From: Corallococcus macrosporus
Lineage (GTDB): Bacteria; Myxococcota; Myxococcia; Myxococcales; Myxococcaceae
Length of the DNA: 64,000 bases
Direction of reading: 5' to 3'
Assembly (NCBI RefSeq): GCF_017302985.1
Contig: NZ_JAFIMU010000007.1
Span: 2,108,001 to 2,172,000, forward strand
In this document: in pieces, positions 1 to 64,000 of the stretch
Position numbering within the stretch: the stretch's first letter is position 1
Layout: every line of letters begins with the position of its first letter
Translations under genes and position numbers: made by a program
Notes under the pieces: generated by a model
What the model was told of the DNA's origin: nothing
The model's database searches: none
Seen by the model: only the letters and a program-made list of their open reading frames with translations

Positions 1-183
1 ATGCTCCAGTACCTGGACCGCACGCTGACCGGGTGGCACTGCTGCCACGGCACGCGCGAGGTGACGTGGCAGTGCCGCACGTCCCTGTCCCGCGCGGTGC
101 GCAACGCGAGCGGCGGCGACACGGAGGTCGCGGACTTCGTGCGCAACGAGTGCCCCGTGGCCGCCGCGCGGCTGGGGCCCTGA
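1..183 (+). CDS. 3' end of an unidentified protein
   Basis: The reading frame is open from the first base and ends with TGA at 181-183. It encodes 60 residues rich in Cys (four) and Arg. It is probably the C-terminus of a gene that begins before the window, although an ATG happens to sit at base 1. No domain is recognisable. The gene converges on the Ser/Thr kinase gene, whose stop lies 33 bases further on. Confidence 0.5.
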   Translation: MLQYLDRTLTGWHCCHGTREVTWQCRTSLSRAVRNASGGDTEVADFVRNECPVAAARLGP

Positions 184-216
184 GGCGTAGGGGGCCCGCG
201 GGGCTCCCTTCGGGCT

Positions 217-2634
217 TCAGCGCTTGATCAGCGCGAACATGTCCTCGCCTTCATCGCAGCTCACCCACGCGGCCTTCTTGGGGACGTCGGGCGCCTTCTG
301 GTTCACCTTGAAGTAGCGCTCCTCCACCTTGACCGTGTGCGTCTGGTAGGGGTCCAGCCGCGCCATCCGCGCCTCCATCCGCCTGTTCAGGACGATGACG
401 CAGTTGTGCCAGGTCCGCTGGTCGCTGTTGATGACATAGAGCGTGCGGCCGAAGTCGCTTCCCAGCAGGCCGTCCACCTCCACCTGTCCCAGCAGGCGCG
501 AGCGCTCCACGGGCTTCGGCTCGGGCTTCGGCTCGGGAGTCGCCGCGACCGGCGGGGTGGGCTGCTCGATGGCGCTCGGGGGCAGCGTCGGCCCCGGACG
601 CGCGTTCATCAGCACGAAGCGCGGCTCCTTCGCCTGTTCCGCCTCCTCGTCCAGCCGCAGGGTCATGCTCTGGCGGTTCGGGTTGATGGACACCACCGTC
701 GCGGTCCCCAGCACCGGACGCTTGCGGGTGCCCTTCTGCGGCGGTCCCACCACCTTGAACACCGTGCCCGCGTTGGTGCCCTTGGGCACGTCCGCGTTCA
801 CCACGCGCTGGCCGCTGCCCGTCTCGCCGATCTTCGCCACGGGCACGTGCCCGGACACCAGCTCCACCGGACGCGTCGTCACGGGCCGCTTCGTCCCGGA
901 GACGGGCTTCACCTCCGGCGGGGACTTCACCTCGGGCTCGGGCGCGCTCGCCACCACGCCCGCGTCCACGGCGGCCTCGGGAGGCGGCTCCACGGGCGGC
1001 GTCACCGCGGGAGGCGGCTCTTCTTTCGGAGGCGCGGCCGCCAGCACAGGCTCGGACGGCGGGAGCGTCTGGGGCACCACGGGCTGCTCGGCCGTGTGCG
1101 AGCGGAGCACGAAGGTGGTGATGCCCACGGTGGCGCCCACCAGCAGCAGCGCCGCCACGGCGATCCACGCCACCGGCCTGCGCTCGGACCGCGCCGGCAC
1201 CGGGCCGGACGCGCTCGGGGAGACAGCGCCCTGGGCCGGTGCGGCCGGCAGGTGCACCGCCGTCGCGCCCAGCGCGGCCGCGTCCACGTCATCGGTGCTG
1301 CGCGCCACGCCTCCGGAGCCCGGCGTGCTCCGCGCCACGCCTCCGGAGCCCGGCGTGCTCCGCGCCACGCCACCAGAGCCCGGCGTGCTGCGCGCCACGC
1401 CCCCCGAACCCGGCACCGCCGCCGCCGGTCCGGAAGACGGATGGGACACGAACGTGCCCCCCGGCCCCATCGACGGTCCATCCACGTCGATGCGCCCCGT
1501 GTGGGGCCTGCCGCTGGCCGGATCCTCCGGAGTCCGCAGCGCCGTGGCACCGAAGGCCGCATCATCCGCGGCCGCGTTGCTCCCGGAGCCCGAGCCGCCG
1601 CTGTACAGCGCCGTGCCTGAACCGGCCCGGGGCGCGGGGGACGGCGTGCGCCGCTCGCCGTGCACGCCGGACGTCAGCTTGCGCTGCTCGGCGAAGGCCT
1701 CCGGGCAGAGCGCGCGGACGAACTCGCCCACCTCCTCCGCCCCCATGGGGGTGCCCGAGCGCAGCAGCTCCGCGTTGAGCGCCCGCGCGAAGTCGTCCGC
1801 CCGCGCGTACCGGTCCGCCGGCGAAGGCGCGAGCGCGCGGCGCAGCACCGCCTCCAGCGAGGGCTCCACGTCCGGACGGAAGTCCGTCAGCGGCGGCACC
1901 ACCGGGTGCGACATGGCCGCCATCATCTCACCCACGGTGCCGTGGGGAACCAGCCCACGGCCCGCGAGCATCTCCCACACCACCACCGCGCAGGAGTAGA
2001 TGTCGCTGCGGTGATCCAGCGGCTCCGCGCGGACCTGCTCCGGCGACATGTAGCCCAGCTTGCCCATCACCGTGGACGGCAGCGTGTACTTGCTGCGCGC
2101 GGTGGACTTCGCGAGGCCGAAGTCGATGACCTTCACCTCGCCCTCGTACGACACCATCACGTTGTGCGGGGACACGTCGCGGTGGACGATGCCCAGGGGC
2201 TCGCCGTCCGTGCCCGTCTTGCGGTGCGCGTACCCCAGGCCCTCCGCCATGCGCTGGCCGACGTAGAGCGCCACCGGCGTGGGCACCGCCCGCCCCTGCA
2301 CCCGGGCCTGCTCCAGCAGGTACCCCAGGTCCACGCCCGCCACGTACTCCAGCGCCATGTAGTAGGTGCCGTCCGCCTCGCCCATGTCGTACACCTGGGC
2401 GATGGAGGAGTGGACCAGGTGCACCAGCACCTTGGCCTCGTGGTGGAACCGGTCCAGGAACTGCCGGTCCTTCACCAGCGCCGGCAGGATGGTCTTCACG
2501 ATGCAGGGCTTTTCGAAGCCCGCCGCCCCGGACAGCTTCGCCAGGTACACCTCTCCCATGCCGCCCTGGCCCAGGAGGTGGACGAGCTCGTAGCGCCCGA
2601 AAAAACGGGGGGACTCTGTGGGTGCGGTGCTCAT
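217..2634 (-). CDS. Membrane-anchored Ser/Thr protein kinase (Hanks type)
   Basis: This 805-aa protein is a eukaryotic-like kinase that phosphorylates Ser/Thr residues on unknown targets. The kinase domain covers about residues 14-290, with the Gly loop at G22-V29, Lys47, HRD at 151-153, Asn158 and DFG at 171-173. A low-complexity Gly/Ser/Pro linker follows, including four tandem decapeptide repeats. A single membrane segment begins near residue 488. The C-terminal part is Pro/Glu-rich and then a small extracytoplasmic domain of unknown type. The ATG at 2634 is chosen because the kinase fold starts a few residues later; the frame stays open 57 codons upstream, but that stretch looks non-coding. 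It is divergent from the subtilase gene, with 348 bp between them. Confidence 0.93.
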   Translation of the reverse strand: MSTAPTESPRFFGRYELVHLLGQGGMGEVYLAKLSGAAGFEKPCIVKTILPALVKDRQFLDRFHHEAKVLVHLVHSSIAQVYDMGEADGTYYMALEYVAGVDLGYLLEQARVQGRAVPTPVALYVGQRMAEGLGYAHRKTGTDGEPLGIVHRDVSPHNVMVSYEGEVKVIDFGLAKSTARSKYTLPSTVMGKLGYMSPEQVRAEPLDHRSDIYSCAVVVWEMLAGRGLVPHGTVGEMMAAMSHPVVPPLTDFRPDVEPSLEAVLRRALAPSPADRYARADDFARALNAELLRSGTPMGAEEVGEFVRALCPEAFAEQRKLTSGVHGERRTPSPAPRAGSGTALYSGGSGSGSNAAADDAAFGATALRTPEDPASGRPHTGRIDVDGPSMGPGGTFVSHPSSGPAAAVPGSGGVARSTPGSGGVARSTPGSGGVARSTPGSGGVARSTDDVDAAALGATAVHLPAAPAQGAVSPSASGPVPARSERRPVAWIAVAALLLVGATVGITTFVLRSHTAEQPVVPQTLPPSEPVLAAAPPKEEPPPAVTPPVEPPPEAAVDAGVVASAPEPEVKSPPEVKPVSGTKRPVTTRPVELVSGHVPVAKIGETGSGQRVVNADVPKGTNAGTVFKVVGPPQKGTRKRPVLGTATVVSINPNRQSMTLRLDEEAEQAKEPRFVLMNARPGPTLPPSAIEQPTPPVAATPEPKPEPKPVERSRLLGQVEVDGLLGSDFGRTLYVINSDQRTWHNCVIVLNRRMEARMARLDPYQTHTVKVEERYFKVNQKAPDVPKKAAWVSCDEGEDMFALIKR
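1301..1420 (-). repeat. Four 30-bp tandem repeats coding for a decapeptide
   Basis: Four head-to-tail 30-bp units lie inside the kinase gene. The first two are identical, the third differs by a few bases and the fourth diverges in its second half. They encode a repeated PGSGGVARST decapeptide in the linker between the kinase domain and the membrane segment. The unit is a multiple of three, so copy number can change without breaking the frame. Confidence 0.9.
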
Positions 2635-2982
2635 GACTTGGCGCTCCGGAGCGCAGCACGGACTCCCCCATGGAATCAAGCCGCGCACCACGCGCCTCCC
2701 CTTCCTTCCCCCACTCCAGACACCCCTGGCGCGAAAAAGAGAAAGTCCCGGGCCCAACGGAATTCCCGAGGCCGTGTTCCGCCTGACAACAGGTCTGTTG
2801 TGCACCCGAGCACGTCCGGGCCGTTCCCGGGTTCAGGAGCCGATGCGCACCGGGCCGGGGATGCGTTCCCTCAGAGCAGCACGCCGCTTCCTTCCCAGGT
2901 GAGGGGGGCGGGCACCTCCCGGTCCTCCGCCCTGCGGGGGGCCGCCCTCGGGAGGGGCGTCCTGCTTGGAAGGAGCCGCATC
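2635..2982. other. Divergent intergenic region, 348 bp
   Basis: This gene-free stretch separates the start of the kinase gene on the minus strand from the start of the subtilase gene on the plus strand, so it should hold both promoters. The only clear structure I see is the perfect inverted repeat at 2786-2801. No convincing small gene is present. Confidence 0.7.
2786..2801. promoter_or_regulatory. Perfect inverted repeat, operator candidate
   Basis: ACAACAG-GT-CTGTTGT is a perfect 7+2+7 palindrome about 150 bases from the kinase start and 180 bases from the subtilase start. A short dyad with a 2-base centre is typical of a dimeric repressor or activator site. No regulator gene lies next to it, so the binding protein is unknown. 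Confidence 0.35.
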
Positions 2983-4755
2983 ATGAAGCGTTGGGGTTTC
3001 GTCGGGTTGCTGGCGCTGGCCGCGTGTGCGCCGGAGTCGTCCACGCGCGCCTCCGCGCAGGGGCAGGTGTGCCCGGGAGTCCTCGCCGGCGGCATCAAGG
3101 AGGAGACGTCGGCCCGCCAGGGACTGGACGGAACGCAGCCCTCGCGCACGCATGACGACGGGCGCGAGCCGGTCATCATCCGCTTCCGGCGCAGCGGCGG
3201 CACCGGCACCCATGCGGCGGCCGTCACCGCCTCCGGCGCCAGCTTCACCGCGAGCACCGGCGCGAAGGTGAGCGCCGTCTACCGCAACATCCCCGCCGTG
3301 GCCGCGCGCGTGTCGCCCGCGGAGCGCTACCTGCTGGAGCGCAGCGACCTGGTGGAGAGCATCGAGGTGGATCAGCCCTGGAGCGCCCAGGGCCTGACGC
3401 CCGCGCTCTTCTCGCCGCTGCCGCGCCAGCTGACGGCCGCCACGCTGCTGCCCGGCGACGAGTACACCGAAGGGCTGCGCCTGGTGCAGGCCCCGGAGGT
3501 GTGGGACGCCAACGGGGACGGCGTGCTGGACGAGGGCGCGCCCACGGGCCAGGGCGTGAAGGTGTGCATCATCGACAGCGGCCTGGACATGGCGCACCCG
3601 GAGTTCCAGGGCGCCGTGGCGGCCAGCCATGACTTCCTGGACGACGACGACGACGCGAACGACCGCGGCAGCAAGGGCCAGTGGGGCCAGGGCCACGGCA
3701 CGCACGTGGCGGGCATCATCGCGGCGCGCGTGGGCCAGGGCGGCGTCACCGGCCCCCGGGGCAGCCCCGGCGGCATGGTGGGCGTGGCGCCCAACGCGTC
3801 GCTGCTCATCGCGCGCGTGCTGGACCTGCAGGGGCACACGCAGATGAGCGTGGTGCTCTCCGCCATGGAGTGGTGCGAGTCCCAGGGCGCGCGCGTCGTG
3901 TCGCTGTCGCTGGGCGGCGGCACCGCCACGCGCAGCACGGTGGAGGCGTTCAAGGCGCTCTTGGACCACGGCATGCTGGTGGTGGCGGCCTCCGGCAACC
4001 AGAACGGCCCGGTGAGCTACCCGGCGTCCGACCCGTCCGTGCTCGCGGTGGGGGCGGTGGACTCGCGCGAGCGGCGCGCCAGCTTCTCCAACGCGGGCCC
4101 GGAGCTGTCGCTGGTGGCGCCCGGCGTGGACGTGCTGTCCACGTTCCCCCGCGGGCTGGGCGCCTTCGCGGAGATGTCCGTGGAGGACGCGTCCCCGCTG
4201 TCGCGCTCGCTGTTGTATTCGCCCACGGGTGACACCTCCGGGCGGCTGGTGGACTGCGGCCTGGGGGATTCGCTGGACTCGTGCCTGGAAGCCACCTGTG
4301 ACGGCTTCGTCGCGTACGTGCGGCCGGGCGCGGTGCCCGTGGATCAGTCCATGGCCAACGTGATGCGGCAGGGCGCGCGCGCCGTCGTCTTCGCCGCCGA
4401 GGACGCCCCCGCGGGCGGCTCGGTGGACATCCTCTCCCTGCCGCGCAGCGGCCACTGGGCCCCGGCCGTCAGCGTCAACCAGGCCGCCAGCACCATGCTG
4501 CGCCAGCGGCTGGGCGCGGACGCGCGGCTGTCCCTCTTCCCGGTGGACTACACCCACGTGTCCGGCACCTCCATGGCCGCGCCCTACGTGAGCGGCGTCG
4601 CCGCGCTCCTGTGGAGCGCCCGGCCGGAGCTCACGCCCCAGCAGGTGCGCGAGGCGCTGGAGGCTTCCGCGCGCGACCTGGGCACCCAGGGCCGCGACCC
4701 GCTGTTCGGCCACGGCCTGGTGCACGCGCGGGACGCCTTGCAGCGGCTGCCGTGA
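2983..4755 (+). CDS. Secreted subtilisin-like serine protease (S8), lipoprotein
   Basis: This 590-aa subtilase should cleave proteins outside the cytoplasm. A signal peptide ends in a lipobox (LAAC, Cys15), followed by an inhibitor-like propeptide. The catalytic triad is Asp198 (in CIIDSG), His238 (in GHGTHVAG) and Ser530 (in GTSMAAP). Between His and Ser is an insert of roughly 120 residues containing a CDGFVAYV segment, resembling a protease-associated domain. The ATG at 2983 is preceded by AGGAG; the long open frame upstream is not part of the gene. A close paralogue lies at 58880-60694. Predation and protein scavenging are typical uses of such enzymes in myxobacteria, but the substrate here is unknown. 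Confidence 0.93.
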   Translation: MKRWGFVGLLALAACAPESSTRASAQGQVCPGVLAGGIKEETSARQGLDGTQPSRTHDDGREPVIIRFRRSGGTGTHAAAVTASGASFTASTGAKVSAVYRNIPAVAARVSPAERYLLERSDLVESIEVDQPWSAQGLTPALFSPLPRQLTAATLLPGDEYTEGLRLVQAPEVWDANGDGVLDEGAPTGQGVKVCIIDSGLDMAHPEFQGAVAASHDFLDDDDDANDRGSKGQWGQGHGTHVAGIIAARVGQGGVTGPRGSPGGMVGVAPNASLLIARVLDLQGHTQMSVVLSAMEWCESQGARVVSLSLGGGTATRSTVEAFKALLDHGMLVVAASGNQNGPVSYPASDPSVLAVGAVDSRERRASFSNAGPELSLVAPGVDVLSTFPRGLGAFAEMSVEDASPLSRSLLYSPTGDTSGRLVDCGLGDSLDSCLEATCDGFVAYVRPGAVPVDQSMANVMRQGARAVVFAAEDAPAGGSVDILSLPRSGHWAPAVSVNQAASTMLRQRLGADARLSLFPVDYTHVSGTSMAAPYVSGVAALLWSARPELTPQQVREALEASARDLGTQGRDPLFGHGLVHARDALQRLP

Positions 4756-4774
4756 CGCACGCGATTCTCAAGAG

Positions 4775-4792
4775 CCGGGAGGCGCGTCCCGG
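4775..4792 (+). terminator. Short GC hairpin after the subtilase gene
   Basis: CCGGGA and TCCCGG form a 6-bp stem around a 6-base loop, 20 bases after the subtilase stop. There is no T run, so this is only a weak terminator candidate. Confidence 0.25.
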
Positions 4793-4964
4793 ACGCGGAG
4801 CGTGGATGTTGAGGAACGGAAAAATGCTCCGCGTGACGAAATCGCGAATGCACTTCTGCGTGGAATGAAAGCGCGCCGGGATTGTACGTGGCGCGCGCCA
4901 ATGGCTGCCGGGAAGGTGGCCAACCCGGCGCGAAAACCCTTTCATTCTTGAATTGAGGATCTCC

Positions 4965-5369
4965 ATGTTGCGAATTGCTGTTGCCGCCCTGGTCGTTGCC
5001 GCTACGGGTTGCGCCTCGTCGAGTGGCGCGGCGGCCGCTGCCAACGCCGGCAACGCCACGGTCACGGGCAGCGTCGCGTACCCCGCGACGGGCCTGCAGG
5101 GCGACCCGTGCTCGTCGGTGCGGGTGAAGGTGACGGAGGGTGGCGGCGCGGCCCTGGGCTGGGGCGAGGTGAAGCAGAGCCGCAACAACCGCTGCAGCTT
5201 CAACGTGGGCGGGCTGCCGGACGGCAAGGAGCTGAACGTGGAGCTGGTGGTGGACGCGGGCCTCAAGTGCGCCAGCGGCGCGGCGCCCACGGCCACCCCG
5301 GGCCCCACGAAGATGACCATCGCCCGGTTCGCGGCGCCCGTGGTCAGCTACAAGCTGGCCTGCGAGTAG
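4965..5369 (+). CDS. Small putative lipoprotein of unknown function
   Basis: The protein has 134 residues and a signal peptide ending in a lipobox (AATGC), so the mature form is probably a lipid-anchored envelope protein. The rest is a small Gly/Ala/Val-rich domain with three further Cys residues and no recognisable family. The ATG at 4965 is preferred over the in-frame TTG at 4953 because GAGG lies just upstream at a suitable distance. The upstream region is noticeably richer in A/T than its surroundings, fitting a promoter. Confidence 0.75.
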   Translation: MLRIAVAALVVAATGCASSSGAAAAANAGNATVTGSVAYPATGLQGDPCSSVRVKVTEGGGAALGWGEVKQSRNNRCSFNVGGLPDGKELNVELVVDAGLKCASGAAPTATPGPTKMTIARFAAPVVSYKLACE

Positions 5370-5404
5370 CCCTCCGGAAGTCCCATTGAAGTGCTTCACC
5401 GTGT

Positions 5405-5442
5405 GAAGGCCGGGCGTGCCCGAAGTGGGGCCCCCGGCCTTC
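5405..5442 (+). terminator. Hairpin between lipoprotein and peroxidase genes
   Basis: GAAGGCCGGG at 5405-5414 pairs perfectly with CCCGGCCTTC at 5433-5442, giving a 10-bp stem with an 18-base loop 35 bases after the lipoprotein stop. No T run follows, so termination is inferred only from position and stem length. Confidence 0.45.
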
Positions 5443-5522
5443 GTGCGTGGATGGCCGCATGCCCGGCGGGGGGACAGGGACCATTGAAAGCTGAACACAA
5501 GGGCGCGAAGCTGCCCCGGCCC

Positions 5523-6686
5523 ATGACTGGTTTCCGTCCGCGTACCGCCGTGCTCGCCCTGGCCCTGCTGGGGGCCGGGTGCGAATCCGAAGTGCCCTTT
5601 CCCACCGACGACGAGCTGGACCAGCTCAGCGCCCTGCACACGCAGAGCGCGAAGCCGGAGGTGGACCCCACCAACAAGTGGGGTGACAACGCGGACGCGG
5701 CGGCGCTGGGCCAGCGGCTCTTCGAGGACCCGGGGCTGTCGCGCTGCGGGACGGTGTCCTGCAAGAGCTGCCACGCCGGGGAGTCCTACACGGTGGAGAC
5801 GGCGACGGCGGAGGGCTGCGGAGGCCACCAGTCCGAGCGCAACCCGCCCAGCCTGCTCAACGTGGGCTACAGCCGCTGGTTCATGTGGGACGGGCGGGCG
5901 GACCGGCTCTGGTCCCAGGCGGTGCTGCCGCTGACGAACCCCATTGAAATGGACTCGGACGCGACGGTGGTGCGCTCACGGCTGGTGGCGGAGCCCACGT
6001 ACACGGCGGCGTACTCGGCGCTGTTCGGCAAGGCGCCCGCGGACGAGTCCGACGGCGACCGGCTGATGGCGAACGTGGGCAAGGTGCTGGCGGCGTACCA
6101 GCGCACGCTCAACCGCACCGACGCGCCCTTCGACGCGGACGTGCGGCGCTTCCTCCAGGCGGTGGAGGCGGGCACGCAGGAGAAGGACCCGGCGTACCTG
6201 GGCCTGAAGACGTTCATGCGCAAGGGCCAGTGCGTGGTGTGCCACAAGGGCCGCTCGCTGACGGACGACAAGTTCCACAACCTGGGGCTGAAGGACTCTG
6301 GCGCGGGCAAGCGCGGGCAGGCGGGCGTGGTGGACGCGCTGCTGTCCTGGCAGTTCAACGCCTCTGGCGCCTACAGCGACGCGCCGGGCGGCACGGACGC
6401 GGCGCGGCTGCCCACGCTCAAGGCGCAGGCGCAGTCCAAGCCCACGGAGGTGGAGGGCGCGTTCCGCACCCCCACCCTGCGCAACGTGGCGCTCTCCGCG
6501 CCGTACATGCACACCGGCGCGGAGAAGACGCTGGAGGACGTGGTCGACTTCTACAACGAGGGCGGCGACCCGGACGGCACCTTCGTGGGCGTGCGCACGG
6601 AGACCATCGTCAAGCTGGACCTGAGCAGCGAGGAGAAGCAGGCGCTGGTGACGCTGCTCAAGTCCATGACGGGCGCGGCGAAGTAG
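5523..6686 (+). CDS. Di-haem cytochrome c peroxidase (MauG/CcpA family), lipoprotein
   Basis: This 387-aa protein carries two c-type haem sites, CKSCH at residues 80-84 and CVVCH at 237-241, spaced as in bacterial di-haem peroxidases, which reduce hydrogen peroxide with electrons from small cytochromes. A signal peptide ends in a lipobox (LLGAGC), so the enzyme should be tethered in the periplasm. The region between the haems has typical family features, including a PYMHTG segment near the end where a distal ligand Met is expected. The ATG at 5523 starts directly at the signal peptide; the frame is open further upstream but gives no plausible leader. It is convergent with the M24 peptidase gene, 5 bp apart. 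Confidence 0.9.
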   Translation: MTGFRPRTAVLALALLGAGCESEVPFPTDDELDQLSALHTQSAKPEVDPTNKWGDNADAAALGQRLFEDPGLSRCGTVSCKSCHAGESYTVETATAEGCGGHQSERNPPSLLNVGYSRWFMWDGRADRLWSQAVLPLTNPIEMDSDATVVRSRLVAEPTYTAAYSALFGKAPADESDGDRLMANVGKVLAAYQRTLNRTDAPFDADVRRFLQAVEAGTQEKDPAYLGLKTFMRKGQCVVCHKGRSLTDDKFHNLGLKDSGAGKRGQAGVVDALLSWQFNASGAYSDAPGGTDAARLPTLKAQAQSKPTEVEGAFRTPTLRNVALSAPYMHTGAEKTLEDVVDFYNEGGDPDGTFVGVRTETIVKLDLSSEEKQALVTLLKSMTGAAK

Positions 6687-6691
6687 GCCGG

Positions 6692-8128
6692 CTAGCGCAC
6701 CAGGTGGAAGGACGTCTGCCGCTGGAGGGCCCAGTGCACGGTGCCCTCCGCGTCCACGACGACGTCCTCCTCCTGGGCGGAGCGCACGGGCTGGTCCTTC
6801 CATTCCGGGACGGGGCTGGTCGCCTGCAGCTCGATGGAGAACCAGGAGCTGGGCATCACCTGGTGCTCGCCGTTGCCGGGCACGCCCTCCTGGCGGTCCC
6901 ACATGCCAATCATGGGGCCGGCGCCGTGGCCGTGCAGGCCAATGGGGTGTGAGTACACGCTGCCGTTGATGCCCTCCGACTTCATCTTCGCGAGCGAGGC
7001 GCGCAGCACCTCGTTGCCGGTGCGGCCCGGCTTGATCTCCCCCTGGACGATGTCCTGGAGCCGGTTGGAGGCCTTCAGCGCGGCCTTGAGGCCCGCGGGG
7101 GCGTCCGTCTCGCCGTCGCGCAGCACGTAGCCCATGTGCTGGGTGTCGGTGTTGAGGCGCAGCGCGGTGACGCCGAAGTCGCAGTGGAGCACGTCGCCGC
7201 GCTGGATGACGGGGTTGTCGCCCAGTTGTTCGTCGGTGGCGCCCTGGCGCTGCACGTCCACGTCGGGCTGGAACCAGGTGTCCAGGCCTTCGTCGGACAG
7301 CCGCTGGCGCATCCACCACTCCACGTCCTGGGTGGTGGTGGTGCCGGGGGTGATGACGGCGTTGGAGAAGGCGGTCTGGATGAGGTTCCAGGTGTACTTC
7401 TGGAGGTCGGCGTAGAAGCGGACCTCGTCGGCGCTCCTCCAGCCGAGCACGTCCAGGGGCAGGCCGCCGGCGGGCTTGAGACGCTTCGTCCAGGCGGGGC
7501 CCAGGGCCTGGGTCATGCCTTCGTATTCGCCATGGGTGAGGCCGTCCGCGAAGGCGATGGCGGGGGACACGTCGATGGCGATGGAGTCCGGCTTGCGCTC
7601 CTCCACGACCTGCTTGAGGAGCAGCCACTGTTCGGGGCCCAGGAGCTCCGCGGCGCGCTGCGAGCCGCCCCGGTCCACCATCATGGGCGCGCGGCGGGCT
7701 TCATAGAGGCCGCCCTGGGTGCTGCCGCCCAGCGCCAGCCGCTCCACGCCCTGGTCGGCGCCGCGGTCGAAGAAGACGTAGATGGTGCGGCGGCGGGCGG
7801 AGAAGGTGGTGGGGGAGACGAGCGCCTTGAAGACGGGGTCTTCGTTGTACTCGCGCATGGGGACGACCCACATGCGCACGCCGTACTTGCGCATGAGCTG
7901 GGGCACGCCGGTCTCCAGCCGCTCCTGGAGCCACGCCTGCTGACGGGCGGCCTGTTCGCGCAGCGTGCCGAAGGGGCGCACCGGCGTGGCGGGAGCCACT
8001 GGGGCCACGGCGGAAGCAGCGGGCGCGGCGGCGACCGGGGCCTCGGGCTTCGAGGGCGCGGCGGGCGCGGTGGCGCAGGCGGAGGAACAGACGAGCGGGA
8101 CGACGAGCAGGTGTTTCCAGGAGCGCAT
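6692..8128 (-). CDS. M24-family metallopeptidase (Xaa-Pro aminopeptidase type), lipoprotein
   Basis: The 478-aa protein has an N-terminal lipobox signal (VCSSAC), an Ala/Pro linker, a creatinase-like N-terminal domain and a C-terminal pita-bread peptidase domain. All five dinuclear-metal ligands can be seen in order: Asp in CDFG, Asp in NTDTQ, His in GLHGHG, Glu in SIELQ and Glu in QEEDV. Such enzymes remove N-terminal residues before proline or act on related dipeptides. The ATG at 8128 is chosen because it opens the signal peptide; an ATG six codons upstream is possible. The predicted location is the periplasm or outer membrane, useful for peptide feeding. Confidence 0.9.
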   Translation of the reverse strand: MRSWKHLLVVPLVCSSACATAPAAPSKPEAPVAAAPAASAVAPVAPATPVRPFGTLREQAARQQAWLQERLETGVPQLMRKYGVRMWVVPMREYNEDPVFKALVSPTTFSARRRTIYVFFDRGADQGVERLALGGSTQGGLYEARRAPMMVDRGGSQRAAELLGPEQWLLLKQVVEERKPDSIAIDVSPAIAFADGLTHGEYEGMTQALGPAWTKRLKPAGGLPLDVLGWRSADEVRFYADLQKYTWNLIQTAFSNAVITPGTTTTQDVEWWMRQRLSDEGLDTWFQPDVDVQRQGATDEQLGDNPVIQRGDVLHCDFGVTALRLNTDTQHMGYVLRDGETDAPAGLKAALKASNRLQDIVQGEIKPGRTGNEVLRASLAKMKSEGINGSVYSHPIGLHGHGAGPMIGMWDRQEGVPGNGEHQVMPSSWFSIELQATSPVPEWKDQPVRSAQEEDVVVDAEGTVHWALQRQTSFHLVR

Positions 8129-8169
8129 GGGCGCGCAGTCTGTCACGCCGCTTCAGCGATGCACGGACG

Positions 8170-8200
8170 GACTGGCATTGGGCAAACCGCGTTGCCAGTC
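8170..8200. promoter_or_regulatory. Inverted repeat upstream of the M24 peptidase gene
   Basis: GACTGGCA at 8170-8177 and TGCCAGTC at 8193-8200 are perfect 8-base arms about 40-70 bases upstream of the peptidase start. They could be an operator or a second hairpin behind the terminator at 8208-8234. The sequence does not decide between these. Confidence 0.3.
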
Positions 8201-8207
8201 ATTCGGG

Positions 8208-8234
8208 AAAAAGCCAGACATGCTGTCCTGGCTT
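8208..8234 (-). terminator. Intrinsic terminator of the 8234-8551 gene
   Basis: Read on the minus strand, AAGCCAG, a 10-base loop and CTGGCTT form a 7-bp hairpin that begins inside the stop codon of the upstream gene and runs straight into a run of five T residues (8212 to 8208). It is the clearest rho-independent terminator in the window. Confidence 0.7.
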
Positions 8235-8551
8235 CACTTCGAATCCGAGGCTCCTGGCGGCGTGGCGCGGGGGCTGACCTTGCGCAGTTCGTGGAAGTGC
8301 TCGCGGACGAACCGAGCGGCGTTGAGCAGGGCATCCACGGGGCCCACGCCCACCATGCTGACGGTGATGGGCACCGAGTGGCCGATGACCACGGGGCAAT
8401 ACCAGTCCCCATTGGCATCCTGGGGAATGGGCGCGGGCCGGCCCAGGGTGACGCGGGAGACGTGCTTGCGCCCGTGGTCGTCCTCGAAGGACCAGAAGTC
8501 GTCGGCCACCGGGTCGCTGATGGACGCGTGGTGCGGAGGGCCAGGGTTCAT
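8234..8551 (-). CDS. Conserved small protein, unknown function
   Basis: The 105-aa product has no signal peptide or membrane segment and no recognised domain. It is probably a small cytoplasmic protein, with a C-terminal part containing a likely helix (DALLNAARFVREHFHELR). The ATG at 8551 is supported by AAGGAG six bases upstream. It lies 10 bases after the Cys-rich lipoprotein gene, so both are likely transcribed together from the A/T-rich region near 8950-9000. Confidence 0.75.
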   Translation of the reverse strand: MNPGPPHHASISDPVADDFWSFEDDHGRKHVSRVTLGRPAPIPQDANGDWYCPVVIGHSVPITVSMVGVGPVDALLNAARFVREHFHELRKVSPRATPPGASDSK

Positions 8552-8561
8552 GGACGGCTCC

Positions 8562-8945
8562 TTACCCTGCATCGTCAGGGCAGGCGGTGGAATGGGAGAC
8601 GCAGGCGTTGATGCGCGAGCACATGCCCTTGCATGCCGCCTTCGAGCCCTGGACGACGGACCAGCAGAGCTGCCGCTGCCACGTCTCGGAGAGGCCCCGG
8701 CAGTATGACTCCAAGGCCGCGCCTCCTGCATCACAGGCTTTGAAACAGGAGTCCAGGTCGAACGATCCGGGAGTGGACGCAGGCGGTGGAGCGCAGCCTT
8801 CGGGGTTCAGCGCGCAGAAGCTACTGGTTCCGCGCGCATGATCTGCTCGAAGTTCGGTGGGAGGCGAGGAGGCGCATCCACCGCTGGCAAAGAACATCGC
8901 GGGCACCAAGAAGCCTATCGCGATGTTGGGTGTTCCACGGGGCAT
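8562..8945 (-). CDS. Cys-rich small lipoprotein
   Basis: This 127-aa protein has a signal peptide ending in a lipobox (ASGGC). The mature part has eight or more Cys residues spread over 90 residues, consistent with a small disulfide-stabilised extracytoplasmic protein. No family name can be assigned; myxobacteria have many such small Cys-rich lipoproteins. It is the first gene of a likely two-gene unit with 8234-8551. Confidence 0.75.
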   Translation of the reverse strand: MPRGTPNIAIGFLVPAMFFASGGCASSPPTELRADHARGTSSFCALNPEGCAPPPASTPGSFDLDSCFKACDAGGAALESYCRGLSETWQRQLCWSVVQGSKAACKGMCSRINACVSHSTACPDDAG

Positions 8946-8991
8946 GCAGCATCATCACCCATTCATGATTTTCTTTATATACTGGAAAATC
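8946..8991 (-). promoter_or_regulatory. A/T-rich promoter region of the Cys-rich lipoprotein unit
   Basis: The 46-bp gap between the kelch gene stop and the lipoprotein start is strikingly A/T-rich for this genome, with a TATATAAAG run on the minus strand. It is the only space available for a promoter of the two-gene unit. I cannot define a convincing -35/-10 pair. Confidence 0.4.
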
Positions 8992-10122
8992 CTAAATTTC
9001 AGATTCGACCTGAGCCACGGCCGGAGCGGGGACGTACTCCTCGCTCGTGGCCAGGGTGCCCAGCTCGTTCACTCCGCCCACCACCAGCACCGTGCCCCGG
9101 CGCAGCCACAGGGCTCCGGCTTCGCCTCTCGGCTCATGCAGCGTGGGCGCCTGCGTCCATGTGCCTCTTGCTGGGTCGAAGCGCTCCGCGGAGGCCAGCG
9201 TGCCTCGCGTGGAGTGCTCGCCTCCCACCACCAGCACCGCGCCCTCTCCTGTCACCAGCGCCGCGTGGTGCTCTCTTGGCACTCCGGGCGCCTCCACCGG
9301 CTCCCAGGCGTTGCGCTCCGGCACGTAGACCTCCGCCGTCATCGCCGCCTGCGTCGTGGTGCCTCCCACCACCAGCACGCGTCCGTCCGGCAGCAGCGTC
9401 ACGGTGTGCCCCAGCCGGTGCGTTCCCGCCGCGCCTCCCATCACTCCCGCCCGCTCCCAGTGGCCCGTCAGCGGGTCGTACAGCTCCGACTGGAGGCCAC
9501 TCGCGAAGAGCACCTTGCCCGTGCGCAGCACCACCGCCGTCCCCGCGCCGCCTCGCGCGAAGCCGGGCGCCTCCGCCGCGCTCCAGGTCCCTGACGCCGG
9601 GTCGAACAGCTCCGCCGAACGCACCGGCCGCAGGTCCACGTCCGTTCCGCCCGCCACCAGCACGCGTCCGTCCGGCAACACCACCGCCGCCGGGTCGTTG
9701 CGCGCCTCGGCCATGGACGCCGCTTGCGTCCACACGCCCGTGTCCGGCGCGAACAGCTCCGCGCTCGCCAACGCGCCCACCGTCACGCCGTTGGAGCCAC
9801 CCACCACCAGCACACGCCCATCCAGCAGCCGCACCGCCGCGTGGTTGCGCCGCGCCGTGCGCAGCGTCCCCGTGGTCCGCCACCGCCCCGTGTCCGGGTC
9901 GAACACCTCGCAGGTGCCCAGCGTGCGGCTGCCGTCATGCCCTCCGGCCGCCAGCACCCGCCCGTCCTCCAGCGCGACGTAGGGCAACAGCCGCCGGGGC
10001 GTGGACAGCACGCCCGGCACCGGGGACTCCACGCTGCCCGCATCGGCTCGCGGCGCGGGACCGCACGCGAACACCACCCCCAACCACAGCATCGTGACGC
10101 AAGATGTCGAAAACCGTCGCAT
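8992..10122 (-). CDS. Kelch-repeat lipoprotein
   Basis: The 376-aa protein has a signal peptide with a lipobox-like end (VVFAC) and then at least six kelch-type blades of about 45-50 residues. Each carries a version of DGRVLVVGG followed by a VFDP or LFDP strand. The repeats should fold into a beta-propeller that binds proteins or glycans on the cell surface. The fold is clear but the ligand is not. A hairpin region lies upstream at 10186-10250. Confidence 0.88.
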   Translation of the reverse strand: MRRFSTSCVTMLWLGVVFACGPAPRADAGSVESPVPGVLSTPRRLLPYVALEDGRVLAAGGHDGSRTLGTCEVFDPDTGRWRTTGTLRTARRNHAAVRLLDGRVLVVGGSNGVTVGALASAELFAPDTGVWTQAASMAEARNDPAAVVLPDGRVLVAGGTDVDLRPVRSAELFDPASGTWSAAEAPGFARGGAGTAVVLRTGKVLFASGLQSELYDPLTGHWERAGVMGGAAGTHRLGHTVTLLPDGRVLVVGGTTTQAAMTAEVYVPERNAWEPVEAPGVPREHHAALVTGEGAVLVVGGEHSTRGTLASAERFDPARGTWTQAPTLHEPRGEAGALWLRRGTVLVVGGVNELGTLATSEEYVPAPAVAQVESEI

Positions 10123-10185
10123 GACCCCACCCGGACGTCTGGCCGAGGGGTTCGTCTACCGCGCCGGTCTGACACCTCGGGCCCC

Positions 10186-10213
10186 GCAAGGCCTTGTGAT
10201 TCCAGGGCCTTGC
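10186..10213 (-). terminator. Hairpin after the DUF2171-like gene
   Basis: GCAAGGCC at 10186-10193 and GGCCTTGC at 10206-10213 form a perfect 8-bp stem with a 12-base loop between the stop of the 10271-10585 gene and the start of the kelch gene. A second GC hairpin (CCGGG/CCCGG) lies at about 10222-10238. No T run follows, so this is a probable but not classical terminator. Confidence 0.45.
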
Positions 10214-10270
10214 CCTGCCCTCCGGGTTGGAATCCCGGAACTCCCGGAGGCAGGACCCAAGGCTCCCGCA

Positions 10271-10585
10271 TCAGTGCCGCGGGGGACCCACGGGGTCGTT
10301 CGTGGGCTCCGCTTCCAGGCCCTCGCTGTGGCGCGGCGGCAGGGCGCCGCCGTCGTCGTCCTCCTCCAGCGTGAGCTGGGAATGGTCCGCCGGCTTGAGG
10401 AGGACCTCGTCCCCGGTCACCGCCTCCACGTCGCTGTATTCGACCAGGTAGTCGCGCCGGGGAATGGGGACCAGCCCCTGCTCCAGCTCGAAGTGGGTGT
10501 CGCCCACGCCCGCCACCCGGCCCAGTGGATGTCCGTCGGCGGTGCGCACCGACATGCCCTCGCGAACCTCTCCCGCGTGAATCAT
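10271..10585 (-). CDS. DUF2171/PRC-barrel-like small protein
   Basis: This 104-aa protein starts MIHAGEVREGM and continues with a DGHPLGRVAGV stretch, the pattern of the DUF2171 family, whose members begin MIDASQIREHM or similar and form a small beta-barrel. The C-terminus is an acidic tail. The ATG at 10585 is chosen over the one at 10606 because AGGAG lies seven bases upstream and it matches the family N-terminus. The role is unknown; related proteins are often linked to stress adaptation. Confidence 0.75.
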   Translation of the reverse strand: MIHAGEVREGMSVRTADGHPLGRVAGVGDTHFELEQGLVPIPRRDYLVEYSDVEAVTGDEVLLKPADHSQLTLEEDDDGGALPPRHSEGLEAEPTNDPVGPPRH

Positions 10586-10736
10586 CGCGTTGCTCCTCGC
10601 GCTCATGGGGTCCTCACCAAGAGTGGGGTCGCTCCCGCCGCCGTGCGCGCCACGGCAGGCAGCCCGGTGGGCCCTCGGGCCGCCTTCTTCCACCGCCCCG
10701 TTGCGCGGTGCCTAACGTTTCCGCAGGAGGTCCCCC

Positions 10737-10934
10737 ATGCTGATGGAACTGACGAACGAGGAGTCGCGCGTATTGAAGGACGCCGTGGACTCCTCGCTGC
10801 ACACGCTGCTGGATGAAATCGCCCACGCGGATCAACGCGAGTTCAAGGAGGCGCTGCGCCAGCGCTACGACCGGCTGGCCGCGCTCCAGCGCCGCCTGGA
10901 GCCCATCGTGGAGAGCGAACAGGTCTACGCCTGA
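10737..10934 (+). CDS. Small helical protein, unknown function
   Basis: The 65-aa product is charged and predicted to be almost wholly helical, with Leu/Ala heptads (LKDAVDSSLHTLLDEIA, RYDRLAALQRRLEPI). A strong AGGAGG lies six bases before the ATG. It has no signal peptide. Its stop overlaps the end of the ABC ATPase gene on the other strand by 10 bp. Confidence 0.75.
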   Translation: MLMELTNEESRVLKDAVDSSLHTLLDEIAHADQREFKEALRQRYDRLAALQRRLEPIVESEQVYA

Positions 10935-11947
10935 CCTACCGCGCGGCCCGTCTTCGCGTCGAACCGGCGCAGGAACCGTGCGTCATGCCGCAGCCACACC
11001 GGGTCCCCGCTCGCGGCGCGGAAGTCTCCGGAGGCTCGCGCCACCATGCGCTCGCCGCCGGTCTCCACCGTCACCCAGACCTCCGCGCCCATGGGCTCCA
11101 CCAGGTACACGCGCCCTTCGCGAGCATCCGGCGGACGTGCGCCCTGACCGATTTGGAGATGCTCCGGCCTCAGGCCCAGCACCGCGTCGCCGTCGGACAG
11201 GCCCAGCGTGGACGGCTTCACCAGGTTGATGCGCGGCGAGCCGAAGAAGCCCGCCACGAAGAGGTTCGCGGGTGCGTCGTACAGCTCGCGCGGCGGGGCC
11301 ACCTGCTGCACCTCGCCCTGGCTCATCACCACCACGCGGTCGGACAGCGTCATCGCCTCCGCCTGGTCGTGCGTGACGTAGATGAAGGTGGCCTTGAGCT
11401 GTTCGTGCAGCTTCTTGATTTCGCCGCGCATCTGCGTGCGCAGGGCCGCGTCCAGGTTGGACAGGGGCTCGTCGAAGAGGAACACCTTGGGCCTGCGCAC
11501 CAGTGCGCGTCCCAGGGCCACCCGCTGCCGCTGTCCGCCCGACAGCTCCTTCGGCCGGCGCGACAGGAGCGCCTCCAGGCCCAGCACGCCGGACACCTCG
11601 CGCACGCGCGCGTCGACGTCCTTCGCGTCCATGCCCGCGACCTTCAGCGGGAACGCCAGGTTCCCGGCCACGTCCAGGTGCGGGTAGAGCGCGTAGCTCT
11701 GGAACACCATCGCGATGTCGCGCTCGCGCGGGGACAGGTCGTTCACCAACTGCCCGTCGATGCGCAGCTCACCGCCGGAGAGTTCCTCCAGCCCGGCGAT
11801 GAGGTTCAACGTCGTGGACTTGCCGCATCCGGAAGGGCCCACCAGCGACACGAACTCGCCGTCCGCGATGTCCAGCGTCACGCCCTTCACCGCCGCCACG
11901 CCACCCCGGTACACCTTGCGCACGTCCTGCAGGGACACCGTCGCCAA
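10925..11947 (-). CDS. Sugar-type ABC transporter ATP-binding protein (MalK/UgpC/MsmX family)
   Basis: The 340-aa protein has Walker A (GPSGCGKST), Q-loop (FQSYALYPH), signature (LSGGQRQRVALGRAL), Walker B (VFLFDEPLSNLD) and H-loop (VTHDQAEA), followed by a C-terminal OB-fold regulatory domain. It should energise an importer of sugars or glycerol phosphates. The best start is TTG at 11947, giving MATVSLQDVRKVY, with GGGAGG nine bases upstream; an ATG at 11977 is an alternative. No permease or binding protein is adjacent. The importer at 46550-49514 lacks an ATPase and is a plausible partner. Confidence 0.92.
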   Translation of the reverse strand: MATVSLQDVRKVYRGGVAAVKGVTLDIADGEFVSLVGPSGCGKSTTLNLIAGLEELSGGELRIDGQLVNDLSPRERDIAMVFQSYALYPHLDVAGNLAFPLKVAGMDAKDVDARVREVSGVLGLEALLSRRPKELSGGQRQRVALGRALVRRPKVFLFDEPLSNLDAALRTQMRGEIKKLHEQLKATFIYVTHDQAEAMTLSDRVVVMSQGEVQQVAPPRELYDAPANLFVAGFFGSPRINLVKPSTLGLSDGDAVLGLRPEHLQIGQGARPPDAREGRVYLVEPMGAEVWVTVETGGERMVARASGDFRAASGDPVWLRHDARFLRRFDAKTGRAVGQA

Positions 11948-12019
11948 GGCCGCGCACCTCCCGAAAAGCCCCAGCATCGCCGCTTCCCGCCCCCGCGCGG
12001 CCCCATCCCTCTCCGCCCC

Positions 12020-12069
12020 GTCACATCCGCTACGTGTCGCCAGAGGGTTCGTTACAGGCTCAACAGTTC
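12020..12069 (+). repeat. Upstream-element copy A (imperfect direct repeat)
   Basis: GTCACATCCGCTACGTGTCG followed after seven bases by GTTCGTTACAGGCTCAAC matches the copy at 12398-12457. It sits between the ABC ATPase gene and the DUSAM fragment. Unlike copy B it has no TAGAGT downstream, so it may be a decayed promoter of the DUSAM gene. Confidence 0.6.
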
Positions 12070-12201
12070 CCGAGGCCTGCGGACTCACCGCCTCCGAGGC
12101 CGCCGCCCTCATGGCCGCGGGCATGGGAGCCACCGGTTCGCACGCCGGCTCCAAGACGGAGGGGTACGACGACTCCCACAACGCCCACCTCCCCGAAATG
12201 C

Positions 12202-12387
12202 TCGCGGCGCATCACCGAAGGCTCGAACAGGCTGGGGGATGCCCTCCACCGGATGTACCGCCACCGGGAAGCAGGTGACTACGACCGCGCACGACAAGAA
12301 ATGCGCGACGTCCTGTCCGTCGAAGTGGTGCCCCTGTACCGCGAGATCGCCCAGGGCCAACTGGCCGCCATGGCCACGGACGGCTAG
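12202..12387 (+). pseudogene. DUSAM-domain fragment
   Basis: The last 61 codons before TAG match the C-terminal part of the myxobacterial DUSAM domain, with recognisable RRITEGSNRL, ALHRMYRHREAGD and MRDVLSVEVVPLYREIAQGQL segments. The upstream part of the domain is missing: in this frame the sequence before residue SRRI is Pro/Arg/Thr-rich and does not resemble the family. No credible start or ribosome site precedes it. It is most likely the remnant of a DUSAM gene whose 5' half was lost or frameshifted. Confidence 0.65.
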
Positions 12388-12397
12388 GGCGCCACCC

Positions 12398-12457
12398 GTC
12401 ACATCCCCTACGTGTCGGGTTTTCCAGGCCGGACGGTTTGTTACAGATTCAACGGTC
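12398..12457 (+). repeat. Upstream-element copy B (imperfect direct repeat)
   Basis: GTCACATCCCCTACGTGTCG differs by one base from copy A at 12020, and the second half (GTTTGTTACAGATTCAAC) is also shared. The spacer is 18 bases instead of seven. The repeat ends at the promoter-like sequence of the 12505 gene. Confidence 0.6.
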
Positions 12458-12466
12458 TTCTAGAGT
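12438..12466 (+). promoter_or_regulatory. Sigma-70-like promoter of the 12505-13545 gene
   Basis: TTGTTA at 12438-12443 and TAGAGT at 12461-12466 are separated by 17 bases and match four of six positions in each consensus hexamer. Transcription would start near 12473, about 32 bases before the ATG. Confidence 0.45.
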
Positions 12467-12504
12467 GGGCCGGGAACGCTGTCCTCCTAGAGAGCCCGCC
12501 GCCC

Positions 12505-13545
12505 ATGCCCTTCCTCTTCCGTGGTCAGAACTTGGACGCTCTCCTGGGCGACCCGCTCACCGCGGCCAACAGCCTGTACGGCATCATGAGCGCGGCGGAG
12601 CCGCAATTCATGGAGGACCTGCGGCTGCACTGGAAGAAGCACATCCGTGAGACGCCCGGAGTCAACGGCACCGCGTGGCGGCCCGCGCTCAAGGCCTTCT
12701 CCGCCATCGAGGGCTACTGGGGCAACTCGCACAGCGACCAGCGCATCGCGAAGGTGCTCTACGGGCCGGGGCACTCGGTGGCCACCCAGGTGGTGACGGG
12801 CGTGGGCGCGGCCGCGCAGTTCCTGCGCGACTTCGAGGCCGCTCGCGACGAGGCCTTCTACGTCTTCTTCCAGGCCACGTCCGTGAACGAGCTGGCGGGC
12901 GTGTCCTTCAAGGCCACGTACTACCACAAGGACGTGTCCTCCCTGTTCGAGCAGCGCCCGCACAGCGCCATCAAGGCCATCGTGTCCCGCCGGGTCATCG
13001 AGACCGCGCAGATCATGCTGCGCATCCTCTACGGCAACATGAACATGGGCTGGGGCAGCCTCTACAGCACGCGCACCCTGTCCACGACGCTGCTGCTGGC
13101 GCAGATGCACAACTCCGCGCTGAGCCACTACCAGTCCCACTACACCGGGCGGCGTTGCTACAACCAGAGCGCCGTCGCGTTCACGCTGCTGACGTTCGCG
13201 TACATCGTCGCGCAGGCGTGGGTGGACAAGGGCTACGAGTACAACGAGCAGCGCTGGTACTACTTCTGGAAGCTGGTGGGCTCGCTGCTGGGCGTGGACT
13301 CGCGCCTCATCGCGGACGACCACGCGGAGGCCGCCACGCTGTGGGACCTCTTCTTCGCGCGCGGCGAGTGCTTCGGTGGAACACCCGCGCCCTACCCCAC
13401 GACCCTGGACGCCCACCGCATCGACCCGGGGCTGCTCGGGGGCTACTCCGTGCAGCCGGAGGCGAACCTGCTCCAGTGGGTGCCCGCATTCGTCGTCACC
13501 CAGCTGCGCAACGTGCCCCGCTGGTACCGCTACATCCGGGGCTGA
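12505..13545 (+). CDS. Uncharacterised protein with weak resemblance to DUF2236/MpaB-type proteins
   Basis: The 346-aa protein is rich in Trp and Tyr and has no signal peptide. Its C-terminal third contains WKLVGSLLGVDSRL followed by an acidic stretch, which resembles the C-terminal helix of DUF2236 (MpaB/rubber-oxygenase-like) proteins. I could not see the rest of that family's signature, so the link is weak. The ATG at 12505 is the first codon after the predicted promoter. Its stop codon (13543-13545) lies inside the left copy of the 14-bp repeat flanking the ATPase/TOPRIM cassette. Confidence 0.8.
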   Translation: MPFLFRGQNLDALLGDPLTAANSLYGIMSAAEPQFMEDLRLHWKKHIRETPGVNGTAWRPALKAFSAIEGYWGNSHSDQRIAKVLYGPGHSVATQVVTGVGAAAQFLRDFEAARDEAFYVFFQATSVNELAGVSFKATYYHKDVSSLFEQRPHSAIKAIVSRRVIETAQIMLRILYGNMNMGWGSLYSTRTLSTTLLLAQMHNSALSHYQSHYTGRRCYNQSAVAFTLLTFAYIVAQAWVDKGYEYNEQRWYYFWKLVGSLLGVDSRLIADDHAEAATLWDLFFARGECFGGTPAPYPTTLDAHRIDPGLLGGYSVQPEANLLQWVPAFVVTQLRNVPRWYRYIRG

Positions 13546-13554
13546 CGCCTCAGC
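13541..13554 (+). repeat. Left 14-bp direct repeat of the inserted cassette
   Basis: GCTGACGCCTCAGC occurs here and, base for base, at 15336-15349. It contains the TGA stop of the upstream gene and is an imperfect dyad (GCTGA/TCAGC). If one mismatch is allowed, the match extends to 18 bases (13541-13558 and 15336-15353). Confidence 0.8.
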
Positions 13555-13585
13555 ACTCGTGCGTGCGCAGGCCAGATGCAGCGAC

Positions 13586-13591
13586 TAGAGT
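13586..13591 (+). promoter_or_regulatory. -10-like element directly before the ATPase gene
   Basis: TAGAGT ends six bases before the ATG at 13598 and no Shine-Dalgarno sequence is present. Together these suggest a leaderless transcript. I see no good -35 hexamer at the usual distance. Confidence 0.35.
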
Positions 13592-13597
13592 CGCGCC

Positions 13598-14737
13598 ATG
13601 CGCATTACCCACCTTCGGCTAAAGAACTGGCGAAACTTCCTTGAGGCCGATGCTCCGCTGGAGCAGCGCGTTTTCCTCGTGGGTCCCAATGCCGCGGGTA
13701 AGTCCAACTTTCTCGATGCCATCCGGTTCTTGCGCGATGTCGCGGATGCACAAGGTGGGCTCCAACGAGCAGTTGCCTCCAGGCGTGGGGTGTCACAGAT
13801 ACGGTCTCTGCATGCGCGCCGGTATCCCAACGTCATGCTCGAAGTCGAAGTCGATCTTGGCGACGGCGAAAGCTGGAACTACCGCCTGGAGTTCACCCAG
13901 GACAACCAGCGCCGCCCCATTGTCAAAACAGAAGCTGTGACCTGCGGTTCCAAAACACTTCTGGAACGACCCAACAGTGACGACAAGAAAGACCCTGCTC
14001 TCCTGACTCAAACACACCTGGAGCAGGTGAATACCAATCGTGAGTTCCGCGAACTCGCGGACTTCTTCTCCAAGATTCGATACCTCCATCTCGTTCCCCA
14101 ACTTGTTCGAGAACCAGACCGCTCCACGGGGAGGGTAAACGATCCGTTTGGTGGAGACTTCCTGGAGCAACTGGCCCGCGTACCATCCAAGACACTCAAC
14201 TCTCGCCTGAAACGCATCACCAGTGCACTTCGGGTCGCGGTTCCGCAACTCCAAGAACTGGACCTGAAGCGCGACGAACGGGGCGTGCCTCACCTCCAAG
14301 GCAAGTACAAGCACTGGCGTCCCAATGCCGGTTGGCAGAACGAAACGCAACTTTCGGATGGAACCCTCAGGCTTCTTGGTCTGCTTTGGGCCTTTGTGGA
14401 TGGAACAGCCCCCTTGCTACTGGAGGAGCCTGAACTTTCGCTTCACACTGCGGTCGTTCGGCATATCCCTCAAATGATGGCCAGGGTGAGCCGCAAGAAC
14501 GACCGGCAAGTTATTGTCAGTACTCACAGCGCAGATCTCTTGGGGGATGAGGGGATCGGCGGTGAAGAGGTACTCGTGCTGAAACCCCTCAAGGAGGGGA
14601 CGCAAGTGGATGTCGCTAAATCCGATGACACCATTCGCGCGCTTCTTGAAAAAGGTTCTTCCGTCGCTGAAGCTGTGATTCCCAGAACAGAGCCAAGTGA
14701 CTCCAGACAACTTGCCTTCTTTGGTGAGGCGCTGTGA
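13598..14737 (+). CDS. AAA-family ATPase (AAA15/AAA21, RecF/OLD-like)
   Basis: The 379-aa protein is an SMC/ABC-type ATPase of the kind found in OLD nucleases and related defence systems. Walker A is GPNAAGKS at residues 29-36, an ABC signature-like LSDGT is at 252-256, Walker B is LLLEEPEL at 273-280, and an STHSADLL H-loop follows. It has no nuclease domain of its own. The next gene, overlapping by four bases (GTGA), encodes a TOPRIM-like protein, so the pair looks like a split OLD-type enzyme. Base composition is much lower in G+C than the neighbours, indicating recent acquisition. A role in phage defence is inferred from architecture only. Confidence 0.88.
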   Translation: MRITHLRLKNWRNFLEADAPLEQRVFLVGPNAAGKSNFLDAIRFLRDVADAQGGLQRAVASRRGVSQIRSLHARRYPNVMLEVEVDLGDGESWNYRLEFTQDNQRRPIVKTEAVTCGSKTLLERPNSDDKKDPALLTQTHLEQVNTNREFRELADFFSKIRYLHLVPQLVREPDRSTGRVNDPFGGDFLEQLARVPSKTLNSRLKRITSALRVAVPQLQELDLKRDERGVPHLQGKYKHWRPNAGWQNETQLSDGTLRLLGLLWAFVDGTAPLLLEEPELSLHTAVVRHIPQMMARVSRKNDRQVIVSTHSADLLGDEGIGGEEVLVLKPLKEGTQVDVAKSDDTIRALLEKGSSVAEAVIPRTEPSDSRQLAFFGEAL

Positions 14738-15321
14738 CTCCAGTGACAGTTGCCGTGGAAGGCCCTACTGACACGGCCATTGTCACGAGGCTCTTACGTC
14801 ATACAGGCCTCCCCCTTGGCTTTGTTTATGCAACGGGTGGAAAATCGAAGCTCGATGCAAGACTCGTCGGCTTCAATCATGCCGCCAGGAATGAGCCCTG
14901 GTTTGTTCTTCGCGATTTGGATCAAGATGCCTCCTGCGCGCCCGAACTCATCAAGAGCCTGCTTCCTGCGCCCAATGCGCGAATGCGGTTGCGGATCGCA
15001 GTCCATCAAGGCGAAAGCTGGCTCCTTGCGGATGCTGAGCGCATCGCGCGCTTTCTAGGGGTTCCAGTCAGTTCAATCCCTTCGGCCCCCGATACGCTCT
15101 CCAACGCAAAACAGACATTAATCAACTTGGCGCGGCGCTCGCGTTCTCGTGAGGTCCGAGAAGCGCTGGTTCCATCCGAGAACTCGACTGCGACAGTAGG
15201 TAAGCAATACACATCTACGATCGCGAGTTTCACCACAGAGGATTGGCGCCCAGGTATAGCTGCTACCCGGAGCGATAGCCTCGCCCGATGCATCCGTGCG
15301 CTCCAGACCCTGAAGCGATAA
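14734..15321 (+). CDS. TOPRIM-like (DUF4276-type) partner of the ATPase
   Basis: This 195-aa protein shows the acidic pattern of a TOPRIM fold: Glu9 in VAVEGPTD, then Asp61 and Asp63 in VLRDLDQD. A conserved HQGESWLLAD segment (residues 91-100) and a C-terminal arrangement like that of DUF4276 proteins follow. TOPRIM domains bind magnesium and cut or join nucleic acid. Translation starts with GTG inside the stop region of the ATPase gene, so the two products are coupled and probably form a complex. Possible activities are DNA nicking, tRNA cleavage or phage-triggered toxicity; the sequence does not choose. It shares the low G+C of its partner. Confidence 0.8.
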   Translation: MTPVTVAVEGPTDTAIVTRLLRHTGLPLGFVYATGGKSKLDARLVGFNHAARNEPWFVLRDLDQDASCAPELIKSLLPAPNARMRLRIAVHQGESWLLADAERIARFLGVPVSSIPSAPDTLSNAKQTLINLARRSRSREVREALVPSENSTATVGKQYTSTIASFTTEDWRPGIAATRSDSLARCIRALQTLKR

Positions 15322-15335
15322 GTACCTGCTGGGCC

Positions 15336-15349
15336 GCTGACGCCTCAGC
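15336..15349 (+). repeat. Right 14-bp direct repeat of the inserted cassette
   Basis: This is an exact copy of the repeat at 13541-13554. It contains the reverse complement of the stop codon of the DUF427 gene (15345-15347), just as the left copy contains the stop of the 12505-13545 gene. Confidence 0.8.
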
Positions 15350-15629
15350 GCTCCACCGTGACGCCCTTCCAGAAGGCCACGTAGCCGCGGATGTTGGCCG
15401 CGGCCGGCTTGGGCTCCGGGTAGAACCAGGCGGCGTCCGCGTTGGTCTTCCCGTCCACCTCCACGGAGTAGTAGCTCGCCTCGCCCTTCCACGGGCAGTG
15501 GGTGTGCGTGGCGCTGGGCTTGAAGTGCTCGCGCACCAGGCTGTCGGGAGGGAAATAGACATTGCCCTCCACCGTCTCAAAGGCGTCGCTCTTCGCGAGC
15601 ACGACGCCGTTCCATTTCGCCACGGGCAT
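15345..15629 (-). CDS. DUF427 family protein
   Basis: The 94-aa protein matches the DUF427 pattern along its whole length: an N-terminal AKWNG segment, a YFP strand, HTHCPWKGEASYYSVEV in the middle and a C-terminal GYVAFW strand. It is a small all-beta fold of unknown function, common in soil bacteria. The ATG at 15629 is the only good start. It lies 35 bases downstream of the alpha/beta-hydrolase gene on the same strand, so the two are probably co-transcribed. Confidence 0.88.
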   Translation of the reverse strand: MPVAKWNGVVLAKSDAFETVEGNVYFPPDSLVREHFKPSATHTHCPWKGEASYYSVEVDGKTNADAAWFYPEPKPAAANIRGYVAFWKGVTVER

Positions 15630-15664
15630 GGGAAAGCCTCCGGATGCGTGTGTGTAACCGCGTG

Positions 15665-16492
15665 TCAGCCCGCGTGCGCGGCCTGGTTGGATGCGTGCTG
15701 CGTGAGGAAGGGGGCGAGCTCCGCGTTGACCAGCGCCGGCTCCTCCACCGTGGACGAGTGGCCCCCGCGCGACAGGCGCACCAGCTTGGAGCCCGGGATG
15801 AGCGAGTGGATCCGCTCCGCCTTCGCGGGCACCGTGGCGCGGTCCTCTTCCCCCACGATGACGAGCGTGGGCGTGCGGATGCGCGGCAGCTCGTCCGCGA
15901 CGGGCTTGCGTTGGATGACGCCGTTGACGGCGCGGTAGATGTCGCGGCGGTTGCCCTTCAGGCGCGCGCGCCACAGCGCCCGCTCCTCCGCGCGGCCCGG
16001 GTCGGTGAGGAACGACGTGCCGAACATGATGCGCATCACCGGCGCGGTGACGGGCGCCAGGCCCACGTAGCGCGCGACGAGGTTGAGCGCGGTGTAGCGC
16101 GGCACGTTGGTGGGGGGCTCGGGGTCCGCGGAGGTCTCCAGCAGCACCAGCGAGCGCAGCAGGTCCGGCCGGCGCGCCGCGAGCCGCATGCCCACGAAGC
16201 CGCCCATGGACAGGCCCACGAAGTGGACCGGGCCCACGCGCATGGACTCCAGGAACGCCACCGCGTCCGCGTACACCGTCTCCATGTCGATGACGGACTC
16301 GGGCGGCACGTCGCTCTGGCCCTGACCCCGGTGGTCGTACGCGATGCAGCGGAAGCGCCCGCGCAGGGCCTCCACCTGCGGGTCGAACAGCCGGGTGCTC
16401 CACAGAAGGCCGTGGCTGAAGACGACCACGTCTCCGGGGCCTTCGGTGTCCTCGTAATACAGCCGGGTTCCATTCACGGACCGCATGGGCAT
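15665..16492 (-). CDS. Alpha/beta-fold hydrolase
   Basis: The 275-aa enzyme has the standard elements of the family: an oxyanion HG segment (FSHGLL), the nucleophile elbow GLSMGG, a late acid in GEEDRA and the His in RGGHSS near the C-terminus. The AYDHRGQGQSD segment is typical of haloperoxidase-like or 3-oxoadipate-lactonase-like esterases, but the substrate cannot be read from the sequence. The ATG at 16492 has GGAGG eight bases upstream; an ATG at 16486 is also possible. Confidence 0.9.
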   Translation of the reverse strand: MPMRSVNGTRLYYEDTEGPGDVVVFSHGLLWSTRLFDPQVEALRGRFRCIAYDHRGQGQSDVPPESVIDMETVYADAVAFLESMRVGPVHFVGLSMGGFVGMRLAARRPDLLRSLVLLETSADPEPPTNVPRYTALNLVARYVGLAPVTAPVMRIMFGTSFLTDPGRAEERALWRARLKGNRRDIYRAVNGVIQRKPVADELPRIRTPTLVIVGEEDRATVPAKAERIHSLIPGSKLVRLSRGGHSSTVEEPALVNAELAPFLTQHASNQAAHAG

Positions 16493-16632
16493 GGGCACGG
16501 CCTCCCTTCGCTCAGGGGGGACCCTAATCCAGGGCTCGCCCGGACCGCAGCCCTCCCTGGGAGGTCGTTGTCCACTGGAGGAGACGGGCTTGCCCGGAGC
16601 GCCGCTTGTGCCGCCCGGCGCTTGGGAGGAGC

Positions 16633-18702
16633 ATGGGCGGCACCTTCCGGATGCGCTCCTCTCGCCCTGTCCTTGTCGCCCTCGCGGTGGTGGTTCTCGC
16701 GGCGGGCCTGTTCTTCTTCCTGCGTTCCCCGGCCACGACCGCGCCCCCCGCGCCGGTGGCCCAGGCGCCCTCGCCGCCCGTGGACGCGGGGAGCGTCGCC
16801 GCGCCCGTGCCGGTGAAGACGGTGGAGGCGCCGCCCGCGAAACCGGCGAATCACTTCGTGGGCTCGCAGGTGTGCGCGGACTGCCACGAGGAGCAGCACA
16901 CCGGCTGGAAGCACGACTGGCACGCGCGGGCGCTGTCTCCCGCGGCGAAGCCGTACGTGGTGGGCACGTTCAGCGCGAACACGCACTTCCAGGGCGAGTC
17001 CAGCGAGGCGTGGATGCGCCGCGACGGAAGCCAGTACCTCATGCGCACCAAGGGCGCGGACGGGAACCTGGGCGAGTGGCCGGTGCAGTGGGTGGTGGGC
17101 GGCAAGCGGATGCAGGACCCCATCACGCTCTTGCCGGACGGCCGCTGGCAGGTGATGCCGGTGTACTTCCACGTCACGGGCAAGGGCGAGTGGGTGGACT
17201 ACTCGGAGAAGAAGCAGGGGGCGCTGTCACCGGACCACCCGTTCTTCTGGACGAACTTCCGCCGCAGCGCGCAGCACGCGTGCCTGGACTGCCACGTGAC
17301 GGGGCTGGACGCGCGCTATGACCGGGCGGCGCACCAGTGGGAGACGAAGTTCGCGGACGCGGGCGTCGCGTGCGAGTCCTGCCACGGGCCCGGCGGACGG
17401 CACGCGGAGTCGCAGCTGCCGGCGGACATCGTCCAGCCGGCGAAGCTGCCGAAGGACGAGTCCTTCGCGGTGTGCGCGCAGTGCCACGGGCCGCGCCGCA
17501 CGCTGTTCCCCATGCTGGACGCGAAGCACCGCTTCCAGCCCGGCCAGCGCTACGACGCGAGCTATCAGCCCATGGTGCTGCTGGTGGGCAACGACCGCTC
17601 CGGGGACTTCTTCCCGGACGGGCGTCCCAGCACCTCCAGCTTCGAGTACCAGGCGCTCATCCAGTCGAAGTGCCACCTGCAGGGCGGGGCCACGTGCCTG
17701 ACGTGCCACACGGCGCCGCACGACGCGAGCGCGCCCAACGAGGTGAAGAAGCAGAAGCCGGTGGCGGCGCGCACGACGGTGAACGCGACGACGTGCCAGG
17801 GCTGTCACCCGGACGTGATGGCGCAGGGGGAGAAGCACACGCACCACAAGGCGGTGGCGGCGCAGGACTGCCTGGCGTGTCACATGCCGCCGGTGGTGTC
17901 GGGCGTGCTGGACCACTTCGCGGACCACGCGCTGGACGTGCCGGTGCCGCAGAACACGGCGCGGCACGACGTGCCCAACGCGTGCAACACCTGCCACGCG
18001 AAGGAGACGCCGGACGCGATGCAGGCCTCGCTAGTGAAGTGGTGGCCGAAGGCGGAGGCGCGGCAGCAGCGGCGCCTGCGGCTGGCGGACGCGTTCGCCG
18101 AGAAGACGGCCGCGCAGAGCCGGGGAGCGCTGGAGGCGGTGCTGGCGGACACGACGGAGGCGGGCACGCTGCGGGGCGCGGCGGCGAGGTTCCTGGCGCG
18201 CCGGTTCAAGCACGACGCGGTGCCGGCGCTGCGGACGGCGTTGAAGGGCACGACGGACAGCACGTTGCGCTCGGACATCATCGACGGGCTGGGCGCGGCG
18301 AACGCGCGCGAGGCGACGGAGGACCTGGTGCCGCTGCTCCATGACCCCTCGCTGTGGGTGCGGCAGGGCGCGGCGCTGACGCTGGCGGCGTTCGGAGACA
18401 CGCGCGCGATGCCGGCGCTGCAGGCCCTGGCCACGGAGCCGGAGACGCGCGGGCTGGTGCAGCCGCACGTGATGCTGGGCCAATTGGCCATGCGCAAGCG
18501 CGACGTCGTCACGGCGACGCGCGAGTTCGAGCAGGCCCTGGACCTGCAGCCCTACAACGCGGACGTGCTGGTGCGCCTGGCGGACCTGTACGTGGTGCAG
18601 GGCAACCCACAGAAGGGCCGCGACCGGCTGGAGGAAGCGCTCCGGTTCGACCCGCAGAACAAGTTCGCGAAGCAGCGCCTGGGCATGCTGCCGGCGCAGT
18701 GA
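16633..18702 (+). CDS. Membrane-anchored octahaem cytochrome c with HEAT and TPR repeats
   Basis: The 689-aa protein starts with an uncleaved-looking signal anchor and a Pro/Ala linker. Eight CxxCH haem-binding motifs follow (CADCH, CLDCH, CESCH, CAQCH, CLTCH, CQGCH, CLACH, CNTCH). The C-terminal third has no haem sites but shows HEAT-like helical repeats and a TPR-like end (DLQPYNADVLVRLADLYVVQGN). The haem part resembles the cytochrome c554/NapC-NrfA-related group of multihaem proteins that move electrons in the periplasm. The ATG at 16633 has GGAGG three bases away, which is close; an ATG at 16651 is possible. The next gene starts two bases after the stop. Confidence 0.88.
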   Translation: MGGTFRMRSSRPVLVALAVVVLAAGLFFFLRSPATTAPPAPVAQAPSPPVDAGSVAAPVPVKTVEAPPAKPANHFVGSQVCADCHEEQHTGWKHDWHARALSPAAKPYVVGTFSANTHFQGESSEAWMRRDGSQYLMRTKGADGNLGEWPVQWVVGGKRMQDPITLLPDGRWQVMPVYFHVTGKGEWVDYSEKKQGALSPDHPFFWTNFRRSAQHACLDCHVTGLDARYDRAAHQWETKFADAGVACESCHGPGGRHAESQLPADIVQPAKLPKDESFAVCAQCHGPRRTLFPMLDAKHRFQPGQRYDASYQPMVLLVGNDRSGDFFPDGRPSTSSFEYQALIQSKCHLQGGATCLTCHTAPHDASAPNEVKKQKPVAARTTVNATTCQGCHPDVMAQGEKHTHHKAVAAQDCLACHMPPVVSGVLDHFADHALDVPVPQNTARHDVPNACNTCHAKETPDAMQASLVKWWPKAEARQQRRLRLADAFAEKTAAQSRGALEAVLADTTEAGTLRGAAARFLARRFKHDAVPALRTALKGTTDSTLRSDIIDGLGAANAREATEDLVPLLHDPSLWVRQGAALTLAAFGDTRAMPALQALATEPETRGLVQPHVMLGQLAMRKRDVVTATREFEQALDLQPYNADVLVRLADLYVVQGNPQKGRDRLEEALRFDPQNKFAKQRLGMLPAQ

Positions 18703-18704
18703 AG

Positions 18705-19232
18705 ATGGGTGGAAGAGCAAGACTCCTGGGTGCCTCGTCGCTGCTCCTCGTGGGCTGCTTGCGGCCCATGGCCGCTCGCGAGCGCCTGGCGGATGACCCG
18801 TCCATCACGTTCCCTGGCTTCTTCGATGACACCGCTGTCCAGACCGACGCGGATGGTGGAGTCGTTGAACTGACGGGGGCCCTCCTGCGTGCGGTCGAAG
18901 TCGCCGCCGACGACTTCCTGGGCCCACAAGATGCCAACACCCTGTGTGTCGACCGGCATGAGTCGCATCGGTACAGGGTCGTTCGGCGGCAGGGGATCAT
19001 CTTCATCCGGATCGATGAGGATCCCCGGGCCTGTGGCCTGACCGTTCCCGCGCTGCATTCGGGCGCGCAATACGCGATTGGGAGTGATGGCCGGATCCTT
19101 CGACGTCTCCGGGATGGCGAGCCGGATGGATCACTGGCGCCGACGGATGCGGGCTCCGGCATCCCGGTTCCCACGTCGGAAGTCGGCCGGTCCTTCGAGG
19201 CTCCCGATGGAGCCGTGCCCTTGCCGTTTTAG
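18705..19232 (+). CDS. Putative lipoprotein, co-transcribed with the octahaem cytochrome
   Basis: The 175-aa product has a signal peptide ending in a lipobox (LLVGC). The mature protein is acidic, with one internal Cys pair region and no recognised domain. It begins two bases after the cytochrome stop, so the pair is almost certainly one operon, and the lipoprotein may be an accessory to the cytochrome. A perfect palindrome lies six bases past its stop. Confidence 0.75.
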   Translation: MGGRARLLGASSLLLVGCLRPMAARERLADDPSITFPGFFDDTAVQTDADGGVVELTGALLRAVEVAADDFLGPQDANTLCVDRHESHRYRVVRRQGIIFIRIDEDPRACGLTVPALHSGAQYAIGSDGRILRRLRDGEPDGSLAPTDAGSGIPVPTSEVGRSFEAPDGAVPLPF

Positions 19233-19547
19233 GCCCAGCGGTCATGACCGCCGTGGCGTGCTGAACAGGGGACCTCCCTTCAAGACAGACGCCTGCTCGG
19301 CGCTCGTGACGCACGTTGGCCCTTCGCTTGCCACCGCCCGCGTCAGGACGCGCCATGCCTCTTCGAATCCCGAAGCCCTGTCTGCCTTTGCATCCCTAAG
19401 GGGTATCCCGGACCTCCTGTCCCAAGAGGCAGGCCTGTCCATCGACTGCTGAGCACTTCCTCGCCCTGCTGTGTTGTCCATTGGAGCGCCGGGGGGCGCG
19501 ACCTGTGGCCGGGGGCTGGCCTCGCCCCTACCTGGGGAGCACCCCTT
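19233..19547. other. Intergenic region of 315 bp upstream of the efflux operon
   Basis: This stretch separates the cytochrome/lipoprotein pair from the TolC gene and should contain the efflux operon promoter. The one clear structure is the palindrome at 19238-19251. I see no small gene on either strand. Confidence 0.6.
19238..19251. promoter_or_regulatory. Perfect 14-bp palindrome
   Basis: GCGGTCATGACCGC is self-complementary over 14 bases and lies directly after the lipoprotein stop. It might be a repressor site for the downstream efflux operon, but it is about 300 bases from the TolC start, or a short terminator stem. Confidence 0.3.
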
Positions 19548-21053
19548 ATGAACGCGCTCATGTTCGCAGCCCTGCTGGTCCCCGCCGGGCTCCCCGGCGC
19601 CGCGACCGCGCAGCCCGGCTCCGGACACGCCTCGCCGGTCCTCGCGCAGAACACCGCGCCACCGCAACGCGCTCCACCCGCGCCTCCACCACCCGCCGCG
19701 CGGACACCGAACCCGGACGACGTGCCGGAAGTGCCACCGCCCTTCCAGGCGAACGTGTCGGATCCGCTGCTCGCGCCCGCACCTCCCGCGCCCCAGCAGC
19801 TCCAGTCCTGGAACGAGGCGCTCACGCTCCTGCGCCAGCGCTCCACCGACCTCCAGGCCGCCCTGGGCCAGATTGAAGTCGCCGCGGGCACGTGGCGCGT
19901 CGCGCTCGCCAACCTGCTGCCCTCCGTCGGCGGCACCCTGTCCGTCCAGTACAACGTCCTCAACCCGGACGTCCCCGCCGTGGGCGGTGGCGTGGGCGGC
20001 GGCGTGGGCGGTGGCGTGGGCAGCGCCGGAGGCTTCAAGCCCACGCAGCTGCTGGGCCTCGGCGTGCTCACCGCCAACGTCCCCGTCGTGGACCTGGCCA
20101 GCCTCTACGCCCTGGGCAGCGCCAAGGAGTCGCGGCGCACCGCCGACCTGTCGCTCGCGGAGACGCGCCGGCAGCTCACCCGGGGCCTCGCGCAGGCGCT
20201 CGTGTCCGTGTCCTCCACGGAGCGCCTGGCGGAGGTCAACCGCGTCAACCTGCGCACCGCGCTGGAGCGGCTGGCCCTCGCGCAGCGCCGCTTCGAGCTG
20301 GGCGCCGGCACCCGCCTGGACGTCGTCCGCGTGGAACAGGACGCCCAGTCCGCCCGCCGCAACGTCGTCACCGGCGATGAGAACCTGCGCCAGGCGCGCG
20401 AGTCCCTGGGCCTGGCCCTGGGCACCCCGACCCCCGTGGGCCTCAAGCCGGGGCTGGAATTGAACACGTTCCTCGAGGGCGCCAACGCCGCCTGCCGCAC
20501 GCTGGAGTCGCTGGACAACCGCCCGGACATCGCCGCCGCGAAGTCGCGCCAGGTGGTGGCCGAGCGCGCCATCGGCGAGGTGAAGCGCCAGTACGCGCCC
20601 ACCCTGGACCTCACCAGCACCACCACCGCGCTCACCGTCAACCCGGGCTTCGCGGAGGTGCCCATCTGGAACATCGGCGCCAGCCTGGTGCTGCCCTTCT
20701 GGGACGGCGGCGCGCGCGAGGGCCGGCTGCGCCAGGCGCGCGGACAACTGGAGCAGGCCCGCGCGGACGTCACCAACCGCGAGCGCAACGTCGCCGTGGA
20801 GGTCACCCAGGCGAAGCGCGCCGTGCAGGTGACCCGGGCCACGCGCGACCTGGCGGAGCGCGAGCGCGGGCTCGCGGAAGAGAACGACCGGCTCACCCGC
20901 CGCAGCTTTGAAGTGGGCACCGGAACGAGCCTCGAGCTGGTGCAGTCAGCCGGGGCCCTGCGTCAGGCGGAGCTGGAGCTCGTCATCCGAGACTTCCAGT
21001 TCCGCCAGGCCCAGGTGGATGCATTCCTGTCGGAGGCGGCATGCGATTGGTGA
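19548..21053 (+). CDS. TolC-family outer-membrane efflux protein
   Basis: The 501-aa protein has a signal peptide, a Pro/Ala-rich linker and two TolC-type repeats with long amphipathic helices (QSWNEALTLLRQRSTDLQAAL at the start and VTQAKRAVQVTRATRDLAERERGLAEEN near the end). An unusual feature is a run of four GGV/GGG units near residues 144-160, coded at about 19980-20021, inserted in the first beta-strand region. It should form the trimeric outer-membrane channel of the tripartite pump encoded with the next two genes. The start codon of the adaptor gene overlaps its 3' end by 13 bases. Confidence 0.9.
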   Translation: MNALMFAALLVPAGLPGAATAQPGSGHASPVLAQNTAPPQRAPPAPPPPAARTPNPDDVPEVPPPFQANVSDPLLAPAPPAPQQLQSWNEALTLLRQRSTDLQAALGQIEVAAGTWRVALANLLPSVGGTLSVQYNVLNPDVPAVGGGVGGGVGGGVGSAGGFKPTQLLGLGVLTANVPVVDLASLYALGSAKESRRTADLSLAETRRQLTRGLAQALVSVSSTERLAEVNRVNLRTALERLALAQRRFELGAGTRLDVVRVEQDAQSARRNVVTGDENLRQARESLGLALGTPTPVGLKPGLELNTFLEGANAACRTLESLDNRPDIAAAKSRQVVAERAIGEVKRQYAPTLDLTSTTTALTVNPGFAEVPIWNIGASLVLPFWDGGAREGRLRQARGQLEQARADVTNRERNVAVEVTQAKRAVQVTRATRDLAERERGLAEENDRLTRRSFEVGTGTSLELVQSAGALRQAELELVIRDFQFRQAQVDAFLSEAACDW

Positions 21054-22246
21054 GGGGCGGTTGGGGCGCGTGGGGACTCGTCCTCGTGCTGGCGGGCGGG
21101 TGCAGCGGCGGCAAGGACCCCGGCCAGTCCGCGCCCGGAGGCGGGCCCCAGGCGGGACAGCAGAGCCAGGGCGCCGGCAAGCCCATGCCCGTGCAGGTGC
21201 TGGCGGTGAAGCCCGGCCCCGTGCGCGACACCCGCGAGTACGTGGGCACCCTCATCTCCCGCAGCAGCATCACCGTCGTCCCGCAGGTCGCCGGCTACAT
21301 CCAGAAGATCTCCGTCCGCCCCGGCCAGCAGGTGAAGGCGGGCCAGGTGCTGCTCGTCGTGGATCCGCGCCAGGAGCAGGCCTCCCTGCGCGCCACCCAG
21401 GCCCAGAAGGCCTCCGCCGTCGCCAACCGCGAGTTCGCGCGCAGGACGCGTGAGCGCAGCGCGCAGCTCCTCAAGGAAGGCCTCGTCAGCCGCCAGGACT
21501 ACGAGCAGGCCGTGGCCCAGGCGGCGCAGTCCGAGGCCCAGGCCCAGGCGGCCGAAGCGCAGATTCAAAACCAGCAGGTGCAGCTGGGCTTCTTCAACGT
21601 GAGCGCCCCCTTCGACGGCGTCGTGGGCGACATCCCGGTGAAGCTGGGTGACTACGTGACGCCGCAGACAGCGCTCACCATCGTGGACCAGAGCCGCGCG
21701 CTGGAGCTGTCCGTGCAGGTGCCGGTGGACCAGGCCGCGCGCGTGAAGATTGGGGAGACGCCCCTGGAGGTCCTCAACGAGGACGGCGAGCCCATCGTCC
21801 GCGCGCCCGCGTTCTTCGTCGCGCCCACGCCCAGCGCGAACACGCAACTGGTGGAGGTGAAGGCCGCCTTCGACAACACCGTGGGCCTGCGCGCGGGACA
21901 ACTGGTGCGCGCGCAGCTCGTCTATGACGTGCGCGACGCCCTGAAGATGCCCACCACCGCCGTCACGCGGCAGGGCAGCCAGGCCTTCGCGCTGGTCGTG
22001 GGGGAAGGCGACGCCGGCACCGTGGTGAAGCGCCAGCCCGTCACGCTAGGGCTGGTGGAGGGCAACGACTACGAGGTGCTCAAGGGGCTGGACGCGGGCA
22101 CCCAGGTCATCATCAGCGGGGTGCAGCAGCTGCGGGATGGCATGCCCATCCAGCCCAAGCCCGCGCAGCAGGCGCAAGGCCAGACGGAAGGCATGCCCCT
22201 GCCCCCTGCGCAGGGCATGGGCGGCGGCTCGGACGCGGGTCAGTAA
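21041..22246 (+). CDS. RND efflux periplasmic adaptor (MFP/AcrA family), lipoprotein
   Basis: The 401-aa protein has a lipobox signal (LAGGC) and then the usual adaptor domains: a barrel-sandwich part (AGYIQKISVRPGQQVKAGQVLLVVD), a coiled-coil hairpin, the second half of the lipoyl domain (FFNVSAPFDGVVGDIPVKLGDYV) and beta-barrel and membrane-proximal domains. It links the RND pump to the TolC channel. The start codon lies within the TolC gene and has GGAGG four bases upstream, so translation is coupled. The C-terminal 30 residues are Gln/Pro/Gly-rich. Confidence 0.93.
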   Translation: MRLVRGGWGAWGLVLVLAGGCSGGKDPGQSAPGGGPQAGQQSQGAGKPMPVQVLAVKPGPVRDTREYVGTLISRSSITVVPQVAGYIQKISVRPGQQVKAGQVLLVVDPRQEQASLRATQAQKASAVANREFARRTRERSAQLLKEGLVSRQDYEQAVAQAAQSEAQAQAAEAQIQNQQVQLGFFNVSAPFDGVVGDIPVKLGDYVTPQTALTIVDQSRALELSVQVPVDQAARVKIGETPLEVLNEDGEPIVRAPAFFVAPTPSANTQLVEVKAAFDNTVGLRAGQLVRAQLVYDVRDALKMPTTAVTRQGSQAFALVVGEGDAGTVVKRQPVTLGLVEGNDYEVLKGLDAGTQVIISGVQQLRDGMPIQPKPAQQAQGQTEGMPLPPAQGMGGGSDAGQ

Positions 22247-22255
22247 GGGGCTGCC

Positions 22256-25200
22256 ATGTTCACCGACTTCTTCATCAAGCGGCCCGTCTTCTCGAGCGTG
22301 CTGTCCATCCTCATCACGCTCGTGGGCGCCATCTCCATTCCCAGCCTCCCCATCGAGCAGTACCCGGAGCTGGCGCTGCCGCAGGTGCAGGTCTCGGCCA
22401 CGTACACCGGCGCGTCCGCGGAGACGGTGGAGAGCGCCGTCACCACGGTGCTGGAGCGCCAGCTCAACGGCATGGAGGGCATGCGCTACATGTCCTCCAC
22501 CAGCACCAACGACGGCCAGTCCACCATCACCGCGACGTTCGACCCGTCACGCGACGTGGACCTGGCGGCGGTGGACGTGCAGAACCGCGTCGCCACCGCC
22601 ACGCCGCAGCTGCCCGCGCAGGTGAACGCGCTGGGCGTCACCGTGCGCAAGGCGCAGACGCAGCTGCTGGTGTCCTTTGGCGTCTACGACAAGGAGAAGC
22701 GCTACGACACGGAGTTCATCAGCAACTACGCGGACGTCTTCATCCGCGACGCGCTGTTGCGCGTGAAGGGCGTGGGCGACGTGCGCATCTTCGGCGAGCG
22801 CCGCTTCGCCATGCGCCTGTGGCTGGACCCCACGGAGCTGGCCCGCCGCAACCTCACCGCGCAGGACGTGCTCAACGCGCTCCAGGAGCAGAACGTCCAG
22901 GTGGGCGCGGGCAAGGTGGGCCAGGCCCCGTCCGCCAAGGACCAGGCGTATCAACTGTCGCTCCAGGTGAAGGGCCAGCTGTCGTCCCCGGACGAGTTCG
23001 GCGCCATCGTCATCCAGCGCGGCCAGGACGGCGCCCTGGTGCGCATCCGCGACGTGGGCCAGGTGCAGCTGGGCGCGGAGAACTACCAGCAGCTCTTGCG
23101 CTTCAACGGCCAGGACGCGGTGGGCCTGGGCATCACGCAGCTGCCCGGCTCCAACGCGCTGGAGGTCCGCGAGGGCGTGGAGACGGAGTTGAAGCGGCTG
23201 TCCGCCAACTTCCCGCCGGGCCTCACCTATCAGGTGGCCTTCGACACCACGGCCGCGGTGAGCGCGTCCATCGAGGAGGTGCTCCACGCGCTGGGCGAGG
23301 CCATCCTCCTGGTCATCCTGGTCATCTTCATCTTCCTGCACGGCTGGCGCAGCGTGCTGGTGGCGGTGACGACGCTGCCCGTGTCGCTGGTGGGCACGTT
23401 CATGTTCGTCAACGCATTCGGCTTCTCGCTCAACACGCTGACGCTCTTCGGCCTGACGCTGGCCACGGGCCTGGTGGTGGATGACGCCATCGTCGTCATC
23501 GAGAACGTGGAGCGCGTCATCGAGCACGACAAGGTGGACGCGAAGGAGGCCACGCACCGGGGCATGCAGCAGGTGGCCGGCGTGGTGGTGGCCACCGCGC
23601 TGGTGCTCTCCGCGGTGTTCATCCCGGTGTCCTTCTTCCCCGGCACCACGGGCGCCATCTACCGCCAGTTCGCGCTCACCATCGCGTTCTCCATCAGCCT
23701 CTCCGCGCTCGTCGCGCTCACCCTGTCCCCCGCGCTGTGCGCGCGCCTCCTGCGCCCCAACGAGGGCCAGAAGTTCGTCCTGGCGCGCAAGTTCGACCAG
23801 GGCATGGACGCGCTCCGGCGCGGCTACGGGAAGCTCCTGCGCCTGATGCTGGGCAAGGCCCGCTGGCTCGTCGTCGGCGTCTTCGCGCTGTTCCTCGTGG
23901 GCACGGGCCTGCTCTACCGGGCCACGCCCACGGGCTTCATCCCGGACGAGGACCAGGGCTACCTCATCGTCGCGGTGCAGGGCCCGGAGGGCACGTCCCT
24001 GGAGTACACGCGCAACGTGCTCATCCAGGTGGAGGGCATCATCAAGCAGCAGCAGGAGGTGACGCAGATCTTCACCGTGGGCGGCTTCTCGCTCCTGGGC
24101 ACGGGGTCCAACTACGGCTCGCTCTTCATCAACCTGAAGCCCTGGGAGGAGCGCACGACGCGCGAGTCCAGCGTGGCGGGCCTGGTGGAGCGGCTGCGTC
24201 CCCAACTGTCCCAGGTGGGCGGCGCGCGCGTGCTGCCCCTGCAACCGCCCGCCATCCGCGGCGTGGGCAGCGTGGGCGGCTTCGAGTTCGTGCTGGAGGA
24301 CCAGCAGGGCGGCCGCACGCTGGAGGAGCTGGCGCAGGCCACCCAGACGCTGGTGGGCCGGGCCAGCCAGGAGCAGCAACTGCGCGGCGTGTTCTCCGCG
24401 TTCACCGCGGGCACGCCGCAGCTCAACATCGACGTGGACCGGGAGAAGGCCAAGGCGCTGGGCGTGCCGCTGTCCACGCTGTTCTCCACGCTCCAGGTGT
24501 ACCTGGGCAGCCAGTACGTGAACGACTTCACCTTCGCCAACCGCGTCTACCGCGTGTTCGTGCAGGCCGCGACGCCCTTCCGTGACAACCCGAAGGACAT
24601 CGGCAGCTTCTACGTGCGCTCGGACACCGGGGCCATGGTGCCGCTGGAGTCGCTGGTGAAGGTGACGCCCATGACGACGGCGCCCAACATCACGCACTAC
24701 AACCTCTTCCGCTCCGCGAACATCAACGGCCAGGGCGCGCCCGGCGTCTCCACCGGCCAGGCGCTCACCGCCATGGAGCAGGTCGCGAAGCAGGCCCTGC
24801 CGCCGGGCTTCACCTTCGAGTGGACGGGCCTGTCACAGGAGCAGAAGAGCGCGGGCAACACCGTGCTCGTCATCTTCGCGCTGGGCATCGTGTTCGTGTT
24901 CCTGGTGCTGGCCGCGCAGTACGAGAGCTTCGCCCTGCCCTTCGTCGTCATGCTCGCGGTGCCCGTCGCCATGATGGGCGCGCTGCTGCTGCAGAACCTG
25001 CGCGGGCTGGTGAACGACGTGTTCTGCCAGGTGGGGCTGGTGATGCTGGTGGGCCTCGCGTCCAAGAACGCCATCCTCATCGTGGAGTTCGGCGAGCAGC
25101 TGCGCGCGCAGGGTCAGGGCGTGGTGGAGTCCGCCATCAACGCGGCGGAGACGCGCCTGCGGCCCATCCTGATGACGTCCTTCGCGTTCCTCTTCGGCGT

Positions 25201-25453
25201 GGTGCCGCTGATGCTGGCCAGCGGCGCGGGCGCGTCCGCGCGCAAGTCGCTGGGCACCGCCGTCTTCGGCGGCATGCTCTTCTCCACCTTCGTGAACCTC
25301 ATCTTCATCCCCGTGCTCTACGCGCTGGTGGAAGGGGCGCGCACGAAGGTCTTGAAACACCGCAAGCACGGCAATTCGCCGAGCGGACCGCAGAATCCGC
25401 CGCCGCCGTCCATCCCTCCCGAGGGGGAGCCACCGCGACCCCAGCCGGCGTAA
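22256..25453 (+). CDS. RND multidrug efflux permease (HAE1/AcrB family)
   Basis: The 1065-aa protein has the full AcrB layout: an N-terminal segment FTDFFIKRPVFSSVLS, two large periplasmic loops and twelve membrane helices. The proton-relay Asp pair in GLVVDDAIVVIENV and the Lys in GLASKNAILIVEF are present. It exports hydrophobic compounds using the proton gradient. The length is normal for the family, with an extra Pro-rich cytoplasmic tail of about 35 residues. It begins nine bases after the adaptor gene, completing a three-gene efflux operon. There is no adjacent TetR-type regulator. Confidence 0.95.
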   Translation: MFTDFFIKRPVFSSVLSILITLVGAISIPSLPIEQYPELALPQVQVSATYTGASAETVESAVTTVLERQLNGMEGMRYMSSTSTNDGQSTITATFDPSRDVDLAAVDVQNRVATATPQLPAQVNALGVTVRKAQTQLLVSFGVYDKEKRYDTEFISNYADVFIRDALLRVKGVGDVRIFGERRFAMRLWLDPTELARRNLTAQDVLNALQEQNVQVGAGKVGQAPSAKDQAYQLSLQVKGQLSSPDEFGAIVIQRGQDGALVRIRDVGQVQLGAENYQQLLRFNGQDAVGLGITQLPGSNALEVREGVETELKRLSANFPPGLTYQVAFDTTAAVSASIEEVLHALGEAILLVILVIFIFLHGWRSVLVAVTTLPVSLVGTFMFVNAFGFSLNTLTLFGLTLATGLVVDDAIVVIENVERVIEHDKVDAKEATHRGMQQVAGVVVATALVLSAVFIPVSFFPGTTGAIYRQFALTIAFSISLSALVALTLSPALCARLLRPNEGQKFVLARKFDQGMDALRRGYGKLLRLMLGKARWLVVGVFALFLVGTGLLYRATPTGFIPDEDQGYLIVAVQGPEGTSLEYTRNVLIQVEGIIKQQQEVTQIFTVGGFSLLGTGSNYGSLFINLKPWEERTTRESSVAGLVERLRPQLSQVGGARVLPLQPPAIRGVGSVGGFEFVLEDQQGGRTLEELAQATQTLVGRASQEQQLRGVFSAFTAGTPQLNIDVDREKAKALGVPLSTLFSTLQVYLGSQYVNDFTFANRVYRVFVQAATPFRDNPKDIGSFYVRSDTGAMVPLESLVKVTPMTTAPNITHYNLFRSANINGQGAPGVSTGQALTAMEQVAKQALPPGFTFEWTGLSQEQKSAGNTVLVIFALGIVFVFLVLAAQYESFALPFVVMLAVPVAMMGALLLQNLRGLVNDVFCQVGLVMLVGLASKNAILIVEFGEQLRAQGQGVVESAINAAETRLRPILMTSFAFLFGVVPLMLASGAGASARKSLGTAVFGGMLFSTFVNLIFIPVLYALVEGARTKVLKHRKHGNSPSGPQNPPPPSIPPEGEPPRPQPA

Positions 25454-25540
25454 CGGGGCGTCGCGGAGGACCCGCACAGCGGGCAGGCACTCCGGCGCGC
25501 TACCCCGCGCTGGAGCGTCCTGATTATCCTTGGGCGACGC

Positions 25541-27385
25541 ATGGCTTCTCCCCTGACCGTCGATGAGCGGCGTCGGTGGCTGTACACGTTGAAGCAGGCC
25601 CCCGCGCTGAGACACACGCGTGCGTCCGTCCTGCTCCACCTGCTGGAGCGGGCTCGACCGGTGGAGCCCCAGCCGGGCGAGGGCATCTGCCGCGAGGGCG
25701 CGCCGGTGGACGGCGTCTACCTTCTGCGCTCGGGCGAGTGGCGGGTGATGGCGGCAGGGACGGTGCTGCTGCACCTGCGCGCCGGCATGTCGCTGGGCGT
25801 GGAGGCGCTGGCGCGCGGCACGTGGCCCGTCACGGTGACGGCGGAGTCCGCGTCGTCGCACGCGCTCTTCCTTCCCCGCGCGGAGCTGGAGGCGGTGGCG
25901 GGAACGCCCCGCTACGCCGGGATTGCGCCACGCGTGGACGTGGTGACGTTCCGCACGCACGGGCTGGAGCTGCCGCCCGCGGTGCTGCCCACGCTGGTGG
26001 AGCTGGTGGCGAAGGTGATGGTCCACGACTTCGGGGACCGCGTGCTGCTGGTGCGCGCGGGGACGAAGCGCGCGGAGGGCACGGTGCGCGGCACGGACGG
26101 CGTGTTCCGCCGCACGGGGGGCCCGCGCTCGCCGCTGCTCGCGGAGGGCGAGGACTTCGACTGCGTGCTGGTGGAGGGCGCGCCCGTGCCGGAGGGCCTG
26201 ACGCCGCGCGAGGTGGTGCTGCTGCCGCCCGGCGGTGAGGCGGACGCCGTGGGAAGGCCGGGAGCGCCGGTGCTGCCCACGGTGCTGCTGTCGCCGTGGC
26301 GGCCGCAGGTCAGCCCGACGCTGCGCGGGCGCTCGCTGCCGGACGAGGACGGGTGGGACGAGGACGCGCCGCCGCCCGGGTGCCGGCTGCGGCTGGACTG
26401 GGAGCGGCTGGTGGTGCGGCCCGGGGATGCACGGCCGCTGGCCGCGCTGGGGCTGGACGCGGGGACGCGGGACGCGCTGTCGCGGTGGGCGCGCGCCATC
26501 ACGGGACGGCGCGTGGGGCTGGCGCTCAGCGGTGGCGGCGTGTGGGGCTTCTACCACGTGCACCTGTTGCGACGGCTGGCCGCGCTGGAGGTGCCGGTGG
26601 ACTTCCTCAGCGGCGCGAGCATGGGCTCGCTGGTGGGCGCGTACTACTGCGGCACGGCGCGGGATGGCCGAGAGGGATTGGACGGTCTGCGCAGGCTCCA
26701 GCACCGGGCCCGGGGAGGGCACCTGTCCGCCGCGGCGCTGTCCTCGGTGGTGACGACGCAGGCCATGGAGTGGCTGGTGCGCGGCGACCTGGGGGACCTG
26801 GCGCTGGAGGAGCTGCCCATGGGCTTCCTGCCGGTGACGACGGACCTGACCACGGGGCGCTGCGTGGTGCTGGAGAAGGGGCCGCTGGCGCTGGCGGTGC
26901 GCGCGAGCGGCTCCGCGCCGGGCGTCTGGGCGCCCACGCTCCAGCCGCCCGCGCGCTACGTGGACGGGGCCTTCACCAGCATGGTGCCGGTGGACGTGCT
27001 GCTCAACGCGGGCGCGGACCTGGTCTTCTCCAGCAACATCTTCCCCGCGGGTCTGCACCACACAGCGAGGCCGCTGCTGCCCGGAGCGGTGGGGTTGTTC
27101 CTCTCCGCGCTCAACCCGGTGGCGCGAGCCAAGGACCTGCTGGCCAGCGGAGCGCTGCTGCTGCACCGCAACGGCGACCTGGAGTCCTCCAGAGGGGACC
27201 TGAGATACGACGTGGGCACGCGGGACCATCCGCTGCTCGGATCCATGCGCTTCACGAACGTGGACGAGGTCCTGGACGAAGCCGCGCGAGACATGGGCCT
27301 GGAGCAGAAGCTGCTGGAGCTCAAGCAGGCCTGGGAATCGCTGCGGGTGCGAAGGACGCCGTCCGGCGGCAGGAGGGCCGCGTGA
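25541..27385 (+). CDS. Patatin-like phospholipase with N-terminal cyclic-nucleotide-binding-like domain
   Basis: In this 614-aa protein the first 140 residues resemble a cNMP-binding/Crp-type beta-roll (PGEGICREGAPVDGVYLLRSGEWRV). The C-terminal half is a patatin domain with the oxyanion loop LSGGGVWGF, the nucleophile Ser360 in GASMG and Asp475 in YVDGAF, the Ser-Asp dyad of this family. It should hydrolyse phospholipids, with the N-terminal domain acting as a regulatory or targeting module. The middle part (residues 150-320) is unassigned. The next two genes overlap it in a GTGA chain, giving a coupled lipid-metabolism operon. Confidence 0.88.
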   Translation: MASPLTVDERRRWLYTLKQAPALRHTRASVLLHLLERARPVEPQPGEGICREGAPVDGVYLLRSGEWRVMAAGTVLLHLRAGMSLGVEALARGTWPVTVTAESASSHALFLPRAELEAVAGTPRYAGIAPRVDVVTFRTHGLELPPAVLPTLVELVAKVMVHDFGDRVLLVRAGTKRAEGTVRGTDGVFRRTGGPRSPLLAEGEDFDCVLVEGAPVPEGLTPREVVLLPPGGEADAVGRPGAPVLPTVLLSPWRPQVSPTLRGRSLPDEDGWDEDAPPPGCRLRLDWERLVVRPGDARPLAALGLDAGTRDALSRWARAITGRRVGLALSGGGVWGFYHVHLLRRLAALEVPVDFLSGASMGSLVGAYYCGTARDGREGLDGLRRLQHRARGGHLSAAALSSVVTTQAMEWLVRGDLGDLALEELPMGFLPVTTDLTTGRCVVLEKGPLALAVRASGSAPGVWAPTLQPPARYVDGAFTSMVPVDVLLNAGADLVFSSNIFPAGLHHTARPLLPGAVGLFLSALNPVARAKDLLASGALLLHRNGDLESSRGDLRYDVGTRDHPLLGSMRFTNVDEVLDEAARDMGLEQKLLELKQAWESLRVRRTPSGGRRAA

Positions 27386-28350
27386 TTCCGGTCCGCATCC
27401 TTGGCACCGCGAGCGTGCTACCCGGTCCTCCAGTGACGACCGCGGAGGTCTGCGCGCGCGTGGGCCGCGACGCGGCGGAGGTGGAGCACAAGACGGGCAT
27501 CCGCACACGGCACTTCGCTCCGGCGGGGACGCGCGCGGCGGACCTGGGAGCCCAGGCTCTACGAGAGGCTCTGGAGGCGGCGGGGCTTCCGGCGACCGCG
27601 CTCAAGCGGATCCTCTTCGTGTCTTCCATGGGCGGCGACGTCACCACTCCGGCCAATGGCAGCCGGGTGGCGGCGGCTCTCGGGCTGTCCGGCACTTGCG
27701 ACGCGATGGACGTGGGCAACGCGTGCATGGGGTTCCTGAGCGCGTTCGACCTGGCGGCGCGCTCGGTGGCGACGGGGCTGGGGCCGGTGGGCGTGGTGTC
27801 CGTGGAGCTGCTGTCTCGCACCACGCGGCCGGAGGATCCGCGCCCCTACCTGGTACTGGGTGACGCGGCGGCGGCGGTCGTCCTGGGCGAGGCGCGGCCC
27901 GGCGAGGGCGTGCTGGGCGCGGCATTTGGCAACGACGGCACGCTGCCTCCGGACGTCGTCCTGGAGAACCCACATCAGACCGGCGAGCGCGAAGGCATGC
28001 GCTTCCTCACGCCGTCTCGCGACATGACCCGCGTGGCGCTGGGCGCACTGACGCGCGCGGCGTCGGCGGTGCTCCAGGGCGCGGGGCTGACGGTGGCGGA
28101 CGTCGATTGGGTGCTCACGCACCAGCCGAATGGCAGCATGTTCGCGGCCATTCTGCAGGCGCTGGAGGTCCCAGCGGACAAGAGCGTCACGGTGGTGGAC
28201 ACCGTGGGCAGCGTGGGCTCCGCGTCGCTGGGCACGGGGTTGGATCGGCTGTGGCGCACGCGGCCGGTGAAGCCGGGGGATCGGGTGTTGATGGTGGGCG
28301 TGGGCGCGGGCGTGGCGCACGGCGCGGTGCTCTACCGGGTGGGCGGGTGA
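27382..28350 (+). CDS. 3-oxoacyl-ACP synthase III-like condensing enzyme
   Basis: The 322-aa protein has the KAS III fold, with the active-site Cys115 in GNACMGF and His247 in THQPN. The third catalytic residue, normally Asn in a GNTSSAS motif, is replaced: the aligned segment here reads VGSVGSAS, with Ser277 at the Asn position. It may therefore act as a specialised acyltransferase or as a synthase with altered chemistry. The GTG start at 27382 overlaps the stop of the patatin gene and has AGGAGG five bases upstream. Confidence 0.85.
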   Translation: MIPVRILGTASVLPGPPVTTAEVCARVGRDAAEVEHKTGIRTRHFAPAGTRAADLGAQALREALEAAGLPATALKRILFVSSMGGDVTTPANGSRVAAALGLSGTCDAMDVGNACMGFLSAFDLAARSVATGLGPVGVVSVELLSRTTRPEDPRPYLVLGDAAAAVVLGEARPGEGVLGAAFGNDGTLPPDVVLENPHQTGEREGMRFLTPSRDMTRVALGALTRAASAVLQGAGLTVADVDWVLTHQPNGSMFAAILQALEVPADKSVTVVDTVGSVGSASLGTGLDRLWRTRPVKPGDRVLMVGVGAGVAHGAVLYRVGG

Positions 28351-29099
28351 CGGCAACGGCGGTGGCGGCACGGGCCGCGTGGCTGACGACGTTCCGCCTG
28401 CTCCAGCGCTACCACCGCTACGACGTGGTGAACCTGGAGCCGCTGCTGCGCCCCGGCGCGAAGCTATTGGTGGGCTACCACGGACGCCCCCTGGCGGTGG
28501 ACCTGTGCATGCTGACGGTGACGCTGCACGACCACCTGGGCTACCTGCCCCACGGCATCGCGCACGGCGCGTTCGACCGCATCCCCGGCATGAGGCAGGT
28601 GGCGGACGGCCTGGGCTTCGTCACCGGTGACGGCCCGCTGCTGGCCGAAGCCGTGAAGAAGGGCGAACACGTCCTGGTCCAACCCGGAGGCACCCGCGAG
28701 GGCTGCCGCGACTTCCGGCACCGCTACCGCGTGGACTGGGGCGAGCGGCTGGGCTACCTGCGGCTGGCCGTGCGCTACGGGCTGCCCATCGTCCCCATCG
28801 CGGGCCACGGCATGGACGACGCGTACGTGGGCCTGAACGACGGCTACGCGTGGGGCAAGCGCGTGGGGATGCCCGGGCGGTTGCCGCTGTGGCTGGGCGT
28901 GGGCGCCACCGGACTGTGGCCACTGTCCCTGCCGTTCCCGGTGAAGATGACCCAGTGGGTAGGTGAGCCCCTGGCAACCCATCTGACCCCGGGCTTCGAC
29001 GCGGGGGACCGGGAGGCACTGCTGACGGTGCACCGCGAGGTGACGCGCGCGGTGCAGGGGCTGCTGGACGCGGCGCGCGGCTACCAGCGGACGCGGTAG
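28347..29099 (+). CDS. Acyltransferase (PlsC/DGAT-like)
   Basis: The 250-aa protein has an acyltransferase pattern: a YHGRPLAVDL segment, where His and Asp form the catalytic motif with a slightly longer spacing than the usual HxxxxD, and a PGGTRE segment matching the acyl-acceptor motif of DGAT-like members. It should transfer acyl chains to a lipid or alcohol acceptor. The GTG start overlaps the stop of the KAS III-like gene (GTGA). Its 3' end overlaps the DUF2378 gene on the other strand by 19 bp. Three coupled genes suggest recycling of fatty acyl chains from phospholipid to storage or specialised lipid. Confidence 0.8.
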   Translation: MTATAVAARAAWLTTFRLLQRYHRYDVVNLEPLLRPGAKLLVGYHGRPLAVDLCMLTVTLHDHLGYLPHGIAHGAFDRIPGMRQVADGLGFVTGDGPLLAEAVKKGEHVLVQPGGTREGCRDFRHRYRVDWGERLGYLRLAVRYGLPIVPIAGHGMDDAYVGLNDGYAWGKRVGMPGRLPLWLGVGATGLWPLSLPFPVKMTQWVGEPLATHLTPGFDAGDREALLTVHREVTRAVQGLLDAARGYQRTR

Positions 29100-29623
29100 G
29101 TGGCGGCGCGGCCCTGGCGGGACTCCACCACGGTGGTGAGCCCCTTCACGCCGGTGGCCAGCGTCGCGTGGTGGCAGATGGAGCCGATGAACTCCGGGTA
29201 GGTGCCGCCCTCGCTCACCTTGATGCGGTAGTCCGTGTCCGCCAGCCGCTCCACGTCCACGTGCAGGAAGTTGCTGCCGGAGGCCAGGTTGCGCGACGTG
29301 CGCTCCAGCGCGCGCGCGGGGCCCAGCAGCTTCAGCACGGTCTGCAGCGCCCGGCCCATGTTCGTCTCGAAGTAGCCCGAGATGAAGCGCTCGCCCAGCA
29401 GCCACTGCGCCTCGTTCATGGTCACGTTCGGGAACAGCTCCGTCGCGACGGTCTGCAACACGCGCTGCCAGACCGCGTTGGGGTACGCGGGCTCCAGCTT
29501 CCGGTCCAGGTCCAGCCCGGCGTCCTTGAGCTTCGCGCGCAGCGGACCTTCCAGGCGGCCCTTCAGGGCCAACAGCAGGCCTTCGACCGTATGGCCGAAG
29601 ACGATCTCGGACGGGTTCGACAC
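29081..29623 (-). CDS. DUF2378 (TIGR02265) family protein, copy 1
   Basis: This 180-aa protein belongs to the myxobacteria-specific DUF2378 family, with the characteristic VFGHTVEGLL start, the LLGPARALERTSRNLASGSNFLHV centre and a C-terminal TYRVRW. It is a predicted cytoplasmic protein of unknown function. The start is GTG at 29623 with GGAGG eight bases upstream. Copies 2 and 3 at 32116 and 32806 have exactly the same length. The promoter-like sequence at 29673-29701 is shared with the other copies. Confidence 0.9.
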   Translation of the reverse strand: MSNPSEIVFGHTVEGLLLALKGRLEGPLRAKLKDAGLDLDRKLEPAYPNAVWQRVLQTVATELFPNVTMNEAQWLLGERFISGYFETNMGRALQTVLKLLGPARALERTSRNLASGSNFLHVDVERLADTDYRIKVSEGGTYPEFIGSICHHATLATGVKGLTTVVESRQGRAATYRVRW

Positions 29624-29672
29624 GAGGGGATCCTCCGCCGCGGCTCGGGGGATGACGCGGCTGGAAGCCCCT

Positions 29673-29701
29673 GGTTAGACCGGATCCCGACTTGTGAACA
29701 A
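29673..29701 (-). promoter_or_regulatory. Shared promoter-like element, DUF2378 copy 1
   Basis: On the minus strand TTGTTC (29701-29696) is followed after 15 bases by GTCTAAC. The same TTGTTC, 14-15 bases, GTYTANC arrangement precedes copies 2 and 3. It lies about 50 bases upstream of the GTG start. A CCCCCGAGCCG stretch in the leader is also shared with copy 2. Confidence 0.5.
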
Positions 29702-29731
29702 CCCCTACATCCCCGGGGTGATGACGATTTC

Positions 29732-29757
29732 ACAGGGAGACAGACACCCCTCCCTGT
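29732..29757. promoter_or_regulatory. Inverted repeat in the divergent DUF2378/orphan-gene region
   Basis: ACAGGGAG at 29732-29739 and CTCCCTGT at 29750-29757 are perfect 8-base arms with a 10-base centre, between the DUF2378 copy 1 promoter and the start of the 29842 gene. The overlapping TTGTCA at 29757-29762 resembles a -35 hexamer for the plus-strand gene, but no good -10 follows. A protein-binding site is possible. Confidence 0.3.
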
Positions 29758-29841
29758 TGTCAGACATCCCCCCGGCGGATTCACGGCAATGATTGCCCCT
29801 CGGTGCGCGGCACCGGTGGATTCCATGCATGGGGGGAGCGC

Positions 29842-32112
29842 ATGAGCTGGAGCATCACCATTCCCGCGGTGACGTCGTTGGACAGCCTGCTGGGTGACAA
29901 GACCCTGGCCCAGGCCCTGGCCCAGGCGGACTGCGGACTGGACAAGCAGGTCCCCCTCCCCGGCGGCTCGCTGTCCCTGGCCGCGGCCCTCAAGGTGCCC
30001 ATCGAGCTCTTCAACGACCTGGAGGACAAGGACGCCGGAGGTGTCATCGGCAAGGCCTCCGCCGCCGTCAACAGCCTGGAGCTGGACCCGCTCTTCGCCC
30101 CCGACGACACCGCGTGCTGGCTGAAATACGCGGCCGAGTTCAACGCCCAGGCGAGCGGCTCGGGCACCTTCCCCTTCGTCAAGCTGAGCGGCGGCGGCTC
30201 CATCAACGTGCTGGTGACGGACTACCGGCAGCACCCGCCGACCCGGAGCCTGAAGGACGCGCTCGGCGCGGACGCGAAGACCCTGCGGCTCCCCTTCGTC
30301 CTGGAGGACGTGCGGAAGCTCACGCCCGGAGACGCCCTCTCCTTCCAGGCGCGCATCGCCCTCAACGCGGGCGTCACCCTGTCCTGGCCCGCGGTCACCT
30401 CCACGGTCGCGTCGGTGCTCGCGCTGGAGGTCGGCGGGAACGCCGCGCTGCAGATCAAGGCGTCCATGGATGCCTCCGTGGGCGCCGCCCTGCGCATCGA
30501 GGACGACCTGCGCCTCGTCTTCTCCCGGCCCCAGAAGGACGGCCCCTTCCGCGTCTCCGTCCGCAAGGCGACCACGCGGGACGCCACCCTGGGCGTCAAG
30601 GTGAGCGTGGAGCTGGAGGCGTCCTCGCCGCTGCTCGCCGCCATCCTGAGCGCCGGGGCGAACAGCGCGGACGCCCAGCGCGTCACTGAGCTCGTCCAGA
30701 AATTCGAGAGCGGGACGCTCGATGAGCCCGGGGTGCAGCTGGCCACCAGGCTGCTCGGCGCGCTCGGCTTCAAGCCGCAGCTGGACAACACGCTGGCCTC
30801 GGTCAAGGCCGTCTACGGCAAGCTGCGGACCGCGGTGCAGGACGGCCTGCGCGCGACGCTGAAGGCGGGCTTCGAGTACGAGTACGGCCGGTGCTCGGAG
30901 GACACGACGCTCATCGAGCTGGAGCTGCCCGCGGAGGCGATGGCGAAGGTCCACGACCCGCTCATCTCCGGCGACCTGCTGCGCATCCAGCGCGAGACGC
31001 AGGACGCGTGGATCCGCCGCTACTTCCACGTGCGGACCACGGAGAAGCACAACACCCTGGCGCTGTGGCTGGGGCCCCTGGCCAATGCCAGACACAACAC
31101 CACGAAGAAGTACGTCGTGCAGCACGCGTCGCGGGACCACGTGCATGGCCCCCGCCGCTACGCGTTCCAGGGCGCCAGGGCCTACCAGCACAAGGGGTGG
31201 CTCGCGTCCGGCCCGGTCCTGCAAGGGTTTGATTTCAACGCGCAGATGAAGGACTTCTCGGACCGGCCCACCGCGGACGCCTTCGAGTACTCCTTCTTCG
31301 CCCAGTCGCAGTTCGAGGGCACCGTCCCGCTCGAGGACCTGGTGGACATCGCCAGCGTGTGGGGCGTCCTGCAGGGAGCGCCGCACGACAAGCTCCAGCA
31401 GCTCTACGCCTCGGCGCCCGGGGGAAGCCGCGTCAGCGTGCGCCTGGAGCTGCGCATCCCTCCCGGCGCCTTCCGGACGCTGCTGGAGAACATCGGCACG
31501 AAGGGCGACGTGGAAGCGCAGCTCTTCGCCAACGCCCTGGCCCGCGCGCTGCCGAAAGAGAACCTGGATGTGCGCAAGACGCCCGCCCTCCGCGAGCGCG
31601 TCTACGCCCCGCTCTGGAAGCAGTACCTGACGGACCGCGCGAAGGACTGGGACAAGCAGCGCATCCTGGGGAGCGTGGAGGACTGGCTCAAGCACCTGAG
31701 CCCTCCGGCGGCCATCGAGACGCGGAACTGGGAGAAGTCCACGCACGCCGGCGGAGGCCCGACGCCCCGGAGCTTCATGGGCGTGATGGAGAGCGCCTCC
31801 CGGTACGGCGGCGACCTGGGCGGCATGCCCTACGGGAACGTCTTCGTCGTGTGGAGCACCCTGACCCGCCAGCTCAAGGCGCTCCAGGCCGCCATCCACG
31901 GCAGGCAGGTCCTGCCGGAGGACCCCGCGGACTCGGTCATCACGGATGCGTTCGACGCGCTGGAGGACGCGGGCTCCAACGCGTTCCGGCTCACCGCCAC
32001 CGTCGCCTGGTTCGTGGAGCTCTCGAAGCTCTGGGGCTTCCGGACGGAGGTCCAGGCCGTGTGTGGCGTCAAGGTCGGCAAGCAGGACGAGCTGGTCCTG
32101 TCGTCCGTCTAG
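29842..32112 (+). CDS. Large protein of unknown function embedded in the DUF2378 cluster
   Basis: The 756-aa protein has no signal peptide, membrane helix, repeat or known motif that I can recognise. Composition is that of a soluble mixed alpha/beta protein, with many charged residues and four Cys. The N-terminal part (about 1-250) looks beta-rich, with a GSGTFPFVKLSGGGSINVLV strand pair. The C-terminal half is rich in helices, with a WEKSTHAGGGPTPRSFMG segment. The ATG at 29842 has a GGGGGGAG site three bases before it. Its stop lies three bases from the stop of DUF2378 copy 2. Coding quality is clear from length and codon pattern. Confidence 0.85.
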   Translation: MSWSITIPAVTSLDSLLGDKTLAQALAQADCGLDKQVPLPGGSLSLAAALKVPIELFNDLEDKDAGGVIGKASAAVNSLELDPLFAPDDTACWLKYAAEFNAQASGSGTFPFVKLSGGGSINVLVTDYRQHPPTRSLKDALGADAKTLRLPFVLEDVRKLTPGDALSFQARIALNAGVTLSWPAVTSTVASVLALEVGGNAALQIKASMDASVGAALRIEDDLRLVFSRPQKDGPFRVSVRKATTRDATLGVKVSVELEASSPLLAAILSAGANSADAQRVTELVQKFESGTLDEPGVQLATRLLGALGFKPQLDNTLASVKAVYGKLRTAVQDGLRATLKAGFEYEYGRCSEDTTLIELELPAEAMAKVHDPLISGDLLRIQRETQDAWIRRYFHVRTTEKHNTLALWLGPLANARHNTTKKYVVQHASRDHVHGPRRYAFQGARAYQHKGWLASGPVLQGFDFNAQMKDFSDRPTADAFEYSFFAQSQFEGTVPLEDLVDIASVWGVLQGAPHDKLQQLYASAPGGSRVSVRLELRIPPGAFRTLLENIGTKGDVEAQLFANALARALPKENLDVRKTPALRERVYAPLWKQYLTDRAKDWDKQRILGSVEDWLKHLSPPAAIETRNWEKSTHAGGGPTPRSFMGVMESASRYGGDLGGMPYGNVFVVWSTLTRQLKALQAAIHGRQVLPEDPADSVITDAFDALEDAGSNAFRLTATVAWFVELSKLWGFRTEVQAVCGVKVGKQDELVLSSV

Positions 32113-32115
32113 GCG

Positions 32116-32658
32116 CTACCAGCGCATCCGGTACGTCGCGGAGATGCCCTCGCGGGACTCCACCACGGTGGTGAGGTTCTTCACCCCCGTGGTGAGCGTC
32201 CCGAAGTGGCACAGGGCGCCGAAGAACTCCGGGTGGGTGCCGGCGTCGTTCACCTTCAGCCGGTAGTCCGAAGGCGCCAGCCGCTCCACGTCCACCTGGA
32301 TGTAGTTGCTGCCCGACGCCATGTTGCGCGTCGTGCGCTCCAGCGTGCGCGCGGGGCCCACCAGCTTCAGCACGCCCTGCAGCGCGCGGCCCATGTTGGT
32401 GGAGAAGTACGCGGAGATGAACCGCTCGCCCAGGTGCCAGTGCGCGCGCGACGCGGGCAGCTCCGGGAAGAGCGTCTCCGAGCCCAGCGCCAGCATCTGG
32501 TACCACTGCGCCTTGGGATACGCGGGCTCCAGCTTCCGGTCCAGGTCCAGGCCCACGGCCTTCAACTTCGCTCGCAGTGGACCTTCCAGATGCCCTTGCA
32601 GCGCGACGATCAATCCTTCGACCGTGTGGCCGAACACGACCTCTTCCTGCGGACTCAC
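32116..32658 (-). CDS. DUF2378 (TIGR02265) family protein, copy 2
   Basis: This is a 180-aa member of the same family as copy 1, with VVFGHTVEGL at the start and TYRMRW at the end. The GTG at 32658 is chosen over the ATG at 32712. It gives exactly the N-terminus and length of copy 1, AGGAG lies nine bases upstream, and the region between the ATG and GTG is conserved with the non-coding leader of copy 1. It is more similar to copy 3 than to copy 1 in the middle (GALCHFGTLTTGVK). Confidence 0.88.
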   Translation of the reverse strand: MSPQEEVVFGHTVEGLIVALQGHLEGPLRAKLKAVGLDLDRKLEPAYPKAQWYQMLALGSETLFPELPASRAHWHLGERFISAYFSTNMGRALQGVLKLVGPARTLERTTRNMASGSNYIQVDVERLAPSDYRLKVNDAGTHPEFFGALCHFGTLTTGVKNLTTVVESREGISATYRMRW

Positions 32659-32713
32659 GACGGGAGGCTCCTGCGACACGGCTCGGGGGGAAGCCGCGGA
32701 TGCGCCCGCCATG

Positions 32714-32740
32714 GGTAAACGGGAGCGCGTCCGCGAACAA
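32714..32740 (-). promoter_or_regulatory. Shared promoter-like element, DUF2378 copy 2
   Basis: TTGTTC (32740-32735) is followed after 14 bases by GTTTACC on the minus strand, matching copies 1 and 3. Its position about 55 bases before the GTG fits a promoter. If the ATG at 32712 were the start, the element would touch the start codon. Confidence 0.5.
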
Positions 32741-32805
32741 CGGATCCGTACATCTCCGGGCGGTGTTTCTTCCACCAGCCGACGGATCAATTCCTGGAAG
32801 CCCCG

Positions 32806-33348
32806 CTACCAGCGCATCCGGTACGTCGAGGAAGTGTCTTCGCGCGCTTCCACCACGGTGATGAGCCCCTTCACGCCGGTGGTCAGCGTGCCGAAGTGGC
32901 ACAGGGCGCCGATGAACTCCGGGTGCGCGCCGCCCTCGCTCACCTTCAACCGGTAGTCCGTGGGCGCCAGCCGCTCCACGTCCACCCGCAGGTAGTTGCT
33001 GCCGGAGGCCATGTTGCGCGCGGTGCGCTCCAGCGTGCGCGCCGGGCCCAGCATCTTGAGCACGCCTTGCAGCGCGCGGCCCAGGCGGGTGGAGAAGTAG
33101 GCGGTGACGAACCGCTGCCCCAACTGCCAGTGCGCCTGCGAGGGAGACAGGTAGGGAAAGAGCTCCGCCGCGCCCAGCAGCAGCAGCTGGTGCCACTGCT
33201 CCTTGGTGTAGGCGGGCGCCAGCTTCGCGTCCAGGTCCAGCCCCACGGCCTTGAACCGCTCGCGGAGCGGGCCCTCCAGGTGCCCTTCCAGGACGGAGAG
33301 CAGGCCTTCGACGGTGTGGCCGAACACGACCTTTTCCGGGGGACGCAC
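32806..33348 (-). CDS. DUF2378 (TIGR02265) family protein, copy 3
   Basis: This third 180-aa paralogue has VVFGHTVEGLL, ARTLERTARNMASGSNYLRV and TYRMRW. The GTG at 33348 is preferred to the ATG at 33390 by the same alignment argument as for copy 2; a GGAGAGGGG stretch lies nine bases upstream. It is likely a tandem duplicate of copy 2. Function is unknown; the family is expanded in myxobacteria and rare outside them. Confidence 0.88.
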   Translation of the reverse strand: MRPPEKVVFGHTVEGLLSVLEGHLEGPLRERFKAVGLDLDAKLAPAYTKEQWHQLLLLGAAELFPYLSPSQAHWQLGQRFVTAYFSTRLGRALQGVLKMLGPARTLERTARNMASGSNYLRVDVERLAPTDYRLKVSEGGAHPEFIGALCHFGTLTTGVKGLITVVEAREDTSSTYRMRW

Positions 33349-33391
33349 GATGGGAAGCCCCTCTCCACGGCGCGGGGATGCGTCCTCCATC

Positions 33392-33418
33392 GCTAAACGT
33401 GATTGGACCCGGGAACAA
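33392..33418 (-). promoter_or_regulatory. Shared promoter-like element, DUF2378 copy 3
   Basis: TTGTTC (33418-33413) is followed after 14 bases by GTTTAGC on the minus strand, the same arrangement as in copies 1 and 2. It lies about 45 bases upstream of the GTG start. Confidence 0.5.
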
Positions 33419-33512
33419 CCCACCCCTCCCTTCGTGCAGCGGGATTTCCACCAGCGGACGAAGCAACTTCATGAACCCCGTGGACGGCGCCATCCATGGC
33501 TTCATCCCGCGC

Positions 33513-34277
33513 ATGTTGCTCAAGGCGTGTCTCAACGGAGCCCGCGCGGCGGCGGATCATCCCCGGCTGCCCGTCACCCCGGAAGCGCTCGCGCGCGACG
33601 CCGCCGCCTGCCACGCCGCGGGTGCGGGCGCGTTCCACGTGCACCCGCGCGCCGCGCACGGCGGTGAGTCCCTGGACGCGGCGGACATCGGCGTGACGGT
33701 GTCCGCCTTGCGCCACGCCTGTCCGGGGGGGCCGGTGGGCGTCAGCACCGGCGCGTGGATCCTCCCGGACGTGACGGCCCGCCACGCGCGCGTCGCCAGC
33801 TGGAAGGCGCTGTCCGCCAACACGCGGCCCGACTTCGCCTCCGTCAACCTGTCCGAGCCCGGCTGGGAGTCCATCGCGGACGCGCTGCTCGACGCGGGCA
33901 TCGGCGTGGAGGCGGGCGTGTGGTTCCCGGAGGACGTCCCCCGGCTCGTGGCGTGGCCGCGCGCGGGGCGGTGCCTGCGCATCCTCGTGGAGACGCAGTC
34001 CTCCCAGCCGCAGGCCGCGTGCCGGGAGGCCCAGGTGCTGGTGGACCTGCTGCGCGCCACGGGCCTTCAGCGGCCCCTGCTCGTGCACGGCTCCGAGGGC
34101 GGCGCGTGGCCCGTGCTCGATTGGGCCCTGCGCCACGGCTTCGATGCGCGCATTGGACTGGAGGACACGCTCACGCTCCCAGACGGCCGGCCCGCGGAGG
34201 ACAAAGCCGCGCTGGTGCGCGGGGCCCCCAGGCCGCGCGCGGGGGCTGATCATCTCCCGAGCCCCATCGCAGGGTGA
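33513..34277 (+). CDS. BKACE-family enzyme (DUF849, beta-keto acid cleavage)
   Basis: The 254-aa protein has the DUF849 pattern: KACLNGARAAADHPRLPVTPEALARDA near the start, a metal-binding HVHPRA segment and a TIM-barrel series of strands. Known members use zinc to split 3-keto acids with acetyl-CoA, as in lysine fermentation. The member here is shorter than the 300 residues typical of Kce and its substrate cannot be inferred. The ATG at 33513 matches the family N-terminus; an ATG at 33471 would add 14 residues. The SDR gene follows after 19 bases. Confidence 0.8.
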   Translation: MLLKACLNGARAAADHPRLPVTPEALARDAAACHAAGAGAFHVHPRAAHGGESLDAADIGVTVSALRHACPGGPVGVSTGAWILPDVTARHARVASWKALSANTRPDFASVNLSEPGWESIADALLDAGIGVEAGVWFPEDVPRLVAWPRAGRCLRILVETQSSQPQAACREAQVLVDLLRATGLQRPLLVHGSEGGAWPVLDWALRHGFDARIGLEDTLTLPDGRPAEDKAALVRGAPRPRAGADHLPSPIAG

Positions 34278-34296
34278 TTCCTATGATGGAAGCACC

Positions 34297-35133
34297 ATGC
34301 ACGTGCCATCAGGAGCAGTCGGATCCCCTCCAACATCGTGGGCGCTCATCCTCGGGGCGTCCTCCGGCTCGGGCGCGGCCATCGCGGAGGCCGTCGCTCG
34401 CAGGCCGGGCCTGAACGTCTTCGGCGTGCACCGGGGGCGCTACGCGGACACCGCGCGGGAGCTGGAGTCCCGCGTGCGTGCCCTGGGCCGGGACGTGCAC
34501 CTGCGGCAGGCGGATGCCTCCACGCCCGAAGCCGCCGAGGCCGGCGCGGACGAGCTGCTCCAGCGCGCGGGCCCTCGCAGCGTGAAGCTGTTCGTGCACG
34601 CCATCGCCGGCGCGTCCGCGGGCCACTTCCTCTCCGAGGGTCCGGATCAGCTGCACCCGCGCCGCATCCAGCGCACGTTCGACTGCATGGCGCACTCGTT
34701 CGTGTACTGGGCGCAGGCGCTGGTGAAGCGCGACCTGCTGGCCCCGGACGCGCGCCTGCTGGGCCTCCAGAACCCGCTGGACCAGACGCACCTGAACAAC
34801 ACCGGCCTCATCAGCGCAGCCAAGGCCGCGCTGGAGATGTACGTGCGCCACCTGGCCCTGGAGCTGGGGCCCAGGGGCCACCGCGTGAACCTGCTCAAGT
34901 TCGGCACCGTGATGACGCCCGCGCTGCGCCACGTCTACTCGCCGGAGGCGCTGGCCCGCCTGGAGGCGCGCCACGCGGCCATGAACCCCGCGGGGCGCAT
35001 GGGCACGCTGGAGGAGATGGCCCGCTTCGTCACCGTGCTCGTGGGCGACGACGCCGCGTGGTTCAACGGCGCCACCATCGACTTCACGGGCGGCATGACG
35101 CTGCGCCTGCTGGACCTGGTGCTCAACCCGTGA
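34297..35133 (+). CDS. Short-chain dehydrogenase/reductase with atypical active site
   Basis: The 278-aa protein has an SDR Rossmann start (LILGASSGSGAAIAEAV) and the helix AKAALEMYVRHLALELGPRGHRVN, with the catalytic Lys kept. The Tyr expected four residues before this Lys (classical SDR) or seven residues before it (FabI type) is absent; the positions hold Ile and Thr. It resembles enoyl-ACP reductases in overall layout. It may be inactive, use another residue, or bind cofactor only. TATGAT at 34282-34287 is a good -10 match just before the ATG. The end overlaps the methyltransferase gene by 11 bp. Confidence 0.8.
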   Translation: MHVPSGAVGSPPTSWALILGASSGSGAAIAEAVARRPGLNVFGVHRGRYADTARELESRVRALGRDVHLRQADASTPEAAEAGADELLQRAGPRSVKLFVHAIAGASAGHFLSEGPDQLHPRRIQRTFDCMAHSFVYWAQALVKRDLLAPDARLLGLQNPLDQTHLNNTGLISAAKAALEMYVRHLALELGPRGHRVNLLKFGTVMTPALRHVYSPEALARLEARHAAMNPAGRMGTLEEMARFVTVLVGDDAAWFNGATIDFTGGMTLRLLDLVLNP

Positions 35134-35989
35134 CGGCCGCCGGAACGCGGAACGTGAGGCAGTAGTAGAACGGTGACACCTGTTCCTCGATGACACCTTC
35201 TGCGCCCTGGGGCAGCAGCGCGCGGGGGCTCCTCGCCTCGCGCGTGTAGAACGTGAGGGCGCGGAAGGCGGCGCGCTGGAAGAGCGACGGGCGCAGGCCC
35301 GAGTCCAGCTGCTCGTCCACCACCACCAGCGGCGTTCCGGGCATGGCCACGCGCGCCATCTCCCGCAGCGCCACCGCGGGCTGCCGGTAGCCGCCAATCC
35401 CTCCCACGTGGAAGACGCGGTCGAACGTCGCGTCGCGGAACGGGAGCGAGTGCGCGTCCGCCACCAGGAGCCGCGTGTCCTTCACGCCCCGGCCCTTGCG
35501 CAGGCGCTTCTCGCACTGGGCCAGCATGCCGGTGCTCAGGTCCAGGCCCCACACCTCCACGGGCAGGCCCGGCGGCAGCGAGCCCCGGATGCGCGGCAGG
35601 TTCGCGCCCGCGCCCACGCCCACCTCCAGCACGCGCACGGGCTGCCCGTCGTCGCGGGGCTTCAGCGCGCCCAGCTCCAGCCGGCGCATGTACCCATCGC
35701 GCATGCGCGACTCGGAGACGGACTGGAACAGCGGCGTGAGCACCGCCGTCAGCGGGTCGTGCAGCGCGGGCAGTCCATCGTAGATGTGGCGCATCAGGCG
35801 GTCCGTGCCCTGCACCCGGTCCTCGCGGTACAGCCGCGCGAGCCCGTCCGCCACCTCCCACGTCTCGCCGCAGCCGCCGCAGAGCAGCCGTCCCTCGTCC
35901 AGCCGGCCGTCCTCGCTCTGCCCGTGCCACACCAGCTGGCCCCGGCAGTCCGGGCACGCCAGCAACGTCACGTCCCGCTCCCACATCAT
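35123..35989 (-). CDS. SAM-dependent methyltransferase with N-terminal zinc ribbon
   Basis: The 288-aa protein starts with a Trm112-like zinc ribbon (CPDC and CGGC pairs) and continues with a class I methyltransferase domain: LEVGVGAGANLPRI for SAM binding, an acidic WGLDLS strand end and DAHSLPFRDATFDRVF. The methyl acceptor is unknown; the family includes small-molecule and lipid methylases. It starts seven bases after the stop of the large kinase gene on the same strand, so they are likely co-transcribed. An ATG one codon later (35986) is equally good. Confidence 0.88.
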   Translation of the reverse strand: MMWERDVTLLACPDCRGQLVWHGQSEDGRLDEGRLLCGGCGETWEVADGLARLYREDRVQGTDRLMRHIYDGLPALHDPLTAVLTPLFQSVSESRMRDGYMRRLELGALKPRDDGQPVRVLEVGVGAGANLPRIRGSLPPGLPVEVWGLDLSTGMLAQCEKRLRKGRGVKDTRLLVADAHSLPFRDATFDRVFHVGGIGGYRQPAVALREMARVAMPGTPLVVVDEQLDSGLRPSLFQRAAFRALTFYTREARSPRALLPQGAEGVIEEQVSPFYYCLTFRVPAAVTG

Positions 35990-35996
35990 CGCTTCG

Positions 35997-38900
35997 TCAC
36001 CCTGCCGTCCCCTGTTCGGCCAGGGCCCGCGCCAGGTCCTCGCGCGCCCCCAGCCGGGTGAAGTCCTCCACCGCCCGCCGCAGCAGCCCCGCGCGCTCCG
36101 GGTCCTCCGGGGGCAGGTGCCGCGCCCACTCCAGCCGCGCGTGCGCCGCCTCGTAGGGCATGCCCCGCGTCTCCGACACGGCGATGCAGCGCTGCCACGC
36201 GCGCAGCGCCTTGGGGTGCTTGCCCGCGAGCCACGCCTCGCAGCCGCGCCACAGCCACGCGGCAGGCTCGCCGAAGGGGAACACCCGCGCGAAGTCCTCC
36301 ACCGCCCGGAGCGCCGTCCGCGCGCTGTGCGTGAGCGCCTGCAGGCCCGGCCCGGGCGTCTCGCGCGCCCACAGCGTGAGCAGCACCTCCGCCACCGCCG
36401 TCGCCCCGAAGTAGACGAAGTGCGCCACCGGCTTGCCCGCCGACAGCCGCACCAGCGCCTTCTCCGCCGCCGCGCGAGCGCCCGCCGTGTCGCCCTCGCG
36501 CAGGCACAGCAGCGCGAGCGTGCCGTCCACGATGATGCGGTCGGTGGCGCCGCCGTGCGCCTCCGTCCACGCGAGCGCCGGCTCCAGCGCCGCGCGGGCG
36601 CGTGCGTGCTCGCCCAGCCGCAGCAGCATGTAGGCCCGGTAGTGCTGGGCCCAGTGCCGCGTCTGCTCCGAGCCCCGGCGCACCGCGGACGCCTCCAGCC
36701 AGTCCATCAGCGGCAGGCCCCGCGCGAACTGGCCCCGGTACATGGCGGACACGGTGAGCAGCGCGCGGCACTCCTCCGCCAGCCGCAGGTCCCCCAGCGA
36801 GTCCACGATGGCCGTCGCCCGCGCCAGCCAGGTCTCCACGTCCTGCCAGCGCGCCTGGTACACCGCGCACACCGCGTTGCGGTTGAGCACGTAGGCCAGG
36901 TCCACCGGGCGGCCCACGCGCTCCGCCACGTCCTGCGCCCGCTTTACCCACGCGTCCGCCACGCGGTGCACCGGCACCGTGCCCGCCACCACCGCCATCA
37001 CCGTGTAGCCGCGCGCCAGCTCCGGCGTGGGCCCCGCGGGCTCGCACAGGTTGAGCATGCGCAGGCCGCTCCAGAGCACCGGCACCGCTTCCTGCGCGTA
37101 GATGAACGCGTCCGTCAGCCGCATGAGCAGCCGGCCCGCCACGCGCCGCGCCTCGCGACGCCGCGTGGAGTCATCCACGTACGCGTCCGGCCGGGCGCTC
37201 TGCGCGAGCCGCGACAGCACCTGCCCCAGCGTGCCCAGCACCCACGCCACGCGCGACGTGGGCACCCGCCAGCCGAAGTGCGCGAGCGCGGCCTCCGCGT
37301 GTCCCCGGAAGGCCTCCAGGTCACCCAACTGGAAGCGGGCCTCCGCCAGCAGCGCCTCCACGCGGCCCTGCTCCAGCGGCGTGGCCCGGGGCGCGACCGT
37401 CAGCGCCCGCGTGAGCAGCGGCAGCGCTTCCCGGCACGCGCCCACCGCCAGCGCCTCCTCGCCAGCGATCCGCGCGTGGTGCGCCTCGCGAGCGCGCTCC
37501 CCGGCCTGCCCCCAGTGATACGACAGCGCCGCCGCGTGGCCCGTGGGGTGCGCCGCCTCCAGCGCCTCCGCCACGCGCCGGTGGAGGGCGGGCCGCGCCG
37601 CCGGGGACAGGTCCTCCAGCAGCCGCTCCCGCAGCTTGTCGTGCGCGAAGCGCCAGCGGCCGTCGCCCACGTCCAGCACCGCCGCCGCCGCGCAGTCGGT
37701 GAGCCACGCCTCCACGTCCACGTCGGGCGCGGCGCGCTCCAGCACCGCCAGGTCCAGCTCCCGGCCCAGCAGCGCCGCCAGGTCCAGCAGCCCCCGCGCC
37801 TCCTTCGGCACCTTCTCCAGGCGGCGCTGCACCAGCGCGCGCATGCCGCCCGCCCACACGCGCTGGGGCAGCTCGACGGCACCCAGCCGGTCCAGACCTC
37901 CCGCGTCCTCCGCCAGCGCGCGCACCACCTCCACGAGGAGGAAGGGGTTGCCCTCGGACTCGCGGCGCAGCAGCTCCACCACGTCGGGCCGGCGGCCGAT
38001 GGCGCCCAGCATGGACTCTCCCAGCTGGGCGATCTCCTCCGAGTTCAGCCGGTGCAGCCGCAGCATGCGGGCGCCGGACAGGCGCTCGGGGAGCTGCGGG
38101 GACTCGTCGTCGCGGAAGCTGGCCAGCAGGAGCAGCGGCAGCCCCGCCGCCCTCGCCGCGAGCTGCGCGAGCAGTTGGAGGGATTCCGCGTGCGCCTGGT
38201 GCAGGTCCTCCAGGATGACCACGGTGGGCTGCGCCAGCCGGGCGAAGAGGTCCTCCACCGTCTGGTGCAGGCGCAGCTGCGCCATGTCCGCGTCCAGCTC
38301 CGGGGCGGCGGGCACCTCGCGGCCCAGCAGCGACTCCAGGTCCGGCACCAGCGGCCGGAGCACGCGCGCCTCGCGGTCGGACAGCTCCGTGAGCATGGGC
38401 AGCCAGCGCAGCACCGCGCGCCACTCCTGGTACGGCACGCCGCCGGTGTCCACCGCCTGGCCGCGCAGCACCACCGCGCCGCGCACCAGCGCCAGCGAGC
38501 GCACCTCCTCCAGGAGGCGCGACTTGCCCACGCCGCTCTCCCCGCCGATGAGCCACGCGGCGCCCTGCCCCGCGAGCGCCGCGTCGAGCACGTCCGTCAG
38601 GTGCTCGCGCTCCTTCACGCGGCCCACGAAGCGCGCGGACTGGAGGAAGCTCTCGCGCGTGGCGGCGGACTCGGCGGGCCGGGGCTGACCCACGGCGGCG
38701 CACAGCGCGGCGATGACGGCCTCCGCGTCGCGCGGCCTGCGGTGGGCCTCCGGCGCCACCAGTTGCTCCAGCAGGGCCTTGAGCTCGGGCGGGAAGCCCG
38801 GCGTCGCGAACACCTGGCCCGCGTGCGGCAGCCGGCCGAAGAACATCTGGCACGCCATGGCGCCGAAGCCGAACAGGTCCGTCAGCTCCGAAGGGGGCTG

Positions 38901-39545
38901 GTCCTCGAAGAGCTCCGGGGCCAGGTAGCCCGGCGTGCCCGCGGGCTGCGCGCGACGGCCCTGCTGGTCTCGGCCCACGGCCAGGCCGAAGTCCAGCACC
39001 TTCACCTGGCCGCGCACCACCAGCACGTTCCCGGGCTTGAGGTCGCGGTGGATGATGCCGCGCCGGTGCAGGTACGCGAGCGCCTGGAGCGTCTGGATGA
39101 GCAGCCCCACCTGCGTCATCAGGGGCGCGTCCGAGCCCGCCTCCACCAGCGTGCGCGCGTCCTCCAGGAGGTCCATGGCCAGGTAGGGCCGGCCCTCCGC
39201 GTCGAACCCGTAGTCGAGCACGCGGATGACGTTCGGGTGGCGCAGCGACACCAGCGTCTGGAACTCATGGGCCAAGGACAGCGCCATGCCCTGCGTGGCG
39301 AAGGCGGAAGGGGTGCCCCGGCCCGGGCGCCGCGCCAGGTCCGCCACCGTGCGGTGCAGCCGCTTGAGCGCCACCAGACCGGACAGCCCGTCCTGCGCGC
39401 GCCACACGGTTCCCGCGCCCCCGCGCCCCAGCAGGTCGAGGACGCGGTAGCGGCGCCCCACGACCTCCGGATCCGTGCCCGGAGACGTGTCGGCGTCCGG
39501 AACGTCCGTCCGGAGGGAAGTCTGACAGGAAGGGGGGTGAGACAT
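35997..39545 (-). CDS. Giant Ser/Thr kinase fused to AAA ATPase and TPR-like domain
   Basis: In this 1182-aa protein residues 30-290 are a Hanks kinase (Lys61, HRD at 166-168, Asn173, DFG at 185-187). A predicted AAA/STAND ATPase follows, with Walker A GESGVGKS at 335-342 and a VVILEDLHQAH Walker B. The last 500 residues are helical repeats typical of TPR-type partner-binding regions. This PknK/SpkC-like layout integrates signals through the ATPase and passes them on by phosphorylation. Only the kinase targets are missing from the picture. The ATG at 39545 has a GGGGAG-type site upstream. Confidence 0.93.
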   Translation of the reverse strand: MSHPPSCQTSLRTDVPDADTSPGTDPEVVGRRYRVLDLLGRGGAGTVWRAQDGLSGLVALKRLHRTVADLARRPGRGTPSAFATQGMALSLAHEFQTLVSLRHPNVIRVLDYGFDAEGRPYLAMDLLEDARTLVEAGSDAPLMTQVGLLIQTLQALAYLHRRGIIHRDLKPGNVLVVRGQVKVLDFGLAVGRDQQGRRAQPAGTPGYLAPELFEDQPPSELTDLFGFGAMACQMFFGRLPHAGQVFATPGFPPELKALLEQLVAPEAHRRPRDAEAVIAALCAAVGQPRPAESAATRESFLQSARFVGRVKEREHLTDVLDAALAGQGAAWLIGGESGVGKSRLLEEVRSLALVRGAVVLRGQAVDTGGVPYQEWRAVLRWLPMLTELSDREARVLRPLVPDLESLLGREVPAAPELDADMAQLRLHQTVEDLFARLAQPTVVILEDLHQAHAESLQLLAQLAARAAGLPLLLLASFRDDESPQLPERLSGARMLRLHRLNSEEIAQLGESMLGAIGRRPDVVELLRRESEGNPFLLVEVVRALAEDAGGLDRLGAVELPQRVWAGGMRALVQRRLEKVPKEARGLLDLAALLGRELDLAVLERAAPDVDVEAWLTDCAAAAVLDVGDGRWRFAHDKLRERLLEDLSPAARPALHRRVAEALEAAHPTGHAAALSYHWGQAGERAREAHHARIAGEEALAVGACREALPLLTRALTVAPRATPLEQGRVEALLAEARFQLGDLEAFRGHAEAALAHFGWRVPTSRVAWVLGTLGQVLSRLAQSARPDAYVDDSTRRREARRVAGRLLMRLTDAFIYAQEAVPVLWSGLRMLNLCEPAGPTPELARGYTVMAVVAGTVPVHRVADAWVKRAQDVAERVGRPVDLAYVLNRNAVCAVYQARWQDVETWLARATAIVDSLGDLRLAEECRALLTVSAMYRGQFARGLPLMDWLEASAVRRGSEQTRHWAQHYRAYMLLRLGEHARARAALEPALAWTEAHGGATDRIIVDGTLALLCLREGDTAGARAAAEKALVRLSAGKPVAHFVYFGATAVAEVLLTLWARETPGPGLQALTHSARTALRAVEDFARVFPFGEPAAWLWRGCEAWLAGKHPKALRAWQRCIAVSETRGMPYEAAHARLEWARHLPPEDPERAGLLRRAVEDFTRLGAREDLARALAEQGTAG

Positions 39546-39732
39546 GAGGGGGAGCCGCCCTGCCCGTAAGGATATCCCCCCTTCTCGTGCGGGAGGGGAT
39601 TGAATGTATCGGGGGGCAGGCGGAGCGGGAGGCGCTTCGGACCCTGGGGAGCAACCCGGCGGGCAGGGCCCGGCAGGGCTCCTTCCCTCTGGCGCGGTGA
39701 AACACCATTTCTGGAGACGGAGGAGGACACCG

Positions 39733-41163
39733 ATGGCGGGCTACGACTTCGACTTGTTCACGTTGGGCGCGGGGTCGGGCGGAGTGGCGGCCAGCCGGCG
39801 CGCGGGGGCCTCCGGGGCGAAGGTGGCCATCTGCGAGGAGGGGCGCGTGGGCGGCACGTGCGTCCTGCGCGGGTGCGTGCCCAAGAAGCTGCTCGTGTAC
39901 GCGGCGCACTACCGCTACGACTTCGAGGACGCGGCCGGCTACGGCTGGACGGCGGGCAGCCCCGCGCTGGACTGGAAGAAGCTCCAGGCGGTGAAGGCGA
40001 AGGAGCTGGACCGGCTGACGGGCATCTACGGGCGGCTGTTGCGCGACGCGGGCGTGACGCTGGTGGAGGGCCGGGGCCGGGTGGTGGACGCGCACACGGT
40101 GGAGGTCGCGGGCAAGCGCTACACGGCGGAGCGCATCCTGGTGGCCACGGGCGGGCGGCCCTACCTGCCGGAGGTGACGGGCATCGAGCACGCGCTCACG
40201 TCGGAGGAGGCGCTGGAGCTGCCCGCGCTACCGCGCCGGGTGGCGGTGGTGGGGGGCGGCTACATCGGCGTGGAGTTCGCGGGCATCTTCGCGGCGCTGG
40301 GCGTGAAGGTGACGATGTTGATCCGCGGCGACACGGTGCTGCGCGGCTTCGACAACGACATCCGCGCGGCGCTGACGCAGGAGATGCGCAAGAAGGGCAT
40401 CGACATCCGCCCGGAGACGTTCGTCCAGGACATCGAGAAGCGCGAGGACGGCACGCTCAGCCTGATGACGCGCACGGGGGACACGCTGGAGGTGGACGCG
40501 GTGCTGTACTCCACCGGCCGCGTGCCCAACACGAAGGGGCTGGGGTTGGAGGAAGCGGGCGTGAAGCTGGACGCGCGCGGGGCGGTGGTGGTGGACGCGC
40601 AGTCGCGCTCGTCGGTGGAGAGCATCTACGCGGTGGGGGACGTGACGGATCGGCTGAACCTCACGCCGGTGGCCATCGCGGAAGGCCGGGCGATGGTGGA
40701 GACGCTGTACCGGAACAACCCGGTGACGATGGACCACACGAACGTGCCGTCCGCGGTGTTCAGCCAGCCGCCGGTGGGCACGGTGGGGCTCACGGAGCGC
40801 GAGGCCATGGAGCTGCACGGCAAGGTGGACGTCTACGTCTCCAGCTTCCGGCCCATGAAGCACACGCTGACGGGGAGGGATGAGCGGTCGATGATGAAGG
40901 TGGTGGTGGAGCGGGGCACGGAGCGCGTGCTGGGCTTCCACATGGTGGGCGCGGACGCACCGGAGATCATCCAGGGGCTCGCGGTGGCGCTGAAGTGCGG
41001 CGTGACGAAGAAGCAGCTCGACGCCACGGTGGGCATCCACCCCACGGCGGCGGAGGAGTTCGTGACGTTGAGGGACAAGCGGCCGGATCCGTCGGAGAGC
41101 GCCACGCTGCTGGAGCTGGGCCGCGAGGTCGTGGCCACGCCGCCGGGAGATCAGCGCAAGTAG
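39733..41163 (+). CDS. gor: Glutathione-disulfide reductase
   Basis: This 476-aa FAD enzyme reduces oxidised glutathione with NADPH. It has the FAD-binding GAGSGGVAASRRA, the redox Cys pair C43-VLRG-C48 in GGTCVLRGCVPKK, the second Rossmann GGGYIGVEFAGIFAALG, Arg residues after it (MLIRGDTVLRGFD) that select NADPH over NADH, and the C-terminal catalytic GIHPTAAEE. The CVPKK variant and GFD segment are typical of gor rather than lpd. The ATG at 39733 has AGGAGG upstream. The stop touches the stop of the immunity gene on the other strand with no gap. Confidence 0.93.
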   Translation: MAGYDFDLFTLGAGSGGVAASRRAGASGAKVAICEEGRVGGTCVLRGCVPKKLLVYAAHYRYDFEDAAGYGWTAGSPALDWKKLQAVKAKELDRLTGIYGRLLRDAGVTLVEGRGRVVDAHTVEVAGKRYTAERILVATGGRPYLPEVTGIEHALTSEEALELPALPRRVAVVGGGYIGVEFAGIFAALGVKVTMLIRGDTVLRGFDNDIRAALTQEMRKKGIDIRPETFVQDIEKREDGTLSLMTRTGDTLEVDAVLYSTGRVPNTKGLGLEEAGVKLDARGAVVVDAQSRSSVESIYAVGDVTDRLNLTPVAIAEGRAMVETLYRNNPVTMDHTNVPSAVFSQPPVGTVGLTEREAMELHGKVDVYVSSFRPMKHTLTGRDERSMMKVVVERGTERVLGFHMVGADAPEIIQGLAVALKCGVTKKQLDATVGIHPTAAEEFVTLRDKRPDPSESATLLELGREVVATPPGDQRK

Positions 41164-41634
41164 TCAGGCCTCGTCGTCGGGGAGAAGCGTGCGGAGCAGC
41201 TCGTCGTCGGGACCGAGCGGGCGCCAGCCGGGGGGCGGCGGATGGGCGAGGAGTGCGTCGCTGGCCTGGCTGACCCGTTGCTCATGGGTGAAGGGAGTGA
41301 AACCGGACCAGGATCCGAGGACCAGGGCGACCTCCATGCGGGACTCATCATCCAGCACGGGCGGCCAGCCGTTGGGCAGCCCCTCGGACAGCTCACGGAC
41401 GAACTGACTGCGCACCAGCCGGGTGAGCCGGTGGGATTTTTCGGCCTCCTCGACCAGCCCCTGGAACACCTGCACTCCCGCGATGTCCCCCTTGCCCAGC
41501 GCGTTAGCCAGCTCGACCAACGTCGCCGTGGGACGTGCCTCCGCGAAGGCGGTCAGGGAGTCGTAACCCAACTCGCGGACCCGCTCATACATCCGCGCCG
41601 GCCAATTGCCACGCCAGGGATGATCTTCGTTCAT
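41164..41634 (-). CDS. Putative immunity protein for the SitA-like toxin
   Basis: The 156-aa acidic protein has no signal peptide and is predicted helical (ELGYDSLTAFAEA, VELANALGKGDI). It resembles no family that I can name. Its ATG overlaps the toxin stop (ATGA), and small acidic cytoplasmic proteins coupled in this way behind SitA-type toxins are their cognate immunity (SitI) proteins. The assignment rests on position only. Confidence 0.6.
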   Translation of the reverse strand: MNEDHPWRGNWPARMYERVRELGYDSLTAFAEARPTATLVELANALGKGDIAGVQVFQGLVEEAEKSHRLTRLVRSQFVRELSEGLPNGWPPVLDDESRMEVALVLGSWSGFTPFTHEQRVSQASDALLAHPPPPGWRPLGPDDELLRTLLPDDEA

Positions 41635-43034
41635 CGCCCACTCCAGGGTGTGAAATTCGCGGGGACGCTATAGCGCTCCATCTCCCTTGCGACGAGCTTC
41701 AGGATCGCATTCCTCGTCAACCTCCGACCTGCCGCCGTCTCGGCATCGCGCAACGAGCGCATGATCATCCGATTCCATTCGTCAGGCCACATGCGTCCCA
41801 GGCGCCAGTCGCCTCCCCCGTGAATTGCCTCATGGTGGGCCTGTTCCAGCCGGACACAGAACTGGTCGATGTCCATGTCTCCCTTGAAGCCGCGCTGCTC
41901 GAACCACTCGCGGTGCTCTCGCGGCAGGACGTGATGCTTGGGCGCATCGGACATGCCTGCTCCAGCCTTGCCGGTGACGTGCATGGCTCGAACCTCGGGA
42001 CTGTCTCCCAGCGCATCACGTACGCCTTTGGGGAGGTCCCGAGGTCCTTGTGCCATCATGACCTGTCCGCCCTGAATGAGGACCGCCGCGCTGGCGGCAG
42101 GGACGGAGATGACGCCCGCCTGCACGAGCCTGCGCATCATCTCCACCCACTCGGCGGAAACCACCATCCGCGAGCCCACCACGACTCCACCCGAGCTCAT
42201 CACGAGGCCCGCGCCAAGCGTCGCGGGAGCAGCGGGCGGCACCCGCGGCAGCGACATCTTCATCGTGGAGATCATCGTCACCATCTCCACCGCCCGCATC
42301 GCCGCGATGATCTGCCCGCCGAGCTTCATGGTTGCCCGGGTCTCCTGGTGGAGTGTGTCGAACTCACGGGTCAGCTTCCCCATCAGCTCGGGCATCGTGG
42401 TCGCCGCCGCCTCCACCCGCTCCGGGTCCAGGGATGCGAGCTCCGTCAGCGTGGGCTCCATCAACCCCTGCACACGCCGAAGGTCGACGAAGAGCTTCTC
42501 GACGCTGCACATCGGGCAGTAGCGGATCACGGCGTCCGCGAGGTGCAGGAAGTCCACCCAGGTGGCCAGCAGCAGCGTCCCGAATTGAGCCGCCTGAAGC
42601 TTCGGCCCGGTCATGCGCAGGAGCCCCAGCTCCATGCCCGTGTCGCTGACTTCCGAAGCCGCTCCTGCCAGCGCAGTGGCACTCCCGAGCGAACCACGAA
42701 GCCACGTCACCTGCGTGGAGCCATGGTCCAGGTAGCGCGTGAACACGCCATTGAGGCCCCATCCTCCGAGCGTCGGAGGACGGGCCGCCAGCTTGGAGAA
42801 CGCGGCCTCGACGCCGCCCAGCGAGCCCTTCACGTCCGCGATGCCCGCGAGCACTGCCTCACGCGTTGGTGAGGCATCGCTTTCCCGCGTGCCCTGCCGG
42901 CGCAGCCGCTGCTCCGGCCCGGAGAAGGCGGGCGTCCCCATGGGCGTGTAGCCCAGGGTCCTCGGATGCGGCGCGGAGGCACATCCCGTGGCCAGCACCA
43001 TCAAGACCAGCACAACCGTCCCACTTCGCACCAT
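41631..43034 (-). CDS. SitA-like lipoprotein toxin (TIGR02269/DUF2380-type)
   Basis: The 467-aa protein starts with a lipobox signal (LATGC). The long middle part has hydrophobic segments (residues about 200-300) and a C-terminal domain contains KHHVLPREHREWF (His367-His368), then AHHEAIHGGGDW and MWPDEWNRMI. That His/Trp pattern is typical of the DUF2380/AHH-like HNH nuclease domains on myxobacterial SitA lipoprotein toxins, which pass between cells by TraA-mediated outer-membrane exchange. The overlapping downstream gene would then be the immunity gene. The ATG at 43034 opens the signal peptide. The nuclease activity is inferred. Confidence 0.75.
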   Translation of the reverse strand: MVRSGTVVLVLMVLATGCASAPHPRTLGYTPMGTPAFSGPEQRLRRQGTRESDASPTREAVLAGIADVKGSLGGVEAAFSKLAARPPTLGGWGLNGVFTRYLDHGSTQVTWLRGSLGSATALAGAASEVSDTGMELGLLRMTGPKLQAAQFGTLLLATWVDFLHLADAVIRYCPMCSVEKLFVDLRRVQGLMEPTLTELASLDPERVEAAATTMPELMGKLTREFDTLHQETRATMKLGGQIIAAMRAVEMVTMISTMKMSLPRVPPAAPATLGAGLVMSSGGVVVGSRMVVSAEWVEMMRRLVQAGVISVPAASAAVLIQGGQVMMAQGPRDLPKGVRDALGDSPEVRAMHVTGKAGAGMSDAPKHHVLPREHREWFEQRGFKGDMDIDQFCVRLEQAHHEAIHGGGDWRLGRMWPDEWNRMIMRSLRDAETAAGRRLTRNAILKLVAREMERYSVPANFTPWSGR

Positions 43035-43059
43035 CACGAGCCCCCTGCCGTCCCACTGT

Positions 43060-44382
43060 TCAATCCGTCTCCCCCAGCTCGAAGGCGGACGTGCCGGTGT
43101 GGTGCTTGCGCTTCGTGAGCTGGTGCTCCTCACGCAGCTGGTTCTCGTAGAAGGGCAGGTGCTCCGCGGTGCGCTGCTTGCGCAGCGCGCGGATGGTCTC
43201 GTGCTCCGTGGTGTTGCTGTAGCCGTGCTTCGTGTGCTCGCGCGCGTAGGCCTGGGGCTCCAGCACCATCCGCGTCGGGTAGCGGTTCTGCAGGACGTGG
43301 ATGAGCTCGTGCCCGTACACGATGAACGCCGGCGCGGGGATGGGGTGCTGCTCTCGGGAGTAGTTGCGCTGCGTGCTGTCACGCAGCCCGGAGCGCAGGC
43401 TGAGCCTGGAGCCTCGGCCGGAGGCCTTGCCCGCGAGCCCCGGCGCCGGTTCGCTCAACAGGTAGTCCTCGCCGTGGCCGTCCTCGTCGTACCAGCTGAG
43501 CTCCACCTCCAGCTCCCCGATGCGCTTCCCCACGGCATCGCGCCGCGTGCCCAGCTCCGCGTAGGGCTTCGACGACGTCTCCAGACGCTTGCGCAGCTCG
43601 CCCCAGGACTCGCTGCCCTGCCGCGCGGACTCCTCCATGCGCGTCAGCTCCTCGCTCATCCCTTCGTACTCGTCCTTGAGGCGCTGAAATTCCTCCGACG
43701 TCGCCGTCAGGCGCTGCTTGTTCACCACCACCTTCTGCCGGAAGTTGGCGGACGGCGTGAACGCCTGGGTCAGCACCAGCGTCACCGGCCACTGCGGATC
43801 CTCGCGCGTCTCGCGGAGGATCCACCGCATCAGCTCGCGGCCATGCGGACGCGACAGCAGCCGGGCGTGGATGGCGCGCACCTCGCGAAGGCCGCGCGCG
43901 TACTGCGCGCCGGTGGGCAGCTTCACCGCGCCCGTGCCCTTCCGCAGCGCGTCCCAGTCCGCGTCCAGCTGCTGCCGGGCCGCGCTCCCCAGCGTCGCGC
44001 GGTCCGGCGTGTAGAGCAGCAGGTTCTTCGTGTGGACGTAGTCCACCAGCTCGATGTGCTTCTCCTGGATCTCCACCGCCAGCCGCATCAACAGCAGGCG
44101 CGAGGCCTTGGAGCCCGCCAGCCGCTCGCGCTCCAGGTCGAACAGCCGGTACAGCAGGTGCTCCGCCGTATCGAGCGCCTTGAGCCGCGCGTCCACCCAC
44201 GCCTGCTTGCCGGTGAAGTAGTACGTGGCCTTGCCGCCCCAGCCACTCCAGTCCGCATGGAACGCATCGAGCGCGGCGCAGAACGGCCGGATGAACTCAT
44301 CCAGCCGCGACACGATGGGCAGCAGCCCCCGGGGCTCCAGGCCCAGGTCCGTCTTGAAGTCCGCCGACGTACTCAACGCCAT
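43060..44382 (-). CDS. Zinc metallopeptidase-like protein (HExxH, possibly M91-type)
   Basis: The 440-aa protein is mainly helical and charged, with possible coiled coil around residues 215-270. HELIH at residues 358-362, inside VYGHELIHVLQ, is a zinc-protease motif of the gluzincin kind. The context resembles M91/NleD-like effector peptidases, which have a similar GHELIH, but the third ligand cannot be fixed. There is no signal peptide. The start at 44382 has GGGAG five bases upstream. It lies 25 bases before the SitA-like toxin, in the same orientation, so it may be part of the toxin locus. Confidence 0.7.
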   Translation of the reverse strand: MALSTSADFKTDLGLEPRGLLPIVSRLDEFIRPFCAALDAFHADWSGWGGKATYYFTGKQAWVDARLKALDTAEHLLYRLFDLERERLAGSKASRLLLMRLAVEIQEKHIELVDYVHTKNLLLYTPDRATLGSAARQQLDADWDALRKGTGAVKLPTGAQYARGLREVRAIHARLLSRPHGRELMRWILRETREDPQWPVTLVLTQAFTPSANFRQKVVVNKQRLTATSEEFQRLKDEYEGMSEELTRMEESARQGSESWGELRKRLETSSKPYAELGTRRDAVGKRIGELEVELSWYDEDGHGEDYLLSEPAPGLAGKASGRGSRLSLRSGLRDSTQRNYSREQHPIPAPAFIVYGHELIHVLQNRYPTRMVLEPQAYAREHTKHGYSNTTEHETIRALRKQRTAEHLPFYENQLREEHQLTKRKHHTGTSAFELGETD

Positions 44383-44552
44383 GTCCGCTCCCGGTGTCCC
44401 AGCGGAGCGCGACGCTAGCACGCACCTTTCACCCACTTCGCCGCCGGATGCGCACACTCACTCCGTGGACGGAGAACACTCGCCTCATCCCAACGGATGA
44501 CATGCCTTCCACGGGTGCCTACCCCTGATGCTCAGGAGGCGCGGGAACGGAC

Positions 44553-45773
44553 GTGGGCAAGGGCGGACGATGGTGGGGGGGAATCATGGGGGCGTTGTTG
44601 CTCGCGGGATGTCCGTCCGCGTGCAACACGAAGGAATCGTCTCGCCCATTCCAGCTCACGGGGCAGGTGGGGTCGCGTGGGGCGGGCTTCGCGGCGGCGC
44701 TGTACCAGACGACGGGCGTGCGGATGGAACCGCGCAACCGCATCCGGTGGGCGAACAACGGCGCCGTCTTCGACGTGATGGTGGAAGAAATCGGCCGGGC
44801 CCGCGCCTCCATCAACCTGGTCATGTTCATCTGGCGGCCGGGCCGTGCGTCCGACCGGATGATTGAAGCACTCGCCGAGCGCACCAAGGCCGGCGTGCAC
44901 TGCCGCATCCTGGTGGACCCGCTGGGCAGCGGCCCGTTCGAGAAGGAGGTGAAGCCCAGGCTGGAGTCCATCGGCTGCGAGGCGCACCTGTTCCGCCCGC
45001 TGCCGGCGGACGAGAACCTGGCGCGCAACCACCGCAAGATCGTCGTGGTGGACGGCAAGGTGGCCATCACCGGCGGGCTCGCCATCCAGGACGAGTGGCT
45101 GGGCGAGGCGCGCAACGAGAAGGAGTGGCGCGACACCAACGTGCGGGTGCAGGGCCCGGTGGTGGCGCAGCTCCAGCAGGCGTTCGCGGAGAACTGGCAG
45201 GAGACGACGGGCGAGCTCCTGCCCACGACGGACTTCCCCACGCTGTCGGTGGCGCAGCCCGGCCTGGACGCCGCGGGTGAAGGCTGGGCGGCCTTCGTCA
45301 GCAGCACGGCGAACCCGGAGGTGACGCGCGCCGAGCGATTGACGCAGCTCATGGTGAAGGCGGCGAAGAAGCGGCTGTGGATTTCGCAGGCGTACTTCAC
45401 GCCCAACGACGCGCTGACGGCGCTGCTGGTGGAGAAGGCGCGCGCGGGCGTGGACGTGCGGGTGCTGGCGCCGGGGGACAAGAACGACCAGAAGGCCATC
45501 ACGGTGCTCCAGCGCCAGACCTACGACACGCTGCGGGCAGCGGGCGTGCGGCTCTGGGAGTACCAGCCGTCGATGATGCACGCGAAGACGATGCTGGTGG
45601 ATGACCGGCTGGTGCTGGTGGGGTCCATCAACTACGACGCGCTGTCGTTCAACCTGCTGGAGGAGGGCTCGCTGGTGCTGGAGGACCTGGAGGCGGCGCG
45701 CCAGTTGGAGGCCATCTTCCTGGAGGACCTGACGCACGCAAGAGAGGTCCAGGCCGAGCAGGCCCAGCGCTGA
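44553..45773 (+). CDS. Cardiolipin-synthase-like phospholipase D, lipoprotein
   Basis: The 406-aa protein has two HKD motifs, NHRKIVVVDGKVAITGG and MHAKTMLVDDRLVLVGS, which together form one active site for phosphatidyl transfer. A short signal with a lipobox (LLLAGC) precedes them, unusual for a cardiolipin synthase, which normally has membrane helices. It could be a synthase or a secreted phospholipase. The GTG at 44553 is chosen because it includes a positive n-region; an ATG at 44586 would leave too short a signal. Confidence 0.85.
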   Translation: MGKGGRWWGGIMGALLLAGCPSACNTKESSRPFQLTGQVGSRGAGFAAALYQTTGVRMEPRNRIRWANNGAVFDVMVEEIGRARASINLVMFIWRPGRASDRMIEALAERTKAGVHCRILVDPLGSGPFEKEVKPRLESIGCEAHLFRPLPADENLARNHRKIVVVDGKVAITGGLAIQDEWLGEARNEKEWRDTNVRVQGPVVAQLQQAFAENWQETTGELLPTTDFPTLSVAQPGLDAAGEGWAAFVSSTANPEVTRAERLTQLMVKAAKKRLWISQAYFTPNDALTALLVEKARAGVDVRVLAPGDKNDQKAITVLQRQTYDTLRAAGVRLWEYQPSMMHAKTMLVDDRLVLVGSINYDALSFNLLEEGSLVLEDLEAARQLEAIFLEDLTHAREVQAEQAQR

Positions 45774-45885
45774 GCCACGGCTGTCCGGTTTCACGCGCGG
45801 CCCCGGGAAACAGTGGGCAAGGGGTGGCCGTGTGCGCAAGAAGGGCCTCCGGGGCCAGGCAGGTGACGGCCCGGGAGGCATCGAC

Positions 45886-46542
45886 ATGAGCAGCGCAGCT
45901 CCTCGTCATCTCTTCGTCGCGGGCGCCACGGGCGCGACGGGCCGCACGCTGATGCGGCAGGCCCTGGCGAAGGGCATCGCCGTGACGCCGCACGTGCGGC
46001 CCAGGAGCGCGAACACGGAGCCCGCGAGCACCTGGCCGAAGAAGGCGGTGCTGGAGCTGGCGGACGGGCCCGCGCTGGTGGAGGCGATGAAGGGCAGCAC
46101 GACGGTGCTCCAGCTCATCGGCACGATGCGCAAGCGCTTCGCGGCCGGGGACACCTACGAGACGAGCGACATCGGCACCACGCGGCAACTGGTGGACGCG
46201 GCGAAGGCGGCGGGGGTGGACCACTTCGTGTTGCTGACGTCGGTGGGAGCGGGGAGCCCGGTGGGCGCGTACCTCAAGGCCAAGGCGGAAGCGGAGCGCA
46301 TCGTCCGCGAGAGCGGCATCCCCTACACGATGGTCCGCCCGCCCGCGCTGGAGGGCGAATACCACGCACCGCCCGGCATCCTGCACGCCCTGGGCAAGCT
46401 GCCCCTCCTGGGCAACCTGAAGCCCATGCACCTGGATCAACTGGCCGCGGTGCTGCTGCGAATCTCGGAGCGCCGCGCGCCGCTGGACACCGCGCTGGAA
46501 GGCAAGCGCCTCTGGGCGGAGGTCGAAGCGGTAGGCCGGTAG
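45886..46542 (+). CDS. NAD(P)-binding atypical SDR (NmrA/YtfG type)
   Basis: This 218-aa protein has an N-terminal Rossmann motif GATGATGRTLMRQAL and a later TSVGAGSPVGAYLKAKAEAERIV segment, as in atypical SDRs of the NmrA/YtfG group that act as redox sensors or quinone reductases. It has no substrate clue. The ATG at 45886 has GGGAGG seven bases upstream. It is convergent with the ABC permease gene, 7 bp apart. Confidence 0.85.
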   Translation: MSSAAPRHLFVAGATGATGRTLMRQALAKGIAVTPHVRPRSANTEPASTWPKKAVLELADGPALVEAMKGSTTVLQLIGTMRKRFAAGDTYETSDIGTTRQLVDAAKAAGVDHFVLLTSVGAGSPVGAYLKAKAEAERIVRESGIPYTMVRPPALEGEYHAPPGILHALGKLPLLGNLKPMHLDQLAAVLLRISERRAPLDTALEGKRLWAEVEAVGR

Positions 46543-46549
46543 CCCGCGC

Positions 46550-47359
46550 CTACTCCTTCACCGCGCCGGCCGTGAGCCCGGACACGATGCGCCGCTGGAA
46601 CAGCACCGTGAGCACCACCAGTGGCAGCGTGGCCACCACGGACGCGGCGGCGATCTCTCCCCAGGGTTCCTTGTACTCGCTGGCGAAGAGGCTGATGGCC
46701 ACCGGCACCGTGCGCTTCTCCGGCGTGGACAGGAACGTCAGCGCGTAGAGGAACTCGTTCCACGCGAAGATGAAGACCAGGATGGCCGTCGTCGCCAGGC
46801 CCGGCGCCGCCAGCGGCAACAGCACCCTGCGGAACGCGCCCACCGGCGTGCACCCGTCCACCCGCGCCGCCCGGTACAGCTCGTCCGGCAGCTGGCGGAA
46901 GAACGACGTCAGCACCCACAACGTCAGCGGCAGCGCGAACGTCGTGTACGGCAGCGCCAGCCCCACCAGGCTGTCCCTGAGCCCCACCGCGTTGAGGATG
47001 AGGTACAGCGGGCTCACCGTCGCGATGGGCGGGAACATCGACACGCCCAGCGCCGCGGACAGCAGCGGTCCCCGCCCCCGGAACTCCAGCTTCGCCAGCG
47101 CGAACGCCGCGGACGCGCCCACCGTGAGACAGAACACCGTCGTCAGCGTCGCCACCACCAGCGAGTTCAACACCGCCCACAGGAACGGCCGCCCGAACAG
47201 CACGCTCTCGTAGTTCGCCCCCGTCAGGTGCGAAGGCCACGGCCGCGTCAGCTCGCCGTCCGGCCACAGGCTCGTCAGCACCTGCCAGAGGAACGGGCCC
47301 AGGAAGAACGTGAGGAACGCCACCACGGCCAGCGCCGTGCCCAGCCCCGGCCGCTTCAT
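46550..47359 (-). CDS. Sugar ABC transporter inner-membrane permease (MalG type)
   Basis: The 269-aa protein has six predicted membrane helices and an EAA-type loop (DELYRAARVDGCTPVGAFRRVLLPLAAPG) that docks to the ATPase. It is the second permease of a binding-protein-dependent sugar importer and overlaps the first permease gene by four bases. No ATPase gene follows within the operon. Confidence 0.92.
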   Translation of the reverse strand: MKRPGLGTALAVVAFLTFFLGPFLWQVLTSLWPDGELTRPWPSHLTGANYESVLFGRPFLWAVLNSLVVATLTTVFCLTVGASAAFALAKLEFRGRGPLLSAALGVSMFPPIATVSPLYLILNAVGLRDSLVGLALPYTTFALPLTLWVLTSFFRQLPDELYRAARVDGCTPVGAFRRVLLPLAAPGLATTAILVFIFAWNEFLYALTFLSTPEKRTVPVAISLFASEYKEPWGEIAAASVVATLPLVVLTVLFQRRIVSGLTAGAVKE

Positions 47360-48234
47360 CGCCGCCCCTCCTCGCGCCCCAGCCAGCGCAGCCACACCAC
47401 CGCCAGCAGCACCACGCACAGGAACGTCGCCACCGACAGCGCGCTGCCGTAACCGAAGTCCCCGGAGCGCATCAGCGTCTTGTACGCGTAGATGCTCAGC
47501 GTCTCCGTCGTGTTCGCCGGCCCGCCCTCCGTCAGCACATAGATGGCGTCGAACACGCGGAACGCGTCCAGCGACCGGAACAGCACCGCCAGCAGCAGCG
47601 CGGGCTTCAAGAGCGGCAGCGTGATGGACCGGAACTGCCGCCACGTCGAGGCGCCATCCACGCGCGCCGCCTTGTAGAGGTCCTCCGGAATGCCCTGGAG
47701 CCCCGCCAGCACCAGCAGCGCCACGAAGGGCGTCGTCTTCCACACGTCCACCAGGATGGCCGCGTGCAGCGCATACCCCGGCGCGCCCAGCCAGTTCACC
47801 TCCGCGCCCCCCAGCATCCGGTTGATGAGCCCGTAGTCCGGGTTGAACATCCACGCCCACAGCCTCGCGCTCACCACCGTGGGAATCGCCCAGGGCACCA
47901 GCACCGATGCGCGCAGCAGCCCCCGCCCCGGGAACGCGCGGTTGAGCAGCAGCGCCAGCGGCACCGCGAGCAACAGCTCCACCGTCACCGCCACCGCCGT
48001 GAAGTACGCCGTGTTCCCCAGCGCGGACCAGAAGCGCACGTCCCCCATCAGGTAGACGTAGTTCTCCAGCCCCGTGAAGCGCCGCTCGCCGAACACCAGG
48101 ATGAAGCGGTGCAGGCTCAGCCACACCGCCGCCAGCACCGGGTACAGCGCCACCACCGCCAGCACCAGCACGGCCGGCGCCACCAGCAGGTACGCCTGCC
48201 GCCGCTCCCGCGCCTGCGAACCCGCGCCCCTCAC
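47356..48234 (-). CDS. Sugar ABC transporter inner-membrane permease (MalF type)
   Basis: The 292-aa protein has six predicted membrane helices and an EAA loop (EDLYKAARVDGASTWRQFRSITLPLLKPA). It pairs with the MalG-type permease to form the membrane channel. Its GTG start overlaps the stop of the binding-protein gene (GTGA), so the three genes are translationally coupled. Confidence 0.92.
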   Translation of the reverse strand: MRGAGSQARERRQAYLLVAPAVLVLAVVALYPVLAAVWLSLHRFILVFGERRFTGLENYVYLMGDVRFWSALGNTAYFTAVAVTVELLLAVPLALLLNRAFPGRGLLRASVLVPWAIPTVVSARLWAWMFNPDYGLINRMLGGAEVNWLGAPGYALHAAILVDVWKTTPFVALLVLAGLQGIPEDLYKAARVDGASTWRQFRSITLPLLKPALLLAVLFRSLDAFRVFDAIYVLTEGGPANTTETLSIYAYKTLMRSGDFGYGSALSVATFLCVVLLAVVWLRWLGREEGRR

Positions 48235-49514
48235 TCCGCCTCCTCCTTCGGCTGCTCACCCGTCAGGTGATCCACCTGCTTCTGCGCGCGGGTGAGCGAC
48301 ACCTCCGGAGTGCGCAGGCCCGCGACGGCGGCGGAGAACTCGCTCTGGAGCACGTCCGCGATGAGCAGGTAGTACGGCGTCACCGGCCGGGGCCGCGCCC
48401 GCGTCAGCGCCTCCTTCAGGCTCGCGATGAATGGCTCCTCGGCGCGCAGCTCCGGGTCGTCATACAGCGCGAGCCTCGGAGGGTTGCGCGCGTAGTGCAG
48501 CGCCAGCACGCGGTTCGCCTCCGGCGACGTCAGGTGCGCGATGAGCCGGGCCGCCGCCTTGCGCCGAGCGGGCGACACGTGCGCGTTCACCGCCAGTTGC
48601 CATCCGCCCAGCGTCCCCCACCCCGGCTGTCCATCCTTCGTCGGCAGGGGCGCGATGCCCACCTTCCCCCGGATGGGAGAGCCCTCCGCCTGCGCCTCGC
48701 TCCACGCATAGGGCCAGTTGCGCATGAACACCGCGCGGCCCTCCTGGAACACGCGCCGGGACTCCTCCTCGCCAAAGCCCGTGACCGTGGGAGGCGACAG
48801 CCCTTCGGCGATGAGCCCGTGCAGGTACGCCAGCGCCTCGCGCGCGGCCTCCGTCTCCAGCAGCACGCGCCCGTCCGGTCCCAGCGACTGGCCGCCGTGG
48901 CCCCACAGCGCCTCGTACACGTTGCAGGTCAGGCCTTCGTATTGCCGGCCCTGCCACACGTAGCCCTGAAGGCCGGGCGTCTTCGCCATCGCGTCGCGGG
49001 TGAAGCGCCGCAGCTCCTCGTAGGTGCGCGGCGCGCGAGGCACCAGGTCCGTGCGGTAGTAGAGGACGCCCACGTCCACGTACCAGGGCACCGCGTACGT
49101 GCGGCCGTTCATCACGACGGCGTCCACCGGGCCGGGCAGGAAGTCCTCGCGCAGGCGCGCGGGAGGGAAGTCCTCGGACAGGTCCGCGACCCAGCCCGCG
49201 CGAGCGAACTCCGGCACCCAGACGACGTCCGCCACCAGCACGTCGAAGTCCGTGGCCCCGCCCTGCAACGACGTGAGGAAGAACTGGTGCGCCAGGTCCG
49301 ATGAGTTCGGCAGCGCCTCCGTCACCAGCTCCACGTCCGGGTTGGCGCGCTCGTACTTCGCCAGCAGCTCACGGAACGGCTTCGGGTCGCCCCACAGCGG
49401 CTGGAACTTGAAGACGATGCGCGTGCGGCCCCCGGTGCCCGCCTCCTCGGACGAGCGCCGGCACCCTCCCACACAGAGGCCCAGCGCGACGAGGAGGACG
49501 AGGAGGCGGCCCAT
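48231..49514 (-). CDS. Sugar ABC transporter substrate-binding lipoprotein
   Basis: The 427-aa protein has a lipobox signal (CVGGC) and the two-lobed fold of family 1 solute-binding proteins, with DFDVLVADVVWVPEFARAGWVADL and AVPWYVDVGVLYYRTDL as recognisable segments. It is similar in pattern to trehalose/maltose-binding proteins of the ThuE/LpqY group. It captures the sugar and delivers it to the permeases encoded next. It is first in a three-gene unit. The sugar cannot be read from the sequence. Confidence 0.92.
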   Translation of the reverse strand: MGRLLVLLVALGLCVGGCRRSSEEAGTGGRTRIVFKFQPLWGDPKPFRELLAKYERANPDVELVTEALPNSSDLAHQFFLTSLQGGATDFDVLVADVVWVPEFARAGWVADLSEDFPPARLREDFLPGPVDAVVMNGRTYAVPWYVDVGVLYYRTDLVPRAPRTYEELRRFTRDAMAKTPGLQGYVWQGRQYEGLTCNVYEALWGHGGQSLGPDGRVLLETEAAREALAYLHGLIAEGLSPPTVTGFGEEESRRVFQEGRAVFMRNWPYAWSEAQAEGSPIRGKVGIAPLPTKDGQPGWGTLGGWQLAVNAHVSPARRKAAARLIAHLTSPEANRVLALHYARNPPRLALYDDPELRAEEPFIASLKEALTRARPRPVTPYYLLIADVLQSEFSAAVAGLRTPEVSLTRAQKQVDHLTGEQPKEEAE

Positions 49515-49570
49515 GCGCCCGGATGACTCCAGCGCGAAGGCCCACCGTCAACGACAAGCCCCGCGCCCGG

Positions 49571-50224
49571 TCATCCAGGCGACATGCCCGGCACGGGCAC
49601 CAGCGGTCCCGGCCCGGGAGAGAACAGCCGCCGCGCCGTCGCGCCCACCGCGCGGCACGCGAGCGCATCCACCGCGCCGCCCACCAGTCCACCGGCCAGC
49701 GGCACCACCTTGGACAGGTTCACGACGCCCTTCTGCGACGCCTTGCTCACCAGCCGGAAGCCCACCGCGCGGTTGATGCTGCTGAGCGCGTGCTTCGGCA
49801 CGGCCTCCAGCGCGCGCATGCCCAGTTGCTGGCTGACTTCGATGCCGGCCTGCTTCACCACTTCCTTGCCAATGTCCCCCACGATGGCCAGCAGCGTGAG
49901 GGTCCGCACGCGGTCCTCCTCCACGTCGTGCCCGTGGATGCGAGCAATGGCGCCAACGAGCCGCGCCTGCACCGCCCACGACACGCCCAGCCCCGCGGGC
50001 AGCGACACCGGCAGCGTGAGCAGGCCGCCCAGTCCGGACAGGAAGCCCGTGGTGAACAGCTTCCCCGTCTCCCAGTGGATGAGTGAGTCGATGCGCGCCT
50101 CGTGGTTCGGATAGCGCGAGTCCGCCAGGTACTCGTCCGCCAGCCCCGTCGCGCTGCACAGCGGCCCCAGGCCCTCGAAGCCCGCGTCCAGGACGGCGTT
50201 CACGACTTCCAGCGGCTTCGACAT
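49571..50224 (-). CDS. EcsC family protein
   Basis: The 217-aa protein has the EcsC pattern: a Gly-rich hydrophobic segment (GFLSGLGGLLTLPVSLPAGLGVSWAVQARLVGAIARIHG) and a second Gly-rich one near the C-terminus (VVPLAGGLVGGAVDALA). These suggest membrane association. The function of the family is unclear. The ATG at 50224 lies 36 bases after the stop of the hybrid kinase gene, so it may be read as the last gene of the two-component operon. Confidence 0.85.
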   Translation of the reverse strand: MSKPLEVVNAVLDAGFEGLGPLCSATGLADEYLADSRYPNHEARIDSLIHWETGKLFTTGFLSGLGGLLTLPVSLPAGLGVSWAVQARLVGAIARIHGHDVEEDRVRTLTLLAIVGDIGKEVVKQAGIEVSQQLGMRALEAVPKHALSSINRAVGFRLVSKASQKGVVNLSKVVPLAGGLVGGAVDALACRAVGATARRLFSPGPGPLVPVPGMSPG

Positions 50225-50260
50225 GCGTCCACCTTCCACCTTGAAACCCGGAGACAACAG

Positions 50261-51832
50261 TTACTGCGTGTCCCGCACCGGCACGCGAGGCAGGCGCACG
50301 GTGAACACCGTGCCCTCCGCCGCGGAGGACTGCGCGTTCACCGTCCCGCCGTGCGCCAGCACCAGCTGCCGCACGATGTAGAGCCCCAGCCCGATGCTGC
50401 GCTCGGAGCGGCCCACCGTCGTCCCGCGCTGGAGCGGCTCGAAGATGCGCGGCAGCATCTCTGGCGGAATGGGGTCGCCTCCGTTGCGCACGTGCACCAC
50501 GACGGCGTCCGGCTCGCCCTGGCTCTCCACGCGCACCGGTGTGGTCTCCGGGCTGTACTTCAGCGCGTTGCCCAGCAGGTTGGAGAGCACCTGCGCCATC
50601 CGGTCGGAGTCCCACGTCCCCTGCCCGTCGCCCGCCTGCTCCATCTGGATGGTGCGCTCCGGATGCGCCGTGCGCGCCTCCTCCACCACCTGCAACGTGA
50701 GCGCGTGGAAGTCACACGGCGCCGCCTGCACCGGGATGCCGCCGCCCATGCGCGCCTGCGTGAAGTCCAGGAGGTCGCGGATCATCCGCGTGGCCCGCTC
50801 CGCCGCGGACAGGATGCGCGCCGCCGCCTTCGCGTGCCACGGCTGGATGTCGTCCCGCCGCAGCATCAGCGACGCGCCGGTGAGGATGGCGCCCAGGGGG
50901 TTGCGCAGGTCGTGGCTCACGATGCCAATGAGCTGCTGCTCGAACTCCACCCGCGCCTGCGCCTCGTGCACCAGCTTCTGGCGCTCCTCCTCCGCCCGCC
51001 TGCGCTCCGTGATGTCGCGCATGGCGCCCACGATGCGCCGCGCCTTCCCGCTCGCCCCGCGCAGGATGGAGCCCTGCGCCGCCACGTACGCGTACGCCCC
51101 GTCCTTGCGCAGCACGCGGTACTCGTCCTGCCACCGGTCCTCGTCGGAATCGAACGCCCGCTGCAGCCCCGCCAGCACGCGCTCGCGGTCCTCGCCGTGG
51201 ATGTGCCGGCGCCACCACGCGGCGTCCGCGCCCACCTCTTCCAGGGGGAAGCCGAAGACCTCCTCCGTCGCGTCGCCAATCCAGTGCATCGCGTCCGTCT
51301 GGAGGTCCAGGTCCCAGATGGCGTCGAAGCTCGCGTGGGCCACCAACTGGTAGCGCTCCTCGGAGCGGCGCAGCGCCTCCTCCGTGCGCTTGCGCAGCCG
51401 CACCCCTTCCGCCTCGCGCAGCGCCCGCCGCACGCTGGGGCCCAGCCGCTCCAGCCGGTCCTTGAGCACGTAGTCCGTGGCGCCGCGCTTGAGCAGCTCG
51501 ATGGCGCGGTCCTCGCCCAGCGCGCCGGACACGAAGAGGAACGGCGTGTCCGGGCACACGGCCTGCGCCGCCTCCAGCGCGCTCATCCCGTCGAAGCCCG
51601 GCACGTTGTAGTCGGACAGGATGAGGTCGAACTTCCCCTTCTCCAGCGCCGCGACGAAGGCCGCCCGGCCCGGCACGCACTCCAGCGTCGAGGGCAGGCC
51701 GCCCTCCTCCAGCTGCGCGGCCACCAGCTGCGCGTCCAGCGGGCTGTCCTCCAGCAGCAGGATGGACAGCGGCCGCTCCGCCGAAGGCAGCGGGGTCAGC
51801 AGCTCCCGTGCGGCACTGCCGCGAGCGCTCAC
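50261..51832 (-). CDS. Hybrid sensor: REC-PAS-HisKA-HATPase
   Basis: The 523-aa cytoplasmic protein has a receiver domain with Asp74 (LILSDYNVPG), a PAS domain at about 150-280 and a histidine kinase core with His307 in IVSHDLRNPLG and G-boxes (GIGL-like SIGLGLYIV) near the end. Since the receiver is N-terminal, it is likely controlled by the two genes upstream. The GTG start overlaps the regulator gene stop (GTGA). Confidence 0.9.
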   Translation of the reverse strand: MSARGSAARELLTPLPSAERPLSILLLEDSPLDAQLVAAQLEEGGLPSTLECVPGRAAFVAALEKGKFDLILSDYNVPGFDGMSALEAAQAVCPDTPFLFVSGALGEDRAIELLKRGATDYVLKDRLERLGPSVRRALREAEGVRLRKRTEEALRRSEERYQLVAHASFDAIWDLDLQTDAMHWIGDATEEVFGFPLEEVGADAAWWRRHIHGEDRERVLAGLQRAFDSDEDRWQDEYRVLRKDGAYAYVAAQGSILRGASGKARRIVGAMRDITERRRAEEERQKLVHEAQARVEFEQQLIGIVSHDLRNPLGAILTGASLMLRRDDIQPWHAKAAARILSAAERATRMIRDLLDFTQARMGGGIPVQAAPCDFHALTLQVVEEARTAHPERTIQMEQAGDGQGTWDSDRMAQVLSNLLGNALKYSPETTPVRVESQGEPDAVVVHVRNGGDPIPPEMLPRIFEPLQRGTTVGRSERSIGLGLYIVRQLVLAHGGTVNAQSSAAEGTVFTVRLPRVPVRDTQ

Positions 51833-52293
51833 TTGGGGGCTCCGCTCGTGCCGGGCGAGCCCGGAGGCGGCTGGTTCACCACGGCCCAGAACAGCCCCAG
51901 CTCGCGCAGCGCGGACACGAAGTCCGGGAAGGCCACGGGCTTCACCACGTAGGCGTTCACGCCCAGGCCGTAGCTGCGCGCCAGGTCCCGCTCCTCGCGC
52001 GACGAGGTGAGCATCACCACCGGCACCGCCTTCAGCTCCGGGGCGCCCTTCACCTTCTCCAGCACCTCCAGCCCGTCCACCTTGGGCAGCTTCAGGTCCA
52101 GCAGCACCACCGCCGGATGGCCGTCCTGCCGGCCCGCGTACTCGCCCTTGCGGAAGAGGTAGTCCAGCGCCTGTTGCCCGTCGCGCACGACCACGACTTC
52201 ATTCGCCAGGTGCACCTCCTCCAGCGCGGCCAGCGTGAGCGCCACGTCGTTGGCGCTGTCTTCCACCAGGAGGATTCGCTTCAGCTCGATCAC
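51829..52293 (-). CDS. Single-domain response regulator (Rcp1-like)
   Basis: The 154-aa protein is a receiver domain alone, with acidic Glu11/Asp12, phosphoacceptor Asp66 in VVLLDLKLP, Thr in MLTSS and Lys in YVVKPV. Such proteins act as phosphate shuttles between kinases, as Rcp1 does for cyanobacterial phytochrome. The GTG start overlaps the stop of the large hybrid kinase gene. Confidence 0.93.
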   Translation of the reverse strand: MIELKRILLVEDSANDVALTLAALEEVHLANEVVVVRDGQQALDYLFRKGEYAGRQDGHPAVVLLDLKLPKVDGLEVLEKVKGAPELKAVPVVMLTSSREERDLARSYGLGVNAYVVKPVAFPDFVSALRELGLFWAVVNQPPPGSPGTSGAPK

Positions 52294-55200
52294 GCGTGCG
52301 TCTCGACTTTCTTCTCCGCCGGAGAAGCGCGGGGCAGGGTGAAGGTGAAGGTCGCGCCCTGCCCCACGGCGCCCTCCGCCCAGGTCCGTCCGCCATGGCG
52401 CGACACGATGCGCCGCACGTTCGCGAGCCCGATGCCGGTGCCCTCGAACTCCTCGGCCGTGTGCAGGCGCTGGAAGACGCCAAACAGCTTGTCCACGTAC
52501 TGCATCTCGAAGCCCACGCCGTTGTCGCGCACCCAGACGGTGACCTCGCCGTCCGTCTCGCGCGCCCCCACCTCGATGAGGGCCTCCGGCTTCGGACGCG
52601 TATACTTCAACGCGTTGGCCAGCAGGTTGTGGACGACCTGCCGCAGGAGCGCCGGGTCCCCCTCCACCGAGGGCAGGCTTCCCACCCGCCACTCCACCTG
52701 CCGCCCGTTCGCCTCCGGCGCGAGGTCGCGCCGGGCCTCCTCCACCAGCTGGCCCAGGTCCACCCGCGACTGGCGCAGCTCCGCCCGGCCCATGCGGCTG
52801 AACGCCAGCAGGTCGTCCACCAGCGTGCCGCCCTGCTTCGCCGCGCCCGCGATGGTGGAGAGGTAGCCCTTCGACACGTCGTCCAGCTTCGCGCCAGCCC
52901 GCCGCTCCAGCAACTGCGCGAACCCGGTGATGTGGCGCAGGGGCGCGCGCAGGTCGTGCGACACGGAGTAGCTGAAGGACTCCAGCTCCTTGTTCGCCTC
53001 CTGGAGCTGGGCGGTGCGCTCGCGCACGCGCCTCTCCAGGCCGGTGTTGAGGTGGCGGATCTCCTCCTCCGCGTGCTTGAGGCTCTCCAGCGTGCGGCGC
53101 TCGTCGTCGATGTCCGTGTTGGTGCCGAACCAGCGGGCGATCCGTCCCTCGCCGTCCCGCACGGGCATGGCGCGCGACAGGAACCAGCGGTAGCTGCCGT
53201 CCGCGCGGCGCAGGCGGAACTGGTCCTCCCACAGCGTCCCCTCGCGCAGGGACACGTTGAAGCGCTCCTGCACGCGGGCCGCGTCCTCCGGGTCGATGAG
53301 GGCGTTCCAGTCCTTCTCCCGCACCTGGTCGGCCGTCGTGCCGGTGTAGTCGTACCAGCGCTGGTTGAACCAGAAGAGGCGCCCGTCCGGCTCCGCCATC
53401 CACGCCAGCTGCGGGATGGAGTCCGCCAGCGTGCGGAACTGCTGCTCGCGCTCCTTCAGCTCCGCGGCCAGCGCCTCGATGCGCCGGCGCGCCAGCACCT
53501 GCTCCGTCACCTCCCAGGAGACGGACACGATGCCGTCCACCTTGCCCTCCGCGTTGAGCAGCGGCTGGAAGGTGAGGTTGAAGTAGCCCTCGGGTGCATC
53601 CTGGCCCACGTCGCGGCCCAGGCGCATGGGCACCTCGCGGCCCTGGTAGGTCGTGCCGGTGCGGTAGACCTCCTCCAGTCGCGCGATCTGCTCCTGCTCC
53701 TTCAGCTCCGGCAGGGCCTCGCGCACGGGCAGCCCCAGCAGCGGCCGGGAGCCGGTGAGCTTCAGGCGCAGGTCGTTGGCCATCTCGAAGACGAGCTCCG
53801 GCCCGCGCAGCACGGTGATGGCGGCGGGCAGCTGCTTGAGCACCGCGAACAGGTTGCGCCGCTCCGCCTGCGCCGTCTCGTACAGGCGCGCGTTCTCCAG
53901 CGCCACGCTGGCCATCTGCGCCAGCTGCACGGCGACCGTCTCGTCCTCCGCGTCGAAGTCGCCCTCCACCTTGTCGGACACCTGCAACAGGCCCAGGTTG
54001 CGGCCGTCGTGCCCCACCAGCGGCACCGCGAGGAAGCCCTTCAGGGGCAGCGCGGGCGGCGGCGCGGGCGGCGCGTCGGTGTAGGCCGCGAGCTTGCGCA
54101 GCTCCTCGCGGGTGAGGCGCAGCGGCCGGTTCTCCTGGCACACCCGGGCGAAGAGGCCGCGCTCGTCCACCGCCACCTGGGCCGCGCCCGGCGCCAGCGG
54201 ATCATGCTCCTGCGCGGACAGCGCGGAGAGCGGCTGGGCGTCGCGGCCGTCCACCACCTGCACGGAGGCCTGGTTCGCGCCAATCAGCTTGCGCGCCTTG
54301 AGGATGACGAGCTCCAGGATGGCCGGCACGCTGCCGGCCGCGTTGAGCGCCAGGCTCGCGCGCGACAGGCCGCGCAGCTGCTCGGTGCGGCGCAGCTCGC
54401 CCGCCATCAGCCGGGCCCGCTCCGCGTCGGCGCGCTTGCGCGCCGTGATGTCCTGCACGGTGCCCACGAAGCGCACCGGCTTGTCGTCCTGGAAGTACGT
54501 CCGGCCGGTGGCGCGCACCCAGCGCTCCACGCGGTCCTTCAGCCCCACGGTGCGGTAGGCCACGTCGTAGTCGCCGCGGCCGGTGGGGTCCCAGCTGAGC
54601 GCCACCGCGCGCTGCACGGCCTCGCGGTCCTCCGGGTGCAGGCCCGCGAGGAACAGGTCGTAGGACGACTCCGCCTCGGGCGGCAGGCCGAACAGCGCCT
54701 TGCAGCGCGCGTCCCACTTGAGCTCGCCCGTCAGGATGTCCATGTCGAAGGTGCCCAGCGCGGTGGCGGTCAGCGCCAGGCGCAGGCGCTGCTCGCTGTC
54801 CGCCAGCGCGGCCTGCTGCTTGCGCAGGTCCTGCGCGAGCGCCTCCGTGTGGCGGCGCGCGCGCACGAACTCCGTCACGTCCGTGGCCAGGGTGATGATG
54901 CCGGAAGCGGTGCCGTCCAGCTCCACCATCGGGTGGTAGATGACGTTGAAGAAGACGGAGTCCGGCTGGCCGTCGCGCTCCAGCTTCACCTCGAACTCCG
55001 GCCGCACGAAGGGCTGCTTCGTGCGCACCACGCCGCGCAGCACCTCCAGGATCTCCGGCTGCGAGGCCATCTCCGGGAACACGTCCAGCAGCGCCTGGCC
55101 CGGCGTCACGCGCCGGCCCACCAGCAGCTCGTAGTACGGGTTCGCCAGCTCGAAGACGAAGTCCGGCCCGCGCGTGATGGAGATGCCCACCGGGGCCTGC

Positions 55201-55709
55201 ATGAAGAACGCGTGCAGCCGCTCGCGGTGGACGGCCTCCAGCGCGTGGCGCTCACGCTCGCGCAGCGACTCCTCGCGCAGCTGCACGGCTTCACGCGCCA
55301 GGTACAGCTCCACGAACATCGACACCTTGGCCTGCAGGATCTCAGGCCGCAGCGGCTTGCGCAGGTAGTCCACCGCGCCGTGCGCGTACGCGGCCAGCCA
55401 CTCCTTCTCGTCGCCGTCGCCCGCGGTCATGAGCAGCACGGGCGTGCGGCGGCTGCGCTCGCGCTCGCGCAGCAGGCCCAGCACCTCCACGCCTGTCATG
55501 TCGCCCAGGTTCATGTCCATCAGGACGGCGGCGAAGTCCTCGTCCAGCAAGCGCCGCAGGGCCTCGCGTCCGGAGGTGGCCCGCACCAGCCGCTGCCCCA
55601 GCGGCGCGAGGATGCCCTCCAGCGCCAGCAGGTGCCCGGGCGTGTCGTCGACGATGAGGATGCTGGCCCCGGGTGGGGACGTGGGCAGGGACACGGCGGC
55701 GGAAGGCAT
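52290..55709 (-). CDS. Large hybrid histidine kinase: REC-PAS-PAS-GAF-PAS-PAS-HisKA-HATPase
   Basis: The 1139-aa protein has an N-terminal receiver (Asp65 in VLMDMN), at least four PAS domains, a GAF domain around residues 450-600 and the kinase core with His918 in SVSHDLRAPLR, the phytochrome-type H-box. There are no membrane helices. It should sense an internal signal through PAS/GAF and pass phosphate to the small regulator encoded next. It is the first gene of the coupled operon, and the 258-bp gap before it probably holds the promoter. Confidence 0.92.
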   Translation of the reverse strand: MPSAAVSLPTSPPGASILIVDDTPGHLLALEGILAPLGQRLVRATSGREALRRLLDEDFAAVLMDMNLGDMTGVEVLGLLRERERSRRTPVLLMTAGDGDEKEWLAAYAHGAVDYLRKPLRPEILQAKVSMFVELYLAREAVQLREESLRERERHALEAVHRERLHAFFMQAPVGISITRGPDFVFELANPYYELLVGRRVTPGQALLDVFPEMASQPEILEVLRGVVRTKQPFVRPEFEVKLERDGQPDSVFFNVIYHPMVELDGTASGIITLATDVTEFVRARRHTEALAQDLRKQQAALADSEQRLRLALTATALGTFDMDILTGELKWDARCKALFGLPPEAESSYDLFLAGLHPEDREAVQRAVALSWDPTGRGDYDVAYRTVGLKDRVERWVRATGRTYFQDDKPVRFVGTVQDITARKRADAERARLMAGELRRTEQLRGLSRASLALNAAGSVPAILELVILKARKLIGANQASVQVVDGRDAQPLSALSAQEHDPLAPGAAQVAVDERGLFARVCQENRPLRLTREELRKLAAYTDAPPAPPPALPLKGFLAVPLVGHDGRNLGLLQVSDKVEGDFDAEDETVAVQLAQMASVALENARLYETAQAERRNLFAVLKQLPAAITVLRGPELVFEMANDLRLKLTGSRPLLGLPVREALPELKEQEQIARLEEVYRTGTTYQGREVPMRLGRDVGQDAPEGYFNLTFQPLLNAEGKVDGIVSVSWEVTEQVLARRRIEALAAELKEREQQFRTLADSIPQLAWMAEPDGRLFWFNQRWYDYTGTTADQVREKDWNALIDPEDAARVQERFNVSLREGTLWEDQFRLRRADGSYRWFLSRAMPVRDGEGRIARWFGTNTDIDDERRTLESLKHAEEEIRHLNTGLERRVRERTAQLQEANKELESFSYSVSHDLRAPLRHITGFAQLLERRAGAKLDDVSKGYLSTIAGAAKQGGTLVDDLLAFSRMGRAELRQSRVDLGQLVEEARRDLAPEANGRQVEWRVGSLPSVEGDPALLRQVVHNLLANALKYTRPKPEALIEVGARETDGEVTVWVRDNGVGFEMQYVDKLFGVFQRLHTAEEFEGTGIGLANVRRIVSRHGGRTWAEGAVGQGATFTFTLPRASPAEKKVETHA

Positions 55710-55967
55710 GGTGATGGAGGCTCGGGGAGCGGGCTCCCCTTCCCTTTAGGCTGCTTGCAGGCGCGTGGGGGGAGGACGGGCCCTGCTTCGGGACGTCCCC
55801 GTTGACGGCAGGACAACACTCCGCGCCGCAACCTGCCTCCTCCCCCCTGTCGATTCCAGCAGAACCCTGTGGAGCTCCTACATTCGCCGCCCTCCCGTCT
55901 GCTCGGAGACGCGCCAGGAAAGCGCTCGCCAGGGCATGGCTGTCGCGTGTTTCATGTTTCAGCGCCG

Positions 55968-56858
55968 CTACGGCGACGGCAGGCGGCGCAGCGACGTCAT
56001 CGGGAAGGACGCCCAGAAGGGCGTCGCCACGCTGTCCCCCTCCAGGGAGAACCAGGGCCCGTCCCGCCCCGCCAGCACGTGGAAGTCCTGCGCGGGGGTG
56101 AAGCCCTGGCCCACCAGCGCCACGCGCTCCCCCTTCGCGTTGGTGGCCACGTCCAGCACGAGCACGGTGTGGCCGGGGCTGCCGCCCAGGACGAAGAAGT
56201 CCCCGGGGCGCAGCTGCTCCCGCGTGGGCCGCGCGCCCTCGGCCTGGATGGACAGCGTGCCCGCGTAGGTGAAGAGCAGGTCCAGGTAGTTCCGGAACGC
56301 CGCGCGCGAGCTGTCCACCGCGCCGCCCGGCACCCACGTCACCTTCGCGCCGGAGACGCGCGCCCGCTCTCCCGCCGCGTACCGGGGCCAGGACGCCAGG
56401 TGGCCGCTGGTGAAGCGGTAGGCGATGCGCTCCGAGTGGCCGGAGGCCCAGCGCCACTCGGCATGGAGGCGCAGGATGGAGTCCGCGCACTGCTGGAGGT
56501 TGGCGGTGCCCACGTCCAGCTCCCCCACCGCCGCGAGCCGCGCGTCCGAGCCCGCCAGCACCGTACCGCCCCGGAAGTCGAGCACGGGGGTGCCCTCGGG
56601 CCTCAGCGGCAGGCCGCGCAGCCACGCGCCAAAGGAGCCTGCCTCCAGCGGCACGCGCGTGTAGCCCTCCGGAGGCGCGAAGGTCTCCTCCAGCGCGCGC
56701 ACCTTCACGCCGGCCGTCAGCCATGGATAGCGCGCCCGCTCCTCGGCCGTGGCGACGCGAGGTGCGACCGCCGCCCGTCCGGCCGCTTCACAGCTCGCCA
56801 GGGGCAGCGCGGCGGTGAGCAGGGAGGCCAGGATCATCAAGGGACGGAAGGCTCCCAT
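55968..56858 (-). CDS. DUF4846 lipoprotein
   Basis: The 296-aa protein has a lipobox signal (LPLASC) and matches DUF4846: YTRVPLEAGSFGAWLRGLPL, QQCADSILRLHAEW, and a C-terminal TYAGTLSIQAEGARP segment followed by a beta-rich domain with GDFFVLGGSPGHTVLVLD. The family is found in Bacteroidetes and myxobacteria and has no known function. The ATG at 56858 opens the signal peptide. Confidence 0.88.
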   Translation of the reverse strand: MGAFRPLMILASLLTAALPLASCEAAGRAAVAPRVATAEERARYPWLTAGVKVRALEETFAPPEGYTRVPLEAGSFGAWLRGLPLRPEGTPVLDFRGGTVLAGSDARLAAVGELDVGTANLQQCADSILRLHAEWRWASGHSERIAYRFTSGHLASWPRYAAGERARVSGAKVTWVPGGAVDSSRAAFRNYLDLLFTYAGTLSIQAEGARPTREQLRPGDFFVLGGSPGHTVLVLDVATNAKGERVALVGQGFTPAQDFHVLAGRDGPWFSLEGDSVATPFWASFPMTSLRRLPSP

Positions 56859-57055
56859 CGCGTTCACGGGGCGGGCTCCAGGGCACGTTGCCGGGGAAAT
56901 CCCGGGCATTCCCCTGGGACACCGCTCGCAGGCGCCGGGGTTCCCACGAGGCGCGGACCCACGTGGCGCCAGAGGACACCAGGGGAGTTGTTCGCTGGAC
57001 GCTCGCCACGCCGGACAGGTGCGTCCCGGGTGCCGAGCACTACCTTTTGAAGGTC

Positions 57056-57658
57056 ATGCACCGTCGGGCAAGCCTCGTGCTGCTCAATACGCTGTCCCTG
57101 TCGCGACTGCCGCTCGCCGCGGTGTTCATCGCGGTGTCGGACCTGCGCCTGCGGGCCTTGCTGGTGGTGCTGGCGGCGGGGACGGACTTCCTGGACGGCT
57201 GGATTGCCCGGCACCGGGGACTGGCCACGCGCCTGGGGGCGCTCATCGACCCGGTGGCGGACCGCGCCTTCATGGTGACGGCCTTCATCGTGTGTCTGCT
57301 GGACGGGCTCATCGGGCCGGTGGAGCTGACGCTGCTGCTCGTGCGTGACATCGGCACGGCCATCGGCTTCACCGTCGCCAGGCTGCGGCCGGACATGCGG
57401 GCCATCGAGCTCAAGGCGCGGATGCTGGGCAAGCTCGTCACGGCGCTTCAGCTCGCGGTGCTGCTGTGCGTGCTGCTCTACCCACCGCTGGTGCGTCCGC
57501 TCGTGGCGCTCGTCGCGCTGCTGTCGCTGGCGTCGGTGGTGGACTACACGCGCGCGGTGTGGCGTCAGCGTCAGCGCCGGGAACTGCCGCCGTCCCGGCC
57601 GTCCTCGCGCATTCCCCATGGGCCGACGGGCGCGCCCATGGGGTCCGTGCGGGAGTGA
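57056..57658 (+). CDS. CDP-alcohol phosphatidyltransferase
   Basis: The 200-aa membrane protein has the exact family motif D44-xx-D47-G48-xx-A51-R52-x8-G61-xxx-D65-xxx-D69. It joins a CDP-linked lipid to an alcohol, as in synthesis of phosphatidylglycerol phosphate or cardiolipin. There are several membrane helices after the motif. The alcohol is not determined. The ATG at 57056 has GAAGG two bases upstream, which is tight. Confidence 0.92.
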   Translation: MHRRASLVLLNTLSLSRLPLAAVFIAVSDLRLRALLVVLAAGTDFLDGWIARHRGLATRLGALIDPVADRAFMVTAFIVCLLDGLIGPVELTLLLVRDIGTAIGFTVARLRPDMRAIELKARMLGKLVTALQLAVLLCVLLYPPLVRPLVALVALLSLASVVDYTRAVWRQRQRRELPPSRPSSRIPHGPTGAPMGSVRE

Positions 57659-57662
57659 CGCG

Positions 57663-57872
57663 TCACGCGGGCACGGCGCGTGGGATGGACGCCACGGCCA
57701 GCCGGGCACGTTCGCGCTCCATGGCGGCGCGCTCGCCTTCGGACAGGGCGTCCCAGACCTCGTCCATCGTGTCGAGCAGCGCGTCTGCTTCCGGTGAATC
57801 TCCCCCCGGCGCGCGGGCGCGGACGAGGGCCAACTTGTGCAACAGGGTGCGGTATCGGTCGTAGACCGTCAT
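57663..57872 (-). CDS. Small helical protein, unknown function
   Basis: The 69-aa product is highly charged and predicted helical (EADALLDTMDEVWDALSEGERAAMERER). GGAGG lies eight bases before the ATG. It is convergent with the phosphatidyltransferase gene, 4 bp apart. No domain is known. Confidence 0.7.
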   Translation of the reverse strand: MTVYDRYRTLLHKLALVRARAPGGDSPEADALLDTMDEVWDALSEGERAAMERERARLAVASIPRAVPA

Positions 57873-57922
57873 GGTGGAAACCTCCGCCCCGGAGACGGGG
57901 ACGGAGCCATGCGGCTGACGGC

Positions 57923-58696
57923 TCACCGGCGCCGGGTCTCGGCGTCGCGGCGGGCCTCGGAGCCGGTCAGCACGGCGATCTCCCGGGTGTGGCTGCGGCC
58001 CACGATGTTCACGGTGGCGCGCACCCGCTCGCCCTCCTTGAGCTCCGTCACGCCGATGTTCTCGCCGTCGCGGACGATGCGCGTCTGGGTGCCGATCTCC
58101 AGCGGCAGGCGCAGGCCCTCGTTGTCGATGACGACCTCCTTGGGGGACACCGAGCGCACCGTGCCCCGGTAGATGGCATCCACCACCGCCACGCCCTGCT
58201 GCGCGGCGGAGGAGCCCGAGGGCGTCGTCGCGGGGGGAGCCCGCGTGCCCGTGTTGCCCGTCCCCGTGTTGCCCGTGCCTCCCGTGCCCGCGTTCGGATC
58301 CGTACCCGGATTCGGAGGCGTCGTGCGCGCCTCGGGGTTCGGCTCCGCGCTGGGGCTGTTCGGATCCGAAGCCGGAGCGTCTCCCGAGCCGCCCGAGCCG
58401 CCCGAGCCACTCGGCTGTGCCGGCGTGCCGGTGTCCTGCTGGGGCGCGGCGGAGGGGGCCGTCCCGTCGGGGGCCTGCGTGCCCGTCCCGGAGCCACCGG
58501 TCCCTGGCTGCGGCTGCGAAGAGGCCGGAGCCTGCGTTGGAGGAGCCTGTGTCGTGGCGGGCTGCTGGGAGGCGGCGGGGGCCGAGCTGTCCTCGGACGC
58601 CGCGTCATCCTCCATGCCGCCAGACTGGGCCCCGGCGCACATCAGCAGGCAGGCCACGCCCGCGATTCCCAATCCCAGCCAGGTGTCTCGCCTCAT
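57923..58696 (-). CDS. Secreted protein with Pro/Ser/Gly linker and small C-terminal domain
   Basis: The 257-aa protein has a signal sequence (GVACLLMC), a long low-complexity linker rich in Gly, Pro, Ser and Thr (residues about 35-165) and a C-terminal domain of 90 residues with a GTVRSVSPKEVVIDNEG strand pattern, resembling a small beta-barrel. The role is unknown; it may be a cell-surface spacer. The start at 58696 precedes the signal directly. Confidence 0.75.
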   Translation of the reverse strand: MRRDTWLGLGIAGVACLLMCAGAQSGGMEDDAASEDSSAPAASQQPATTQAPPTQAPASSQPQPGTGGSGTGTQAPDGTAPSAAPQQDTGTPAQPSGSGGSGGSGDAPASDPNSPSAEPNPEARTTPPNPGTDPNAGTGGTGNTGTGNTGTRAPPATTPSGSSAAQQGVAVVDAIYRGTVRSVSPKEVVIDNEGLRLPLEIGTQTRIVRDGENIGVTELKEGERVRATVNIVGRSHTREIAVLTGSEARRDAETRRR

Positions 58697-58823
58697 GCGC
58701 GGCGCGCCTCCTTGCGGAGAAGGTGCGCGCTCACACTGCCGGAACCACCGTGCAGGAAGCCGAGCGGTCTTCCGTCCGCTCGCGACGCCACCCCGCGACA
58801 CGGCGCCTGCCCGGAAAATGAAG

Positions 58824-58858
58824 ACGCCCCCGGTCCCGGTGAAGGGACGCGGGGGCGT
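58824..58858 (-). terminator. Strong hairpin terminator after the second subtilase gene
   Basis: ACGCCCCCG at 58824-58832 pairs with CGGGGGCGT at 58850-58858, and the inner GTCCC and GGGAC extend the stem with one bulged base. On the minus strand it follows the protease stop at 58880 by 21 bases and leads into CTTCATTTTCC, a T-rich stretch. This is a good intrinsic terminator. Confidence 0.7.
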
Positions 58859-58879
58859 GGGGCCCTGCGGGAGCCGCGG

Positions 58880-60694
58880 CTACGGCAGCGGGAGCGGACC
58901 GCCGCCCTGGGGCAGCGTGCGCGCCAGCGCCACGGCCTTGGCCGCCTGCACCAGGCCATGGCCGTACTTCTCATCCACGCCCGGCGCCGTCTTGTCGTCC
59001 TGCGCCGTCTTCTCCAGCACCGCGCGCACGTGCGCGGCGCTCAGGTCCGGCCGGGCGCTGAACACCAGCGCCGCGACGCCCGACACGTGCGGGGTGGCCA
59101 TGGAGGTGCCCGACTCGCGCTGGTAGTCCAGGCCGGTGATGGACACCGTGACCTCCTGGCCCACCAGCCCCTTGAGGGCCGCGCCGGACGCCAGCGACAC
59201 CGACACCGTGGGCACCCAGTGCGAGTTCGCGGAGCCCAGCGTGAAGGTGCCGTCGCCGTCCTCCTCCACGTTGTTGCCGATGATGACCGCGCGCGCGCCG
59301 GCCTGGATGACGTTGCGCGCCTTCTCCTCGAAGAACAGGTCGCCGCGGTCCACGTACGCGACGAAGCCGTCGCACGTGGCCGCCTCACCGCACGACGCGC
59401 GGTCCGCGCCCAGGCCGCAGTTGACCAGCCGGCCCGTGTACGTGCCCTGCGCGGTGTACGTGAGCGGAGACGAGGTGACGTTCACCGACGCCGCGGTCAG
59501 ATGGGACAGCGACGCCGCCCCCAGCACCGTGGCGCTCAGCACGTTCACGCCCGGCCCCACCACGGACAGCTCCTGGCCGTACTGCGAGAAGGGCGCGTAC
59601 TCGCCCTTCAGGTCCACCGCGCCCACCGCCATCACCGCCGGCAGGTACGCGCCGGGATAGGCGATGCCGCGCTTGCCGTCGTTGCCGCTGGCCGCGATGG
59701 ACAGCATGCCGTTGCCGTTGTTCCAGACCTTCTCGAACACGGCCTGCTCGTCCTCCTGCGGGTCCGGCGCGCCCAGCGACAGCGAGGCGATGCGCGCCCC
59801 TTCCGAGTTGCACCAGTCCACCGCCGCGATGACGTCATCCGTCCTGCCGCCGCCATCCGTGTCCAGCACGCGAGCGACGAGCAGCGACGCGCCCGGCGCC
59901 ACGCCCACCACGCCGTTGGGATCCTCGCCCGGCCCCACGCGCGCGCCGGAGCCCGCACCGAGCTGCGCCAGGATGGTCGCGGACACGTGCGTGCCGTGGC
60001 CGCCGCCCACCGTCACCACGCCCTGGGACACGCTCTGGTCGCTCGGGTCGTCGTCGTTGTCGACGAAGTCCTTGCCCTTGAGGAACGCCGCCTTCAGCTC
60101 CGGGTGCTTGCTGTCCCAGCCGCTGTCGATGACGCACACCTTCACGCCCTCGCCCGTGGGCGCGCCGGGGTCGATGACGCCGTCGTTGTTCGCGTCCCAC
60201 ACCAGCGGGGCCTGGACCATCTTCAGCCCCTCGGTGTACTCGCCCACCGAGCCCTGCGTGCTGAACGCGCCCTGCCACGACGCCACCGGCGGCGGCGTGG
60301 GCAGCCCCATCGCGTGCACGCGGCGGTTGGGCGTCACGGAGACCACGTCCGGGCGCAGCTTCATCGCCGCGATGGCCGCCGGCGACAGGCGCGCGGACAC
60401 CATGTGCAGGTTCGGGATGCGGCGCCGCACCGTGCCGCCCTCGCGCTCCACGGCCGCCGCGATGTCCGCCGACGCCGCCAGCGCGCTCGCGGACACCTTC
60501 GGCTTGTAGGTGATGATGACCCCGTCCGCCGAGGTGTCCGTGCTCAGCGCGGACACCGCCGGGGTCGGCAGCGCCGCCTCCGCGGTGCCAGGACACGCCT
60601 GGGGCTGGATGATGGGGACGGGAACCGGGTCAGAGCCGCAGCCGCTCGCCACCAGTCCGGACAACCCGAGCCCAAGCCAAAGCCAACGCTTCAT
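58880..60694 (-). CDS. Secreted subtilisin-like serine protease (S8), lipoprotein, paralogue
   Basis: The 604-aa protein has a lipobox signal (VASGC), an inhibitor-like propeptide, and the catalytic residues Asp190 (VCVIDSG), His233 (GHGTHVS) and Ser531 (GTSMATP). A protease-associated-like insert carries CDGFVAYV, as in the subtilase at 2983-4755. Long stretches, such as EYTEGL..VQAP.VWDAN.DGV, are shared. The ATG at 60694 has GGAG nine bases upstream. The open frame continues upstream but includes only junk-like sequence. Confidence 0.93.
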   Translation of the reverse strand: MKRWLWLGLGLSGLVASGCGSDPVPVPIIQPQACPGTAEAALPTPAVSALSTDTSADGVIITYKPKVSASALAASADIAAAVEREGGTVRRRIPNLHMVSARLSPAAIAAMKLRPDVVSVTPNRRVHAMGLPTPPPVASWQGAFSTQGSVGEYTEGLKMVQAPLVWDANNDGVIDPGAPTGEGVKVCVIDSGWDSKHPELKAAFLKGKDFVDNDDDPSDQSVSQGVVTVGGGHGTHVSATILAQLGAGSGARVGPGEDPNGVVGVAPGASLLVARVLDTDGGGRTDDVIAAVDWCNSEGARIASLSLGAPDPQEDEQAVFEKVWNNGNGMLSIAASGNDGKRGIAYPGAYLPAVMAVGAVDLKGEYAPFSQYGQELSVVGPGVNVLSATVLGAASLSHLTAASVNVTSSPLTYTAQGTYTGRLVNCGLGADRASCGEAATCDGFVAYVDRGDLFFEEKARNVIQAGARAVIIGNNVEEDGDGTFTLGSANSHWVPTVSVSLASGAALKGLVGQEVTVSITGLDYQRESGTSMATPHVSGVAALVFSARPDLSAAHVRAVLEKTAQDDKTAPGVDEKYGHGLVQAAKAVALARTLPQGGGPLPLP

Positions 60695-60748
60695 GGGGTG
60701 CATCTCCTTCGTGCCCGGCCAACGTGGGGTACCGCGCCGTGACCCGCT

Positions 60749-60768
60749 GCCCCCAAAAAAGAGGGGGC
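60749..60768. promoter_or_regulatory. GC hairpin with A/T loop upstream of the subtilase gene
   Basis: GCCCCC at 60749-60754 and GGGGGC at 60763-60768 form a 6-bp stem with a loop of mostly A on the plus strand. It lies about 55 bases before the protease start, so it is either in the promoter or in the 5' leader. Its role is not clear. Confidence 0.25.
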
Positions 60769-60911
60769 CGGGGAGAACGGGCCAACCCTGCTTCCCGTTC
60801 CCACGACGATTTAAGCATGGACGCAGGACGACTGCTCGGGCGGCTGTCGTGCGCCCGACGGACATCCGGTGCCGGGCCAACGTGTGGAGTCCAACGCTCC
60901 CGCCTGACGCA

Positions 60912-60929
60912 CCGGGCCTGCAAGCCCGG
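60912..60929 (-). terminator. Hairpin after glpD
   Basis: CCGGGC and GCCCGG form a perfect 6-bp stem with a 6-base loop, 10 bases past the glpD stop on the minus strand. No T run follows, so this is only a candidate. Confidence 0.3.
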
Positions 60930-60938
60930 CACGGGACC

Positions 60939-62633
60939 TCAGGCGTCGGAGGGATCCACGCCGAAGATGCGCTGGGCGTCCACGGCGTAGACCGCCAGCT
61001 GCCGCTCCATCTCCGCCGCGTCCCAGCCCAGCAGGGGCGCCATCACCTCCGCGGCGCGGACGGCGGCGGCGCGGCCCTGGTCGCGCGTCTCGAACGCGAC
61101 CTTGAGCCGACGGATGAGCAGGTCGGCCAGCGTCTGGACCATCTCATGGGTCACGCCCCACACGGCCTCGGCGCGGCGGTACGGCAGGCCCTCCACCAGC
61201 GGCTCGGCCAGCATCGGCGTCTCCCGCGTGAGCGCCCACACCGCGCGCCAGCGGCTGCCATACGCGCGCACCAGGTGCTCACCCGTGGCCGCGTCCCCTA
61301 CCTCCTGTCGAGCCGCCGCGAGCTCCGCGTCCAGCTTCAACAGGTCACCGCCCGGCAGGGGCTGCTCGTGGGTGACGGGCTTCTTGTGCGGCAGGGCCAG
61401 GTGGCGCTCCACGGCGTTGACCACGTCGCGGGCCATGACCCGGAAGGTGGTGAGCTTGCCGCCACTGATGGCCAGCACGCCGGACGGGCTCACGTCGATG
61501 GAGTGCTCGCGGCTGGCGCTGCCCGCGTCGCTGTTGCCGTGGTAGCCGCTCGCGGCGAGCGGGCGGATGCCGGCCCAGGCGCTGACCATGTCCTCGCGGG
61601 TGAGGTGGGCTTCCGGGAAGAAGGCGTTCGCGGAAGCCAGCAGGTAGGCGACGTCCGCCTCGCTCGCGCGCACCTCGGCCGGATGGGCGCGGGTGGCCGT
61701 CTCCGTCGTGCCGATGAGGGTGAACGCGTCCGCGGGCAGGATGAACATCACGCGCCCGTCCACGGGGGACAAGAGCGTGAGCGCGTCCCCGATGTTCAGC
61801 CGCGAGCGGGGCACGGCGATGTGCACGCCCTTGCTGCCGCGCACCGAGGGGCCCACGTGGGCCTTCTCCGAATCCAGCTTGCGGATCTCATCGCTCCACG
61901 GGCCGGTCGCGTTGACGACGGCGCGCGCGCGCACGGTGTGCTCCAGGCCGGTGAGGTGATCCACCACCACCGCGCCCTTCGCCTTGCCGTCCTCCAGCAC
62001 CAGCCGCTTCACGGACGCGTGGTTGAGCACCACCGCGCCGGCCTCGCTCGCGCCCAGCGCGTTGGCCAGCGTGAGGCGCGCGTCGTCGGTGGCCGCGTCG
62101 TAGTAGCGGGCGCCGCCCTTGAGCCCCTCGGCGCGGATGCCGGGCTCGGCCTCCACCACCTGCTTGAGGGACAGGCGCTGATAGGCCTTCACATTCCGGA
62201 ACAGGGACAGGGCGTCGTACAGCATGAGGCCCGCGTTGAGCTTCCAGCGCGGCACGCGAGCCCCCGCGTACACCGGCCAGATGAACGCCAGCGGCCGCAC
62301 CAGGTGGGGCGCCAGGGTGAGCAGGCGGCGCCGCTCGATGCTCGACTCGAAGACGAGCCCCAGGTGGCCGTGCTCCAGGTAGCGCAGGCCGCCGTGGATG
62401 AGCCGCGATGAACGGCTGGACGTCCCGCTGGCGAAGTCCTCGCGCTCCACCAGGGCCACCTTCAGGCCCCGCAGCGCCGCGTCCCGGGCGGCCCCCGCCC
62501 CCGTCACCCCGCCGCCAATGACGAGCAGGTCGAAGGACTCGCTCCCCAGCGAGCGCAGGCGGTCGGCCCGCGAAGGCGGGGCGGGAACCTCCGTGGAAGC
62601 AGGCAGCGAACGGACGGCGGATTCGGAACGCAC
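60939..62633 (-). CDS. glpD: Aerobic glycerol-3-phosphate dehydrogenase
   Basis: This 564-aa FAD enzyme oxidises glycerol-3-phosphate to dihydroxyacetone phosphate and passes electrons to quinone. It has the N-terminal FAD motif VIGGGVTGAGAARDAALRG, the GlpD signatures SGTSSRSSRLIHGGLRYLE and ISGGKLTTFRVMARD, and the C-terminal helical DAO_C domain. It is probably bound at the inner face of the cytoplasmic membrane. The GTG start at 62633 allows a 34-residue leader before the FAD motif. No glpF or glpK is adjacent. Confidence 0.95.
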   Translation of the reverse strand: MRSESAVRSLPASTEVPAPPSRADRLRSLGSESFDLLVIGGGVTGAGAARDAALRGLKVALVEREDFASGTSSRSSRLIHGGLRYLEHGHLGLVFESSIERRRLLTLAPHLVRPLAFIWPVYAGARVPRWKLNAGLMLYDALSLFRNVKAYQRLSLKQVVEAEPGIRAEGLKGGARYYDAATDDARLTLANALGASEAGAVVLNHASVKRLVLEDGKAKGAVVVDHLTGLEHTVRARAVVNATGPWSDEIRKLDSEKAHVGPSVRGSKGVHIAVPRSRLNIGDALTLLSPVDGRVMFILPADAFTLIGTTETATRAHPAEVRASEADVAYLLASANAFFPEAHLTREDMVSAWAGIRPLAASGYHGNSDAGSASREHSIDVSPSGVLAISGGKLTTFRVMARDVVNAVERHLALPHKKPVTHEQPLPGGDLLKLDAELAAARQEVGDAATGEHLVRAYGSRWRAVWALTRETPMLAEPLVEGLPYRRAEAVWGVTHEMVQTLADLLIRRLKVAFETRDQGRAAAVRAAEVMAPLLGWDAAEMERQLAVYAVDAQRIFGVDPSDA

Positions 62634-62839
62634 GCCTGGAGTCTATGACGGGAAGTCTTCGGCCGCAGCGGATTCCAATGCGATGCGTCAAGAGGTCCAC
62701 GGGGTCATGGCACTGGATGGCAGGGCACTGTCCGGCAGCGGGCGCGCGGGTGGGCTTGCGTGTCCTGGGGAGGACGGATAGGCAGGCGGCCGCCTCACCT
62801 CCCCCGTCCTGGACGCTCTGCCGCCGCCCCCGAACCGCT

Positions 62840-63235
62840 GTGTGGGATTCCCGAGACCGACGAGACCTGGCGTTCCTGGGACTGTGGGTCCTGGTGTACG
62901 GGCTCGCGGTGGCGCCGGTGCTGCACGCGGTGGTGGGACACGGTGGAGGCCTGGGCGGCCACACCCACGTCCATCGCACCCAGGGTGCGTGTGAGGCTGG
63001 GAAGGCCGCGTGTCCGTCGGAGTCCCATCAGGGCAAGGCGGACGGCGAGAAGCGGGGCCACGGCCACCAGCACCTGACGGGCTCGGTGGAGCATCTGCTC
63101 GCGGTGGCGGCGAGCTGGGCGGTGTTCCTGCCGCCGAAGCTGCGCTGGGTGTCCTGGCGTGTGGAACCGGCGCGAGGCCCGGAGTGGTCCCCGGGTCAGC
63201 GGTTGCGGTCCGCGGCGATGCCGCAGGGCCCATAG
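62840..63235 (+). CDS. His-rich small membrane protein before the TonB receptor gene
   Basis: The likely product of 131 residues has a hydrophobic segment (LAFLGLWVLVYGLAVAPVLHAVV), a His-rich loop of about 50 residues (VVGHGGGLGGHTHVHR, HQGKADGEKRGHGHQHL) with two Cys, and a second hydrophobic segment. The His and Cys clusters suggest metal binding, and its position 158 bases before a TonB-dependent receptor gene suggests a role in metal uptake. The GTG at 62840 is the best start but has no clear ribosome site, so the 5' end is uncertain. Confidence 0.5.
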   Translation: MWDSRDRRDLAFLGLWVLVYGLAVAPVLHAVVGHGGGLGGHTHVHRTQGACEAGKAACPSESHQGKADGEKRGHGHQHLTGSVEHLLAVAASWAVFLPPKLRWVSWRVEPARGPEWSPGQRLRSAAMPQGP

Positions 63236-63393
63236 CGGCGCCGGGCACTTCGGACTTCCGTAAGGACGACTCGCGAGCATGCGGACCGTCTGGCCTGGGC
63301 CAGACCGGGCCTGCGTGAGCGTGTGTCCGCATCCGTCTGTCTTTGTCTTCCAACCCGCACGCCCTGGAGCGCGTCCCGACGCGCGCCGGGGAC

Positions 63394-64000
63394 GTGTCGC
63401 TGGCTCGTGCCGTCTCTCCCGTGACCATGTTGCTCATCGCGTTCGCCACGCTCTCGACGAGTCTTCACGCAGCGCCCCTCGCCGCCCAGGAGGAGCCGCG
63501 CCTGGAGACCACCAGCCATGCGGTGACAGAAGCCACGGAGGAACAGCAGCAACCCGAGGAGCAACAGCGCAAGCAGCGCTCCACGGTGGTGCGAGGCACG
63601 CGTCCGGCACAGAGCGCCTCCGAGGTCACGCTCGGCCGGGACATCCTGGATACGGCTCCGCGCACGAGCGCGACGGACGTGCTCCGCGTCGTCCCGGGCC
63701 TCGTGGCCTCGCAGCACAGCGGCGAGGGCAAGGCGCAGCAGCTCTTCCTCCGGGGCTTCGACGCGCTCCACGGCCAGGACGTGGAGCTGAACGTCGGGGG
63801 CCTGCCGGTGAACGAGGTGAGCCACATCCACGCGCTCGGCTACGCGGACACCAACTTCGTCATCCCGGAGCTCGTCCAATCCCTGGAGGTGACGGAGGGC
63901 TCCTACCGGGCGTTCCAGGGGGACTTCGCGGTCGCGGGAACGGTGCGCATGGACCTGGGCGCGCGGGAGAAGGGCGTGGAGTTCGCGGGCACGCTCGGCC
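63394..64000 (+). CDS. TonB-dependent outer-membrane receptor, 5' part
   Basis: The window cuts this gene after about 200 codons. A signal peptide (MLLIAFATLSTSLHA) is followed by a Glu/Gln-rich stretch and then the plug domain: TVVRGTRPAQSASEVTLGRDIL, a VVPGLVASQHSGEGKAQQLFLRGF segment and VPELV-like VIPELVQSLEVTEGSY. It should carry a metal chelate, siderophore or glycan across the outer membrane using TonB energy. The GTG at 63394 gives a normal signal; an ATG at 63427 is possible. Confidence 0.85.
   Translation, partial: MSLARAVSPVTMLLIAFATLSTSLHAAPLAAQEEPRLETTSHAVTEATEEQQQPEEQQRKQRSTVVRGTRPAQSASEVTLGRDILDTAPRTSATDVLRVVPGLVASQHSGEGKAQQLFLRGFDALHGQDVELNVGGLPVNEVSHIHALGYADTNFVIPELVQSLEVTEGSYRAFQGDFAVAGTVRMDLGAREKGVEFAGTLG

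What the first reader, a model, noticed from the sequence alone, without database searches (positions are those of the whole stretch)
13541..15349. Candidate split OLD-type defence system inserted between exact 14-bp repeats
An AAA ATPase gene and an overlapping TOPRIM-like gene, clearly lower in G+C than their surroundings, are bounded by an identical GCTGACGCCTCAGC at 13541 and 15336. Each repeat copy contains a stop codon of one flanking gene. Removing the 1781 bp between the repeats plus one repeat copy would rejoin two neatly convergent genes (stops four bases apart), so the cassette looks like a precise recent insertion. ATPase plus TOPRIM pairs such as OLD and PARIS act in phage defence. 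There is no integrase or transposase, so the mode of insertion is open.
Basis: partly seen in the sequence, partly recalled or inferred. Interest (0 to 1): 0.85.

Follow-up and report, generated by a model that had tools for sequence, protein, structure and literature searches.

The report
Two-gene defence cassette swapped between relatives
A soil bacterium carries a two-gene ATPase-nuclease pair of a known candidate anti-phage type, and the neighbouring DNA suggests it arrived by recombination with a related species' version of the same chromosomal site rather than by a jumping element.

Summary
In detail: the pair lies between two identical 14-mers, found nowhere else in the 9.8 Mb genome, in a low-GC patch between convergent genes. 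The pair is HEC-01, already in PADLOC as a candidate defence system. A is an OLD/GajA/Rad50-like ATPase. B is a separate TOPRIM-fold protein (DUF4276 type) whose best solved structural matches are OLD TOPRIM domains and PARIS AriB. Of 80 relatives of B, 78 have A directly upstream as a separate gene; the other two contigs begin at B.

The "precise insertion between target repeats" reading is not supported. Seven of 16 Corallococcus genomes have the empty junction with one copy. In two others the pair occupies the same slot; B was found nowhere else in those 16 genomes. Here the left neighbour is a mosaic: its body matches its own clade, its last ~32 bases resemble C. llansteffanensis. Before the right repeat sits a 16-base remnant of the clade's own gene end. 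The repeats are therefore two versions of one native stop-codon junction, and the cassette probably came in by recombination through a flanking core gene. Defence activity is untested.

The parts
12505..13545 (+). MPAB/Lcp oxygenase-like gene. Body of clade I ancestry, at least to 13485; from about 13514 (last ~32 nt) of clade II (C. llansteffanensis-like) ancestry
   Evidence: Pfam PF09995 E 3.3e-6; diagnostic sites 98:7 (own:other clade) before and 2:10 after the best breakpoint, Fisher p 1.3e-8; with the end gap collapsed p 4.3e-7 and 0 of 300 permutations; positions
13541..13554 (+). Left 14-bp copy: MPAB stop plus junction, in the stretch that aligns with the C. llansteffanensis MPAB-tail-to-A region
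   Evidence: extends to 25 nt at 84% identity with the right copy
13581..13594 (.). GCGACTAGAGTCGC inverted repeat 3 nt before the start of A; possible promoter element or operator (untested)
   Evidence: identical in G024, one difference in G021
13598..14737 (+). Gene A, HEC-01A: ABC/OLD-type ATPase, sensor/regulator (inferred)
   Evidence: PDLC04180 E 3.8e-163; AAA_21 E 4.1e-36; profile matches GajA 7e-15, OLD 8.5e-11, AriA 6e-7; model pLDDT 92.9, Rad50/SMC/PtuA heads Z about 19-22
14734..15321 (+). Gene B, HEC-01B: separate TOPRIM-fold protein of DUF4276 type, nuclease effector (inferred)
   Evidence: PDLC04194 E 2.7e-70; invariant E9, D61 and nearly invariant D63 in 60 rows; model pLDDT 90.3, OLD C-terminal domains Z 9.2-8.6, AriB 8.4
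15320..15335 (+). Remnant of a clade I MPAB 3' end (AAGTACCTGCTGGGCC); its first two bases are also the last two of B's stop codon
   Evidence: 16/16 identical to G017, 15/16 to G016, G018, G029, 13 and 12 of 16 to G028 and G027, at the homologous place before the stop; random window 16-mers reaching 15: 0 of 4000 draws, draws at 12.5-15.4 kb skipped
15336..15349 (+). Right 14-bp copy: resident MPAB-stop/DUF427-stop junction
   Evidence: G019, nearest genome in the combined tree, ends CGCCTCAGCGCTCC at the same place
15345..15632 (-). DUF427 gene, fixed right flank of the slot, present in all 16 genus genomes
   Evidence: PF04248 E 2.5e-34; 16 of 16

Best explanation
The cassette is an HEC-01 pair, a split OLD-like anti-phage system. 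A (ATPase) is expected to bind and restrain B. On sensing a phage product or DNA structure it would release or activate B, a two-metal TOPRIM nuclease that cuts nucleic acid (host or phage), stopping infection or killing the cell, as AriA/AriB of PARIS do. The cassette sits in a permissive slot between a MalK-like ABC gene and DUF427. It entered this lineage by recombination with DNA from a C. llansteffanensis-like relative that already carried MPAB-HEC-01. One exchange lay in the 3' end of MPAB. The other end joined at the stop of B, leaving the resident MPAB tail and its stop junction behind. This explains the repeats. Shown: family, gene order, conserved catalytic pattern, predicted fold, mosaic MPAB, tail remnant, empty and occupied relatives. 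Inferred: defence activity, A-restrains-B, the substrate, direction and route of transfer.
For: Family: A PDLC04180 E 3.8e-163, B PDLC04194 E 2.7e-70; all 60 B rows given match HEC-01B. Two-gene unit: 78 of 80 loci have A directly upstream of B on the same strand, in all 78 with a stop between (five A cut by the contig end); the other 2 contigs begin at B. Fold of B: top six matches are OLD TOPRIM domains and AriB. Active-site pattern E9/D61/D63; Walker A, signature, Walker B conserved in A. PARIS mechanism from PMC12409363 (passages). Transfer: empty MPAB-DUF427 junction in 7 of 16 genus genomes, neither MPAB nor pair in 5, pair in 3, unresolved 1. G000 lies in clade I. MPAB breakpoint. The 161 bases across the left junction align end to end (76%) with G021 only; five clade I genomes match only the first 33-34 bases (G017 none), the clade II empties G022 and G026 match through the junction (to base 79), and G024 matches bases 76-161. 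Tail remnant. Third-position identity of A and B between G000 and G021/G024 is 45-54%, against 76-81% in the hydrolase gene and 76% in MPAB (G021).
Against: No phage assay exists. In this window the pair stands alone: the genes beside it have ordinary Pfam domains. Among 106 neighbours in other loci at least about 10 gave strong PADLOC hits (25 of 75 families shown) and I ran no control. DUF427's last third is mixed: 3 of the last 5 diagnostic sites are clade II-like, one of them shared with G019, so the right breakpoint is not settled. All 14 bases match between the copies although spacers in the six clade I empties are 1-2 nt, which favours some conversion between copies. The tree is unrooted; rpoB alone groups G019 with G020 (support 0.75), not with G000. 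GC3 differs so much between cassettes that third-position comparisons are biased. The mirror history (two-tail state ancestral, others lost the pair by deletion between tails) is not excluded.
Confidence: 0.68

Rival explanations
1. True precise insertion: the pair entered a single GCTGACGCCTCAGC junction and duplicated it (target-site duplication by an unknown element or by a circle recombining at the 14-mer).
For: 14 identical bases on both sides, extending to 25 nt at 84%; empty junction in relatives.
Against: Ancestry changes upstream of the left repeat inside MPAB; an MPAB tail remnant sits before the right repeat; the MPAB-tail-to-A stretch is shared with G021; the insertion point in G024 is different, with a 5-base CGGGC on both sides; no integrase or transposase domain among the five flanking genes examined with Pfam.
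Confidence: 0.12
2. Old resident: the pair was in the genus ancestor at this slot, possibly with two MPAB tails, and was lost many times, in clade I by deletion between the duplicated tails.
For: All three pairs found in the genus lie in the same slot; deletion between tails would give the observed empty junctions; about 45 bases upstream of A are similar in all three.
Against: Needs independent losses in both clades, including all eight other clade I genomes, and a clade II-like MPAB tail in G000 alone of clade I; cassettes differ more at third positions than flanking genes; GC3 of G000's cassette is far below that of G021 and G024.
Confidence: 0.2
3. The pair is not an anti-phage system but an OLD-like housekeeping or repair module (as Cran1 in Sulfolobales, PMC12796447).
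For: OLD-family proteins can have other roles (PMC12796447: start of abstract in the listing, passages); the pair stands alone here.
Against: Patchy presence (3 of 16 in the genus, 13 of 195 in the phylum), foreign GC, PADLOC candidate status, neighbours in other loci include type III MTase, GajB, CARF and DRT proteins, one each (no control).
Confidence: 0.15

Closest known systems
HEC-01 (PADLOC-DB 2.0.0, Hma-embedded candidate)
   Same: Both proteins match the HEC-01A and HEC-01B models over full length; same gene order in relatives.
   Different: Nothing in architecture; I found no printed experimental test of HEC-01 in the held library (searches; one paper merely lists HEC-01 as a detected system, PMC12724379, passage).
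PARIS (AriA/AriB, OLD class 4)
   Same: Separate ABC-ATPase and TOPRIM genes; fold of B matches AriB, Z 8.4; A profile matches AriA.
   Different: B is DUF4276-type (57 of 60 rows) and shorter (195 aa against about 305 in 8ux9/8v46); A is 379 aa against 464.
OLD classes 1-2 (TsOLD, GajA)
   Same: A profile matches GajA and OLD best among solved sequences; B folds like their TOPRIM domain.
   Different: Here two separate proteins, and no helicase gene among the flanking genes examined.
MADS Mad3, AbiL AbiLi
   Same: Same ATPase superfamily: 75-78 bits.
   Different: Far below the Mad3 cut-off of 420 bits; flanking genes are not MADS genes.
Homology-facilitated illegitimate recombination (PMC3240628, start of abstract in listing)
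   Same: One homologous end (MPAB) and one end with at most a few shared bases.
   Different: Here inferred from one mosaic, not observed; route into the cell unknown.

Membership tests
HEC-01 | HEC-01A and HEC-01B proteins encoded side by side | tested here: met
   E 3.8e-163 and 2.7e-70, genes overlap by 4 bases. PADLOC's own system rule was not seen.
HEC-01 | Anti-phage activity | not testable with these tools
   No assay; HEC-06 is reported active, HEC-01 not mentioned in the passages seen (PMC12988326).
OLD superfamily (works like) | ABC ATPase plus TOPRIM with conserved Glu and DxD | tested here: met
   Walker A GPNAAGKSN, signature LSDGT, LLLEEPE; E9, D61, D63; fold matches. Motif names recalled.
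OLD classes 1-3 | ATPase and TOPRIM in one protein (PMC10568477, passages) | tested here: not met
   Separate genes here and in all 78 loci where both are seen.
PARIS (class 4) | AriB-type (DUF4435, recalled) TOPRIM partner | tested here: not met
   0 of 60 B rows match DUF4435 at E 0.01; 57 match DUF4276.
PARIS (class 4) | ATPase assembly sequesters TOPRIM nuclease until triggered | not testable with these tools
   No complex prediction or assay.
MADS | Mad3 above its curated cut-off | tested here: not met
   77.5 bits against 420.
Integrase- or transposase-borne element with target duplication | Repeats mark the edges of the foreign DNA | tested here: not met
   Ancestry change lies outside the left repeat; a resident tail remnant lies between B and the right repeat.

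The most novel reading that the evidence does not exclude
The slot between the ABC gene and DUF427 is a recombination port without any mobile-element machinery. The same two-gene defence cassette has entered it more than once in Corallococcus (different junctions in G024 and in G021/G000) and is traded between species by homologous exchange through flanking core genes, leaving duplicated stop-codon junctions as scars.
Probability: 0.42. Interest if true: 0.6.

Novelty: new member of a known kind. Interest (0 to 1): 0.42.

Why it matters
How chromosomal defence genes move is poorly understood (stated in the start of the abstract of PMC12829572, search listing). This locus gives a readable scar: a mosaic gene end, a leftover tail and two stop junctions, with empty and occupied relatives to compare. 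It also warns that short direct repeats around a foreign cassette need not be target-site duplications. The pair itself is a compact, widespread split OLD system, for which I found no printed test in the held library, and whose substrate could be assayed directly.

Tried and rejected
Target-site duplication: rejected as the simplest reading because ancestry changes outside the left repeat and a resident tail lies before the right one. Phage or plasmid carriage: B has no match in 50,697 phage records (A was not searched there). In 72,556 plasmid records A matches 95, all under 60% identity and none covering 80% of the query, so only generic ATPases are seen (B was not searched there). One distant relative of B (29%) was confirmed in viral contigs, on a 5.4 kb contig. 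Donor search: among 96 family genomes no other match to the left junction is as long as G021's, 76% over 161 bases. A profile search of B against solved-structure sequences gave nothing; only the fold comparison connects it. Foldseek's own list for B had no match at E 0.001; the OLD/AriB result comes from the VIA-align second look, whose note says Z under 8 may mean only a common arrangement. Defence neighbourhood: 206 ORFs of at least 150 aa were collected from 40 loci, 106 of them picked by me were scanned, without a control, so I give it little weight. PADLOC on 7 other window proteins gave a subtilase-type and a kinase-type match only. Cassette site patterns between G000, G021, G024, G037 were conflicting, so no cassette tree is claimed. 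The GC3 survey of window genes kept only ORFs above 85% GC3 by my own filter, so it is not an unbiased background.

Literature: 'HEC-01' with 'PADLOC' 0 papers; 'HEC-01' whole word 5 papers, one of which lists it as a system detected in Desulfovibrio piger (passage), the other four judged unrelated by title; 'DUF4276' 0 papers; PMC10855318 lists HEC under unknown mechanism (passage); PMC8565338 does not contain 'HEC'. The source that describes the HEC candidates was not seen.
Full report
What is there. Between them lie A (13598-14737) and B (14734-15321), overlapping by four bases. The patch is 54-60% GC against 64-75% outside; GC3 is 60.5% and 57.1% against 94-96% for three flanking genes. 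Flanks are a MalK-like ABC gene (10928-12133, -), an MPAB/Lcp oxygenase-like gene (12505-13545, +), DUF427 (15345-15632, -) and an alpha/beta hydrolase (15665-16498, -), then a multi-haem cytochrome-like gene (16633-18702, +).

What the pair is. A matches PADLOC HEC-01A (E 3.8e-163) and B HEC-01B (E 2.7e-70). HEC means Hma-embedded candidate; several HECs, HEC-06 among them, are reported active (PMC12988326, passages). I saw no test of HEC-01. A profile of 69 A proteins finds GajA (7e-15), OLD (8.5e-11), PtuA (6e-8) and AriA (6e-7) among solved chains. The model of A (pLDDT 92.9) is an SMC/Rad50/PtuA-type head (Foldseek 1e-14 to PtuA; Z about 19-22 in the 50 rows shown). B has an invariant E9 and D61 and nearly invariant D63 over 60 rows. 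Its model (pLDDT 90.3) aligns best to OLD C-terminal TOPRIM regions (6nk8 Z 9.2, 3.8 A over 160 residues; 6njv 8.7; 6njw and 6njx 8.6), then PARIS AriB (8ux9 Z 8.4; 8v46 7.8), an uncharacterised Pyrococcus protein (2p62, 7.8), GajA (7.3) and TsOLD (7.2). Unrelated Rossmann-like folds follow at 7.0 and below, so the margin is modest, but the acidic pattern agrees. Pfam sees DUF4276 in 57 of 60 B rows; for the window's own B the score, 19.7 bits, is under the curated cut-off of 30.2.

A scan of one genome per species gave 272 confirmed relatives of B, of which the best 80 were kept. In 78 of these 80, A lies just upstream on the same strand with a stop codon between the two, five of the A genes being cut by the contig end; the other two contigs begin at B. 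They come from many phyla and include an archaeal Methanosaeta bin. The pair is thus a stable two-gene unit.

The slot in relatives. The genus is Corallococcus: contig G021:C637 is letter for letter NZ_RAWB01000453.1 of C. llansteffanensis CA051B. Of 16 genus genomes, B is found in three, G000, G021 and G024, each time next to DUF427. Seven have MPAB directly convergent with DUF427 and no pair (G016, G017, G018, G022, G027, G028, G029; G022's MPAB carries an internal stop and a deletion). Five have neither (G019, G020, G025, G026 contig C236, G030). G023 is cut at DUF427. G026 has a second DUF427 contig with an MPAB fragment and no pair, perhaps contamination. Empty MPAB-DUF427 junctions read TGA, 1-4 bases, TCAGC: one copy of what G000 has twice.

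The scar. An unrooted tree of rpoB, the hydrolase and DUF427 splits the genus in two with full support: G000 with G019 (0.998) in clade I, G021 and G024 in clade II. rpoB alone keeps the split but groups G019 with G020 (0.75) (G028 had no rpoB hit). At 123 sites where six clade I MPAB genes agree and G021 differs, G000 follows clade I 98:7 before and 2:10 after the best breakpoint (the rest match neither) (p 1.3e-8; with the end gap collapsed 4.3e-7, 0 of 300 permutations reach it). The change lies between 13485 and 13514, 27-56 bases before the left repeat. Across the left junction (13480-13640) G000 aligns end to end with G021 only (76%). Five clade I genomes match only the first 33-34 bases and G017 not at all; the clade II empties G022 and G026 match through the junction to base 79; G024 matches bases 76-161. 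To the right, B's stop runs straight into AAGTACCTGCTGGGCC, identical to the MPAB end of G017, 15/16 to three others and 12-13/16 to two, at the homologous place, followed by the junction. So there are two MPAB ends, one of each clade, each with its own stop junction. G019 shows CGCCTCAGCGCTCC at its DUF427 end, which makes the right copy likely resident. G024 has the pair at a different point of the slot, with CGGGC on both sides compared with G026.

How it got there. The simplest account is import of an MPAB-tail-plus-pair fragment from a clade II-like donor, homologous on the left, joined at B's stop on the right. Homology-facilitated illegitimate recombination is a known route of this form (PMC3240628, start of abstract in listing). 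Against full certainty: the right breakpoint is blurred (3 of the last 5 diagnostic sites in DUF427 are clade II-like), the four spacer bases agree between copies, and an ancestral two-tail state with repeated loss remains possible. Cassettes differ at third positions (45-54% identity of G000 with G021/G024) more than flanking genes (76-81%), which suggests they did not simply descend with the species, though the GC3 shift biases this measure.

How it works. By analogy with PARIS, where an AriA hexamer holds AriB until a phage protein releases it and AriB then cleaves tRNA (PMC12409363, passages), A is taken as sensor and B as nuclease. Class 4 OLD is described by split genes (PMC10568477, PMC12796447, passages). 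HEC-01 fits that layout but has a different TOPRIM partner, so I file it under HEC-01 and say only that it works like class 4.

Verdict. Real feature, known candidate system, and an informative recombination scar in place of the claimed precise insertion.

Noticed in passing
window 13581-13594: Inverted repeat GCGACTAGAGTCGC three bases before the start of A, kept in G024 and with one difference in G021; TAGAGT could be a -10 element of a leaderless message.
   Followed up: partly
window 12017-12039 and 12395-12417: A 23-base direct repeat (96%) upstream of MPAB; G020, which lacks MPAB, keeps CCCGTCACATCCCCTAC close before its DUF427 end.
   Followed up: partly
L048 (G022:C803) MPAB: MPAB is broken by an internal stop and a deletion, and G026 contig C375 has only fragments: MPAB is itself a patchy, partly decaying passenger of the slot (found in 9 of 16 genus genomes at E 1e-40).
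   Followed up: partly
window 41631-43382: A 583-aa ORF with lower GC3 (79%) than its surroundings, with a DUF2380 lipoprotein match just over the cut-off.
   Followed up: partly
window 36000-39545: Large protein whose N-terminal region (about residues 25-300) matches PADLOC PD-T4-6 and mad6 models; probably an ordinary myxobacterial Ser/Thr kinase rather than defence (recalled, not tested).
   Followed up: no
L072 (G165:C318): An HEC-01 pair in another family of the phylum with A matched in two frames and one stop reported in the B match (may be its own end), possibly decaying.
   Followed up: no
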